Positions 1-41,483 of a DNA stretch of 41,483 bases are shown here, one piece after another. Within the stretch, counting starts at the first letter, position 1; each line of letters starts with the position of its first letter. The DNA comes from Acidobacteriota bacterium (GTDB taxonomy: Bacteria > Acidobacteriota > Vicinamibacteria > Vicinamibacterales > Fen-181), in NCBI GenBank assembly GCA_017883185.1, contig JADGOB010000019.1, forward strand, positions 1 to 41,483. The letters run 5' to 3'. Both the position numbers and the translations under genes were made by a program. The notes beneath the pieces were generated by a model. That model did no database searches. It saw only the letters and a program-made list of their open reading frames with translations, and had not been told where the DNA came from.

Positions 1-125
1 CAAGCCGGGCAACAGATTAGGCGGGCAGGGCAGGCGGAACGCGGCCAGCAGGGCCGCGGCCCCCTGCCGCTGCTCAGGTGACAGAGGGTCCCGGTTCTAC
101 GTGCCTGGGTTGTGCGACGCCGTCA
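1..125. other. Window edge without an assignable gene
   Basis: One frame on the + strand runs in from the left edge and stops at 79-81, but the 26 codons are Gln/Arg/Gly-rich and match nothing I recognise. The other frames are no better. It may be the tail of an upstream gene or plain leader DNA for the cytochrome operon. Confidence 0.3.
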
Positions 126-154
126 TTGCGCTACGGCTGTAACGTCGCTACAAT
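126..154 (+). promoter_or_regulatory. Candidate sigma70-type promoter of the cytochrome operon
   Basis: TTGCGC (126-131) and TACAAT (149-154) are separated by 17 bases, close to the TTGACA/TATAAT pattern. Transcription would start near 161. This argues against the upstream start codons at 78 and 153 and for the ATG at 192 as the start of the first cytochrome gene. Assigned by eye only. Confidence 0.45.
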
Positions 155-191
155 GCGGCTTCTCTCAACGACAGCAGCTTCTCTCGCGCCC

Positions 192-1460
192 ATGACATTC
201 ACGAGTTCCGTTCCCTTTTTCCTGCTCGCGGCGTGCCTGACCGCCACGACGGCGCTGGCGCAGAAGCCGGCCGCTTCGGCCGCGCCCAAGCCGCCCACCA
301 ACGACGATTGCCTGGCGTGTCACGGGGACGCATCGGCGACAGGGGCCAGCGGCCGCTCGGTGGCCGTGTTGCCCGACAAGTTCGCCGCCTCGATCCACGG
401 GCAGTCCGGCATCGCGTGCGTGGATTGCCACGCCGATCTGGCCAGGTCGGCCGATTTCCCGCACGGCGAGAAACTGGCCCCGGCGGCCTGCTCCAACTGC
501 CATGCCGACCCTGCAGCACAGTACGACGCCGGCGTGCACGCCGAGGCGCGGCGCGCATCTAAGCAGAGCGTGGCGGCCGCCTGCAAGGACTGCCACGGCA
601 CGCACGAGATTCGGAGCTCCAAGGACCCGGATTCGCTGACGTATCACCTGAACCTGCCCGCGACCTGTGGGCGGTGTCATGGCAACGCGGACATCATCAG
701 GCGGGGCCGGATCGCGATCGGGGACGTGGTGGCGCAGTTCCAGGACAGCATCCACGGGCAGGCGCTCAGCAAGAGCGGCCTGATAGTCGCGCCCGACTGC
801 AAGGACTGCCACAACGCCCACGACATCAGGCGGAAGAACGATCCCGGGAGCAAGGTGTTCCGGACCGCCGTGCCGGGAACCTGCGGCAAGTGCCACGAGG
901 GGATCCAGCGCCGCTACCAGCACGGCGTGCACGGCGACGCGCTGGCCAAGGGGCGCCCGGACGCGCCGGTCTGCGTGACGTGCCACTCGGCGCACCAGAT
1001 CCAGCGCACCGAGGGATCGACGTGGAAGACCCACGTGCTGCGCGAGTGCGGCACATGTCATCCGGAGTCGAAGCGTACCTTTCGCGACACGTTCCACGGC
1101 CAGGAGACGCAACTGGGCTTCATGCGGGTGGCCACGTGCGCCGACTGCCACGGGGCCCACGACATCTACCCGAAGAGCGATGCTCGGTCGATGGTGTCGT
1201 CGGCGCGGGTCGTCGAGACGTGTCGCAAGTGTCACCCCGGGTCGAGTGCGAGCTTCGCGAAGTACGACCCGCACGCCGATCGGCACAGCCACGCGCGCAA
1301 CCCGATGCTGTTCTACGCGGCGAAGTTCATGGAGGCGTTGCTCATCGGCGTCTTCGCGTTCTTCGGGGTCCATACCGCCCTCTGGGCCTCGCGCGCGGTG
1401 AAGCCCGACGTGCAGGTGAAGCCCCGACGCCCCGACGCCGGCCGGCGTTCGCAGGAGTAG
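192..1460 (+). CDS. Undecaheme c-type cytochrome with C-terminal membrane anchor
   Basis: A periplasmic electron-transfer protein with eleven CXXCH heme c sites (for example CLACH, CVDCH, CSNCH, CKDCH, CGRCH, CGKCH, CVTCH, CADCH, CRKCH), many followed by a distal His in CXXCHxxH form as in NrfB/DmsE/octaheme-like cytochromes. The ATG at 192 gives 422 aa with a clean signal peptide (hydrophobic FFLLAACL stretch, cleavage near ALA-QK); longer starts would place extra non-signal residues in front. One hydrophobic helix lies close to the C-terminus (ALLIGVFAFFGVHTALW), so the heme domain should be tethered to the inner membrane. The cytochrome b gene follows after 4 bases, with an AGGAG ribosome site inside the end of this gene, so the two are probably made together and may form a quinone-linked complex. 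No known subfamily name is assigned. Confidence 0.88.
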   Translation: MTFTSSVPFFLLAACLTATTALAQKPAASAAPKPPTNDDCLACHGDASATGASGRSVAVLPDKFAASIHGQSGIACVDCHADLARSADFPHGEKLAPAACSNCHADPAAQYDAGVHAEARRASKQSVAAACKDCHGTHEIRSSKDPDSLTYHLNLPATCGRCHGNADIIRRGRIAIGDVVAQFQDSIHGQALSKSGLIVAPDCKDCHNAHDIRRKNDPGSKVFRTAVPGTCGKCHEGIQRRYQHGVHGDALAKGRPDAPVCVTCHSAHQIQRTEGSTWKTHVLRECGTCHPESKRTFRDTFHGQETQLGFMRVATCADCHGAHDIYPKSDARSMVSSARVVETCRKCHPGSSASFAKYDPHADRHSHARNPMLFYAAKFMEALLIGVFAFFGVHTALWASRAVKPDVQVKPRRPDAGRRSQE

Positions 1461-1464
1461 CCCC

Positions 1465-2313
1465 ATGGACGACACCCGCGCCGCACCCGTCGAACCGACG
1501 GCATACCAGCGCTTCGACAGGTACAACCGGCTCCTGCACGGCGTCCTGATGTTCAGTTTCCTGGGGCTCGCGTTCACGGGCATGCCGCTGTTGTTCAGCG
1601 ACGCCGCGTGGGCCGTGCGCCTGGCCGGCCTGTTCGGCGGCGGCCGGTCCGCCGGGATTCTCCACCGGACGTTCGCGGTGCTGCTCATCGCCTGCTTCGT
1701 CCTGCACGTCTGGCGGCTGATGCATCGCCTCTACGTCAAGAAAGAACTGGAGGTGCTGTGGGGGCCGGAGTCGATGACGCCGCAACCGCGCGACATCGTG
1801 GAGATGCTCGCGCACATCCGCTGGTTCCTGCGCCTCGGCCCGCAGCCTCGCTTCGATCACTTCACCTACTGGGAGAAGTTCGACTACTGGGCGGTGTTCT
1901 GGGGAATGGGCATCATCGGCGGATCGGGGCTCGTCCTGTGGTTCCCGGAGTTCTTCTCGAAGCTCCTGCCCGGGTCGTGGTTCAACATTGCGCTGCTGGT
2001 ACACGGCGAGGAAGGGCTCCTCGCGGTGGGGTTCATCTTCACGATTCACTTCTTCAACAGCCACCTGCGGCCAGACAAGTTCCCGATGGACCCGGTGATC
2101 TTCACCGGCCGGGTGAGCCATCACGAGTTGATGGAGGAGCGCCCCGCCGAGTACGAGCGGCTGCAGCGCGCCCATCGCCTCGATGAAATCGAGGTGGGGC
2201 CCGCGCCCGGCTGGGTGCCCACGCTGGCGAAGTTCGTCGCGCTCGTCGCGGTGACCTTCGGACTGGTGATGGTGGGGTTGATTGTCTACGCGGTGCTGTT
2301 CGCACGGCTGTAG
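1465..2313 (+). CDS. Membrane cytochrome b subunit (cytochrome b561/hydrogenase-b type)
   Basis: 282 aa with four to five membrane helices (about 26-46, 67-86, 145-165, 183-203 and 255-280). Candidate heme b ligands are H25, H67, H81 and H87, and the HGEEGLLAVGF and TIHFFNSH stretches near 190-210. This matches the b-type cytochromes that pair with multiheme cytochromes, formate dehydrogenases or thiosulfate reductases and exchange electrons with the quinone pool. It lies between two multiheme c genes, which suggests it is the quinone-reactive subunit of the same complex. The exact partner and the direction of electron flow cannot be read from the sequence. Confidence 0.85.
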   Translation: MDDTRAAPVEPTAYQRFDRYNRLLHGVLMFSFLGLAFTGMPLLFSDAAWAVRLAGLFGGGRSAGILHRTFAVLLIACFVLHVWRLMHRLYVKKELEVLWGPESMTPQPRDIVEMLAHIRWFLRLGPQPRFDHFTYWEKFDYWAVFWGMGIIGGSGLVLWFPEFFSKLLPGSWFNIALLVHGEEGLLAVGFIFTIHFFNSHLRPDKFPMDPVIFTGRVSHHELMEERPAEYERLQRAHRLDEIEVGPAPGWVPTLAKFVALVAVTFGLVMVGLIVYAVLFARL

Positions 2314-2378
2314 ATCGTCGCGGCGCGCGGCGGCCGTCCCGGCTCGCCCTTCACGCTGACGCAGGAGACGAGAACGCC

Positions 2379-3749
2379 ATGCCCGGGGAATCGAAGTTCC
2401 GGCACTTCCGCCATCCCGTGACCCTGTTCGGCAGCTGGCTGACGACCGTCAGCGCGCTGCTGTTCCTCGGGGTGTTCTTCGCCGACCTGGTCGGGCTGCC
2501 GACGAACCCCTACATCGGGATCGTGTTCTTCCTGATCCTCCCCGGGTTCTTCGTGTGTGGCCTCGCGCTGATTCCGCTGGGTATCGTCCTCTCCCGACGC
2601 CGCGAGCGCCTGGGCAAGCCACGGCACGAGATCACGTGGCCGATCATCGACCTGAACCGGTCGTACACCCGGAGGATCGCCGGCCTGCTCGTGTTCCTGA
2701 CGTTCGCCAACATCGTCGTCATCTCACTGGCCGCGTTCCGCGGCGTGGCGTACATGGACTCTCCGCAGTTCTGCGGCCAGGTGTGCCACACGGTGATGCA
2801 ACCGGAGTTCACGGCGTACCAGAACGGCCCGCACGCCCGGGTGCACTGCGTCGCCTGCCACATCGGGCCTGGCGCGCCGTGGTTCGTGAAGGCGAAGTTG
2901 TCGGGCACCCGCCAGTTGTTCGCGGTCGCCCTGAAGACCTACCCAGAGCCGATTCCCTCGCCGGTCCAGAACCTGCGTCCCGCGCGTGATACGTGCGAGC
3001 AGTGCCACTGGCCGGAGAAGTTCACCGGCGACAGGGTCAGGGTCGTTCGGGAGTACGCCGAGGACGAGGCCAGCACGGAATCGACAACGACCCTCCAGTT
3101 GCACGTTGGCAGCGGCAGCGAGAGCATGGGAGCCCACGGCATCCACTGGCACATGGCGCCGTCCACGCGCGTCAGCTACATCACCACCGACGAGAAGCGA
3201 CAGACGATCGTCTACGTGGAGGTGGAGGACCGAAACGGTGTTCGAACGTTCCGGGCGGACGGCGTGACCGACGAGCAGTTGAAGAAGGGCGAACGTCGGC
3301 AGATGGACTGCATGGACTGCCACAATCGGCCGAGCCATCGCTTCGACTCGACCCCCGAACGGGCGGTGAACGACGCGATGGGCAACGGTCTGATCGCGAC
3401 GACGCTGCCGTTCGTGCGGCGCGAAGCGGTGGCGGCGCTGAAGGTCAGCTATGCGTCGCAGGATGCGGCGGCCGCCGCGATTGGGACACGGCTCGCCGCG
3501 TTCTACGACCGGCAACTCGGGCCGGGGGCTGCGGCGAGGAAAGCGGAGGTCGCGAAGGCGATTGCAGCCACGCAGGACATTTATCGGCGGAATATCTTTC
3601 CCACCATGAAGGTCACCTGGGGCACGTATCCGAACAATATCGGGCACGTCGATTTCCCCGGGTGCTTCCGTTGCCACGACGACGCCAAGAAGACCAGCGA
3701 TGGCCGTGTGATCAAGCAGGATTGCGAACTCTGTCACAAGATGGGGTAG
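2379..3749 (+). CDS. NapC/NirT-like membrane multiheme cytochrome c, six heme sites
   Basis: 456 aa. Three hydrophobic helices come first (about 15-36, 46-70 and 100-118), then a periplasmic heme domain. The first heme site is C132-GQV-C136-H137, with three residues between the cysteines instead of two. It is followed by canonical CVACH (157-161), CEQCH, CMDCH, CFRCH and CELCH. The layout of site one, with a following M/Q-P-E-F and a conserved His before CVACH, matches the NapC/NrfH fold, whose members oxidise menaquinol and pass electrons to periplasmic cytochromes. AGGAG lies 11 bases before the ATG. The C-terminus ends two residues after the last heme site (CELCHKMG). In this operon it is a second candidate quinol-oxidising unit feeding the decaheme protein downstream. 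Confidence 0.87.
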   Translation: MPGESKFRHFRHPVTLFGSWLTTVSALLFLGVFFADLVGLPTNPYIGIVFFLILPGFFVCGLALIPLGIVLSRRRERLGKPRHEITWPIIDLNRSYTRRIAGLLVFLTFANIVVISLAAFRGVAYMDSPQFCGQVCHTVMQPEFTAYQNGPHARVHCVACHIGPGAPWFVKAKLSGTRQLFAVALKTYPEPIPSPVQNLRPARDTCEQCHWPEKFTGDRVRVVREYAEDEASTESTTTLQLHVGSGSESMGAHGIHWHMAPSTRVSYITTDEKRQTIVYVEVEDRNGVRTFRADGVTDEQLKKGERRQMDCMDCHNRPSHRFDSTPERAVNDAMGNGLIATTLPFVRREAVAALKVSYASQDAAAAAIGTRLAAFYDRQLGPGAAARKAEVAKAIAATQDIYRRNIFPTMKVTWGTYPNNIGHVDFPGCFRCHDDAKKTSDGRVIKQDCELCHKMG

Positions 3750-4210
3750 CGGCCCCCAACCCGTAAGCCCTGTGCCCCGTTTCGGTGTCTGTCAGATTCC
3801 AGACAGCCCCGGTTGCCTCGTGCTTGTCCGATCGTTCACAAGTCGGCTTCCGAGCTTGTGCTACGATTCAGAAGATCCGGAATCTAGGATCAAACCCTTC
3901 AAAATTTTGGAAAAGGCCTTGGGTGGATTTGCCGGAAATCCGGCAGCGAGCGAGAACGGGTGCCGAGGCTTCGTCAGTAGTGTGCAGAAATGCCCCGACC
4001 GCCACGTCGGATTGCGCCATAATTCACAAGGAAGTGTTGCCCTTTTCACCAGTGATTCCGGCGCATCTGTTCGGCATTCACATTGCACCAGCGCGAGCGG
4101 GCATTCGGCCAGTCTCTCTTGGGTCGATGGGCAGGTGTTCTCGACGCCTGCGCCCCCGGGGTACTTTTCTTTCCCCAACAGGTTCGTAGTCACAGCTGAA
4201 GGAGCAAGCC
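3750..4210 (+). promoter_or_regulatory. 461-base leader/promoter region before the decaheme-porin pair
   Basis: No convincing gene: the open frames here lack ribosome sites and family resemblance. Base composition is clearly less GC-rich than the flanks. Visible elements are an extended -10-like TGCTACGAT (3859-3867), GATCC/GGATC arms at 3874-3878 and 3887-3891, a palindrome CAAAATTTTG (3900-3909), and a small hairpin GCCGG-AAAT-CCGGC (3931-3944). The length and structure suggest the downstream pair has its own promoter and a structured 5' leader. Confidence 0.45.
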
Positions 4211-5140
4211 ATGGATTCATTCGTCCAGAACCGCGGTCGGGCGGCGCTCACCGCCTTCGCGGTCGCCTGGCTCGCACTCGGCGGGCTGGCGCTGGCAGGC
4301 CAGGCCGACAAGGCGGCCGGGACGGGGTACGCTGGTGAGAAGACCTGTCTCACCTGCCACGAGGCACAGACCAAGGGGTATCACGGCGGCGTCCACGGCC
4401 GCATGTTCAACCCCAAGACGCCGATCGCCACCAACGGCTGCGAGAGCTGCCACGGTGCGGGCAAGGCGCACGCTGATGCGGGCGGCGACAAGACGAAGAT
4501 CGCCAGCTTCAAGACGATGAAGCCGTCCGAGCAGAGCGCGGCGTGTACGAGCTGCCACAACCGGGGCGCGCACGCCCTGTGGACCGGCAGTCAGCACATG
4601 CAGCGCAACGTGAGCTGCACGAGCTGCCACAGCATCCACGACGCCAAGGGCGAGAAGCAGCTCAAGGCGAAGTCGGAGACGGAGCTGTGCGCGACGTGCC
4701 ACCGGGCGCAGACGAACAAGCAGCTGCGCTTCAACCACATGCCGGTTCGCGAGGGCAAGCTGCAGTGCGGGTCGTGCCACAACGTGCACGGCAGCGCGAA
4801 CGTCAAGCTGCTGGCCAAGGGCGTGACGGTGAACGAGAGCTGCACGAGCTGCCACACCGAGAAGCGTGGCCCGATGCTGTGGGAACACCCGCCGGTGGCC
4901 GAGAACTGCACGACCTGCCACGACGCCCACGGCACGAACAACGACCGGATGCTGGTCGCCAAGCTGCCGTTCCTCTGCCAGCGCTGCCACGTGACCTCGC
5001 GGCACCCCCCCACTATCTACGAGGGGTTCACGGAGAAGAACTCGACGAACGCCAACAAGATCTTCGGGCGGAGCTGCATGTCGTGCCACCAGATGGTCCA
5101 CGGGTCGAACGCGCCTTCGGGCAAGGCGTTCCTGCGTTAG
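4211..5140 (+). CDS. Periplasmic decaheme cytochrome c, MtrA/PioA/DmsE type
   Basis: 309 aa with ten CXXCH sites (CLTCH, CESCH, CTSCH twice, CATCH, CGSCH, CTSCH, CTTCH, CQRCH, CMSCH) spread evenly, the number and spacing of the MtrA/DmsE family. The N-terminus is a signal peptide (hydrophobic FAVAWLALGGLALAG, cleavage around residue 30). AAGGAG at 4199-4204 sits 6 bases before the ATG. In the known Mtr, Mto and Pio systems this protein threads a beta-barrel in the outer membrane as a heme wire; here the barrel gene follows after 15 bases. No outer-surface cytochrome (MtrC/OmcA) lies beside it, so the pair resembles PioAB/MtoAB or DmsEF without the terminal reductase. Direction of electron flow is unknown. 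Confidence 0.9.
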   Translation: MDSFVQNRGRAALTAFAVAWLALGGLALAGQADKAAGTGYAGEKTCLTCHEAQTKGYHGGVHGRMFNPKTPIATNGCESCHGAGKAHADAGGDKTKIASFKTMKPSEQSAACTSCHNRGAHALWTGSQHMQRNVSCTSCHSIHDAKGEKQLKAKSETELCATCHRAQTNKQLRFNHMPVREGKLQCGSCHNVHGSANVKLLAKGVTVNESCTSCHTEKRGPMLWEHPPVAENCTTCHDAHGTNNDRMLVAKLPFLCQRCHVTSRHPPTIYEGFTEKNSTNANKIFGRSCMSCHQMVHGSNAPSGKAFLR

Positions 5141-5155
5141 GTGAGGAGGATAGCG

Positions 5156-7534
5156 ATGCGCAACAGATTGATGATTGTGACTGCCGCGCTTGTGCTGGCC
5201 TCCGTGAGTCTAGTGCTGGCGCAGGACAAGCCCGCGGAGAAGCCCCCAGAGGCGTCCTCGCTGGGTTCTGTCTCGATCGGCTTCCAGGGAAGCTCGGTAA
5301 CCGGCGACCAAGCCCGGTTCGAGCGCTACCGCGACCTTCGCAACCGTCAGAACATCCAGTTCGACTTCGCGAAGGACACCGACAAGTACTTCTTCGACGT
5401 CACGGCCACCAACGTCGGTAACCGTGACGGCTCCTACGCCGTCGGGTACGCCAACAAGAAGGTGAAGTTCGAGTTCTCGTTCGACTCGACGCCGCTCAAC
5501 TACGGCTACAACACCTCCACGCCTTACTCGGTCGCGACGACGGGTACCGATCCGGTGCTGTCTCTCAACTCGGCGACGAGGGCGGACATCGAGGCCAAGA
5601 AGGCGGGCGTGATCGGGATCCCGTCGAGCCTCGCGCAGTGGACCGGCGGCCGGTCGGTGTGGGCGGGTCTCGCCCCGCCGTTCGACCTCCAGACTCGGCG
5701 CGATACCATTCACTTCGGCCTGAGCTACGCGATCACCGACGCCATCGACGCGAAGTTCGAGGTCGCCAGCCACAAGCGCAACGGCTACCAGCCGTTCGGT
5801 GCCGGGTTCGCGTTCAACAACGCGACGGAGATCCCGCTCCCGATCGACGACCGATCGACGGAGATCGAGGCGGGCATCGACTGGGCGAACGACAAGGCGA
5901 TGTTCCGCCTGGCGTACGAGCGGTCGATGTACAACAACACCTACACCTCGGTGACCTGGGACAGCCCGATCCGCGCGACCGATTACAGCAGCGCGGCGGT
6001 GACCGGCTGGGATGCGAGCGGTTACAGCAACGGCAACGGCCCGGCCCGCGGCCGGTTCGCGACCTCGCCCGACAACTCGATGAACGTGGTGACGGCCACG
6101 GGGCTGTGGAAGTTCGCGCACGCCACCTCGCTCAGCGGCAATCTCGCGCTGATCAACATGTCGAACGACGCGGCGTTGATCCCGTGGACGATCAACCCGG
6201 TGGTGGCCAACTCGAAGCTGTGCTCGGCCGCCAGCGGCATCATCGCGTGCACCCCGACGACGCTGCCGGCGAGCGCGAACACCGAGGTCAAGGGCGTCAA
6301 CGCCTCGTTCGTGTTCAACACCCGGCCGATGCCGAAGATGAACGTGACGGCGCGGTATCGCTACAACAACCACGACAACCAGTCGCCCATCTTCGACTAC
6401 AGCTACAACGTGCGGTTCGACGCGGTTCCGGAGTCGACGCCGGGCGTATCCACCGAGCCGTACACGATCACGCAGAACAAGTTCGACATCGATGCCTCGT
6501 TCGCGGTGCTGCCGTACTCGAGCATCAAGGTCGGCTACGGCATTGACGCCAACAGCAAGACCTACCTGGTCTACCGCAAGCTGACGGACAACACCCTGCG
6601 CGCGTCGTTCGACACGATGGGGAACCAGTGGGTGACCCTGCGCGCGATGTACGAATACACGAAGCGCTCGGGCAGCGAGTTCCACCAGGAAGCCATCACC
6701 GACGCCGGCGGGCAGGCGAACGCGCGGCTGTTCGACGACGCGGAGCGGACGCGCAACCGGGCGACGCTGCTCGCGACCATCACCCCGACGCCGGCCGTGG
6801 ACTTCACCGTGTCCTACGCGCGCGGCAAGGACGACTACGACATCGGGCTGAACCCGCAGTTCGGCCTGCTCAACAACGACAACAACGCCGTCAACGTCGC
6901 GGTCAACGTGAGCCCGAAGCCGCAGATCGCTTTCGGCATGGACTACGGCCGCGAGAAGTTCAACTCGCTCCAGGCGTCGCGGACGGCGAACCCGTTCTCG
7001 GGCGTGGCGGGTGCCTACGAGAGCTGGAATGACGCGAACCGGGACTGGAACCTGACGAACGACGAGACAGTGAACACGTTCACGCTCTACTTCAACCTGC
7101 TCCAGGCGCTGCCCAAGACGGACATCCGGATCGGCTACGATTATTCAGATTCAGACCAGGGCTTCGTGCACGGCGGGCCGCGCGTCCAGGGGATGCAGAC
7201 CAATTCAATCCTGACGGTGGGCGACACCAAGCCGTGCAGCCCGACGACCCTAACGTCGTGCTTCGAGGCGTTCCCGAACGTGACCAACAAGTGGCAGCGG
7301 CTGACCTTCGACCTCCGCTACAACCTGACGCGGCAGATCGGGATCGGCGCCAGTTACTGGTACGAGAAGTTCGACGTGACGGACTACGCGACGATCGACA
7401 CGAACGGCCCGGTGGGCTTCTACCCAGCCACCGGCCAGCCGCGGATCGACTACCTCGGTGAGATCAGCACCGGCTACGGCAACCGGCCGTACACCGGCAG
7501 CACCGGGATCGTCCGCGTGATCTACATGTTCTAG
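5156..7534 (+). CDS. MtrB/PioB-family outer-membrane beta-barrel
   Basis: 792 aa. The ATG at 5156 is preceded by GAGGAGGA, which rules out the GTG at 5141 lying inside that site. A signal peptide (hydrophobic stretch MIVTAALVLASVSLVLA, cut before QDK) is followed by long runs of alternating polar/aromatic strands rich in Y, N and D, and the chain ends in Ile-Tyr-Met-Phe, a typical terminal strand of outer-membrane barrels. Length lies between MtrB (about 700) and PioB (about 800). It should form the sheath around the decaheme cytochrome encoded just upstream. The N-terminal CXXC found in Shewanella MtrB is absent; the only Cys pairs lie mid-chain and late (LCSAASGIIAC, PCSPTTLTSC) and could be loop disulfides. 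Confidence 0.85.
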   Translation: MRNRLMIVTAALVLASVSLVLAQDKPAEKPPEASSLGSVSIGFQGSSVTGDQARFERYRDLRNRQNIQFDFAKDTDKYFFDVTATNVGNRDGSYAVGYANKKVKFEFSFDSTPLNYGYNTSTPYSVATTGTDPVLSLNSATRADIEAKKAGVIGIPSSLAQWTGGRSVWAGLAPPFDLQTRRDTIHFGLSYAITDAIDAKFEVASHKRNGYQPFGAGFAFNNATEIPLPIDDRSTEIEAGIDWANDKAMFRLAYERSMYNNTYTSVTWDSPIRATDYSSAAVTGWDASGYSNGNGPARGRFATSPDNSMNVVTATGLWKFAHATSLSGNLALINMSNDAALIPWTINPVVANSKLCSAASGIIACTPTTLPASANTEVKGVNASFVFNTRPMPKMNVTARYRYNNHDNQSPIFDYSYNVRFDAVPESTPGVSTEPYTITQNKFDIDASFAVLPYSSIKVGYGIDANSKTYLVYRKLTDNTLRASFDTMGNQWVTLRAMYEYTKRSGSEFHQEAITDAGGQANARLFDDAERTRNRATLLATITPTPAVDFTVSYARGKDDYDIGLNPQFGLLNNDNNAVNVAVNVSPKPQIAFGMDYGREKFNSLQASRTANPFSGVAGAYESWNDANRDWNLTNDETVNTFTLYFNLLQALPKTDIRIGYDYSDSDQGFVHGGPRVQGMQTNSILTVGDTKPCSPTTLTSCFEAFPNVTNKWQRLTFDLRYNLTRQIGIGASYWYEKFDVTDYATIDTNGPVGFYPATGQPRIDYLGEISTGYGNRPYTGSTGIVRVIYMF

Positions 7535-7607
7535 ACATCTTCCTGGGCTGAGATCGTCACGGGTGAAGCACGTTTCTGTGGGGGCCCTGGAATCTGTCTT
7601 GGGTGCG

Positions 7608-7647
7608 GCCTGGCAGCCTCGAGGCTGCCAGGCGCCCTTCAGGGCGC
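7608..7647 (+). repeat. Perfect palindrome plus overlapping hairpin before the terminator
   Basis: GCCTGGCAGCCTC (7608-7620) is followed at once by its exact reverse complement (7621-7633). A second stem, GCGCCC (7632-7637) with GGGCGC (7642-7647) around TTCA, overlaps both this palindrome and the left arm of the terminator that follows. The overlap makes this stem and the terminator mutually exclusive. Confidence 0.75.
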
Positions 7648-7679
7648 GATACGCTGTGGAGTGTGTCGCGCCCTTTTTT
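7642..7679 (+). terminator. Intrinsic terminator after the porin gene
   Basis: GGGCGCGA (7642-7649) pairs exactly with TCGCGCCC (7666-7673) across a 16-base loop and is followed directly by TTTTTT (7674-7679). It closes the cytochrome-porin block and lies about 120 bases before feoB. Confidence 0.85.
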
Positions 7680-7731
7680 CGTGGGCTCGGCGGGCGGCAG
7701 GCCGAGATTCTCGTCGCACAGGGCGCGCGTG

Positions 7732-7740
7732 TGCGATAAT
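7732..7740 (+). promoter_or_regulatory. Candidate extended -10 promoter for feoBA
   Basis: TGCGATAAT is a good extended -10 element, located after the terminator and 58 bases before the ATG at 7799. No clear -35 box. AATG-N5-CATT (7741-7753) just downstream is a weak inverted repeat that could be an operator, but it does not match a Fur box well. Confidence 0.4.
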
Positions 7741-7798
7741 AATGAGACGCATTCGCAAAGTCGTCCAAACACCTGGTTTCCCACGATCTTCCATCACC

Positions 7799-9586
7799 AT
7801 GTCCTGTCATATCGCCGCTGAACGCGCCGCCGCCCCACCCGTCCTGCGGCTCCGGGCTCGCCCGCTCAAGGTCGTCCTCGTCGGCAACCCGAACGTCGGC
7901 AAGAGCGTCATCTTCGGCCGCCTGACCGGCCGCTACGCCACCGTCTCCAACTACCCGGGCACCACGGTCGGGATCACCACCGGCCGCGCGATGGTCGGGG
8001 CCGAGGTGTGCGACGTCATCGACAGCCCCGGCGTCAACGCGCTCGAGGGCGTGCTGAGCGAAGACGAGCACGTTACCCGCCGCCTTCTGGCCAACCGCGA
8101 GGCGGACCTGGTGATCCAGGTGGCCGACGCCCGCAACCTGCGCCGCGCCCTGATGCTGACCGCCCAGGCGGCCGCCTTCAGCCTCCCGATGGTCCTTGTC
8201 CTGAACATGGTGGACGAAGCGCGCCGCCGCGGCGTCGAGGTGGACGCGGCCCGACTGTCTTCCGAGCTTGGCATCCCGGTCGTGGAGACGGTGGCAATCG
8301 AGGGGCAGGGACTGAACGAGCTGAAGGAGGCCCTCCCGGCCGCAGCCCCCGCGCGCATCCCGTTCGTGCCGAATGGCGACTACTCGGCCTGGGCGCACGA
8401 GACCGCGTCGCGCTTGCGTCGGTCGCGGCCGTCGTCGATTGGTCGCCTCCAGGAGTTCCTCGGCAGGGCGGTCCGCCAGCCGGCCACCGGCCTCCCCATC
8501 CTTGCCGTCGTCCTCTACGTCATCTACCTGTTCGTCGGCGTGTTCGGCGCGCAGACGCTTGTCAGGCTGATCGAGCACGGCGTGTTCCAGGCATACATCA
8601 ACCCGGCAGCGACGGCGCTTGCAGACCGATTCATCCCGTTCGCGGCCGTGCGTGACTTCCTCGTCGGCCCTTATGGCCTGATCACCATGGGCCTGACCTA
8701 CGCGATGGCCATCGTGCTGCCGGTGGTCGCCACCTTCTTCCTGATCTTCGGGTGGCTCGAGGATAGCGGCTACATCCCGCGTCTCGCGATCTTCTCCGAC
8801 CGGATCTTCCGGATGATGGGGCTGAACGGCAAAGCGGTGCTGCCGATGGTGCTCGGCCTTGGCTGCGATACGATGGCGACGATGACGACGCGAATCCTCG
8901 GGACTCCGAAGGAACGCCTCATCGCCGTGCTGCTGCTGGCGCTCGGCATCCCGTGCTCGGCCCAACTGGCTACCATCCTCGGCATCCTCGGCGGCATCTC
9001 GTTCGCGGCCCTCCTGACATTGTTCGGCGTGGTCGTCCTTCAGATCTTCTTCGTGGGGTTCCTGGCCGCGCAGTTGCTGCCTGGCGAGCGTTCCGACTTC
9101 ATCATGGAACTGCCGCCGCTCCGCCTCCCGGGGATGCGGAACCTGATGCACAAGACGCTGTTGAGGATCCGCTGGTACCTGTGGGAGGCCGTGCCGCTCT
9201 TCTTGATTGGAACGGCGCTACTCTTTGTCTTGGACAAGACGGGGCTGCTGAGGTGGGTGGTGGCCGGCGGTCGCCCGGTCGTTACCGGACTCCTGGGGTT
9301 GCCAGCCGAGACGGCGCAGGTGTTCGTGATGGGCTTCCTGCGGCGCGACTATGGCGCCGCAGGCCTGTTCCAGCTGTCGCATGCCGGCCAGTTGAGCGCG
9401 ACCCAGGCAGTGGTGGCGCTGACGGTCATGACATTGTTCGTGCCGTGCGTGGCCAACTTCCTGATGATCATCAGGGAGCAGGGGCTGAAGGCGGCCCTCG
9501 CCATCCTGGTGTTCGTGACGACCGTGGCGTTGTCCACGGGAGCGGGCCTTCACTATGCTTTCCGGATCCTCGGTGTCGACTTTTGA
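7799..9586 (+). CDS. feoB: Ferrous iron transporter FeoB
   Basis: An inner-membrane Fe(II) permease with an N-terminal G protein. G1 is GNPNVGKS (29-36), G2 YPGTT near 53, G3 DSPG near 75 and G4 NMVD near 136. The membrane part carries the Gate and FeoB C-terminal signatures, including GLGCDTMATMTTR and GIPCSAQ, whose Cys residues are thought to line the iron path. At 595 aa from 7799 it is shorter than the 700-770 aa of the enterobacterial protein. The ATG at 7799 is preferred because upstream alternatives lie at or before the -10 element; an ATG at 7742 is a second option, and neither has a strong ribosome site. feoA overlaps its 3' end. Iron uptake beside a heme-rich electron-transfer cluster fits a high demand for iron. 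Confidence 0.93.
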   Translation: MSCHIAAERAAAPPVLRLRARPLKVVLVGNPNVGKSVIFGRLTGRYATVSNYPGTTVGITTGRAMVGAEVCDVIDSPGVNALEGVLSEDEHVTRRLLANREADLVIQVADARNLRRALMLTAQAAAFSLPMVLVLNMVDEARRRGVEVDAARLSSELGIPVVETVAIEGQGLNELKEALPAAAPARIPFVPNGDYSAWAHETASRLRRSRPSSIGRLQEFLGRAVRQPATGLPILAVVLYVIYLFVGVFGAQTLVRLIEHGVFQAYINPAATALADRFIPFAAVRDFLVGPYGLITMGLTYAMAIVLPVVATFFLIFGWLEDSGYIPRLAIFSDRIFRMMGLNGKAVLPMVLGLGCDTMATMTTRILGTPKERLIAVLLLALGIPCSAQLATILGILGGISFAALLTLFGVVVLQIFFVGFLAAQLLPGERSDFIMELPPLRLPGMRNLMHKTLLRIRWYLWEAVPLFLIGTALLFVLDKTGLLRWVVAGGRPVVTGLLGLPAETAQVFVMGFLRRDYGAAGLFQLSHAGQLSATQAVVALTVMTLFVPCVANFLMIIREQGLKAALAILVFVTTVALSTGAGLHYAFRILGVDF

Positions 9587-9815
9587 GCACGGGCGGCGCC
9601 TGGTGTCGCTCGGGGTGGGCGAGCGTGGCGTGGTGGTCCGGGTGCTCCGCGATAACCCGGCACGCGCCGAACGGTTGAAGGCGCTGGGCGTGACGCCAGG
9701 GGCGCGGGTCCGGCTGCTGCAGCGGTTTCCAGGGTTCGTGTTCGAGTGCGATCAGACGGAACTGGCCGTCGAGCCATCGGTCGCACGCGCCATCCTGATC
9801 GAGGAGCTCGGGTAG
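9555..9815 (+). CDS. feoA: FeoA-domain ferrous iron transport protein
   Basis: 86 aa, small cytosolic SH3-like protein. The conserved run L-G-V-T-P-G-A-R-V-R followed by GF-VFECDQTELAVEPSVARAI matches FeoA, which binds and tunes FeoB. The start codon lies inside feoB, so the two overlap by 32 bases and are probably translationally coupled; a later GTG start is possible because the first dozen residues are not conserved. The order feoB-feoA is the reverse of E. coli. Confidence 0.9.
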   Translation: MLSGSSVSTFEHGRRLVSLGVGERGVVVRVLRDNPARAERLKALGVTPGARVRLLQRFPGFVFECDQTELAVEPSVARAILIEELG

Positions 9816-9830
9816 CGGAGGACCGTTCCG

Positions 9831-10985
9831 ATGACGATGCCAACGACGGTGCCGCCGCTTCGCTTGATGTTTTGGGAAACGACCAAGGCGTGCAATCTGC
9901 GGTGTCAGCACTGTCGTGCGGTGCCTGAGGCCGAGCGTTCCGCCGTTGAGTTGACCACCGAAGAGTCGTTCGGGCTGATCGATCAGATCGCCGAAGTCGC
10001 AAAGCCCGTGCTGATCCTGTCCGGGGGCGAGCCGCTCTATCGGCAGGACATCTTCGAGATCGGCGCCTACGGGCGCGGCAAGGGCTTCAGGATGGCCCTC
10101 GCGACCAACGGCACGATGATCGACCGTCCCCTCGCCGAGCGGGTCCGGACCACCGGCTTCTCCCGCGTGGCCATCAGCCTCGACGGGGCGGTGCCGGCGA
10201 CGCACGACACGTTCCGCGGCATGCCAGGTTCGCACGCGAAAGCGATCGACGGCCTGCGCTTCCTCCGCGACGCAGGCGTGTCGATCCAGGTCAACTCGAC
10301 GATCGCGAAGCACAACGTGTCCGAGTTGCCCGCGCTACTCGACCTGGCGCTGTCGCTCGGCGCCGACGCCCTGCACCTCTTCATGCTGGTGCCGGTGGGG
10401 TGTGGCGTGAGCATCGCCGCCCGCGAGATGCTGCCGGCCGACGAGTACGAGCGCGTGCTGCACTGGTTCTACGATCAGTCGAAGACGGTGACCATCGACC
10501 TGAAGGCGACGTGCGCGCCGCACTACTTCCGGGTCCGCGCACAGCGGATCGTCGAGGAGCGCAAGCACGGCGACCGGAGCACGCCCTTCGTCGCGATCGG
10601 AACGCAGTTGAAGGCCGCGCCGGACCCGGCCGGCGGCCGGCCGCTCTCGGCCATGACCCGGGGATGCCTCGCGGGCACGGCGGTGTGCTTCGTGTCGAAC
10701 GCCGGAGACATCTACCCGTGCGGCTACCTGCCGGTCAGCGCCGGGAATATCCGCCAGCAACGGTTCGGTGACATCTGGGCGCAGTCAACCGTGTTCCAGC
10801 AGCTGCGTGATCCTTCCACGCTGAGCGGGAAGTGCGGGATCTGCAAGTACGAGGGAATCTGCGGGGGGTGCCGGGCGCGCGCCTTTTCAGACAACGGCGA
10901 CTACCTGGCCGAAGAACCGTTCTGCACGTACGAGCCGGTCCTCGACAATGCGGTGGCGCTGCAGGTGGTTCAGGGGCAGGGATAG
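9831..10985 (+). CDS. Radical SAM/SPASM protein, AhbD (heme b synthase)-like
   Basis: 384 aa. The radical SAM cluster motif is C21-x3-C25-x2-C28, followed by a SAM-binding GGEP. The C-terminal SPASM-like region has RGCLAG, YPCGY, CGICKYEGICGGCRARA and EPFCTYEP. The segment LKATCAPHYFRVRAQ and the CGGCRARA ending resemble AhbD, which makes heme b from Fe-coproporphyrin III in the siroheme-dependent route, and its relative NirJ (heme d1). The similar TIGR04053 family lacks some of these Cys residues (it has GSRARA), which favours AhbD-like. GGAGGA at 9817-9822 supports the ATG at 9831. Adjacency to feoBA and heme-rich genes fits a heme role, but AhbA-C are not in this window, so function is inferred from family. 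Confidence 0.7.
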   Translation: MTMPTTVPPLRLMFWETTKACNLRCQHCRAVPEAERSAVELTTEESFGLIDQIAEVAKPVLILSGGEPLYRQDIFEIGAYGRGKGFRMALATNGTMIDRPLAERVRTTGFSRVAISLDGAVPATHDTFRGMPGSHAKAIDGLRFLRDAGVSIQVNSTIAKHNVSELPALLDLALSLGADALHLFMLVPVGCGVSIAAREMLPADEYERVLHWFYDQSKTVTIDLKATCAPHYFRVRAQRIVEERKHGDRSTPFVAIGTQLKAAPDPAGGRPLSAMTRGCLAGTAVCFVSNAGDIYPCGYLPVSAGNIRQQRFGDIWAQSTVFQQLRDPSTLSGKCGICKYEGICGGCRARAFSDNGDYLAEEPFCTYEPVLDNAVALQVVQGQG

Positions 10986-10990
10986 GGAAG

Positions 10991-11119
10991 TTGCCAGTGG
11001 TCAGTATGACACGGGTATCAGACTGGCAACTGGCCACTGACAACCGACAACTACTGTCTGCCGTCAACCGGCAGCTGTGAGCTTCCGGCTGGCTGCTGTC
11101 CGCTGCCGGTTGTGGGCTG
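10991..11119. repeat. Degenerate heptad (7-base periodic) repeat array
   Basis: From 11022 to 11119 the sequence reads as fourteen consecutive 7-base units in one phase, starting ACTGGCA, ACTGGCC and drifting to xxxxCTG units such as CCGGCTG and TCCGCTG. A short inverted copy (TTGCCAG TGGTCAG) at 10991-11004 faces it and can pair with 11023-11030. No gene is supported here. Confidence 0.7.
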
Positions 11120-11164
11120 CTTCGTCTTCGTGCGTCGATCCTCGACGCTGCAGGAGTTGCTCAT

Positions 11165-11251
11165 TCACGTCGGGACGCCGAGGCGTGGCAGGAGCCACGC
11201 CTGCAGGAAGACCCAGACTGCCAGAAATACGAGTGGCCAGAGGTAATCCAT
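11165..11251 (-). CDS. 28-residue predicted membrane microprotein, coupled to DUF302
   Basis: The stop of the DUF302 gene and this start overlap as TAATG (11253-11249), a classic translational coupling. The 28 codons encode MDYLWPLVFLAVWVFL, then QAWLLPRLGVPT: a single hydrophobic helix rich in Trp, Leu and Val with a charged C-terminal tail. Such a small protein would insert in the inner membrane. No function is assigned. Random in-frame occurrence with this overlap and hydrophobic content is possible but looks unlikely. Confidence 0.55.
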   Translation of the reverse strand: MDYLWPLVFLAVWVFLQAWLLPRLGVPT

Positions 11252-11667
11252 TACACGCCTGCCTTGGCGGCTTCGAGCGTCGTGAGCACTCGGCGCAACT
11301 TGGCGTCCACTTCCTGCCCCATCGGCGCCAGCGCCTCGTTCCCAACGCGCCCCATGGTCACCAGCGGCGCCACCGCCGCGACCACACTGTGACCCGGTTC
11401 GGTCTCGTACACAATCACGTTGCATGGCAGCAGCAGGCCGATTTCGGTTTCCGCGCTCAATGCCTGGTAGGCGAGCGGCGGGTTGCAGGCGCCCAGGATC
11501 ACGTACTTCCGGAAGTGCTTGTCGAGCTTCTGCTTGATGGTCTGCTTGACGTCGATGGTCGTCAGGACGCCAAACCCCTCGGCCTTCAGGGCCGCGGTCG
11601 CCTTGTCGATCGCCTCTTCGTAGCTGATCGGCAACACGACCCGCATGCCGTAGCGTGTCTCTTCCAC
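11251..11667 (-). CDS. DUF302 domain protein
   Basis: 138 aa. The central section (FRKYVILGACNPPLAYQALSAE, then IGLLLPCNVIVYE) is the DUF302 signature, an alpha/beta fold of unknown biochemical role with two conserved Cys. GTG start, with GAGGAG 6-9 bases upstream on this strand. No signal peptide, so cytosolic. DUF302 proteins are widespread in sulfur- and metal-rich habitats and are often near redox genes; no mechanism is established. A tiny membrane ORF is coupled to its 3' end. Confidence 0.85.
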   Translation of the reverse strand: MEETRYGMRVVLPISYEEAIDKATAALKAEGFGVLTTIDVKQTIKQKLDKHFRKYVILGACNPPLAYQALSAETEIGLLLPCNVIVYETEPGHSVVAAVAPLVTMGRVGNEALAPMGQEVDAKLRRVLTTLEAAKAGV

Positions 11668-11857
11668 GTTGTTCTCCTCGATTACCAGTCTAGAAGCTCG
11701 GGTTCACGTACATGGGGTGTTTTCCGGAGTCTGACTCAAGGATTCAGGTTCTGCCGATTTGGTTTCACCCTCGGGACCCAACAGTATCGTCCACTCTCTG
11801 CTTGCCTTGCTGTATGATTCACGTCTGCCGGAAAGCGTCACGCAGGGACCCGTAGCT

Positions 11858-12487
11858 GTGACCAATTCACGAAAACCGAATCTCCAAGACGAGGAGACCC
11901 GCGCGGCGCGGGAGGGCGCGACCTACGCGTCACTGGTCAGGGCGGTCCAGGCGGGCGACCAGCGCTCGATGGAGACGCTGCTGATGCGGGCGCAGGAAGT
12001 GGCGTACCGCTTCAGCCTGCTGGTCTGCGGTCGGCCGGACGACGCCGACGACGCGATGCAGGAGGCGCTGCTGAAGACCTATCGCTACGCGGCCCGCATC
12101 CGCGAACCTGAGGCGTTCCGTGCCTGGCTCTATCGCACCGTCCGCAACGCCTGCCTGATCGGCCGGCGGAAGCGGGCGAACGAGCCCGACCATCTCGTGT
12201 CGCTCGACGAACCGGTGGCGGACCTCGACGGGCACGACCGCCGCGTCGATGCGGTGGACCCGGCCCGGGACCCTGAGAACCAGGCTATCAACTCGAGCCT
12301 GCGGGCCAGGTTGAGGCGATCGCTGTCGTCCGTGCCCCGCAGCTACCGCGTCGTCGTCGTGCTCAGGGAAATCGAAGGCCTGTCGACGCGCGAGGTGGCG
12401 GAGGTCCTCGGGATCTCCGAGGCGAACGTCAAAACGCGGCTTCACCGTGCGCGCTTGCTGTTGCGCGAGCGCCTGGAAGAGTCATGA
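11858..12487 (+). CDS. ECF-type RNA polymerase sigma factor
   Basis: About 210 aa from the GTG at 11858. Region 2 contains DDADDAMQEALLKTYR and FRAWLYRTVRNACL; region 4 contains LSSVPRSYRVVVVLREIEGLSTREVAEVLGISEANVKTRLHRAR, the -35-binding helix-turn-helix. These are hallmarks of group IV sigma factors. The start is uncertain: an earlier GTG at 11759 exists, but a possible -10 (TATGAT, 11813-11818) would fall inside it. The next gene, a zinc-type anti-sigma factor, overlaps by 4 bases (ATGA), so the two are made in step. Confidence 0.9.
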   Translation: MTNSRKPNLQDEETRAAREGATYASLVRAVQAGDQRSMETLLMRAQEVAYRFSLLVCGRPDDADDAMQEALLKTYRYAARIREPEAFRAWLYRTVRNACLIGRRKRANEPDHLVSLDEPVADLDGHDRRVDAVDPARDPENQAINSSLRARLRRSLSSVPRSYRVVVVLREIEGLSTREVAEVLGISEANVKTRLHRARLLLRERLEES

Positions 12488-12798
12488 ACGATCTGCACGT
12501 CGGCCACGAGTTTCGATGCCGGGGTTTCCTCGAGCGGTTGTCGATGTACCTCGACGACGAGCTGCCAGCCGCCGACAGGCGGACGATCGAGAAACACCTG
12601 CACGATTGCCCGTGCTGTGAAGAGGTGCTCGAGAGCCTCAGGCACACGGTCGCGGCCTGTCATGAAGAGGGAAGGCCGGAGCTGCCGGCCAACGTCCGGC
12701 AGCGAGCCCGAGTCCGAATCGCTGAGCTGCTCCGGTGTGCGCCGCCGAAGAAGGCCAGGGCACTAAGGCACGGCGCCATACATTCCGACGATCACTGA
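12484..12798 (+). CDS. Zinc-binding anti-sigma factor (zf-HC2/ZAS type)
   Basis: 104 aa. H38-x3-C42-x2-C45 (HLHDCPCC) forms the ZAS zinc motif that grips ECF sigma factors, with a further Cys at C12 and C44. There is no membrane helix, so this is a soluble cytosolic form like RsrA or ChrR, whose release is usually triggered by thiol oxidation or metals. The ATG overlaps the sigma gene stop (12484-12487). The C-terminal half is Arg-rich and unrecognised. The pair's signal is not shown by the sequence; redox stress is a reasonable guess. Confidence 0.85.
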   Translation: MNDLHVGHEFRCRGFLERLSMYLDDELPAADRRTIEKHLHDCPCCEEVLESLRHTVAACHEEGRPELPANVRQRARVRIAELLRCAPPKKARALRHGAIHSDDH

Positions 12799-12808
12799 GA
12801 CCGACCCG

Positions 12809-13570
12809 ATGTACCCAGTCCTCTTCCGCCTCGGTTCCTTCGAGATTACCAGCTTCGGCGCCATGGTCGCGATCGGGGCGGCGCTCGGCATCCTCCTGCT
12901 CCGGCGGGAACTCGTACGGTCGGGCGTGGACGGCGCGAAGGGAGTCGATGCCGCCCTGGTCGGCGTGCTCGGCGGCCTGGCCGGCGCCAAGCTGCTCTAT
13001 GTGGTTGAGCACTGGGCCGAACCGTTCTCCGACACCCTATTGAGCCGCGGGGGCATGAGCTGGTTTGGCGGGCTGACCGGCGGCATCCTGGCGGGTGTGG
13101 TCATGGTGCTGCGGCAGCGGCTGCCGCTGATGGCCGTGCTGTCGGCGGCCGCACCCGCCCTGACCCTGGGGCAGGCGATCGGACGCATCGGCTGCTTCCT
13201 GGTCGGCGACGACTACGGGCGCGCGACGACCCTCCCGTGGGGCGTGGCGTTCCCGGAGGGACTCCCGCCAACGCTCGAGACGGTGCATCCCACCCAGCTC
13301 TACGAGTCCGTGTCGCTGTTTGTGATGACGGTGGTGTTGGTGGCGCTCCGCCGTCGCGGCGCGGCGAACCACGTGGTGTTCGGCTGGTATCTGGTCGCCG
13401 CGGGGACGCTGCGGTTCCTGATCGAGCTGGTGCGCGTGAACGAGGTGGTGTTCCTCGGGCTGACGACCGCGCAGCTGTTCTCGGCAGCGATTATCGCGGT
13501 CGGGGTGTGGCTGCTGGTGCGGCGGAGCTCGGAGCCGCGCCTGGCCAGGAGCCGAAAATCGAAAGCCTGA
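12809..13570 (+). CDS. lgt: Prolipoprotein diacylglyceryl transferase
   Basis: 253 aa, six to seven membrane helices. It transfers diacylglycerol from phosphatidylglycerol to the lipobox Cys of preprolipoproteins. GQAIGRIGCFLVGDDYG corresponds to the Lgt signature with its essential Arg, VHPTQLYES matches the HPTQLYE motif, and GGMSWFGG lies upstream. The gene begins 10 bases after the anti-sigma stop and is probably cotranscribed. The last codons run into a 7-base repeat. Confidence 0.92.
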   Translation: MYPVLFRLGSFEITSFGAMVAIGAALGILLLRRELVRSGVDGAKGVDAALVGVLGGLAGAKLLYVVEHWAEPFSDTLLSRGGMSWFGGLTGGILAGVVMVLRQRLPLMAVLSAAAPALTLGQAIGRIGCFLVGDDYGRATTLPWGVAFPEGLPPTLETVHPTQLYESVSLFVMTVVLVALRRRGAANHVVFGWYLVAAGTLRFLIELVRVNEVVFLGLTTAQLFSAAIIAVGVWLLVRRSSEPRLARSRKSKA

Positions 13571-13610
13571 CAGGGGCTGAAGCCGAGAGTTGAGAGCCGA
13601 AAGCTGTCTA
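13552..13610. repeat. Heptad repeat array across the lgt/TPR convergent junction
   Basis: Units CCGAAAA, TCGAAAG, CCTGACA are followed, after a 3-base slip, by GCTGAAG, CCGAGAG, TTGAGAG, CCGAAAG and CTGTCTA. GAGCCGAAA occurs at 13549-13557 and 13594-13602. The array covers the last codons of lgt on one strand and the stop codon of the TPR gene on the other. Confidence 0.6.
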
Positions 13611-14237
13611 CCTGATCGACCGCACTGGGGCGATGGGCGTGCTCCCCACCTGCTGTCGCGCCTGATCGAGCAACTGCTGCACCTTGTCGCGGTCCACGTA
13701 GGTGGGATTGCTCGCGAGCAGCCGCTCCCACGCCTGGACGGCGCCGGCCGAGTCCTGCTTCCCGTCACGCTTCACGATCCCGAGATTGAACAGCGTCTGC
13801 GGATGGGTCGGGTTGATCGCCAGCGATCTGGTGAGCTGCGCGATGGCCTCGTCCACCTTGCCCGAGTACCAGAGGGCCGTTCCCAGATCCGTGCTCAGGT
13901 TGACGTTGTTGGCGTCGAGGGCGAACGCCTGTCGATAGAGAGGGACGGATTCGGCGTAGCGCCCCACGTCGAAGAGCAGGTTGCCGAGTTGAGTGGCCGC
14001 CTGCACGTTCCCGGAATCCCGGGCCAGGATGTTCCGCAACGCCTGGGCTTGTTGCTCGTCCATCAGGCCAGCCTGCGGGCCGCCCGTGGCCGGCGCGGGC
14101 ACCTGCGCCGAGGGCGTGACGACCGGCTCAGCCGGCCTGTGAGAACCGAAGACCACGTATCCGACTGCCAGCCCCAGCATGAGGCAGGAACCGGCGATGA
14201 TCGCCCAGGTGATCGAGGACGTTTGCTGTTGGGGCAT
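13608..14237 (-). CDS. Membrane-anchored TPR protein
   Basis: 209 aa. An N-terminal helix (about 10-30) acts as an uncleaved anchor, then a Pro/Ala linker, then three to four tetratricopeptide repeats (about 62-190), with units such as ATQLGNLLFDVGRYAESVPLYRQAF and LGTALWYSGKVDEAIAQLTRSLAINP. The domain order resembles CcmH/NrfG-type assembly factors for cytochrome c maturation, which would suit this neighbourhood, but TPR proteins are generic and no other ccm gene is nearby. It converges with lgt. Confidence 0.75.
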   Translation of the reverse strand: MPQQQTSSITWAIIAGSCLMLGLAVGYVVFGSHRPAEPVVTPSAQVPAPATGGPQAGLMDEQQAQALRNILARDSGNVQAATQLGNLLFDVGRYAESVPLYRQAFALDANNVNLSTDLGTALWYSGKVDEAIAQLTRSLAINPTHPQTLFNLGIVKRDGKQDSAGAVQAWERLLASNPTYVDRDKVQQLLDQARQQVGSTPIAPVRSIR

Positions 14238-14246
14238 GGCAGATTT

Positions 14247-14385
14247 CGGAATTCAGACGACAGAACGCCGGGAGTCAGGCGGTCAAGACAGGGAGGGCGG
14301 GACGGCTCATGCCATCCCGCCTGGTCCCTGCCTTCCATTCTACCTTCTGACTCGCGAATCCTGAATTCCGAATCCAGAATTCCGA
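14247..14385. repeat. Heptad repeat, hairpin and inverted GAATTC arms upstream of the TPR gene
   Basis: CGAATCC TGAATTC and CGAATCC AGAATTC follow in perfect 7-base phase at 14355-14382. CTGAATTCCG (14361-14370) recurs inverted as CGGAATTCAG (14247-14256). Between them lies a long imperfect stem, with CAGGGA and GGCGGGA facing TCCCGCC and TCCCTG (14289-14330), that could terminate transcription of the flavoprotein gene. No gene is present in 14238-14410. Confidence 0.65.
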
Positions 14386-14410
14386 CGTCGCGCAGGCGCG
14401 CGGAGCGCGA

Positions 14411-15409
14411 CTACGCATTGACTTTCCAGCTCCGCAGCACCTTCATGTAGTTCCCGCGCTCGAAGGCCGCCGGGTCGGGGCTCTTTCGCAGGCTCATGCT
14501 GCCGCGCATCTGGTCGAGCGACTCGTAGTCGTGCTCCTCCATCCAGTGCTTCAGGCCCTGGAAGATGGTGAGCAGGCGCTGCGGTCCGTCCTCGAGCAAC
14601 CGCGAGACGACCTGGACGGCCGACGCCCCGGCCATGATTGCCTTGACGGCGTCCACGCCCGTGTGGACACCGCCGCTGGCCGCCAGCGTTGCTTTCACCT
14701 GGCCGTACAGGATGGCCAGCCAGCGGATCCGCAGGAGCAGCTCCGATGAATCCGACAGGTGGAGACTCGGCACCGCTTCGAGGGCCTCGATGTCGATATC
14801 AGGCTGATAGAAGCGGTTGAAGAGCACGAGGCCGTCGGCGCCCGCCTCGTCCAACTGGTGCGCGAGGTGCGCGACCGACGAGAAGAAGGGCGACAGCTTG
14901 ACGGCCACCGGGATGGTGACCACCTTCTTGACCGACCGCAGGATCTCGACGGTCCGCTGCTCGACGTGGTCGCCGGTTTCCGTCGGGTCGGTGGCGATGA
15001 AGTAGACGTTCAGCTCGAGCGCGTCGGCGCCGGCCTGCTGGATCGTCTTCGCGTACGACAACCAGCCCTCGTTGGTGATGCCGTTGAGGGACGCGATGAT
15101 CGGGAGCTTCACCGCCGCCTTGATCTTGCGGATCTGTTCCAGATACTCGTGGGTCCCGAACACGAAATCGTCCGGTTTGGGGAAATAGGCAAGCGCCTCC
15201 GCCGACGAGTTGGCGGTCACCTCGATGTTGTGCACGAGGCCGCTCTGCTCGCGGGTAATCTGCTCCTCGAAGAGCGAGCGCAGCACGATCGCCGCGGCGC
15301 CCGCGTCCTCGAGCCGCTTCACCGTGTCGAGCGAGTCGGCGAGCGGTGAGGCGCCCGGCATCAGCGGGTGCGGAAGACGAAGGCCAAGATAGTTGGTAGA
15401 CAAGTCCAT
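14411..15409 (-). CDS. Dihydroorotate dehydrogenase-like FMN protein
   Basis: 332 aa TIM-barrel of the DHOD/PreA superfamily: LGLRLPHPLMPGASPLADS at the start, then KLPIIASLNGI, ALELNVYFIATDP, VAVKLSPFF and AASGGVHTGVDAVKAIMAGASAVQVVSRLL, the last two being the FMN phosphate-binding strands. It differs from true PyrD and belongs to the subgroup that travels with pyruvate:ferredoxin oxidoreductase. It starts 11 bases after nifJ with GGAGG ahead of its ATG, so they form one operon. Its substrate is unknown; a ferredoxin-linked reduction is plausible. Confidence 0.85.
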   Translation of the reverse strand: MDLSTNYLGLRLPHPLMPGASPLADSLDTVKRLEDAGAAAIVLRSLFEEQITREQSGLVHNIEVTANSSAEALAYFPKPDDFVFGTHEYLEQIRKIKAAVKLPIIASLNGITNEGWLSYAKTIQQAGADALELNVYFIATDPTETGDHVEQRTVEILRSVKKVVTIPVAVKLSPFFSSVAHLAHQLDEAGADGLVLFNRFYQPDIDIEALEAVPSLHLSDSSELLLRIRWLAILYGQVKATLAASGGVHTGVDAVKAIMAGASAVQVVSRLLEDGPQRLLTIFQGLKHWMEEHDYESLDQMRGSMSLRKSPDPAAFERGNYMKVLRSWKVNA

Positions 15410-15420
15410 TGAATCCTCCG

Positions 15421-18400
15421 TTACTCAACCGAGCCGGTCGGTTTGACGTTGGGCACGGCCAGCTTGGCGAGCTGCTCGTAGATGCCACATCGCAGGGCTA
15501 CTTCCTTCCGCGCGCTCGTCAGCAGTTCCTTGTAGCGTGCCGGGTTCTGCTGTTGGACGACGCGGAAGCGAGTCTCGTTGGCCATGAAGAGTCCGACGTC
15601 CGCCTTCGGCGCCGGGGAATCGAGCATGAGCGGATTCTCGCCGTTCGCCAGCCGGCGCGGATCGAACCGGTAGAGCGGCCAGTAGCCGGTGTCCACCGCG
15701 AGCTTGTGCTGCTCGAGGCCGTTTTCGAGGTCGTAGCCGTGGGCGATGCAGTGGCTGAACGCGATGATGAGGGACGGCCCGTCGTAGGCGTCGGCCTCCT
15801 GGAAGGCCTTCACCGTCTGGGCATCCTTCGCGCCGAACGCCACGTGCGCCACGTAGACCCTCCCGTATGCCATGGCGATCAGGCCGAGGTCCTTCTTCGG
15901 GCGCGCGTTTCCGGCCATCGCGAACTTCGCGGATGCGCCGATCGGCGTGGCCTTGGAGGCCTGGCCGCCCGTGTTCGAGTAGACCTCGGTGTCGAGCACA
16001 AGGAGATTGACGTTGCGGTTCTGCGCGATGACGTGGTCGAGGCCGCCGTACCCGATGTCGTACGCCCAGCCGTCGCCGCCGACGATCCAGACGCTCTTTC
16101 TCACCAGGAAGTCCGCGATCTTCTCCAGCCAGCGCGCCTCGAACGACGGGATCGTCGCCAGTTGCTTGCGCAGATCGAGGACGCGCAGGCGCTGCGCGGC
16201 GAGACCCGCCTCCGTGGTCTGGTCGGCGGTGACGATCTCGTCCACCAGGCGCTCGCCGATCTGCGACGCCATCTTGCGCAGCAGTTCGTGCCCCTGCTCC
16301 TGGTTCTTGTCGATCGCGAGACGGTAGCCGAACCCGAACTCGGCATTGTCCTCGAAGAGCGAGTTCGACCAGGCCGGGCCCCGGCCGTCGCGGTTCTGCG
16401 CGTACGGCGTGGTCGGCAGGTTGGCGCCGTAGATCGAGGAACAGCCGGTGGCATTGGCGACGAGCAGGCGGTCGCCGTAGAGCTGCGTCAGCAGCTTGAC
16501 GTACGGCGTTTCGCCGCAGGCCGCGCAGGCCCCGGAGTACTCGAACAGCGGCTGGAAGAACTGCGTGCCCTTGACGTCTTGCTTCACCCTGGTGCGATCG
16601 ACCTCGGGCAGGTTCAGGAAGAACTCGTAGTTCTTCACCTCGGCGTCGCGCAGCGGGCGCTGCGGGGCCATGTCGATCGACTTGTGCTTCGGGTTGGCCT
16701 TGTCCTTGGCCGGGCAGACCATCACGCAGATCGAGCAGCCGGTGCAGTCCTCGGGCGCCACCTGGATGGTGTACTTCATCCCCTTGAACTCGCTGCCCTT
16801 GAAGTCGACGGCCTTGAAGGTCTCGGGCGCGCCCTTTAGCGCATCCGACTCGTACACCTTCGCGCGGATAGCGGCGTGCGGGCAGACCAGCGCGCACTTG
16901 TTGCACTGGATGCAGATCTTCGCGTCCCACACCGGGATGTCGAGCGCGATGTTGCGCTTCTCCCAGCGCGCCGTGCCGGTCGGCCAGGTGCCGTCCACCG
17001 GGAAGGCGCTGACCGGCAGCAGGTCGCCCTGGTTGGCGAGCATCATCGCCGTCACCTTCTGCACGAAGTCGGGTGCCTTGTCGGAGACCATGGGCGGCCG
17101 CTCGCGCGTGGTCGTGACCGTGGCCGGCACCTTCACCTGGTGCAGGTGAGCGAGCGTCTGGTCCACCGCGGCAAAGTTCTTCTGGACGACGTCTTCACCG
17201 CGCTTGCCGTAGGTCTTCTTGATCGCCTTCTTGATCTGCTCGATCGCCTCCTCGCGGGGCAGCACGCCCGAGATGGCGAAGAAGCAGGTCTGCATGATCG
17301 TGTTGATGCGCGTGCCCATCCCGGTGGCCTTGGCCACCTCGTACGCGTCGATCACGTAGAACCGCAGTTTCTTCTCGATGATCTGCGCCTGCACCTCGCG
17401 GGGCAGGTCGTCCCAGGCCTGGTCAGCCGGGAACGGGCTGTTGAGCAGGAACACCGCGCCGGGGCCGGCGTAGGAGAGCACGTCGTACTTGTCGAGGAAG
17501 CCGTACTGGTGGCAGGCCACGAAGCTGGCGCGCTTCACCAGGTACGAGGACCGGATCGGACGCGGCCCGAAGCGCAGGTGCGAGATGGTGACGGCCCCCG
17601 ACTTCTTGGAGTCGTACACGAAGTAGCCGTTGCCGTAGTTCTCGGTTTCCTCGCCGATGATCTTGATCGAGTTCTTGTTCGCGCCCACCGTGCCGTCGGC
17701 GCCGAGGCCGAAGAACACGCCGCGCACGACGTCATCCGGCTCGATGTCGAAGTCGTTGTCCACCGGCAGCGACAGGTGGGTGACATCGTCCACGATTCCG
17801 ACGGTGAAGTGATTTTTCGGCTGGGCCACCGACAGGCTGTCGTAGACGGCCTTGGCGTGCGCCGGGGTGTATTCCTTTGACGAGAGGCCGTACCGCCCGC
17901 CGACAATCACCAGCTCCGACCGTCCCGCCTCGCGCAGCGCGGCGACGACGTCGAGGTAGAGCGGCTCGCCGATCGCGCCCGGCTCCTTCGTGCGGTCGAG
18001 CACCGCCACGCGCGTGACCGTCTTCGGCAGCGCGGCGACGAAGTGCTCGATGGAGAAAGGACGATACACGCGGACCTTGATGAGACCGACTTTCTCGCCG
18101 CGGGCCACCATCCACTCGACCAGTTCGTGCGTCACCTCGGCGCCCGAGCCCATCATCACGATGACGCGCTCGGCCTCGGGGTGGCCGACGTAGTCGAAGA
18201 GGTGGTACTGCCGGCCCACGATCTTCGCGAACTCGTCCATCGCCTCCTGGAAGAAGGCCGGCGCCGCGTCGTAGAAGCTGTTGCACGCCTCGCGCGCCTG
18301 GAAGAAGGCGTCGGGGTTCTGCGCCGTGCCGCGCAGCACCGGCTTGTCCGGCGTGAGGGCGCGGGCGCGGTGCGCGGCCACCAGGTCCTCGGTGACCATC

Positions 18401-18978
18401 GCGCGCAGATCCTCGTCGGTCAACTGCTCGATCTTCGAGACCTCGTGCGATGTCCGGAAGCCGTCGAAATAGTGGAGGACCGGGACGCGCGACTTCAGCG
18501 TCGCGCGCTGGCCGATGGCCGCGAAGTCGTGCGCTTCCTGCACCGACCCCGAGGCGAGCATCGCAAAACCGGTCTGGCGGCACGCCATGACGTCCGAGTG
18601 ATCCCCGAAGATCGACAGCGCGTGCGTGGCCACCGTGCGGGCCGACACGTGCATGCAGAACGAGGTCAACTCGCCTGCAATCTTGTACATGTTGGGGATC
18701 ATGAGGAGCAGCCCCTGCGACGCCGTGAAGGTCGTCGTCAGGGCGCCGGCCTGCAGTGCGCCGTGCACGGCGCCTGCCGCGCCGCCTTCCGACTGCATCT
18801 CGGTCACCGTCGGAATGGTGCCCCAGATGTTCTTCTTGCCCTTCGCCGACCACTCATCCGCCCATTCGCCCATGTTGGACGACGGCGTGATGGGGTAGAT
18901 GGCGATGACCTCGTTCGTCCGGTGGGCGACCGAGGCAGCGGCCTCATTCCCGTCAATTGTGATACGAGCACGTGTCAT
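15421..18978 (-). CDS. nifJ: Pyruvate:ferredoxin (flavodoxin) oxidoreductase
   Basis: 1185 aa from the ATG at 18978, the usual size of single-chain PFOR. It converts pyruvate and CoA to acetyl-CoA and CO2 with electrons to ferredoxin. The pyruvate/TPP half begins with YPITPSSNMGEW (28-39). Two 4Fe-4S clusters follow: CIQCNKCALVCP near 690 and CTGCSICVMVCP near 745. CAACGETP near 815 and a terminal Cys-rich segment supply the third cluster. The second TPP part has GDGWAYDIGYGGLDH near 965 and DTEVYSNTGGQASKATP. The long N-terminal extension in the open frame has no family counterpart and no ribosome site; GGAGA lies about 11 bases before 18978. It signals anaerobic or microaerobic pyruvate use. 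Confidence 0.96.
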   Translation of the reverse strand: MTRARITIDGNEAAASVAHRTNEVIAIYPITPSSNMGEWADEWSAKGKKNIWGTIPTVTEMQSEGGAAGAVHGALQAGALTTTFTASQGLLLMIPNMYKIAGELTSFCMHVSARTVATHALSIFGDHSDVMACRQTGFAMLASGSVQEAHDFAAIGQRATLKSRVPVLHYFDGFRTSHEVSKIEQLTDEDLRAMVTEDLVAAHRARALTPDKPVLRGTAQNPDAFFQAREACNSFYDAAPAFFQEAMDEFAKIVGRQYHLFDYVGHPEAERVIVMMGSGAEVTHELVEWMVARGEKVGLIKVRVYRPFSIEHFVAALPKTVTRVAVLDRTKEPGAIGEPLYLDVVAALREAGRSELVIVGGRYGLSSKEYTPAHAKAVYDSLSVAQPKNHFTVGIVDDVTHLSLPVDNDFDIEPDDVVRGVFFGLGADGTVGANKNSIKIIGEETENYGNGYFVYDSKKSGAVTISHLRFGPRPIRSSYLVKRASFVACHQYGFLDKYDVLSYAGPGAVFLLNSPFPADQAWDDLPREVQAQIIEKKLRFYVIDAYEVAKATGMGTRINTIMQTCFFAISGVLPREEAIEQIKKAIKKTYGKRGEDVVQKNFAAVDQTLAHLHQVKVPATVTTTRERPPMVSDKAPDFVQKVTAMMLANQGDLLPVSAFPVDGTWPTGTARWEKRNIALDIPVWDAKICIQCNKCALVCPHAAIRAKVYESDALKGAPETFKAVDFKGSEFKGMKYTIQVAPEDCTGCSICVMVCPAKDKANPKHKSIDMAPQRPLRDAEVKNYEFFLNLPEVDRTRVKQDVKGTQFFQPLFEYSGACAACGETPYVKLLTQLYGDRLLVANATGCSSIYGANLPTTPYAQNRDGRGPAWSNSLFEDNAEFGFGYRLAIDKNQEQGHELLRKMASQIGERLVDEIVTADQTTEAGLAAQRLRVLDLRKQLATIPSFEARWLEKIADFLVRKSVWIVGGDGWAYDIGYGGLDHVIAQNRNVNLLVLDTEVYSNTGGQASKATPIGASAKFAMAGNARPKKDLGLIAMAYGRVYVAHVAFGAKDAQTVKAFQEADAYDGPSLIIAFSHCIAHGYDLENGLEQHKLAVDTGYWPLYRFDPRRLANGENPLMLDSPAPKADVGLFMANETRFRVVQQQNPARYKELLTSARKEVALRCGIYEQLAKLAVPNVKPTGSVE

Positions 18979-19300
18979 ATGATGGCTATCTCCGAGTAGC
19001 GACCGGGTTGAACTGGATAGCTGGGGTGCGAGAGGAAAAAGACCCGTTACGGGATGCAGCAACGACCGTGCTGTCATGCCCGCGTGTAAGAATACTCTCG
19101 TTTTCGACGATCGGAATACTCTCCTCCGCGTAAGCGCCGGAAAGCCGACAGCCCGGGCCAGATCTTGCGGTCCGGCCCGACGAGTTGACCCTTCGCTGCG
19201 CTGCACACCCTATAATACTAAGTCCTCCGGGGTCCCGATGCGAGCAGAAAACCTCACTGGAGCAGATCGCCGACAGGCAACACGCTGAAAAGGAGATGCC
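18979..19300. promoter_or_regulatory. Divergent promoter region nifJ / tal-pgi
   Basis: On the + strand TATAAT (19211-19216) is a perfect -10; TTGACC (19185-19190) is a good -35 but 20 bases away, a long spacer. AAAGGAG ends 7 bases before the GTG at 19301. Closer to nifJ, GAATACTCTC is repeated directly at 19090-19099 and 19114-19123, 24 bases apart, each near a GTAAG. These repeats could bind a regulator of nifJ. No gene lies in this stretch. Confidence 0.6.
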
Positions 19301-22036
19301 GTGAACCCCTTGCGCGAACTCGGTCACCTCGGCCAGTCGGTCTGGCTCGATTTCATCAGCCGCTCGCTGCTCATCCGCGGCGAGCTGGCGCGCCTGGTCG
19401 ATGAGGACGGCCTGGCTGGGGTCACGAGCAATCCCACGATTTTTCAGAAGGCGATGGCCACGGGCACCGACTACGACCCGCAACTGCGTGCGTTGCTGGC
19501 CGCCAACCCGCGCATCGAGACCGGCGCGCTGTTCGAGGCGGCCGCGCTGGACGACATCAGGAGCGCCGCCGCGGCGCTTTGTCCCGTGTTCGACCGGACG
19601 GAAGGGGCCGACGGGTTCGTCAGCTTCGAGGTCCCCGCCTCGGTCGCGAACAACACCGCCGCCACCGTGGCGGAGGCGCGGCGCATCTGGAAGACGCTCG
19701 CGCTGCGCAACGTCATGATCAAGGTGCCGGCCACCTCGGCGGGGATCCCGGCGATCGAGGCGTTGATCGCCGACGGCGTGAACGTGAACGTCACCCTCAT
19801 GTTCTCGCTCGAACACTACGAGCAGGTCGCGCAGGCTTACATCCACGGCCTCGAGCGGTGCGCCAACCCGGCGCAGGTGTCGTCGGTGGCCTCGTTCTTC
19901 GTGTCGCGCGTCGACACCGTCGTGGACCAGGCGCTCGAAAAGATCGGCACGGCGGAGGCGCTGGCGCTCAGGGGACGCATCGCCGTCGCGAACAGCAAGG
20001 TGGTCTACCAGCGGTTCCGCGAGATATTCTACGGCGCGCCGTTCGCCAGTCTGCGCGTGCGCGGATGCCGCGTTCAGCGGCCGTTGTGGGCGAGTACGAG
20101 CACCAAGAACCCCGCGTACCGCGACGTGCTCTACGTCGAGGAGCTGATTGGGCCCGACACGGTCAACACCATGCCCCCCGAGACCGTGGAGGTGTTCCGA
20201 GATCACGGGCACGCCCGCCCCACGGTGGACGAGAACCTCTCGTCGGCCCGGGACGCGCTTCGACAGTTGCGCACGCTTGGCGTGGACCTCGCCGCCATCA
20301 CGGCGAAACTCCAGGTAGACGGCGTGGCCGCGTTCGGCAAGTCGTACGACGAACTCCTCGCCGCGCTCGACGCGAAGCGCCAGGCGCTCCTGGCGACCTT
20401 CGTGGACCGCCAGGTGTTCGCGCTGGGCTCATGCCAGCCGGCCGTCGATCGGCGTCTCGAGTCGATGGAGCAGGCACGGGTGTCGTCACGGATCTGGGCC
20501 AGGGACCACACCGTCTGGTCGCAGACCGTCGTCCCTGAACTGATCGATCGGCTGGGCTGGCTGCCGCTACCCGAGACGATGGCCGCGCAGGCGTCGCTGT
20601 TCAGCCAGTTCGCCGACGAGGTTCGCAGCGAGGGCGTTCGCTACGTGATCCTGCTGGGGATGGGCGGGTCGAGCCTGGCGTCCGAGGTGTTCCAGGCAAC
20701 CTTTGGTCACCGGCCGGGCTACCCGGAGTTGACCGTGCTCGACAGCACGCATCCCGACGCCGTGCGCGGCGTGGAGGCGCGCCTCGATCTCTCCCGCTCG
20801 CTCTTCGTCGTCTCGAGCAAGTCGGGTGGCACCAGCGAGACCACATCGTTCTTCCGGTACTTCTGGTCGCGGTACACTCCCGAGGAGGCCGGCCGCCATT
20901 TCATCGCGATCACCGACCCGGGAACATCTCTCGAGAAGCTGGCGAGAGAACGGGGATTTCGGCGGGTCTTCAACGCGCCGCCGGATGTCGGCGGACGCTA
21001 CTCGGCCCTGACGGCCTTCGGCCTCGTACCGGCCGCGCTCGTGGGCGTCGAGATCCGGGCGCTGCTCGAGCACGCCCACGCCATCTCTGGCGCGTCGGGA
21101 CGCGAGGTGGAGGGCGCGGCGAACCCGTCCCTGGCGCTCGGGGCGGCGCTCGGTGAGCTGGCCCTGGCCGGTCGGAACAAGATCACCTTCCTGGTCGGGG
21201 CGTCGGTGGCACTGCTCCCCGCGTGGATCGAGCAGCTCGTGGCGGAAAGCACGGGCAAGCACGACAAGGGCATCGTGCCGATCGTGGACGAAGCGCTCCG
21301 TGCGCCGGACGATTACGGCACCGACCGGGTGTTCGTCGCCATCGCGGTCGAGGGCGAGCGCGAGGCGGCGTTGGCCACGAGAGCCGGCGAGCTGGCGGCC
21401 AAGGGCCATCCGGTCATCTCGATCATGCTCGGCGCGCCGATCGATCTCGGGCAGGAGTTCTTCCGCTGGGAGTTCGCCACGGCGGTGGCAGGTGCTGTGC
21501 TCGGCATCCAGCCGTTCGACCAGCCCGACGTCCAGCTGGCGAAGGACCTCTCCCGACGGGCGATGGAATCCTCCGGCAGCGGACAGGCCGGCGCCGGGTC
21601 GGCCGCGCTCGATGACCCGTCTGTCTGGCAGGACGCGGTCGGGCGCTGGCTGTCCTCGGTCCGATCCCACGACTACATCGGCGTTCACGCCTACCTCGCG
21701 CCGACGGGCGAGGTTGTGGGGCTGCTCCAGGATCTGCGGACCCGGCTCGGACGTCGCACCCGCGTCGCGACGACGCTCGGCATCGGCCCGCGGTTTCTGC
21801 ACTCCACCGGGCAGCTTCACAAGGGCGGGCCGAACACCGGCCTGTTCCTGCAGTTGACCGACGAACCAACCACCGATCTCGCGGTGCCCGAGACGACCTA
21901 CACGTTCGGCGAGTTGATTCGCGCGCAGGCCGCCGGCGACGCGATGGCGCTCGAACAGCGCGGCCGCCGCGTCCTCCGGATCGGTCTCGGCCGGAACGCG
22001 ATCGCCGCGCTACGGACGCTCATCGAGATGGTGTAA
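19301..22036 (+). CDS. Bifunctional transaldolase / glucose-6-phosphate isomerase
   Basis: 911 aa fusion. Residues 1-370 are transaldolase: GVTSNPTIFQKAM (40-52) and NVMIKVPATSAGIPAIEAL with the Schiff-base Lys at K141, then SVASFFVSRVDTVVD. Residues about 395-911 are phosphoglucose isomerase: LGMGGSSLASE, SSKSGGTSETTSFF, GGRYSALTAFGLVPAALVG, ESTGKHDKGIVP and STGQLHKGGPNTG. It joins the non-oxidative pentose phosphate pathway to glycolysis in one chain, an arrangement known in acidobacteria, actinobacteria and some others. GTG start with AAAGGAG upstream. It is divergent from nifJ. Confidence 0.95.
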   Translation: MNPLRELGHLGQSVWLDFISRSLLIRGELARLVDEDGLAGVTSNPTIFQKAMATGTDYDPQLRALLAANPRIETGALFEAAALDDIRSAAAALCPVFDRTEGADGFVSFEVPASVANNTAATVAEARRIWKTLALRNVMIKVPATSAGIPAIEALIADGVNVNVTLMFSLEHYEQVAQAYIHGLERCANPAQVSSVASFFVSRVDTVVDQALEKIGTAEALALRGRIAVANSKVVYQRFREIFYGAPFASLRVRGCRVQRPLWASTSTKNPAYRDVLYVEELIGPDTVNTMPPETVEVFRDHGHARPTVDENLSSARDALRQLRTLGVDLAAITAKLQVDGVAAFGKSYDELLAALDAKRQALLATFVDRQVFALGSCQPAVDRRLESMEQARVSSRIWARDHTVWSQTVVPELIDRLGWLPLPETMAAQASLFSQFADEVRSEGVRYVILLGMGGSSLASEVFQATFGHRPGYPELTVLDSTHPDAVRGVEARLDLSRSLFVVSSKSGGTSETTSFFRYFWSRYTPEEAGRHFIAITDPGTSLEKLARERGFRRVFNAPPDVGGRYSALTAFGLVPAALVGVEIRALLEHAHAISGASGREVEGAANPSLALGAALGELALAGRNKITFLVGASVALLPAWIEQLVAESTGKHDKGIVPIVDEALRAPDDYGTDRVFVAIAVEGEREAALATRAGELAAKGHPVISIMLGAPIDLGQEFFRWEFATAVAGAVLGIQPFDQPDVQLAKDLSRRAMESSGSGQAGAGSAALDDPSVWQDAVGRWLSSVRSHDYIGVHAYLAPTGEVVGLLQDLRTRLGRRTRVATTLGIGPRFLHSTGQLHKGGPNTGLFLQLTDEPTTDLAVPETTYTFGELIRAQAAGDAMALEQRGRRVLRIGLGRNAIAALRTLIEMV

Positions 22037-22046
22037 CCGCGGGGCG

Positions 22047-22469
22047 CTACGCCGTCGCCAGTTGCATCACACGACGGGGCGCAGACGCGCTCCCGGCACG
22101 GCGGCGCGGTTCGACAAGCAGGCGAAGGCCGTAGCCTTCGGGCGTGCCGGTTGCCGGCCTCGCCGGTCCCACGCGGTAGACGGCGGATAGGAGCTTGCGC
22201 TGGCGCAGCATCGGCGGGAGCATGTCCGGTTCCCCGGCGCGCTCGGCCTGCAGGGAAACCACTCGGTAGAGAGGGATCGCCGAACCGCTCAGACTCTCGA
22301 TGTAGGCGCCCGTCTCGCTGACGTCGCGGATCATCACGCTGTTGAACCGGGTCGTCCCGCGTGCGTCCTTCCACACAACCCGTCCCGCCACGCCAAGGGC
22401 CTGCCGTTCGGAGACACGCTGTTCACCGGTGATGCGAGCAGAGGAGAGCATGCCGAGGACTCGGTTCAT
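22047..22469 (-). CDS. PilZ-domain protein (c-di-GMP receptor type)
   Basis: About 140 aa from the ATG at 22469. R18-x3-R22 (RVSER) and D49-V-S51-E-T-G54 are the two c-di-GMP-binding motifs, both intact, in a single PilZ barrel. A Pro/Arg/Ala-rich tail follows. Start is uncertain: TTG at 22535 and ATG at 22451 are other options, and none has an ideal ribosome site. It could link second-messenger level to surface polymer, motility or attachment; neighbours do not settle which. Confidence 0.75.
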   Translation of the reverse strand: MNRVLGMLSSARITGEQRVSERQALGVAGRVVWKDARGTTRFNSVMIRDVSETGAYIESLSGSAIPLYRVVSLQAERAGEPDMLPPMLRQRKLLSAVYRVGPARPATGTPEGYGLRLLVEPRRRAGSASAPRRVMQLATA

Positions 22470-22535
22470 GCTCCAGATGAGTATCAATTTATGGTCCAAC
22501 CGGCCAATGAACTGGCCTGTGGTGGCTGTGCCCAA

Positions 22536-22645
22536 CTAAGCTATTGTGTTAGATAGACTTATAGGCGAATGCCTCGCGAGCACCCATCTAAGAGTGTGGA
22601 TACTTACGTAACAGTTACGTTAATAACTGACTACTAAATATCCAT
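22536..22645 (-). promoter_or_regulatory. AT-rich spacer with perfect palindrome
   Basis: This spacer is much more AT-rich than its surroundings. ACGTAAC-A-GTTACGT (22606-22620) is a perfect 7+1+7 palindrome, typical of a dimeric repressor or activator site. On the - strand CTATAAG (about 22562-22556) could be a -10 for the PilZ gene. It may serve that gene or mark acquired DNA. Confidence 0.5.
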
Positions 22646-25579
22646 CTACTCGCGGGTCTCGAGGCCGAGGCGGCGCATTTTCAGGTAGAGACCGCGGCGA
22701 GTGAGGCCGAGCGTGCGCGCGGACTCAGACACGTTGCCGCTGCTGCGGTCGAGGGCGGCCTTGATCATTTCGCGCTCGAGTTGTTCGACGGCGAGGCCCA
22801 GCGGAAGGGTTCCGGCACGGGCGGCGGGGCCGTGGAATCCAGGGCGCGGCTCTTCGTCCAGCAAGGCGGCAAACCCCGGCGACAGCTGATCGGCGCCGAC
22901 GAGGTCCTCGGCTCCGCTGAGGGCGACGGCCCGCTGAATCTCATTCCGCAGCTGCCGCACGTTGCCGGGCCACCAGTGCTGCGAGAACAGGTCGAGCGCC
23001 TCGGCGCTGAGTTGCACGTCCGGCTTGCCGAGCCGCTCGCACGCTTCGCGCAGGAACAGCGCGCAGAGGTGTGGGATCTCTTCGCGCCGCTCGCGCAACG
23101 GCGGAACGTGAATACGGATGACGGTGAGGCGGTAGTACAAGTCCTCGCGGAACTTCCCTTCGGCGACCCGTTGTTCGAGATCGGCGTTGGTGGCCGTGAT
23201 GACACGCACGTCCACGCGCTGCGGCCGTGTCTCGCCAATCGGCATGATCTCGCTCTGCTCGAGGAAGCGCAGGAGCTTGGGTTGCACTTCGGGGGGCAGG
23301 TCGCCGATCTCGTCGAGGAACAGGCTCCCGCCGGACGCCGACCGGATCAACCCCGCTTGGTCGTTCACCGCCCCGGTGAACGAGCCTCGACGATGCCCGA
23401 ACAGCTGGCTGTCGGCCAGTTCCCGGGTGGTAGTGGTGCAGTTGTACGGGAGGAACACCCCGCCGCTCCGCGGGGAGCCGAGGTGGATGGCTCGCGCCAC
23501 CAGTTCCTTGCCGGTGCCGCTCTCGCCGGTAATCAGCACCGTGAGGTCGTTGCCCTGCAGTCGTCGAATCTGCTCGGCCACGCGGGTCATCGCGGCGCTC
23601 GCGCACACGAATCCCGGCATGATGGCGTCGAGCGTCCGAAGCGCGCGTTCGTCGGCGGGCTGGGCGGCACGCTCGCGCGATCCACACAGCGCAAATCCCT
23701 GGCGAGCCACGGCGGCAATCATCCGGAGGCGACGAATTGTCGCCTGGCCGATCGGGCGCGGCGACGCCACGAGGACCAGGCGCTGGTCGTCGCCTTCGTG
23801 GCCGATCGGATCGAGGAAGTACTCGCCGCTGCCGTAGGCGGCGCCCCGGAGCGCCGACCGGGCGAGCCTCGCTGCCGCATCCAGGTCGCAGCCGGTCACC
23901 GAGACCACACGGACGTCGTCGCCGCCCGACCGGAGGAAGACGATCGCGGCGTCGCCGCTGGCCGCCTCCGAGAACGCAGAGGCGGTTTCGAGCGCCAGGA
24001 GGTCGGGCATCACCGCCGCGTCCACCAATCGTCGGACGATGACATCATCCGCTTCTCCCGGCGCGGCCAGGTACTCGCCCGTGGTTCGCGCCGGTGGCTG
24101 CAGGAACGCGCCCGCGCGCGCTTCGTCGAGGTCCGGCGCGGCGCCGAGCGACTCGAACACGGCCACCGCTTCGCGGAGGTGGCGCTCGGCGGCGGAGCGG
24201 GCGCCGACCTGGGCCACGAGGCGGGCGAGCGCCAGGCGGCTTTGCGCGGCCTTGTAGCGTTCGCCGAGCAGGTCGAACATGCTCGCGCTCTGCGCGAGGT
24301 CGTGGTAGGCGTCGGTTGACCGGCCGTGATGGAGGTGAACCTGCGCGCGCAGCCGGAGATAGTCGCCCCATGCCCCGGGCGTGGACCGCGGTTCCAGCCG
24401 CGCGGCGACCACGCCGAGCCGCTGTTCCGCCTCCTCGACGCGGCCGTCCCCGAGCAGCGCCTCGACGGCCAGCAATTCGGCCTGCACGGCGTCGGCGGGC
24501 GGCACGCCGGGAGTGGCCGCCATCTCGGTCGCCAACCGCAACGCGTCGGTGCGCATGCCGCGCCGAAGCGCGAGCCTGGCCGTCAGCAGGCGAACCGACC
24601 ACTCGTACCATCGGCTGGCCTGCAGGCCGTACGTTCCATAAGCCTCGCTCGCCTGGTACAGGCACTGCTCGGCGGCGTCGTATTCGCCGCGGACGAGGTG
24701 AATCTGGGCGAGGGTATCGAACACCGCGCCCTTCGTTTCGTGGAACTGCACCGGGCTGCGCACGTCGAGGGCTCGACGCAGCGCCTGCTCGGCCCGGGGC
24801 AGGTCCCCCATGCGCACGCAAATCTGGCCGAGCGACGCGAGCGCCACGGCGAGTCCGTGGACGGAGCCGGCGCGTTCGTGCAGCGAGACGGCGCGGTCGG
24901 CCAGGGCCAGCGCCTGATCGTGTCGATGGCGCATGAGTGCGACGTTCGCCTGGTTGCCGCACACCAGCGCCATCACGTCTTCGGCGCGGGCGACGGTGGC
25001 CAGTTGTTCCGCTTGGCGCAGTGCCGAGGTCGCCTCGTCAGACCGCCCCGACTGGGCAGACACGATTGCGAGGAGCGAATGGCACTGTGCCAGATGTCGT
25101 CGATCGCCGGCGGCATTGAGGGCGGATATCGCCTTGCCGACTTCTTCGCGGACGATGGACGGATCGCCGACCTGGCGGTAACAGACGCCGAGTTCGTAGT
25201 GAGCCAGGCCGATCGCGCGCGAATCGAGCGCAAGTTCCGCCTGCTTGAGGGCGCGGCCGAGGAGGGCGATCGCGCGAGACTGGTCGCCGCGCAGCGCGGC
25301 AAGCCGACCGTGCAACCGCCACATCGCGGAGAGACGGGCCGGCGGAATGCGTTCGCGGAGCACGTCGGGCGGGCGCCCGAGCACCGCGGTCGCCTGGGTC
25401 ACGTCGTCGCGCAGCAGCCAAGCCTCGGCCATCCCGCAGCGGATGACCAGTTCGTCCTCGCGGCGCAGTTCCGATGAGCCGAGAGCCTGGGAGAGGGCCT
25501 CTAGCGCCTCCGCGCCTCGTCCGCGCTGGAGGGCCGCGGCTGCGCGCGCCATCGATGGCTGGAACGGCTGGGCGGACAC
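22646..25579 (-). CDS. Sigma54-dependent activator with TPR and GAF-like sensor regions
   Basis: About 977 aa. Residues 1-510 are a long array of TPR-like helical repeats as in MalT-type sensors; 520-640 resemble a GAF domain. The AAA+ domain has Walker A GESGTGKE near 683, GSFTGA near 730 (canonical loop is GAFTGA) and Walker B GSLFLDEIGDL near 752. A Fis-type helix-turn-helix (SGNVSESARTLGLTRRGLYLKMRRLGL) ends the chain. It would contact sigma54 polymerase and open promoters on cue. Start: an extended -10 (TGC TATACT, 25594-25586 on this strand) puts transcription near 25579, where a GTG lies, so the mRNA may be leaderless; ATG at 25552 or GTG at 25663 are alternatives. No target genes are evident. 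Confidence 0.88.
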   Translation of the reverse strand: MSAQPFQPSMARAAAALQRGRGAEALEALSQALGSSELRREDELVIRCGMAEAWLLRDDVTQATAVLGRPPDVLRERIPPARLSAMWRLHGRLAALRGDQSRAIALLGRALKQAELALDSRAIGLAHYELGVCYRQVGDPSIVREEVGKAISALNAAGDRRHLAQCHSLLAIVSAQSGRSDEATSALRQAEQLATVARAEDVMALVCGNQANVALMRHRHDQALALADRAVSLHERAGSVHGLAVALASLGQICVRMGDLPRAEQALRRALDVRSPVQFHETKGAVFDTLAQIHLVRGEYDAAEQCLYQASEAYGTYGLQASRWYEWSVRLLTARLALRRGMRTDALRLATEMAATPGVPPADAVQAELLAVEALLGDGRVEEAEQRLGVVAARLEPRSTPGAWGDYLRLRAQVHLHHGRSTDAYHDLAQSASMFDLLGERYKAAQSRLALARLVAQVGARSAAERHLREAVAVFESLGAAPDLDEARAGAFLQPPARTTGEYLAAPGEADDVIVRRLVDAAVMPDLLALETASAFSEAASGDAAIVFLRSGGDDVRVVSVTGCDLDAAARLARSALRGAAYGSGEYFLDPIGHEGDDQRLVLVASPRPIGQATIRRLRMIAAVARQGFALCGSRERAAQPADERALRTLDAIMPGFVCASAAMTRVAEQIRRLQGNDLTVLITGESGTGKELVARAIHLGSPRSGGVFLPYNCTTTTRELADSQLFGHRRGSFTGAVNDQAGLIRSASGGSLFLDEIGDLPPEVQPKLLRFLEQSEIMPIGETRPQRVDVRVITATNADLEQRVAEGKFREDLYYRLTVIRIHVPPLRERREEIPHLCALFLREACERLGKPDVQLSAEALDLFSQHWWPGNVRQLRNEIQRAVALSGAEDLVGADQLSPGFAALLDEEPRPGFHGPAARAGTLPLGLAVEQLEREMIKAALDRSSGNVSESARTLGLTRRGLYLKMRRLGLETRE

Positions 25580-25680
25580 GGCGAGAGTATAGCAGCCCAC
25601 GGCCAACCTTCCGGCCCCCTCCGCCACCTTTGTCTCAAAATCCCGCTTTGCGGGTTGCGTCACCCGCGTATAACCAGCGC

Positions 25681-25929
25681 ATGGCAGATACCTCGTCCGA
25701 GCTCATTGGCGGCCGGTACCGCGTCCTTGCCAATCTTGGGAAAGGAGCCATGGGACTCGTGTTCATGGCGCACGACCCGGTCCTCGACCGCGAGGTGGCG
25801 ATCAGGCAGATGACCGCCGAGGTCGTCGCCAGAGCCCGAACCACCACCGCGTCCGGCCGGTAGTCCCATGTGCGCGCAGTCTTCGACGTCGGGCAAGAGA
25901 CATTGTGGGTGTCGGCCGAAGGCCGCTAA
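25681..25929 (+). pseudogene. Remnant of a Ser/Thr protein kinase N-lobe
   Basis: Sixty codons (25681-25863) encode an Hanks-type kinase start: GGRYRVLANLGKGAMGLVF, with the GxGxxG loop at 20-25, then REVAIRQM, in which the catalytic Lys is Arg. A TAG stop follows, after which the same frame continues with HVRAVFDVGQETLWVSAEGR, the usual beta4/beta5 kinase run (HPNIVAVFDVG-like), to a TAA at 25927-25929. The alpha-C helix, the C-lobe and all catalytic loops are missing. It is divergent from the TPR/sigma54 activator; such kinases often lie beside TPR/sigma54 proteins in acidobacteria, so this looks like a decayed partner. Confidence 0.75.
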
Positions 25930-25930
25930 T

Positions 25931-25969
25931 AACCCGGCCGAGTCTCTTTGATTCCGGCTCGGCTGGGTT
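25931..25969 (-). terminator. Hairpin at the end of the pgs operon
   Basis: AACCCGGCCGAG (25931-25942) pairs with CTCGGCTGGGTT (25958-25969) with one G-U, loop of 15 bases. It begins at the stop codon of pgsW on the - strand and also closes the kinase remnant on the + strand. No long T-run on either side, so bidirectional termination is inferred. Confidence 0.6.
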
Positions 25970-26999
25970 ATGACGTGGGCCCGTTGAGGGGGATGCCCCA
26001 GCGCAGCGCGAGATCGCGAATGTTCAGGAGTGTCAGCACCTTCACACCCTGTTCCGCGAACCGGGCCATCACGCCGCGATCTTCGGACCGGTCGAATGGC
26101 CCCGGCGAAATGAACCCGCTGCGGAGACGCAGGACCGCCGTAGACTGGCCCAGGCTTGCGGTCGCGCCGCCGACATTGACGTAGAGGGCAATCGGCCGCC
26201 CGTTGGCTGCGCGGCGATACGCCGAGAGCCGCTGGCGGACGGCATCCTCGAAACTGGCAGGGTGGAGGATGGGCACGCCGAGGCGACGAGCGACACGGTC
26301 GCGGATCGTCAGTGCCAGTTCCTGGCCTTCGGGCGACAGGTCCAGGGCCCTGTCGCCGTCGCCGCCAGTGGTGACGGCAATCGACGCCCTCGGCAACAGC
26401 CGGGAGGCCACCAGGCGCGACTCGATTTCGGGCCAGGTGAAGCCGGGTTGATTCGCGCCCCATGTGGACGCGGTGACCGACGAGACGGCTGCTAGGTCGG
26501 CGTCGAGCGCGCGGGAGGCGGCCATCACCGCCAGATTGAGGCCTGGAAACGACCCTGAGAAGCTCGCCGCGATCAGATCTCCCCGGCCGATGCCTGCCGC
26601 CGACAACTGGCGGGTCAGGACGGCCGCCCAACTCGGGTTGGTCGCGGTCCGCTTCGCTTCGAGATTTCCCAGCGTGGTGACGAGCGGTGTCAGTTCGCTT
26701 CCGATCAAGCCGGAATAATCGATGCCCGCTGCGGGGTCGGTGACGATTCCGGCCTCGATCTTCGCGGCCAGGATCATCGCTTCGGCCTGGCGCATGAGGC
26801 GTTCGGCCACAGCCGCACCGCGATCCAGGCTGGCGACCGACGTTCCGGAAGACCAGGGTGACGTGCCGTCCGACGCGCCACGTGGGACGATGGCGGACGG
26901 GAACAGCATCACGGCGCAGGCGGCCGCGACGCCGACCCCGGCGAGCGCCCGGGGGCTGGGGGCATATCGGCCGAGTCGGGGCAGAACCGGATCAGACAC
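25968..26999 (-). CDS. pgsW: Poly-gamma-glutamate system protein (PgsW family)
   Basis: 343 aa, one N-terminal membrane helix (about 20-38) and a large extracytoplasmic part with AASFSGSFPGLNLAVMAAS, SSVTASTWGANQPGFTWPEIE, and ALYVNVGGATASLG. This is the family that accompanies PgsB/PgsC in Gram-negative type poly-gamma-glutamate loci that lack a clear PgsA. It overlaps pgsC by 8 bases. Its action is not established; a role in assembly or release of the polymer is inferred from the gene order. Confidence 0.85.
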   Translation of the reverse strand: MSDPVLPRLGRYAPSPRALAGVGVAAACAVMLFPSAIVPRGASDGTSPWSSGTSVASLDRGAAVAERLMRQAEAMILAAKIEAGIVTDPAAGIDYSGLIGSELTPLVTTLGNLEAKRTATNPSWAAVLTRQLSAAGIGRGDLIAASFSGSFPGLNLAVMAASRALDADLAAVSSVTASTWGANQPGFTWPEIESRLVASRLLPRASIAVTTGGDGDRALDLSPEGQELALTIRDRVARRLGVPILHPASFEDAVRQRLSAYRRAANGRPIALYVNVGGATASLGQSTAVLRLRSGFISPGPFDRSEDRGVMARFAEQGVKVLTLLNIRDLALRWGIPLNGPTS

Positions 27000-27429
27000 G
27001 GGCGAGGCCCATCAACAGGAGACGCACCGTCGCCGAAACCAGCAGCGTCAGCCCCACGGTGATCCACACACCCTGGCTCAACGCGGCGTTGGCGATGAGG
27101 CCCGGCACGATGTATCCGATCGCCCGCAATCCGGCGGCTTCGGGCGGAAGAAACCACTGGAGGTGATCGAGCGCGGCGTTCAGCAGGAATCCAAGCAGCA
27201 CCGTCACGCCGAAGCGCCTGCGTCCGTAGAGGACGACCAGCCGCGAGAATCCAAATTGAACCAGGGCCCATGTCGCGAACGCGACCAGGAACGTTGCGGC
27301 GATACGGCCCGGTTGATCGAGATAGAGGGCGAGGTAGCCCGGCACGACCAGGCCGGCGGACGCCACGCCGAACAGCTCCGACACGATAAGGCTGAGCGTC
27401 AGGCCAAGACCGATGGCGAGTTCAATCAC
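26992..27429 (-). CDS. pgsC: PgsC/CapC poly-gamma-glutamate synthesis membrane protein
   Basis: About 145 aa and four to five membrane helices, with SELFGVASAGLVVPGYLALYLDQPGR, the CapC signature. The GTG at 27429 is chosen because GAGGAGG lies 9 bases upstream and the family begins at this point; it overlaps the pgsB stop by 8 bases. It works with PgsB in the membrane to polymerise glutamate. Confidence 0.88.
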   Translation of the reverse strand: MIELAIGLGLTLSLIVSELFGVASAGLVVPGYLALYLDQPGRIAATFLVAFATWALVQFGFSRLVVLYGRRRFGVTVLLGFLLNAALDHLQWFLPPEAAGLRAIGYIVPGLIANAALSQGVWITVGLTLLVSATVRLLLMGLARV

Positions 27430-28597
27430 GAGACGCCGCCTCCTCGAGCAGGCGCGGCACGTCAAGGCCGCGGGTGTTTCCGCAAAAGGCCAGCGTTGCG
27501 CCAGGCGCGTGCGCGGCGAGCCACGTGGCGAGGCCGCGCGAGGGGACGAACTCGGCGCCCTTCGGCTCGCGGAGGCGGGCCAGCTGGCCCCAGAGCGTCA
27601 ACGGTGGCCGACAGCCCGTGATCACCAGATGATCCGCCGAGGTAAACGCGGCGCATCGTTCGGCGAAGCACGACAGCCGGGGCACGCGGTCCGACCGATG
27701 GTTGAAGACGAGGATGCGTGAACGGCCGCCGCCACCCGTCGCCCGGGTGCCATTCCACGGCTGGAAGCCCGCGAGCAGGAGCGCGAGCGAATCGGGATCG
27801 TTCGCGGCGCTCGCGTCGGTCCAGGCCGCATCGCCGCCGGCGAGCGACACGGCACCGTATCGCACCGCCCCGGGATCGAGCGGCGCCCGCGCAAAGCCCC
27901 GGCGTGCCACCGTGTCGTCGATGCCCAGCTCACGGGTCACACCGAGCGCCAGGGCCGTGTCTTCGGCGACCCAGCGCTCGTGTCCCGCGCCATTCCCCCC
28001 GCCTTCGCTTTCGCCGTCGGGCTCGACGACGACGACGCGGGTGCCGAGGCGCGAAGCCCGGTCGCGGAAGAGCTGGGCAAACTCCTGCGCGCCGGTGACC
28101 AGCGTCCCGCCGGACGGAATCGTATTGGCCAGCGTGGCGGCGATGGACGGCAGGGTGCGGCCCATCACGTCGGTGTGGTCGAAGCGCACGTTCGTGATGA
28201 CCCCAATTGTCGCGCGAACGATCTCGCGCTCCGAAACGTATTGCAGGGTTGGATCGAGGGCCATGCACTCGACGACCACGGCGCGGGCTCCGAGCCGGCG
28301 CGCGTAGCGCATGCACTCGAGCTGCTCGCGGATATTGGCTGGCCCACGCCGCCGGACGGGTTCTTCCCGCCGGTCCGGCAGCAGGAGTCGGGCGGCGGTC
28401 CCGGTGGTCTTGGCCAGCGCCGGCACGCCCGCCTCGCACAAGGCCGACCAGATCAGGCGGGTGAGGGTGGATTTCGCGCGGGTGCCATTCACGTGGATGC
28501 GGACCGGCACCTCGCGCCAGGCACGATCGCGGGCCAGGCGTTCCGCGCCGCCGAGGGCCAGGAGCACGAGCAGGCAGATCAAGAGAGGCGCAAACAC
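27422..28597 (-). CDS. pgsB: PgsB/CapB poly-gamma-glutamate synthase
   Basis: 391 aa. It has an N-terminal membrane helix and a Mur-ligase-like ATP site VNGTRAKSTLTR (36-47), then VVVECMALDP and TNVRFDHTDVMG, all CapB/PgsB hallmarks. It activates glutamate with ATP and joins the side-chain carboxyl to the next residue. It is the first gene of pgsB-pgsC-pgsW, all overlapping. GTG start at 28597 without a clear ribosome site; promoter overlaps that of the divergent esterase gene. Confidence 0.9.
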   Translation of the reverse strand: MFAPLLICLLVLLALGGAERLARDRAWREVPVRIHVNGTRAKSTLTRLIWSALCEAGVPALAKTTGTAARLLLPDRREEPVRRRGPANIREQLECMRYARRLGARAVVVECMALDPTLQYVSEREIVRATIGVITNVRFDHTDVMGRTLPSIAATLANTIPSGGTLVTGAQEFAQLFRDRASRLGTRVVVVEPDGESEGGGNGAGHERWVAEDTALALGVTRELGIDDTVARRGFARAPLDPGAVRYGAVSLAGGDAAWTDASAANDPDSLALLLAGFQPWNGTRATGGGGRSRILVFNHRSDRVPRLSCFAERCAAFTSADHLVITGCRPPLTLWGQLARLREPKGAEFVPSRGLATWLAAHAPGATLAFCGNTRGLDVPRLLEEAASRD

Positions 28598-28627
28598 CGT
28601 TCAACCCGGGGCGTGAGGGGCCGAGTC

Positions 28628-28635
28628 AGTATAAT
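28628..28635. promoter_or_regulatory. Shared bidirectional -10 element
   Basis: AGTATAAT reads as TATAAT on the + strand (28630-28635) and TATACT on the - strand (28633-28628). It would fire both towards the esterase gene, whose GTG lies 10 bases downstream (near-leaderless), and towards pgsB. No -35 is convincing. Confidence 0.5.
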
Positions 28636-28644
28636 GGAAAGACA

Positions 28645-29364
28645 GTGATTCCACGATTCCCCTCACCGACAGCCTGGGTCCTGGGCCTGTTGGTCCTGGC
28701 GTGCCTTCCGGCCTGTCGGCAGGAGGGCCCTTCGCGCGCGGCTCGCCCCGAGGCGGGATCCGAGGCGTCGGCCGCGAGCGGGCCAAACCGCGGCGCTGAG
28801 CCGGGACGCCCGAGGATCGTTGCGCTTGGCGATAGTCTGACCGCGGGGCTTGGCCTGCCGAAGACCGAGGCCTACCCGGCGCTGCTCCAGCAGCGCCTCG
28901 ACGACGTCGGCTCCCGTTTCGAAGTGGTCAACGCCGGGGTGTCAGGCGATACCAGCGCGGGAGGACTGAGCCGCCTCGACTGGTCGCTCGACGGCGACGT
29001 GAGGATTCTGATCGTGGCGCTGGGCGGAAACGACGGGCTCAGGGGACTGCCGCCCGATGAGATGAAGCGCAACCTGGCGGGCATCATCCGCCGCGCGCGC
29101 GAGCGGCAGGTGGCCGTGCTGCTCGCCGGCATGGAGACCCCGACCAACATGGGCCCCGAGTACCAACGCCGGTTCCACGATGTCTTTCCGGCCCTGGCCC
29201 GCGACCACAAGGTCGCGTTCCTGCCGTTCCTGCTCGAGGGCGTCGCGGGGCGTCCGGATCTGAACCAGAGCGACGGCATCCATCCGACTGCCGAGGGCGC
29301 ACGGCTTGTCGCCGCCCACGTGTGGCGCGTCCTCGAGCCCATGCTGACAGCGGCGTCACGATGA
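28645..29364 (+). CDS. tesA: GDSL-family lipoprotein esterase (TesA/arylesterase-like)
   Basis: 239 aa. L21-P22-A23-C24 is a lipobox, so the protein should be a lipid-anchored periplasmic or outer-membrane hydrolase. The SGNH catalytic set is complete: G-D-S64-L, G98, N129 in GGND, and D210-x2-H213 in DGIHP. Family members cleave acyl esters, thioesters or lysophospholipids. An Ala/Arg/Gly linker (28-55) separates anchor and enzyme. The stop overlaps the ABC ATPase start (ATGA), the same gene neighbourhood as tesA-ybbA-ybbP of E. coli. GTG start, 10 bases after a perfect TATAAT, suggesting a leaderless transcript. Confidence 0.87.
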   Translation: MIPRFPSPTAWVLGLLVLACLPACRQEGPSRAARPEAGSEASAASGPNRGAEPGRPRIVALGDSLTAGLGLPKTEAYPALLQQRLDDVGSRFEVVNAGVSGDTSAGGLSRLDWSLDGDVRILIVALGGNDGLRGLPPDEMKRNLAGIIRRARERQVAVLLAGMETPTNMGPEYQRRFHDVFPALARDHKVAFLPFLLEGVAGRPDLNQSDGIHPTAEGARLVAAHVWRVLEPMLTAASR

Positions 29365-30023
29365 TCGAACTGCGCGGCGTCTCGAAGACCGTCATGAGCG
29401 GCACCTCGCCGCTGACCATCCTCCATCCGATCGATCTCGATGTCGCGGCCGGTGGGTTCCTGGCGGTCACCGGTCCGTCGGGCAGCGGGAAGTCCACGTT
29501 GCTCGGTCTGATTGCCGGTCTCGACGCGCCGTCGGGGGGGCGAGTGGTGATCGCCGGCACGGACATCACGTCGCTCGACGAGGACCGGCTGGCCCGGCTG
29601 CGAGGCCAGAAGATCGGATTCGTGTTCCAGTTCTTTCACCTGGTGCCGTCGCTCACCGCCTTCGAGAACGTGATGGTGCCGATGGAAATTGCCGGGCGGG
29701 CCGATGCGCGCGCCCGGGCGTTAACGCTGCTGTCGGAGGTCGGCCTCACGGGTCGCGGCCATCACTATCCGTCGCAGCTGTCCGGGGGAGAGCAGCAGCG
29801 CATCGCCATTGCCAGGGCGCTGGCCAACGACCCGCCGATCCTGCTCGCGGACGAGCCGACGGGGAACCTCGACACGGCGAACGGCGGGCACATCATGGAT
29901 CTGTTGCGCGAGGTCAACCAACGCCGAGGGACCACGCTGGTGCTGGCCACCCACGACGCCGGGCTCGCGGCGACGGCGCACGAACGGCTCGCGCTTCGTG
30001 ACGGCAAGCGGGAACTGGGCTGA
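29361..30023 (+). CDS. ABC transporter ATPase, YbbA/LolD type
   Basis: 220 aa from the ATG at 29361, which overlaps the previous stop. Walker A GPSGSGKSTLL, Q-loop VFQFFHLVPSLT, signature LSGGEQQRIAIARAL, Walker B ILLADEPTGNLD and switch His in ATHDAGLA are all intact. It powers the FtsX-family permease encoded next (TGATG overlap). By synteny with E. coli YbbA it should act on lipids or lipoproteins at the inner membrane, linked with the esterase; the substrate is not shown. Confidence 0.92.
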   Translation: MIELRGVSKTVMSGTSPLTILHPIDLDVAAGGFLAVTGPSGSGKSTLLGLIAGLDAPSGGRVVIAGTDITSLDEDRLARLRGQKIGFVFQFFHLVPSLTAFENVMVPMEIAGRADARARALTLLSEVGLTGRGHHYPSQLSGGEQQRIAIARALANDPPILLADEPTGNLDTANGGHIMDLLREVNQRRGTTLVLATHDAGLAATAHERLALRDGKRELG

Positions 30024-32554
30024 TGAGATTCGTGGTCCGCATGGCCGTTCGGGAGATTCGCGCCTCGTGGCGACGGCTCATCCTGTTCTTCCTCTGCATC
30101 GCGCTCGGCGTGGGCGGTATCGTCCTGCTCCGATCGATCGTGCAGGACGTGCGCGTGGCGATCGCGCGCGATGCGCGAGGCCTGATGGCGGCGGATGTCA
30201 CGCTGTCCACCAGCCGCCCGTGGGACGAGAAGACCCGGGAGGTCATCGCCCGTCGCCTGGCCGGCGTGAGCGTGAGTGGCCGCACCGAGGGGCTGGAAAC
30301 GAGCACGATGGTGCGGCCGGCCGACGAGCGTCGCCCCGTCGCGAAGATGGCGGAGCTGCGGGGCGTGCAGAGAGGGTTCCCGCTCTACGGCACCGTCGAA
30401 CTGGAGGACGGGCGGCCGTATTCACACGCGCTGCTCGCGGGGCACGGCGCGCTGGTTCGTCCCGAGCTGCTGGCCCAGCTCGATGTGCGCACCGGGGACG
30501 AGATCCTCATCGGGGTGTCGCGGTTCACGGTTCGCGGCGTCCTGGTCTCGGAGCCCGGGCGACGGGTTGCAGGTTTCAGCTTTGGTCCCCGCATCATGGT
30601 GGACGCCGCCGACCTGGAGAGCACGGGCCTGCTCGGGTTCGGAAGCCGCGTGATGCGCGACATCCAGCTGAAGCTGCCCGACCCGGCGATCGAACCGCTG
30701 GCGAGGCAGTTGCGAATCGACCTGCGCGGGCAGTTCGTCAACGTGCGATCGTTCAGGGGCACCGAAGACCGCGTGGGCGAGGACCTGTCGCGCGCGGAGA
30801 ACTACCTGAGCCTTGTCGGCCTCGTCATCGTGATCCTCGGTGGCATTGGCGTGTCGAGCGTCACGCGCGTGTTCGTCCAGCAGAAAGTGCGGAGCATCGC
30901 GGTGCTGAAGTGCCTCGGCGCCACCAGCCGGCAGGTCTTTGCCGTCTACCTCGCCCAGGCGATCCTGCTCGGCGCGGTGGGATGCCTGCTCGGTGTGGCG
31001 CTGGCGGCGGCGGGCCTCGCCTCGATCCCGTGGCTGTTCGCCGGCCAGCCCGCGCTGGCCAGCATTCCCAACACCATGACGGGATCAGCGGTCATGCAGG
31101 GCGTGGCAATCGGCCTGCTCGTGGCCCTGCTGTTCTCCGTGGTGCCGTTGCTCGACGTCCGCCGCGTGAAGCCGTCGCTGCTGCTGCGCGATGCGAGCTG
31201 GGCGGGAGAGCGCGATTGGGTGAGGTGGGCGGCGATGGCCGGGTTGCTGGCCTCGCTGGTGCTGATCGCCAGCTGGCAGGCCGGATCGTTCCGTATCGGT
31301 CTTGCGGTGTCTATGGGGCTGGCGAGCGTGTCGCTGGTCCTCAGCCTGGTCGGTGCCGGCCTGGTCCGCGCCATTCGCCCCCTGGCCTCGTCCCGCTCGG
31401 TCGCGCTGCGGCACGCCGTGCTCCGGCTGAGCCGGTCGGGCAACCAGACGCGGGCTGTCCTGCTCGCCGTCGGCCTCGGCGCCTTCTTCATGGTTGGCGT
31501 CCGGTCGCTCCAGTCAAACCTGCTGGCGCAGTTCTCGGTGACGCTCGATGGAGGTGCCGCGGACATGTTCCTCATCGACGTCCAGCCCGATCAGGTGGCG
31601 GCGGTGGAAGGGTTGCTCGGCGAGAGGACTGGGCGCCGCCCGCCGCCCGCGATTCCGGTGCTTCGCGCGCGGGTCACGGGGGTCACGGGCCGCGAGCTGA
31701 CCCTGCGAAGCTACGAAGAGGTCCGACGACGCGGAGAGCTGGGCCGCGAGTTCACCGTCACATGGCGCGATCACCTCCAGGCCAACGAACGCGTGGTGGA
31801 GGGGCAGTTCTGGGGCGCAGGCCGAGCCGAGGCCGTCGAGGTGTCGATCGAGCAGGGGCTCCGCGATCGCTCGCGCCTCCACGTGGGAGACACCGTGCAG
31901 TTCGACGTGCTGGGCCGCATCGTGAATGCGCGCGTGACCAGCGTTCGCGAGGTGGACTGGCGCGACGCCAGGCAGGGCGGCTTCATGTTCGTGTTCCGGC
32001 CGGGGCCTCTCGACAAGGCTCCCGCCACCTACGTCGTGCCCGTTCGTGGTCCGGCCGATGCCACCTCGCGCGCCCGCCTCCAGCGCGCGTTGGTGGACCG
32101 CTTTCCGAACGTGTCGGTCATCGACCTGCGCGAGATCCTGCAGAACGTCGAGCGCGTGCTGTCCAAGGTGACGCTTGGCATCAGCGTCGTTGGAGGCCTC
32201 GTCTTGTTTGTCGGCACGCTGATCCTGATCGGGTCCGTGTCGATGACCAGGTTCCAGCGGATCTACGAGGTGGCCATCTTCCGGACGCTCGGCGCGGGCA
32301 CGCGGCTTCTGACGACCATGATCGCCCTCGAGTACGGCGTGCTGGGCCTGCTGGCGGGTGGCATAGGATCGATGGCGGCGATCGGGCTGACGTACTATGT
32401 CAGCCGCCACCTGCTCGATATTGCCTGGTCGCCCAATCCGTCGATCAGCCTGGCCGGGATGGCGATCACCGCCGTGATGGTGTGCACCGTGGGGTTGCTG
32501 GCCAGCGCCGATATCCTGCGGCGTCGTCCGCTTGGCACGCTCCGCTCAGAGTAG
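30023..32554 (+). CDS. FtsX-like ABC permease, YbbP type
   Basis: 843 aa with two FtsX/MacB permease modules: an N-terminal helix (12-32), a periplasmic domain (about 45-255), helices about 262-375, two more helices near 410-455, a second periplasmic part, and the last helices about 720-830. LILIGSVSMTRFQRIYEVAIFRTLGAGTRLL is a typical FtsX motif. The 10-helix layout is that of YbbP/LolCE-like mechanotransmitters, which move periplasmic domains rather than pull solutes through the membrane. It starts inside the ATPase stop (TGATG). Confidence 0.9.
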   Translation: MRFVVRMAVREIRASWRRLILFFLCIALGVGGIVLLRSIVQDVRVAIARDARGLMAADVTLSTSRPWDEKTREVIARRLAGVSVSGRTEGLETSTMVRPADERRPVAKMAELRGVQRGFPLYGTVELEDGRPYSHALLAGHGALVRPELLAQLDVRTGDEILIGVSRFTVRGVLVSEPGRRVAGFSFGPRIMVDAADLESTGLLGFGSRVMRDIQLKLPDPAIEPLARQLRIDLRGQFVNVRSFRGTEDRVGEDLSRAENYLSLVGLVIVILGGIGVSSVTRVFVQQKVRSIAVLKCLGATSRQVFAVYLAQAILLGAVGCLLGVALAAAGLASIPWLFAGQPALASIPNTMTGSAVMQGVAIGLLVALLFSVVPLLDVRRVKPSLLLRDASWAGERDWVRWAAMAGLLASLVLIASWQAGSFRIGLAVSMGLASVSLVLSLVGAGLVRAIRPLASSRSVALRHAVLRLSRSGNQTRAVLLAVGLGAFFMVGVRSLQSNLLAQFSVTLDGGAADMFLIDVQPDQVAAVEGLLGERTGRRPPPAIPVLRARVTGVTGRELTLRSYEEVRRRGELGREFTVTWRDHLQANERVVEGQFWGAGRAEAVEVSIEQGLRDRSRLHVGDTVQFDVLGRIVNARVTSVREVDWRDARQGGFMFVFRPGPLDKAPATYVVPVRGPADATSRARLQRALVDRFPNVSVIDLREILQNVERVLSKVTLGISVVGGLVLFVGTLILIGSVSMTRFQRIYEVAIFRTLGAGTRLLTTMIALEYGVLGLLAGGIGSMAAIGLTYYVSRHLLDIAWSPNPSISLAGMAITAVMVCTVGLLASADILRRRPLGTLRSE

Positions 32555-32731
32555 CCGATACTGGCCGAAAGGCAGCCGACCTCATCCGTCGGACGGCGAT
32601 CGATGCTGCCCGAATGGCAGATTCTTCCATTCTTACGCCAACCCAACGATAATCTCACCGGGCACGGCGGCCCGATGCGAGCCGGCGTTCCCTCTCGATC
32701 CTTCTCACGTTCAGCATCCCGGAGGCGCCGA

Positions 32732-34879
32732 GTGAATAGACAGCTGCTTTCGCTGGCATCGCGGATACTGGGAGATGCGGGGCACCGACAGGAACAGGAT
32801 GCGCTCAGCATCGAGGGGCGGCTGCGCGAGTTGTCGTTCAACCTCTGGTGGAACTGGCACCCGCAGGTGCTCGAGATGTTCCGCGAACTCGATCCCCGGG
32901 GGTGGGTCGAGACCAACCACAATCCGATCGCGTTGCTGAAGCGTTTCCCGACCGGTGAGCTCGCGCAGCGCGCCGCCGAGCTGTCGCTCGAGAACCGCAT
33001 CAGCTTCCACTACCGGCGGCTGCAAGAGTACCTCGGGTCGGAGCAGTCCTGGTGTTCCGCGCAGGCGGGCGCCCTGCGGGTCAACCCCATCGCGTATTTC
33101 TCGGCGGAGTTCGGCCTCCACGAATCGCTGCCGCTCTATTCGGGCGGCCTCGGCGTCCTGGCCGGGGACTACCTGAAGAGCGCATCGGACCTCGGGCTCC
33201 CGATGGTGGGCGTCGGCCTGTTCTACGCGAATGGCTACTTCCGGCAGCGGCTCGATGCCTCCGGGTGGCAGCGGGAGGAATACGGAGTCACCGAAATTGA
33301 GACGCTGCCGATGCGGCGGCCGGTCGGCGCCGATGGCGCCCCCATCATGATTCGCATCCCTTGCGACGGCGAGACGCTGACCGCGGGCATCTGGATCGCG
33401 CGGGTGGGACGCACGCTGCTGCTCCTGCTCGATTCCGATGTCGAGCAAAACCCCGCCCACCTGCGCGGCCTGACCGGCCGGTTGTACGGCGGTGACGAGG
33501 TCACGCGTATCCGCCAGGAGATCCTGCTCGGCGTGGGCGGGCTGCGGGCGCTTCGCGCGCTCGATCTCAGGCCCGCCGTGCTGCACCTCAACGAGGGGCA
33601 CAGCGCGTTCGCGGTCCTCGAGCGCACGCGGGAGCGGGTAGAAGAGGACGGCCTTCTTTTCGAGGACGCATTGCGGGAGACGTCGCTCCAGACCGTGTTC
33701 ACGACACACACACCGGTCGCCGCGGGCCATGATCGGTTCTCTGCCGACCTGATGGAGCGCGAGCTCGGCTGGCTGCGATCCGCCCTGAAGGTCGATCGCG
33801 ATCGGCTGATGCAACTGGGTCGGGTGAGCCCGCACGACGGCGGCGAGCCGTTCTGCATGACCGTGCTCTCGCTGCGCGGCTCGCGCTACCGGAACGGCGT
33901 GTCCAGCCTGCACGGCCACGTGGCGCGACGGATGTGGACGGACGTGTGGCCAGGGCACACCGAGGAGGAAGTGCCGATCGGCCACATCACCAACGGCATT
34001 CACATCCGGTCCTGGCTGGCGCTGTCGATGAACCGGCTCTTCGACCGGCACCTGGGCGCCAGCTGGCCGGCGCACCAGAGTGAGTGCCGGACCTGGCTGC
34101 CGATCGCGTCGATCAGCGATGCGGAATTGTGGGAGACCCACTCGGTGCTGCGTCGCTACCTGATCGATTTCGTCTGCCGTCGGAGCGGGCGGCCGGACCT
34201 GCTGAATCCGCACGCCCTGACCATCGGCTTCGCCCGGCGGTTTGCCACCTACAAGCGTGGCACGATCCTGCTGACCGACCTCGACCGCCTGGCAAAGATC
34301 CTGTCGAACGTGAACGGCCCGGTCCAGCTCGTCTTTGCCGGCAAGGCCCACCCGGCGGACAACCCGGGGAAGGGACTCATCAAGCAGATCGTCGAGATCA
34401 CCCGCGACGCGCGCTTCGCCGGTCGGCTGGCATTCGTCGAGGACTACGATATCAACGTGGCCCGCTACCTGGTCCAGGGAGTGGACGTCTGGCTCAATAC
34501 GCCGCTCCGGCCGCTCGAGGCATGCGGCACCAGCGGGCAGAAGGTGGTCTTCAATGGCGGGCTGAACCTCTCGGTCCTCGACGGGTGGTGGGCCGAGGCG
34601 TACGACGGCCTAAACGGCTTCGCCATTGGCGACGGCACCGTCCACGCGAATGCCGCGATCCAGTGGCATCGTGACGCGGTGGAGCTCTACGACAAGCTGG
34701 AGAACGAGGTGATCCCGCTCTTCTTCGACCGGGATGCGGCCGGGCTGCCGCACGGCTGGATCGATCGGATGAAACGGTCGATGATGACCCTGGCCTGGCG
34801 CTACAACGCCGACCGGATGGTCACCGACTACGTCTCCCGCAGCTACCTGCCGGCCGCCGGTGGGCTCTCCTCCTCCTGA
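32732..34879 (+). CDS. glgP: Alpha-glucan (glycogen/maltodextrin) phosphorylase
   Basis: 715 aa, GT35 family, archaeal/Thermotoga-type. It releases glucose-1-phosphate from alpha-1,4-glucans. The PLP Lys is K604 in ACGTSGQKVVFNGGLNLSVLDGWW (family form GTSGMK). HLNEGHSAF and TTHTPVAAGHDRF are the usual substrate-site motifs. The GTG at 32732 is chosen: GGAGG (32721-32725) lies 6 bases upstream and the usual domain start LSIEGRLRELSFNLWWNWHP follows. GATAAT (32648-32653) could be its -10. Together with Tal-Pgi it feeds stored glucan into glycolysis. Confidence 0.93.
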   Translation: MNRQLLSLASRILGDAGHRQEQDALSIEGRLRELSFNLWWNWHPQVLEMFRELDPRGWVETNHNPIALLKRFPTGELAQRAAELSLENRISFHYRRLQEYLGSEQSWCSAQAGALRVNPIAYFSAEFGLHESLPLYSGGLGVLAGDYLKSASDLGLPMVGVGLFYANGYFRQRLDASGWQREEYGVTEIETLPMRRPVGADGAPIMIRIPCDGETLTAGIWIARVGRTLLLLLDSDVEQNPAHLRGLTGRLYGGDEVTRIRQEILLGVGGLRALRALDLRPAVLHLNEGHSAFAVLERTRERVEEDGLLFEDALRETSLQTVFTTHTPVAAGHDRFSADLMERELGWLRSALKVDRDRLMQLGRVSPHDGGEPFCMTVLSLRGSRYRNGVSSLHGHVARRMWTDVWPGHTEEEVPIGHITNGIHIRSWLALSMNRLFDRHLGASWPAHQSECRTWLPIASISDAELWETHSVLRRYLIDFVCRRSGRPDLLNPHALTIGFARRFATYKRGTILLTDLDRLAKILSNVNGPVQLVFAGKAHPADNPGKGLIKQIVEITRDARFAGRLAFVEDYDINVARYLVQGVDVWLNTPLRPLEACGTSGQKVVFNGGLNLSVLDGWWAEAYDGLNGFAIGDGTVHANAAIQWHRDAVELYDKLENEVIPLFFDRDAAGLPHGWIDRMKRSMMTLAWRYNADRMVTDYVSRSYLPAAGGLSSS

Positions 34880-34910
34880 CGCGCGTCTCCCGGTTGGCCA
34901 CGAACACTCG

Positions 34911-34919
34911 TGCTATCAT
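34911..34919 (+). promoter_or_regulatory. Extended -10 promoter of the DksA-like gene
   Basis: TGCTATCAT is an extended -10 (TG-n-TATCAT) about 37 bases before the ATG at 34956. TTGGCC at 34894-34899 is only 14 bases away, so the extended element probably carries the promoter. Confidence 0.45.
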
Positions 34920-34955
34920 TGAGATTCGTGAACGATCTAGCGTGAGGAGACGGGA

Positions 34956-35285
34956 ATGGACTTGCAACACCACAAGGATGCGTTGGTCAAGAAGCGCTCT
35001 GAAATCCTGGCAACCGGCGGCATCAAACCGCTCCAGAACGAGGTCAACAGCCGCCAGGGCGACCTCGCGGATCAGGCAAACGGGACGAACGAAGTCCACA
35101 TCCAGTTGAAGCTGAAGCAGACCGACGCGAAGATCCTCCAGGCGATCGAAGAAGCGCTGGCTCGCGTCGACAAGGGCACCTACGGCGTCTGCCGCGACTG
35201 CGGCGAGGCAATTGCCAGCGCCCGGCTCGAGTCAATTCCGTGGACCCGTGTGTGTAAGACCTGCAAGGAAAAGCAGAGCGCGTGA
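34956..35285 (+). CDS. DksA/TraR-family zinc-finger protein
   Basis: 109 aa. A coiled-coil-like helical part (1-70) precedes a C79-x2-C82-x17-C100-x2-C103 zinc finger (CRDC...CKTC), the TraR/DksA C4 type. Such proteins enter the RNA polymerase secondary channel and adjust rRNA and stress promoters with ppGpp. GAGGAG lies 8-13 bases before the ATG. The stop overlaps the next start (GTGA), so it is made together with the helical protein that follows. Confidence 0.9.
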   Translation: MDLQHHKDALVKKRSEILATGGIKPLQNEVNSRQGDLADQANGTNEVHIQLKLKQTDAKILQAIEEALARVDKGTYGVCRDCGEAIASARLESIPWTRVCKTCKEKQSA

Positions 35286-35770
35286 AGCCCTCCGAGATCC
35301 TGCAGCGGCTGCTGGAGGTCTACAGCGAGAAGGCGGCGCTGCGCCGCCGCCACGAAGCGGTGGCGCGGATTGCCGGGCAGTATGACGTCAACAACACGTA
35401 TCAGTACGTGATTGCGCGGGAAGACGAGCATCTGAGCTGGCTGGCTGATGCGATTGGTGACCTTGGCGGCACGGTACCCGAGCTGCTGGCACCCGAGGCA
35501 CTCGCCCCGGTCAAGGGTGACCAGGCGCTCCTCGGGGTCTTTCGCGGCGATGCCGAAGCCAGCGACGCGTTTGTCGCGACCTGGGGTCCACGCGCCAGCG
35601 ACATCTCGCATGCGCGCCACCAGCTCATGCTGAAACTGATACTTGGCGAGATGCAGGAGCAGGCCCGCCTGTTCCACCAGGCATCGACCGGGCGCGTGGA
35701 CCTTCTTGGCCGCCGCACGGGCGGCGAACGCACGCCCGGCTTCGTGATGCCCACCCGATGGGTGGAGTAG
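35282..35770 (+). CDS. Predicted ferritin-like helical protein, unknown function
   Basis: 162 aa, nearly all helical. E47-x2-H50 (EDEH) in YQYVIAREDEHLSWLADAIGDLGGTVPE is an E-x-x-H metal-binding motif typical of ferritin-like and rubrerythrin-like bundles, and a later helix has GEMQEQARLFH. No other family hallmark is evident, so a diiron role is only suggested. It overlaps the DksA-like gene by 4 bases (GTG start) and ends just where folK begins, so the three form one operon. Confidence 0.6.
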   Translation: MKPSEILQRLLEVYSEKAALRRRHEAVARIAGQYDVNNTYQYVIAREDEHLSWLADAIGDLGGTVPELLAPEALAPVKGDQALLGVFRGDAEASDAFVATWGPRASDISHARHQLMLKLILGEMQEQARLFHQASTGRVDLLGRRTGGERTPGFVMPTRWVE

Positions 35771-36231
35771 TGCCGCCCGTCGCGGTCGCCATCGGCAGCA
35801 ACCTGGGCGACCGCCACGCCCATCTCACCTACGGCGTTACACGGCTGCGCTCCGTGCTCGCCGACCTCCGCCTGTCTACGATCATCGAAACCGACGCCGT
35901 GGACGTCGTCGGCGTCCAGCCGCCGTTTCTCAATGCTGCGGTAACGGGGCGCTATGACGGCGCCGCGCGCTCACTGCTCGACGAATTGTTGCGGATCGAG
36001 CAGGAGCGTGGCCGCGAGCGGCCTTACGCACGCGCCCCCCGCACGCTCGACCTCGATCTGATCCTGTTCGGAGACGAGCGGGTCGAGGAGGAGGGGCTCA
36101 TCGTGCCGCACCCTCGCTTTCGCGCCCGTCGCTTCGTGCTCGAACCTCTCGCCGAGGTCGGAGGTGGCCTCCGCGACCCCGTCACCGGCCTCACCGTGCG
36201 GGACCTGCTGGAGCGGCTTCTGCAACCCTAG
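35758..36231 (+). CDS. folK: 2-amino-4-hydroxy-6-hydroxymethyldihydropteridine pyrophosphokinase
   Basis: About 153-157 aa. It transfers pyrophosphate from ATP to the pterin in folate synthesis. AIGSNLGDR opens the chain; PRTLDLDLILFGD and LIVPHPRFRARRFVLEPLAEV are the HPPK signatures, with the Asp pair that binds Mg. The start may be ATG at 35758 (inside the previous gene) or GTG at 35770, which overlaps the previous stop by one base. Confidence 0.92.
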   Translation: MGGVVPPVAVAIGSNLGDRHAHLTYGVTRLRSVLADLRLSTIIETDAVDVVGVQPPFLNAAVTGRYDGAARSLLDELLRIEQERGRERPYARAPRTLDLDLILFGDERVEEEGLIVPHPRFRARRFVLEPLAEVGGGLRDPVTGLTVRDLLERLLQP

Positions 36232-36247
36232 GACGGGTACAAACGAA

Positions 36248-36273
36248 AGGGCCGGCGTTTTGACACCGGCCCT
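36248..36273. terminator. Hairpin between convergent folK and secreted-protein genes
   Basis: AGGGCCGG (36248-36255) pairs exactly with CCGGCCCT (36266-36273) around a 10-base loop containing TTTT. It begins 17 bases after folK and probably ends its transcript; no T-run after the stem. Confidence 0.6.
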
Positions 36274-36275
36274 CG

Positions 36276-36320
36276 GCTCCCGGTGGCGGGGCACAGCATG
36301 TTGTGCCCCTACCGCCGGGC
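36276..36320. repeat. REP-like palindrome
   Basis: GGGGCACA-GCATGT-TGTGCCCC forms the inner stem, extended outward by GCTCCCGG facing CCGCCGGGC with small internal mismatches. The core resembles the GGGGCAC..GTGCCCC-TAC palindrome that recurs between genes in several phyla. It may be a mobile repeat or transcription barrier. Confidence 0.6.
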
Positions 36321-36333
36321 TACTTGACATCAC

Positions 36334-36403
36334 CTGTCGGTTGTCAGCCGCCGGCTGCCAGCGATCCGCTGCCGGCTGTCAGCTGACCGCTGTCGACTAC
36401 TGC
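36334..36403. repeat. Heptad repeat array next to the secreted-protein gene
   Basis: Ten consecutive 7-base units in one phase, mostly starting CTG: CTGTCGG, TTGTCAG, then CTGCCAG, CTGCCGG, CTGTCAG, CTGACCG, CTGTCGA and others. It reaches into the stop codon of the - strand gene at 36397. TCCGCTGCCGGCTGT (36365-36379) matches 11099-11113 with one change. Confidence 0.65.
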
Positions 36404-36861
36404 TTGGTGTAAACCTGCGCCGATTCGCCGCGCTGCGTGGTGCGGGCGATGGTCAGTTCCTTGCCGTCGGCGCTCAGGCTCCAGCTCGCCGTCGTTTCCG
36501 TCGCGCCGTTCGGGCCTTCCTGCGTCGTCTTGATGACGAGCTTGGGGCCGTCGAACTTAGCGGTGCTCTTCGACTCGCCGCGCTGGGTCTTGTTGACCGA
36601 CTCGGTGCCGTCCAGCTTGAAGACCATGGTCATGGTGTTCTCGCCACGCACCACTTCCTGCGTCAGATCGGTCGCCGTCTGCTTGACCGTCATCGGGCCG
36701 GCCATGCCACCACCCCGGCCACCACCGCCCGCGGGCGGCACCGGCGCTGCCGCATCGACCTTCGGGGCCCACTTGCCTGAGAAGTCCGGCTTGGCCTGCG
36801 CAAACGACAGGCCTGCCACCGCCAACGCCATGACCATCACGAACAATGCAATCTTCTTCAT
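36397..36861 (-). CDS. Small secreted protein of unknown function (DFSGKW type)
   Basis: 154 aa from the ATG at 36861, which has GGAGG 6 bases upstream; earlier in-frame codons lack one. Signal peptide, with KKIALFVMVMALAVAGLSFA cleaved before QAK, then DFSGKW, a Gly/Arg/Pro-rich spacer (about 38-55) and a beta-rich domain with TESVNKTQRGESKSTAKF and ASWSLSADGKELTIARTTQRGE. Such DFSGxW/lipocalin-like small proteins are frequent in acidobacteria; function unknown. It closes the MacAB operon region, after 35 bases. Confidence 0.75.
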   Translation of the reverse strand: MKKIALFVMVMALAVAGLSFAQAKPDFSGKWAPKVDAAAPVPPAGGGGRGGGMAGPMTVKQTATDLTQEVVRGENTMTMVFKLDGTESVNKTQRGESKSTAKFDGPKLVIKTTQEGPNGATETTASWSLSADGKELTIARTTQRGESAQVYTKQ

Positions 36862-36895
36862 CACGCCTCCACTGAACAGTTGACGATCCCACACC

Positions 36896-38116
36896 CTATT
36901 CGTATCTCAGCGCCTCGATGGGGTCAAGGGCTGAGGCCTTCCGAGCCGGATAGAACCCAAAGAAAATCCCGATGCCCGCCGCAAACCCGAACGCAACCAA
37001 CACGGCTTGCGGCGACACGTACGTCGGCCATTGGAGGAACTGGGTCAGGCCCCGCGACAAGCCGTACCCGAGCCCGATGCCGATCGATCCCCCGAGGAGG
37101 CTGATCACCACCGCCTCGACGAGGAACTGCATGAGGACGTCGCCGCCGCGGGCGCCGATCGCGAGACGAAGCCCGATCTCACGCGTCCGCTCCGTGACCG
37201 ACACCAGCATGATGTTCATGATGCCGATGCCTCCCACCAGGAGCGAGACGCCCGCGATCGACGCGAGGAGGTAGGTCATGGTCTTGGTGGTCTCGGTCCG
37301 CATCGCCGCGATGTCCTCGAGGGTGCGGACCATGAAGTCGTCGCTGTCGCCCGGCTGGATCTTGTGGCGCACGCGCAGGACGGCGGCGATCGCGTCGGAG
37401 GTCTGCCGGATGTTGTCGGCCGACGCCGCGGAGACCGTCATGCTTTCGATGTAGGTCACACCGCGCATCTTCTTCTGGACTGTGGTGAATGGCGCGTAGA
37501 TGACGTCGTCCTGGTCCTGGCCGACCGACGATTGGCCCTTGCTGATCAGCACGCCGATGATCTTGAACGGGTGCTTCCCGATGCGGATGATCTGCTCGAC
37601 CACGTCGCCGCCGTCGGGGAAGAGCATGTTCTTGACGGTCGTGCCGATCACGCAGACCTTCGAGGCGCTCAAGACGTCGGTCGGCGTGAAGAACTGGCCG
37701 GACTCGAGCGGCCAGTTCTTGATCAGCGGCAGGTCAACGTTGGTACCCTCGACGTGGGTGTTCCAGTTCTGGTTCCCCGCGACGATCTGCCCGCCGCGGT
37801 TGTTGATTGTCTCCACCAAGAACTGCACACCGGGCACCTCGCGGATCGCGACCGCATCGTCCGGCGTCATCGTGTTCGACATCCCCTGGCCCTGGCGGAC
37901 GCCGCCCGAGCTGAAGTTGCCCGAGTTCACCATGATCACGTTCGTGCCGGCCGACTGGACGGCCTGCTCAATCGAGACCTGGGCGCCGTTGCCGAGGGCC
38001 ACCATGGTGATGACGGCGCCGACGCCGATGATCATCCCCAGCATCGTGAGCGCCGTGCGCATCTTGTTCCGGTTGAGCGCCTTCAGGGCGATCCGGAACG
38101 TCATGAATATCGTCAT
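36896..38116 (-). CDS. MacB-type ABC permease
   Basis: 406 aa. Four membrane helices (about 17-40, 283-305, 335-360, 368-395) and a large periplasmic domain between the first and second, as in MacB. TREIGLRLAIGARGGDVLMQFLVEAVVIS is the usual FtsX/MacB motif. The ATG at 38116 follows GGAG by 5 bases and the ATPase stop by 7. It should join MacA and TolC to export toxins, peptides or lipids; substrate unknown. Confidence 0.9.
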   Translation of the reverse strand: MTIFMTFRIALKALNRNKMRTALTMLGMIIGVGAVITMVALGNGAQVSIEQAVQSAGTNVIMVNSGNFSSGGVRQGQGMSNTMTPDDAVAIREVPGVQFLVETINNRGGQIVAGNQNWNTHVEGTNVDLPLIKNWPLESGQFFTPTDVLSASKVCVIGTTVKNMLFPDGGDVVEQIIRIGKHPFKIIGVLISKGQSSVGQDQDDVIYAPFTTVQKKMRGVTYIESMTVSAASADNIRQTSDAIAAVLRVRHKIQPGDSDDFMVRTLEDIAAMRTETTKTMTYLLASIAGVSLLVGGIGIMNIMLVSVTERTREIGLRLAIGARGGDVLMQFLVEAVVISLLGGSIGIGLGYGLSRGLTQFLQWPTYVSPQAVLVAFGFAAGIGIFFGFYPARKASALDPIEALRYE

Positions 38117-38123
38117 GGCTCTC

Positions 38124-38870
38124 CTAGTCCACCGACACCGGAGGCAGAGCGGCAAGCTCTACGCTGGCGATCCGGCGATTCGCGATCTTCTCGTCCGTCT
38201 TGATCACCCCGTCGCGGAACGCGACGATGCGGGTGCCGTATTCGGCGATGTCGCGCTCGTGTGTGATGAGGAGCACGGTAATCCCGCGTTCCTTGTTCAA
38301 CGTCTGGAACACGTCCATGACCTCGATAGAGGTCTTGGTGTCGAGGTTGCCGGTCGGCTCGTCGGCGAGGAGGATCGACGGGTTGTTGATCAGGGAGCGC
38401 GCGATAGCGACGCGCTGTTGCTGGCCGCCCGACAGCTGGTTGGGGAGGTGGTGAGTGCGCTGCTCGAGTCCCACCAGCTTGAGCGACTCCATGGCCCGCC
38501 GTTTCCGATCCGACCCCTTCGACGCGGCGCTGTTATAGAGAAGGGGCAGTTCGACGTTCTCGAGCGCCGTTGTTCGGGAGAGGAGGTTGAACCCCTGGAA
38601 CACGAAGCCGATCTGGTGGTTTCGGATGCGGGCCAGATCGTTTTTCGACAGGCGCGACACATCCTTGCCGTCGAGGAAGTACTGTCCCGACGTCGGCCGA
38701 TCGAGACACCCGAGAATGTGCATGAACGTCGACTTGCCCGAGCCCGACGGCCCGGTGACAGCGAGGAACTCGCCCGCCTCGACATCAAGGCTGACGTGTC
38801 GGAGCGCACGCACCTCGATGTCGCCGACGATGTAGGTTTTCTTCAAATCGCGAACGGAGATGAGAGACAT
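38124..38870 (-). CDS. MacB-type ABC ATPase
   Basis: 248 aa. Walker A GPSGSGKSTFM, Q-loop VFQGFNLLSRTTALENVELP, signature LSGGQQQRVAIARSL, Walker B ILLADEPTGNLD and switch His (ITHERD) are complete. It is the energy unit for the permease downstream. A C-terminal tail (about 220-248) is poorly conserved. It is separate from the permease, as is common outside Enterobacteria. Confidence 0.93.
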   Translation of the reverse strand: MSLISVRDLKKTYIVGDIEVRALRHVSLDVEAGEFLAVTGPSGSGKSTFMHILGCLDRPTSGQYFLDGKDVSRLSKNDLARIRNHQIGFVFQGFNLLSRTTALENVELPLLYNSAASKGSDRKRRAMESLKLVGLEQRTHHLPNQLSGGQQQRVAIARSLINNPSILLADEPTGNLDTKTSIEVMDVFQTLNKERGITVLLITHERDIAEYGTRIVAFRDGVIKTDEKIANRRIASVELAALPPVSVD

Positions 38871-38932
38871 AGGGCAGTCACTCTAAAATCGGCATGGGGG
38901 CAAGTCACGTCCGCCGCACCGGTCCTCGGGGA

Positions 38933-38961
38933 GGTCGTCGCGCCGTGTGGACGCGACGACC
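38933..38961. repeat. Hairpin between macA and the ATPase gene
   Basis: GGTCGTCGCG (38933-38942) pairs exactly with CGCGACGACC (38952-38961), a 10-base stem and 9-base loop, 18 bases past the macA stop. It may shape expression of the downstream pair or act as a partial terminator; no T-run. Confidence 0.55.
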
Positions 38962-38979
38962 CGACGAGGTTGAAGAGAT

Positions 38980-40683
38980 CTAGCGACCGCGGCCGCCACC
39001 CATCCCGCCGCGCTGCTGTTGCTGCAAGAGCGGGTTGCCTGTTTGCGACGGGTTCCGGTTGGCCGACTCGTTGCCCAGGGTGACCGCCGTCACCAGGTCG
39101 GTCCCCGCCTGCAGGTTGCCTTCGAGCAGTTCGGTGTACTGGCCGTCGGTGATCCCCAGGCGGAGGCGGACGGCCTTGAGCTGCTTCTGTCCGGCCAGCC
39201 ACAGCCACGCACGGCCCGTGGAGATCCTGGCCGGGAGAGGCCCGAACAACGCGTCGATCGTCTGGGCGCCGGCCGTGGATGGACGACCAGCCGCCGTTGC
39301 CGCGGCCGCCGGCTTCGCCCCCGGCTTCGCACCCTGCTTGACGAGCGCATCGATGTCGATCCCGCGCTCCTTCATCCGGGTGGCAAACTGTGTCCGCTGA
39401 TCCGCCGGCATCTGCTGGAAGCGTTCGATCATGCGCGCCCGCGCCTCGGGGTCGTTCGGGTCGAACCCGCGGCGACCGCCGCCCCCGCGTTCGGACGCGC
39501 CCGCACCCTGTGCCTGCGGCGTCGTCGCTGGCGTGGCCTGCGCGGCCGGCTTCGTGCCGGCCTGCGCGCCCCGCGTCGTGGCCTGCGCCGTCTGGGCCTG
39601 GGCCTGCCGCTGGCCTGTCACCGCGCCGGCCTGGCCCGTCTGCCCGCCGGCCGCCTGACCGGCGGCGGCGGCGCCGCGCGGCTGCAACTCGGGCGGCAGC
39701 GGCTGGTTGAAGGCTTCGAAGATTTCCGCGGTCGGGCGGAAGCGGATGGCCGTGTTCGGCACCCGGACGACATCCGTCTTCTTCGCGATCTCGATCTGCA
39801 CGTTGGCCGTCATGCCCGGCTTCAGCTTGAGCTCGGGATTGGGCACCTCGATGACGGTGCCGTAAGTCACGACGTTCTGCACGACAATCGGCTGCAACCG
39901 CACCTGGATGACCTTGCCGGTGAACGTGTCGGTCGGGTAGGCGTCAATCCGGAAGCGCACGTTCTGGCCCGGACGAATCTTGCCCACGTCCGACTCGTCG
40001 ATGTTCGCCGTGCACTTCATCTTCGTCAGGTCGGCGGCCACGATGAACAGCGTCGGCGACTGGTAGTTGGCCTGCACCGTCTGGCCGACGTCAACCGAGC
40101 GCAGGATGATGATCCCGTCGATGGGCGACATGATGATCGTGTGAGCCAGGTTGACTTCCTGCGCGTTCAGGTTGGCCTGCGCCTGGGTGAGCGCCGCCTC
40201 CGCCGATTTCTGCGAGGCCACCGCCGATTTCACGGTCACTTCCGCGGTGTCGAGGTCCGCCTGCGTGCAGAGCTTCTTGGCGAACAACTCGCGAGCCCGC
40301 TTCAGCTTGACGTTCGCGTCTTCCACGGTGACCTTGTTGCGTTCGAGATCGGCCTGGCGCTGGACGAGCGTGGCTTGGGCCTGCTCGATCTGCGTGTTGA
40401 TGGCGTCGGGGTTGATCTTCAGCAGGACCTGGCCCTTCTTGACGATCGAGTTGAAGTCGACGCCGGCGCCCAGTTCCTGGATGATGCCGCCCACCTGCGA
40501 GCCCACGGTGACCGCGGTGACCGCGTCGAGCGTGCCGGTTGCGGCCACGGCTTCCGTGATGTCGCCGCGGCTGACCTGGGCGGTCGAGACCTTCGGCTCG
40601 GGGCCCGGTCGGGTGTAGTAGTACCCCCCGACACTGGCCACAATGGCCGCAATGACCACAAGGGTGATGATCGTCTTTTTCAT
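38980..40683 (-). CDS. MacA-type membrane fusion protein with low-complexity insert
   Basis: 567 aa from the ATG at 40683. Inner-membrane helix (4-22), lipoyl half-motifs (about 55-90 and 180-200), a coiled-coil hairpin (95-180), and beta-barrel (205-300) match MacA/HlyD adaptors linking MacB to TolC. After TAIRFRPTAE a Gly/Ala/Gln-rich stretch (337-405), a helical segment (408-445, MIERFQQMPADQRTQFATRM) and another Ala-rich stretch (450-475) are inserted before the last beta domain. The tail ends in QQQQRGGMGGGRGR. Much longer than E. coli MacA (about 370 aa). Part of a tolC-macA-macB operon. Confidence 0.88.
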   Translation of the reverse strand: MKKTIITLVVIAAIVASVGGYYYTRPGPEPKVSTAQVSRGDITEAVAATGTLDAVTAVTVGSQVGGIIQELGAGVDFNSIVKKGQVLLKINPDAINTQIEQAQATLVQRQADLERNKVTVEDANVKLKRARELFAKKLCTQADLDTAEVTVKSAVASQKSAEAALTQAQANLNAQEVNLAHTIIMSPIDGIIILRSVDVGQTVQANYQSPTLFIVAADLTKMKCTANIDESDVGKIRPGQNVRFRIDAYPTDTFTGKVIQVRLQPIVVQNVVTYGTVIEVPNPELKLKPGMTANVQIEIAKKTDVVRVPNTAIRFRPTAEIFEAFNQPLPPELQPRGAAAAGQAAGGQTGQAGAVTGQRQAQAQTAQATTRGAQAGTKPAAQATPATTPQAQGAGASERGGGGRRGFDPNDPEARARMIERFQQMPADQRTQFATRMKERGIDIDALVKQGAKPGAKPAAAATAAGRPSTAGAQTIDALFGPLPARISTGRAWLWLAGQKQLKAVRLRLGITDGQYTELLEGNLQAGTDLVTAVTLGNESANRNPSQTGNPLLQQQQRGGMGGGRGR

Positions 40684-40762
40684 AAGAACCTTCGACCGTT
40701 CGTGCTGCACCCAGAGCGGAGCGCCGTCCGCCAGTCTCTGCGCCTATACCTGACGTCCCGGG

Positions 40763-41483
40763 CTATTGGCCGCCCGTGCTGCCCGACGAGATGATGCCGC
40801 CCGTGCTGCCCGACGAGATGATGCCGCCCGTGCTGCCCGGCGAGATGCTGCCGCCCGTGCTGATCCCATTGCTGCCACCAGAGGAAGCCGTTTCCTGTTT
40901 GCGCTGGAAGTCCACGATCGCCTTCCGGTAGTTCAGGATCGCCCGCAGTTCGCTGTTCTGCGCGTCGGTGAAGTCGCGCTGTGCCAGCACGACGTCGTAG
41001 TTGGTCGACATCCCCACCTCGAACTTGCTCTGCTCGGCCTCGAGCCGCTTCTGCGACAGATCGCGCGCGGCGGCCGCCGCCTGCACCTGCTGGAATGCGC
41101 TCTGCACCGTCAGCGCCTGGTTGGTGATGTCGGTGGCGACCGAAAGCTCGAGGGCCTTCAGCTGTGCCAGCGCCTGCTGGTACTGCACTTTGGACCGCGC
41201 GTAGATCGCGTCCTGGACGCTGGTGCCGATCGGATAGGACACCTGAACCTGCACGCTCCACGTGGGGAGCTGGAGCTTGGCCAGCTGGCTCAGCGCATCC
41301 GTATAGCCGCCGTAAGCGGGGGGCGGGGGATTGAGCTGGATGCCGCCTGTGCCGGCCGTCTGGTACGAGCCGATGAGATCGACGCCGGGCAGCGCCTGGT
41401 TGTGCTGGTATTTCAAGCCGACGTCGCTGATTTCGAGGTTCCTCCTCGCGATGACCATGTCGGTCCGGTTCTCGAGGGCCGTG
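40763..41483 (-). CDS. TolC-family outer-membrane efflux protein (partial, C-terminal part)
   Basis: The gene begins beyond the right edge; the frame is open through 41483, with ALENRTD before MVIARRNLEISD as in TolC. About 240 residues are visible: long coiled helices such as QQALAQLKALELSVATDITNQA and FEVGMSTNYDVVLAQRDFTDAQNSELRAILNYRKAIVDFQR, and strands with YQTAGTGG. The protein ends in GGI/GST repeats encoded by 27-base tandem copies. It forms the outer duct for the MacAB pump; MacA starts 80 bases after its stop. Confidence 0.88.
   Translation of the reverse strand, partial: TALENRTDMVIARRNLEISDVGLKYQHNQALPGVDLIGSYQTAGTGGIQLNPPPPAYGGYTDALSQLAKLQLPTWSVQVQVSYPIGTSVQDAIYARSKVQYQQALAQLKALELSVATDITNQALTVQSAFQQVQAAAAARDLSQKRLEAEQSKFEVGMSTNYDVVLAQRDFTDAQNSELRAILNYRKAIVDFQRKQETASSGGSNGISTGGSISPGSTGGIISSGSTGGIISSGSTGGQ
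40771..40851 (-). repeat. 27-base tandem repeat at the 3' end of the TolC gene
   Basis: Three full 27-base copies (40771-40797, 40798-40824, 40825-40851; the first two identical, the third with two changes), then a fading fourth. Each encodes nine residues of the type STGGIISSG, so copy number changes keep the reading frame and alter the protein's exposed tail. Confidence 0.85.

Follow-up and report, generated by a model that had tools for sequence, protein, structure and literature searches.

An open reading frame of 28 codons starts inside the stop codon of a DUF302 gene in the window (the whole 41,483-nucleotide stretch of Acidobacteriota DNA analyzed here), and raises the question of what it encodes: a complete 28-residue membrane microprotein, as the original prediction had it, or the first part of a longer protein that runs through the TGA. 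Comparison of homologues from two bacterial phyla points strongly to the longer protein. The small gene very probably encodes a single-pass membrane selenoprotein, in which UGA would be read as selenocysteine (Sec) via a downstream hairpin, followed by a tail with a UxxxxC motif; insertion of Sec and synthesis of the protein are themselves predicted from sequence patterns.

The DUF302 domain has, to our knowledge, no assigned activity. The window DUF302 protein carries the two cysteines typical of its group, in the motifs ACNP and LPCN, and both are common to its nearest solved structures, 1j3m (TT1751) and 1q9u. The last A of its TAA stop is the first base of the small-gene ATG, and this ATG opens 28 codons, MDYLWPLVFLAVWVFLQAWLLPRLGVPT, followed by TGA (Table 1). 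The profile match to the small gene of the window spans this 1 internal TGA. The last third of the extended protein (QQPAGSSQLPVDGRQ; 11051-11125, minus strand) corresponds to repeat-like intergenic DNA common to G001. Because the frame reads into such DNA, its C-terminal end, which varies, may carry no function.

Table 1. Coordinates of the DUF302 gene, the small gene and its elements in the window, and of Sec genes elsewhere in the same genome (G000)
Feature	Position	Strand	Basis or detail
DUF302 protein, 138 aa	11251..11667	minus	Pfam PF03625, 83.1 bits, E=1.2e-23
TAATG, overlap of DUF302 stop and small-gene start	11249..11253	minus	sequence
Small gene read through TGA	11051..11251	minus	66 residues (28 + Sec + 37), coding 11054-11251, then TAG
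Predicted single hydrophobic helix, about residues 4-22	11186..11242	minus	Kyte-Doolittle hydropathy
TGA, putative selenocysteine, residue 29	11165..11167	minus	TGA/Cys exchange; Cys forms only in SelB-negative genomes
Cys of UxxxxC motif, residue 34	11150..11152	minus	motif conservation in homologues
SECIS-like hairpin GCGTCGA-GGA-TCGACGC	11132..11148	minus	fold of 45 nt after TGA, -12.6 kcal/mol
SelB (G000)	contig C33		
SelA (G000)	C110:3379-4488		
tRNA-Sec, anticodon TCA (G000)	C110:64479		

That an unannotated but true small membrane gene is coupled to DUF302 is borne out by relatives, in which the same frame lies behind DUF302 with near-identical ends, and the frame is kept in close relatives. 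At the junction with DUF302, stop and start overlap as TAATG or TGATG, or only a few bases separate them. The frame ends in LP[RK][LM]GV[PQS]T (in a broader first reading, ..LP[RK][LMF]GV.T), with many synonymous changes. Over the last 20 codons of 54 related pairs, 198, 76 and 404 differences fall at codon positions 1, 2 and 3, respectively, and this excess at the third position indicates that the small frame is coding sequence.

A profile search of 100 relatives gave a clear match (E <= 1e-6) in 19 genomes, including that of the window; G008 was added after inspection of its weak match. With profile A2 at E <= 1e-3, the family was detected in 96 of the 396 genomes of the window's phylum. Three chance matches (G187, G249 and G358), which by eye are not homologues, were removed, leaving 93 genomes, of which G270 alone has a Cys codon, TGT, and the other 92 have TGA. 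A pattern scan aimed at Cys versions turned up L068, from a planctomycetal MAG in which this site reads C (MYDWSLPVGVLALWIVLNRWVLPRMGVPT-C-MGGSCAV); the pattern used for the contig scan contained Cys and was therefore able to find Cys forms only. A second match from the contig scan, L069, covers only 10 residues and was taken as chance. In 392 genomes of this second, planctomycetal phylum, 41 had matches, and the 40 that were read comprise 30 TGA and 10 Cys forms. Left out of the counts were the second matches G097b and G126b and the match in G632 (E=1.8e-4), and G354 was added by hand. G126 carries a second, diverged family copy (L164, 3900-4200), YVLPRLGIDT-TGA-LSRSVCQ, also with TGA. A tblastn search of plasmids with a Cys homologue gave no match. 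The best 18-residue Kyte-Doolittle mean is at least 1.6 in 134 of the 144 homologues with enough sequence, and the predicted full lengths range from 41 to 89 residues (median 56, n=141).

Among the 145 homologues, the codon after the helix and LPRLGVPT is TGA in 134 and Cys (TGC or TGT) in 11. The Cys homologues come from 11 genomes in two phyla, and in them one uninterrupted frame crosses the TGA site. The frame stays open for at least 12 codons past the TGA in 104/104 copies of the first set, versus 90 in one alternative frame and 72 in the other. The sequence of relatives past the TGA reads U-M-S-x-x-C-x-V-E-[SD]-R-R or U-[AG]-V-P-x-P, and the residue before the U/C site is Thr in 141/145. 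UxxxxC is found in 97/134 TGA forms and CxxxxC in 10/11 Cys forms. The 71 first-set copies with UxxxxC use TGC (56) and TGT (15) for the cysteine, and the Ser at U+2 is encoded by both AGC and TCN codons; the occurrence of both Cys codons and both Ser codon classes suggests that it is the amino acids that are held in the tail. Differences at codon positions 1, 2 and 3 in the first six codons past the TGA number 89/65/119 in the 54 pairs and 947/844/923 in 311 looser pairs, a third-position bias that is weak, perhaps due to the hairpin within the frame and the mixing of pairs of different subtypes.

Occurrence of the TGA form follows the Sec machinery. The genome of the window encodes SelB and SelA as well as a tRNA-Sec whose anticodon is TCA. 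SelB, called by PF09107, was found in 286 of the 396 genomes of the window's phylum. In tests of association that ignore shared ancestry, SelB is present in 87/92 TGA genomes of this phylum versus 199/304 others (Fisher p=2e-9), or 87/96 versus 199/300 with nothing dropped from the 96 matches (p=1e-6); in 27/30 TGA genomes and 0/10 Cys genomes of the second phylum (p=3e-7); and in 114/122 TGA genomes versus 0/11 Cys genomes over both sets (p=2e-11). In G270, the Cys genome of the window's phylum, neither SelB nor SelA gave a match, and no tRNA-Sec match was strong. For tRNA-Sec, our own cut by score was used to separate it from tRNA-Ser, with 56 bits and up on one side and 53 and below on the other. 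Five TGA genomes of the window's phylum are without SelB, and in four of them SelA, a strong match for tRNA-Sec or both were found (both in G150 and G209, tRNA in G217, SelA in G319); in G434, no tRNA-Sec match clears the cut-off, and SelA is matched only weakly, at 24.3 bits, barely past the Pfam cut-off. In the second phylum, G464, G761 and G770 likewise combine TGA with the lack of a SelB match. Incomplete assemblies may explain these genomes.

The TGA is followed by a candidate SECIS element. In the accessible text of PMC13188914, the published bacterial model places the apical loop 16-37 nt after the UGA, with a G as the first or second base of the loop, and the window hairpin, with 23 nt between the TGA and its GGA loop, fits that model in both position and G. 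With the published loop position and G, and our own cut of a stem of at least 6 bp, such a hairpin occurs in 84/104 TGA sequences of the first set and 21/30 of the second (105/134), and is absent from the other 20 and 9; dinucleotide shuffles of the 104 first-set sequences give 10.5 on average and 16 at most. When columns are fixed by UxxxxC rather than by pairing, 388 of 497 cells pair, versus 119-237 when slid by 1-3, and G-C, C-G, A-T and G-T pairs occur at several of the positions. Folding energy alone hardly separates the forms, given that 131/134 TGA forms and 9/11 Cys forms have an MFE of -7.5 or below. An Rfam scan of the locus returned sub-threshold matches only, with no SECIS family among them. 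The one Cys form that keeps the hairpin, G456 (GTGCGGT-GTC-ACCGCAC), perhaps retains a relic of a recent change from Sec to Cys.

A mechanism can be proposed in which the ribosome would read the UGA after the hydrophobic helix as Sec, directed by the hairpin just downstream, and translation would go on into a short charged tail with a Cys five residues after the Sec. Net charge averages -0.6 on the N side of the helix and +1.4 on the C side, with the C side more positive in 112/141 homologues and the N side in 12/141. By the positive-inside rule, the more positive flank faces the cytoplasm, and the charge bias therefore suggests that the Sec/Cys tail is on the cytoplasmic side. There, the selenol, with the Cys as a resolving or second carrier thiol, may form a redox or sulfur relay at the membrane surface that serves sulfide or persulfide handling, a role to which we give about an even chance. 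Sulfane sulfur or electrons would pass between the relay and soluble partners: the selenol would pick up sulfane sulfur or reduce persulfides, and the Cys, where present, would resolve. A strict two-thiol mechanism is weakened by the TGA forms without UxxxxC, about a quarter of the total, and by those with no Cys at all after the U (12/104 in the first set). The partners might differ by clade: persulfide-dioxygenase (PDO)/rhodanese proteins in some and, in others, among them that of the window, the DUF302 protein with its two cysteines.

Neighboring genes were counted with our own profiles over flanks of 1.5-4 kb, with only 1.5 kb for many loci, and a cluster of neighbors that resembles an antisense frame of DUF302 was kept out. 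Over such flanks, DUF302 is found near the small gene in 37/105 first-set loci and 1/40 second-set loci, and thus is not a constant partner; in 28/105 first-set loci it lies within 400 nt on the same strand. It is upstream in 18 first-set loci and downstream in 17. The absence of DUF302 near most copies suggests that the small gene also works without it as a direct neighbor. Where DUF302 is present, LPC is found in 37/37 and CNP in 28/37 of the neighboring proteins, and our best guess is that DUF302 is a frequent partner of a membrane-anchored Sec/Cys relay.

The sulfide link is drawn from the tightest operons. In six Cys genomes (G755, G845, G806, G637, G694 and G841), TauE, an MBL/rhodanese protein that is persulfide-dioxygenase-like, the small gene and an SQR-like gene follow one another on one strand; the best NCBIfam match of the SQR-like protein is type III SQR, with E=2e-78 but below the model cut-off. 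Around the Sec form in G763 this order of gene kinds recurs: ArsR, YgaP-like, TauE, PDO, small gene and, after about 1 kb, SQR-like. G320, from the window's phylum, has ArsR, TauE, PDO, rhodanese and the small gene, with an SQR-like gene further on. The sulfur-gene context is partial in G320, G821, G198 and G443, and is not seen in most loci or, beyond DUF302, in the window, for which the sulfide link would be carried over from relatives. In the second set, rhodanese (10/40), TauE (9/40) and DUF302 (1/40) were counted as neighbors. At least one listed kind of neighbor, DUF302 included, accompanies 56/105 and 13/40 loci of the two sets, or 26 and 12 without DUF302. A more specific proposal, held tentatively, is that these membrane selenoproteins of 40-90 residues pass sulfane sulfur or electrons from sulfide oxidation at the membrane to rhodanese/persulfide dioxygenase or DUF302. 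Were this so, DUF302 would be a two-cysteine sulfur or redox carrier with a dedicated Sec partner, the first testable activity for the domain. Separately, the Cys forms of G623 and G813 (L223 and L226) lie near a gene pair, one cytochrome bd subunit I-like with a weak c-type haem match and the other without a Pfam match.

The selenoprotein could instead serve in metal, metalloid or general oxidative stress rather than sulfide or persulfide handling, which we consider unlikely. The first-set neighbors include AcrB-type RND pumps (26/105), ArsR-family HTH proteins (22), YgaP-like membrane domains (20), rhodanese (16) and TauE (6), and, named by inspection of sequence, thioredoxin (12/105), UspA-like (9) and Cu-ATPase-like proteins (4). 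Of these, the pumps, ArsR-family, thioredoxin, UspA-like and Cu-ATPase-like proteins favor such a role. Against it, the tightest operons, with both Sec and Cys forms, combine TauE, PDO/rhodanese, the small gene and SQR-like. The ArsR-family neighbors can be read either way: BigR, for one, is an ArsR-family repressor, and we know of no selenoprotein or CxxxxC microprotein described before as a member of a bigR-type operon. In the accessible text of the sources, ArsR-family repressors also control sulfur oxidation (PMC12423496), and BigR controls the sulfur transferase/dioxygenase Blh for H2S oxidation (PMC5823870); as in that operon, ArsR-family HTH, MBL+rhodanese, TauE and SQR-like genes surround the small gene in some genomes. 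Metal-linked selenoproteins also appear in Table 1 of a 2026 review (PMC13188914), as far as its accessible text goes, which lends the metal or stress role some weight.

It is very improbable that the gene makes an ordinary microprotein of one helix, terminated at the TGA, that anchors DUF302. The helix and the coupling to DUF302 are real, and termination at UGA under selenium shortage would give exactly the 28-residue peptide, but conservation of the frame extends beyond the TGA, the 11 Cys homologues run through the site, Cys forms are confined to genomes without SelB, and downstream comes a SECIS-like hairpin; the role of an anchor is also at odds with the many copies that have no DUF302 nearby. 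The predicted length of 28 residues is therefore given up, since, with the TGA behaving like a codon for Sec, the window frame continues to 66 residues.

Two overlapping small genes, the second starting at an ATG right after the TGA (MSNSCSVEDRR...), are harder still to credit. In the window, the TGA is directly followed by ATG and a 37-residue frame (ORF 11051..11164), but Met follows the TGA in only 69/134 TGA forms, with Ala, Leu, Gly, Thr, Ser and others elsewhere, and the Cys forms have both halves in one frame. A terminator or attenuator hairpin after a plain TGA stop is just as hard to defend. Hairpins after stops are common (63/375 ordinary TGA stops in the same loci have one by the definition above), but no U run follows the hairpin in the window, the loop sits at a fixed distance from the TGA and starts with G across different stem sequences, and the hairpin is present in just 1/11 Cys forms, where a terminator should stay.

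The selenoprotein reading appears to describe a family that has so far gone unlisted. In NCBIfam 20.0, the window copy matched 0 families at E <= 10, and 20 members gave 0 matches to selenoprotein models and a single match, to ATP synthase subunit B (E=0.22). In Pfam, the best match of the extended window protein was DMAC1_Dmo2 (E=0.14, below cut-off), and a Cys homologue gave 0 matches. Within Table 1 of the 2026 review (119 families and subfamilies, PMC13188914), none fits by name, motif or domain. In the accessible part of the deep-Sep report, 20 genomes yield nine new families, and its Acidobacteriota test genome yields no new one; of the new families described in that part, none is recognizable as the LPRLGVPTUxxxxC family. 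In the literature records accessible to a search on selenocysteine and DUF302, nothing was found beyond a single mention of each term in each of two papers. Apparently, then, this is a family of small membrane selenoproteins in two bacterial phyla.

The family does resemble the bacterial selenoproteins described in the accessible text of PMC13188914, with an in-frame TGA, a hairpin 16-37 nt downstream, Cys homologues, the Sec machinery and a redox-type motif, although none of those listed there combines a single helix with LPRLGVPTUxxxxC. Among them, TsoB (UxxxxU) has a redox pair with the same four-residue spacing, and the small gene for its part has a sulfur-type neighborhood; by its name in that list, TsoB is rhodanese/DsbD fusion-like, whereas the small protein has 41-89 residues, a single helix and no Pfam domain. 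The partner gene is a clear member of DUF302 (PF03625; 1j3m, 1q9u), and the small protein is not.

Eukaryotic SELENOK and SELENOS are also small and cross the membrane once, and their Sec lies on the cytosolic side, near the C-terminus; they have other partners and a eukaryotic SECIS in the 3' UTR. The small protein works like them at most and is not a member of either family.

TGA forms of the family are present in 92 of the 396 genomes sampled from one phylum and in 30 of the 392 sampled from the other, yet no NCBIfam or Pfam model covers them. The selenoproteomes of these groups would thus be undercounted, with the genes called as 28-codon stubs or missed. The Sec/Cys switch tracks SelB closely, and the small gene has neighbors of the same kinds in G763, where it is a Sec form, as in the six Cys genomes; this provides a clean natural experiment on why a cell bears the cost of selenium. 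DUF302, a domain without an activity, would be tied to Sec chemistry, and sulfide or persulfide handling may be the place to look.

Several other features of the window surround the locus. Just upstream of DUF302 (11692-11720, minus strand), nine codons, HPMYVNPSF*, resemble by eye part of a YgaP-like membrane protein. This stretch is possibly a remnant of such a protein, intact versions of which lie near the small gene in relatives. On the opposite strand, just beyond the small gene (7751-10985, plus strand), are genes for FeoB, FeoA and then a radical SAM/SPASM protein. Also on the plus strand (1465-7534), a cytochrome b561-like protein, NapC-type and multiheme cytochromes and then an MtrB/PioB porin (PF11854, E=2.5e-81) are encoded, in what looks like a locus for extracellular electron transfer.
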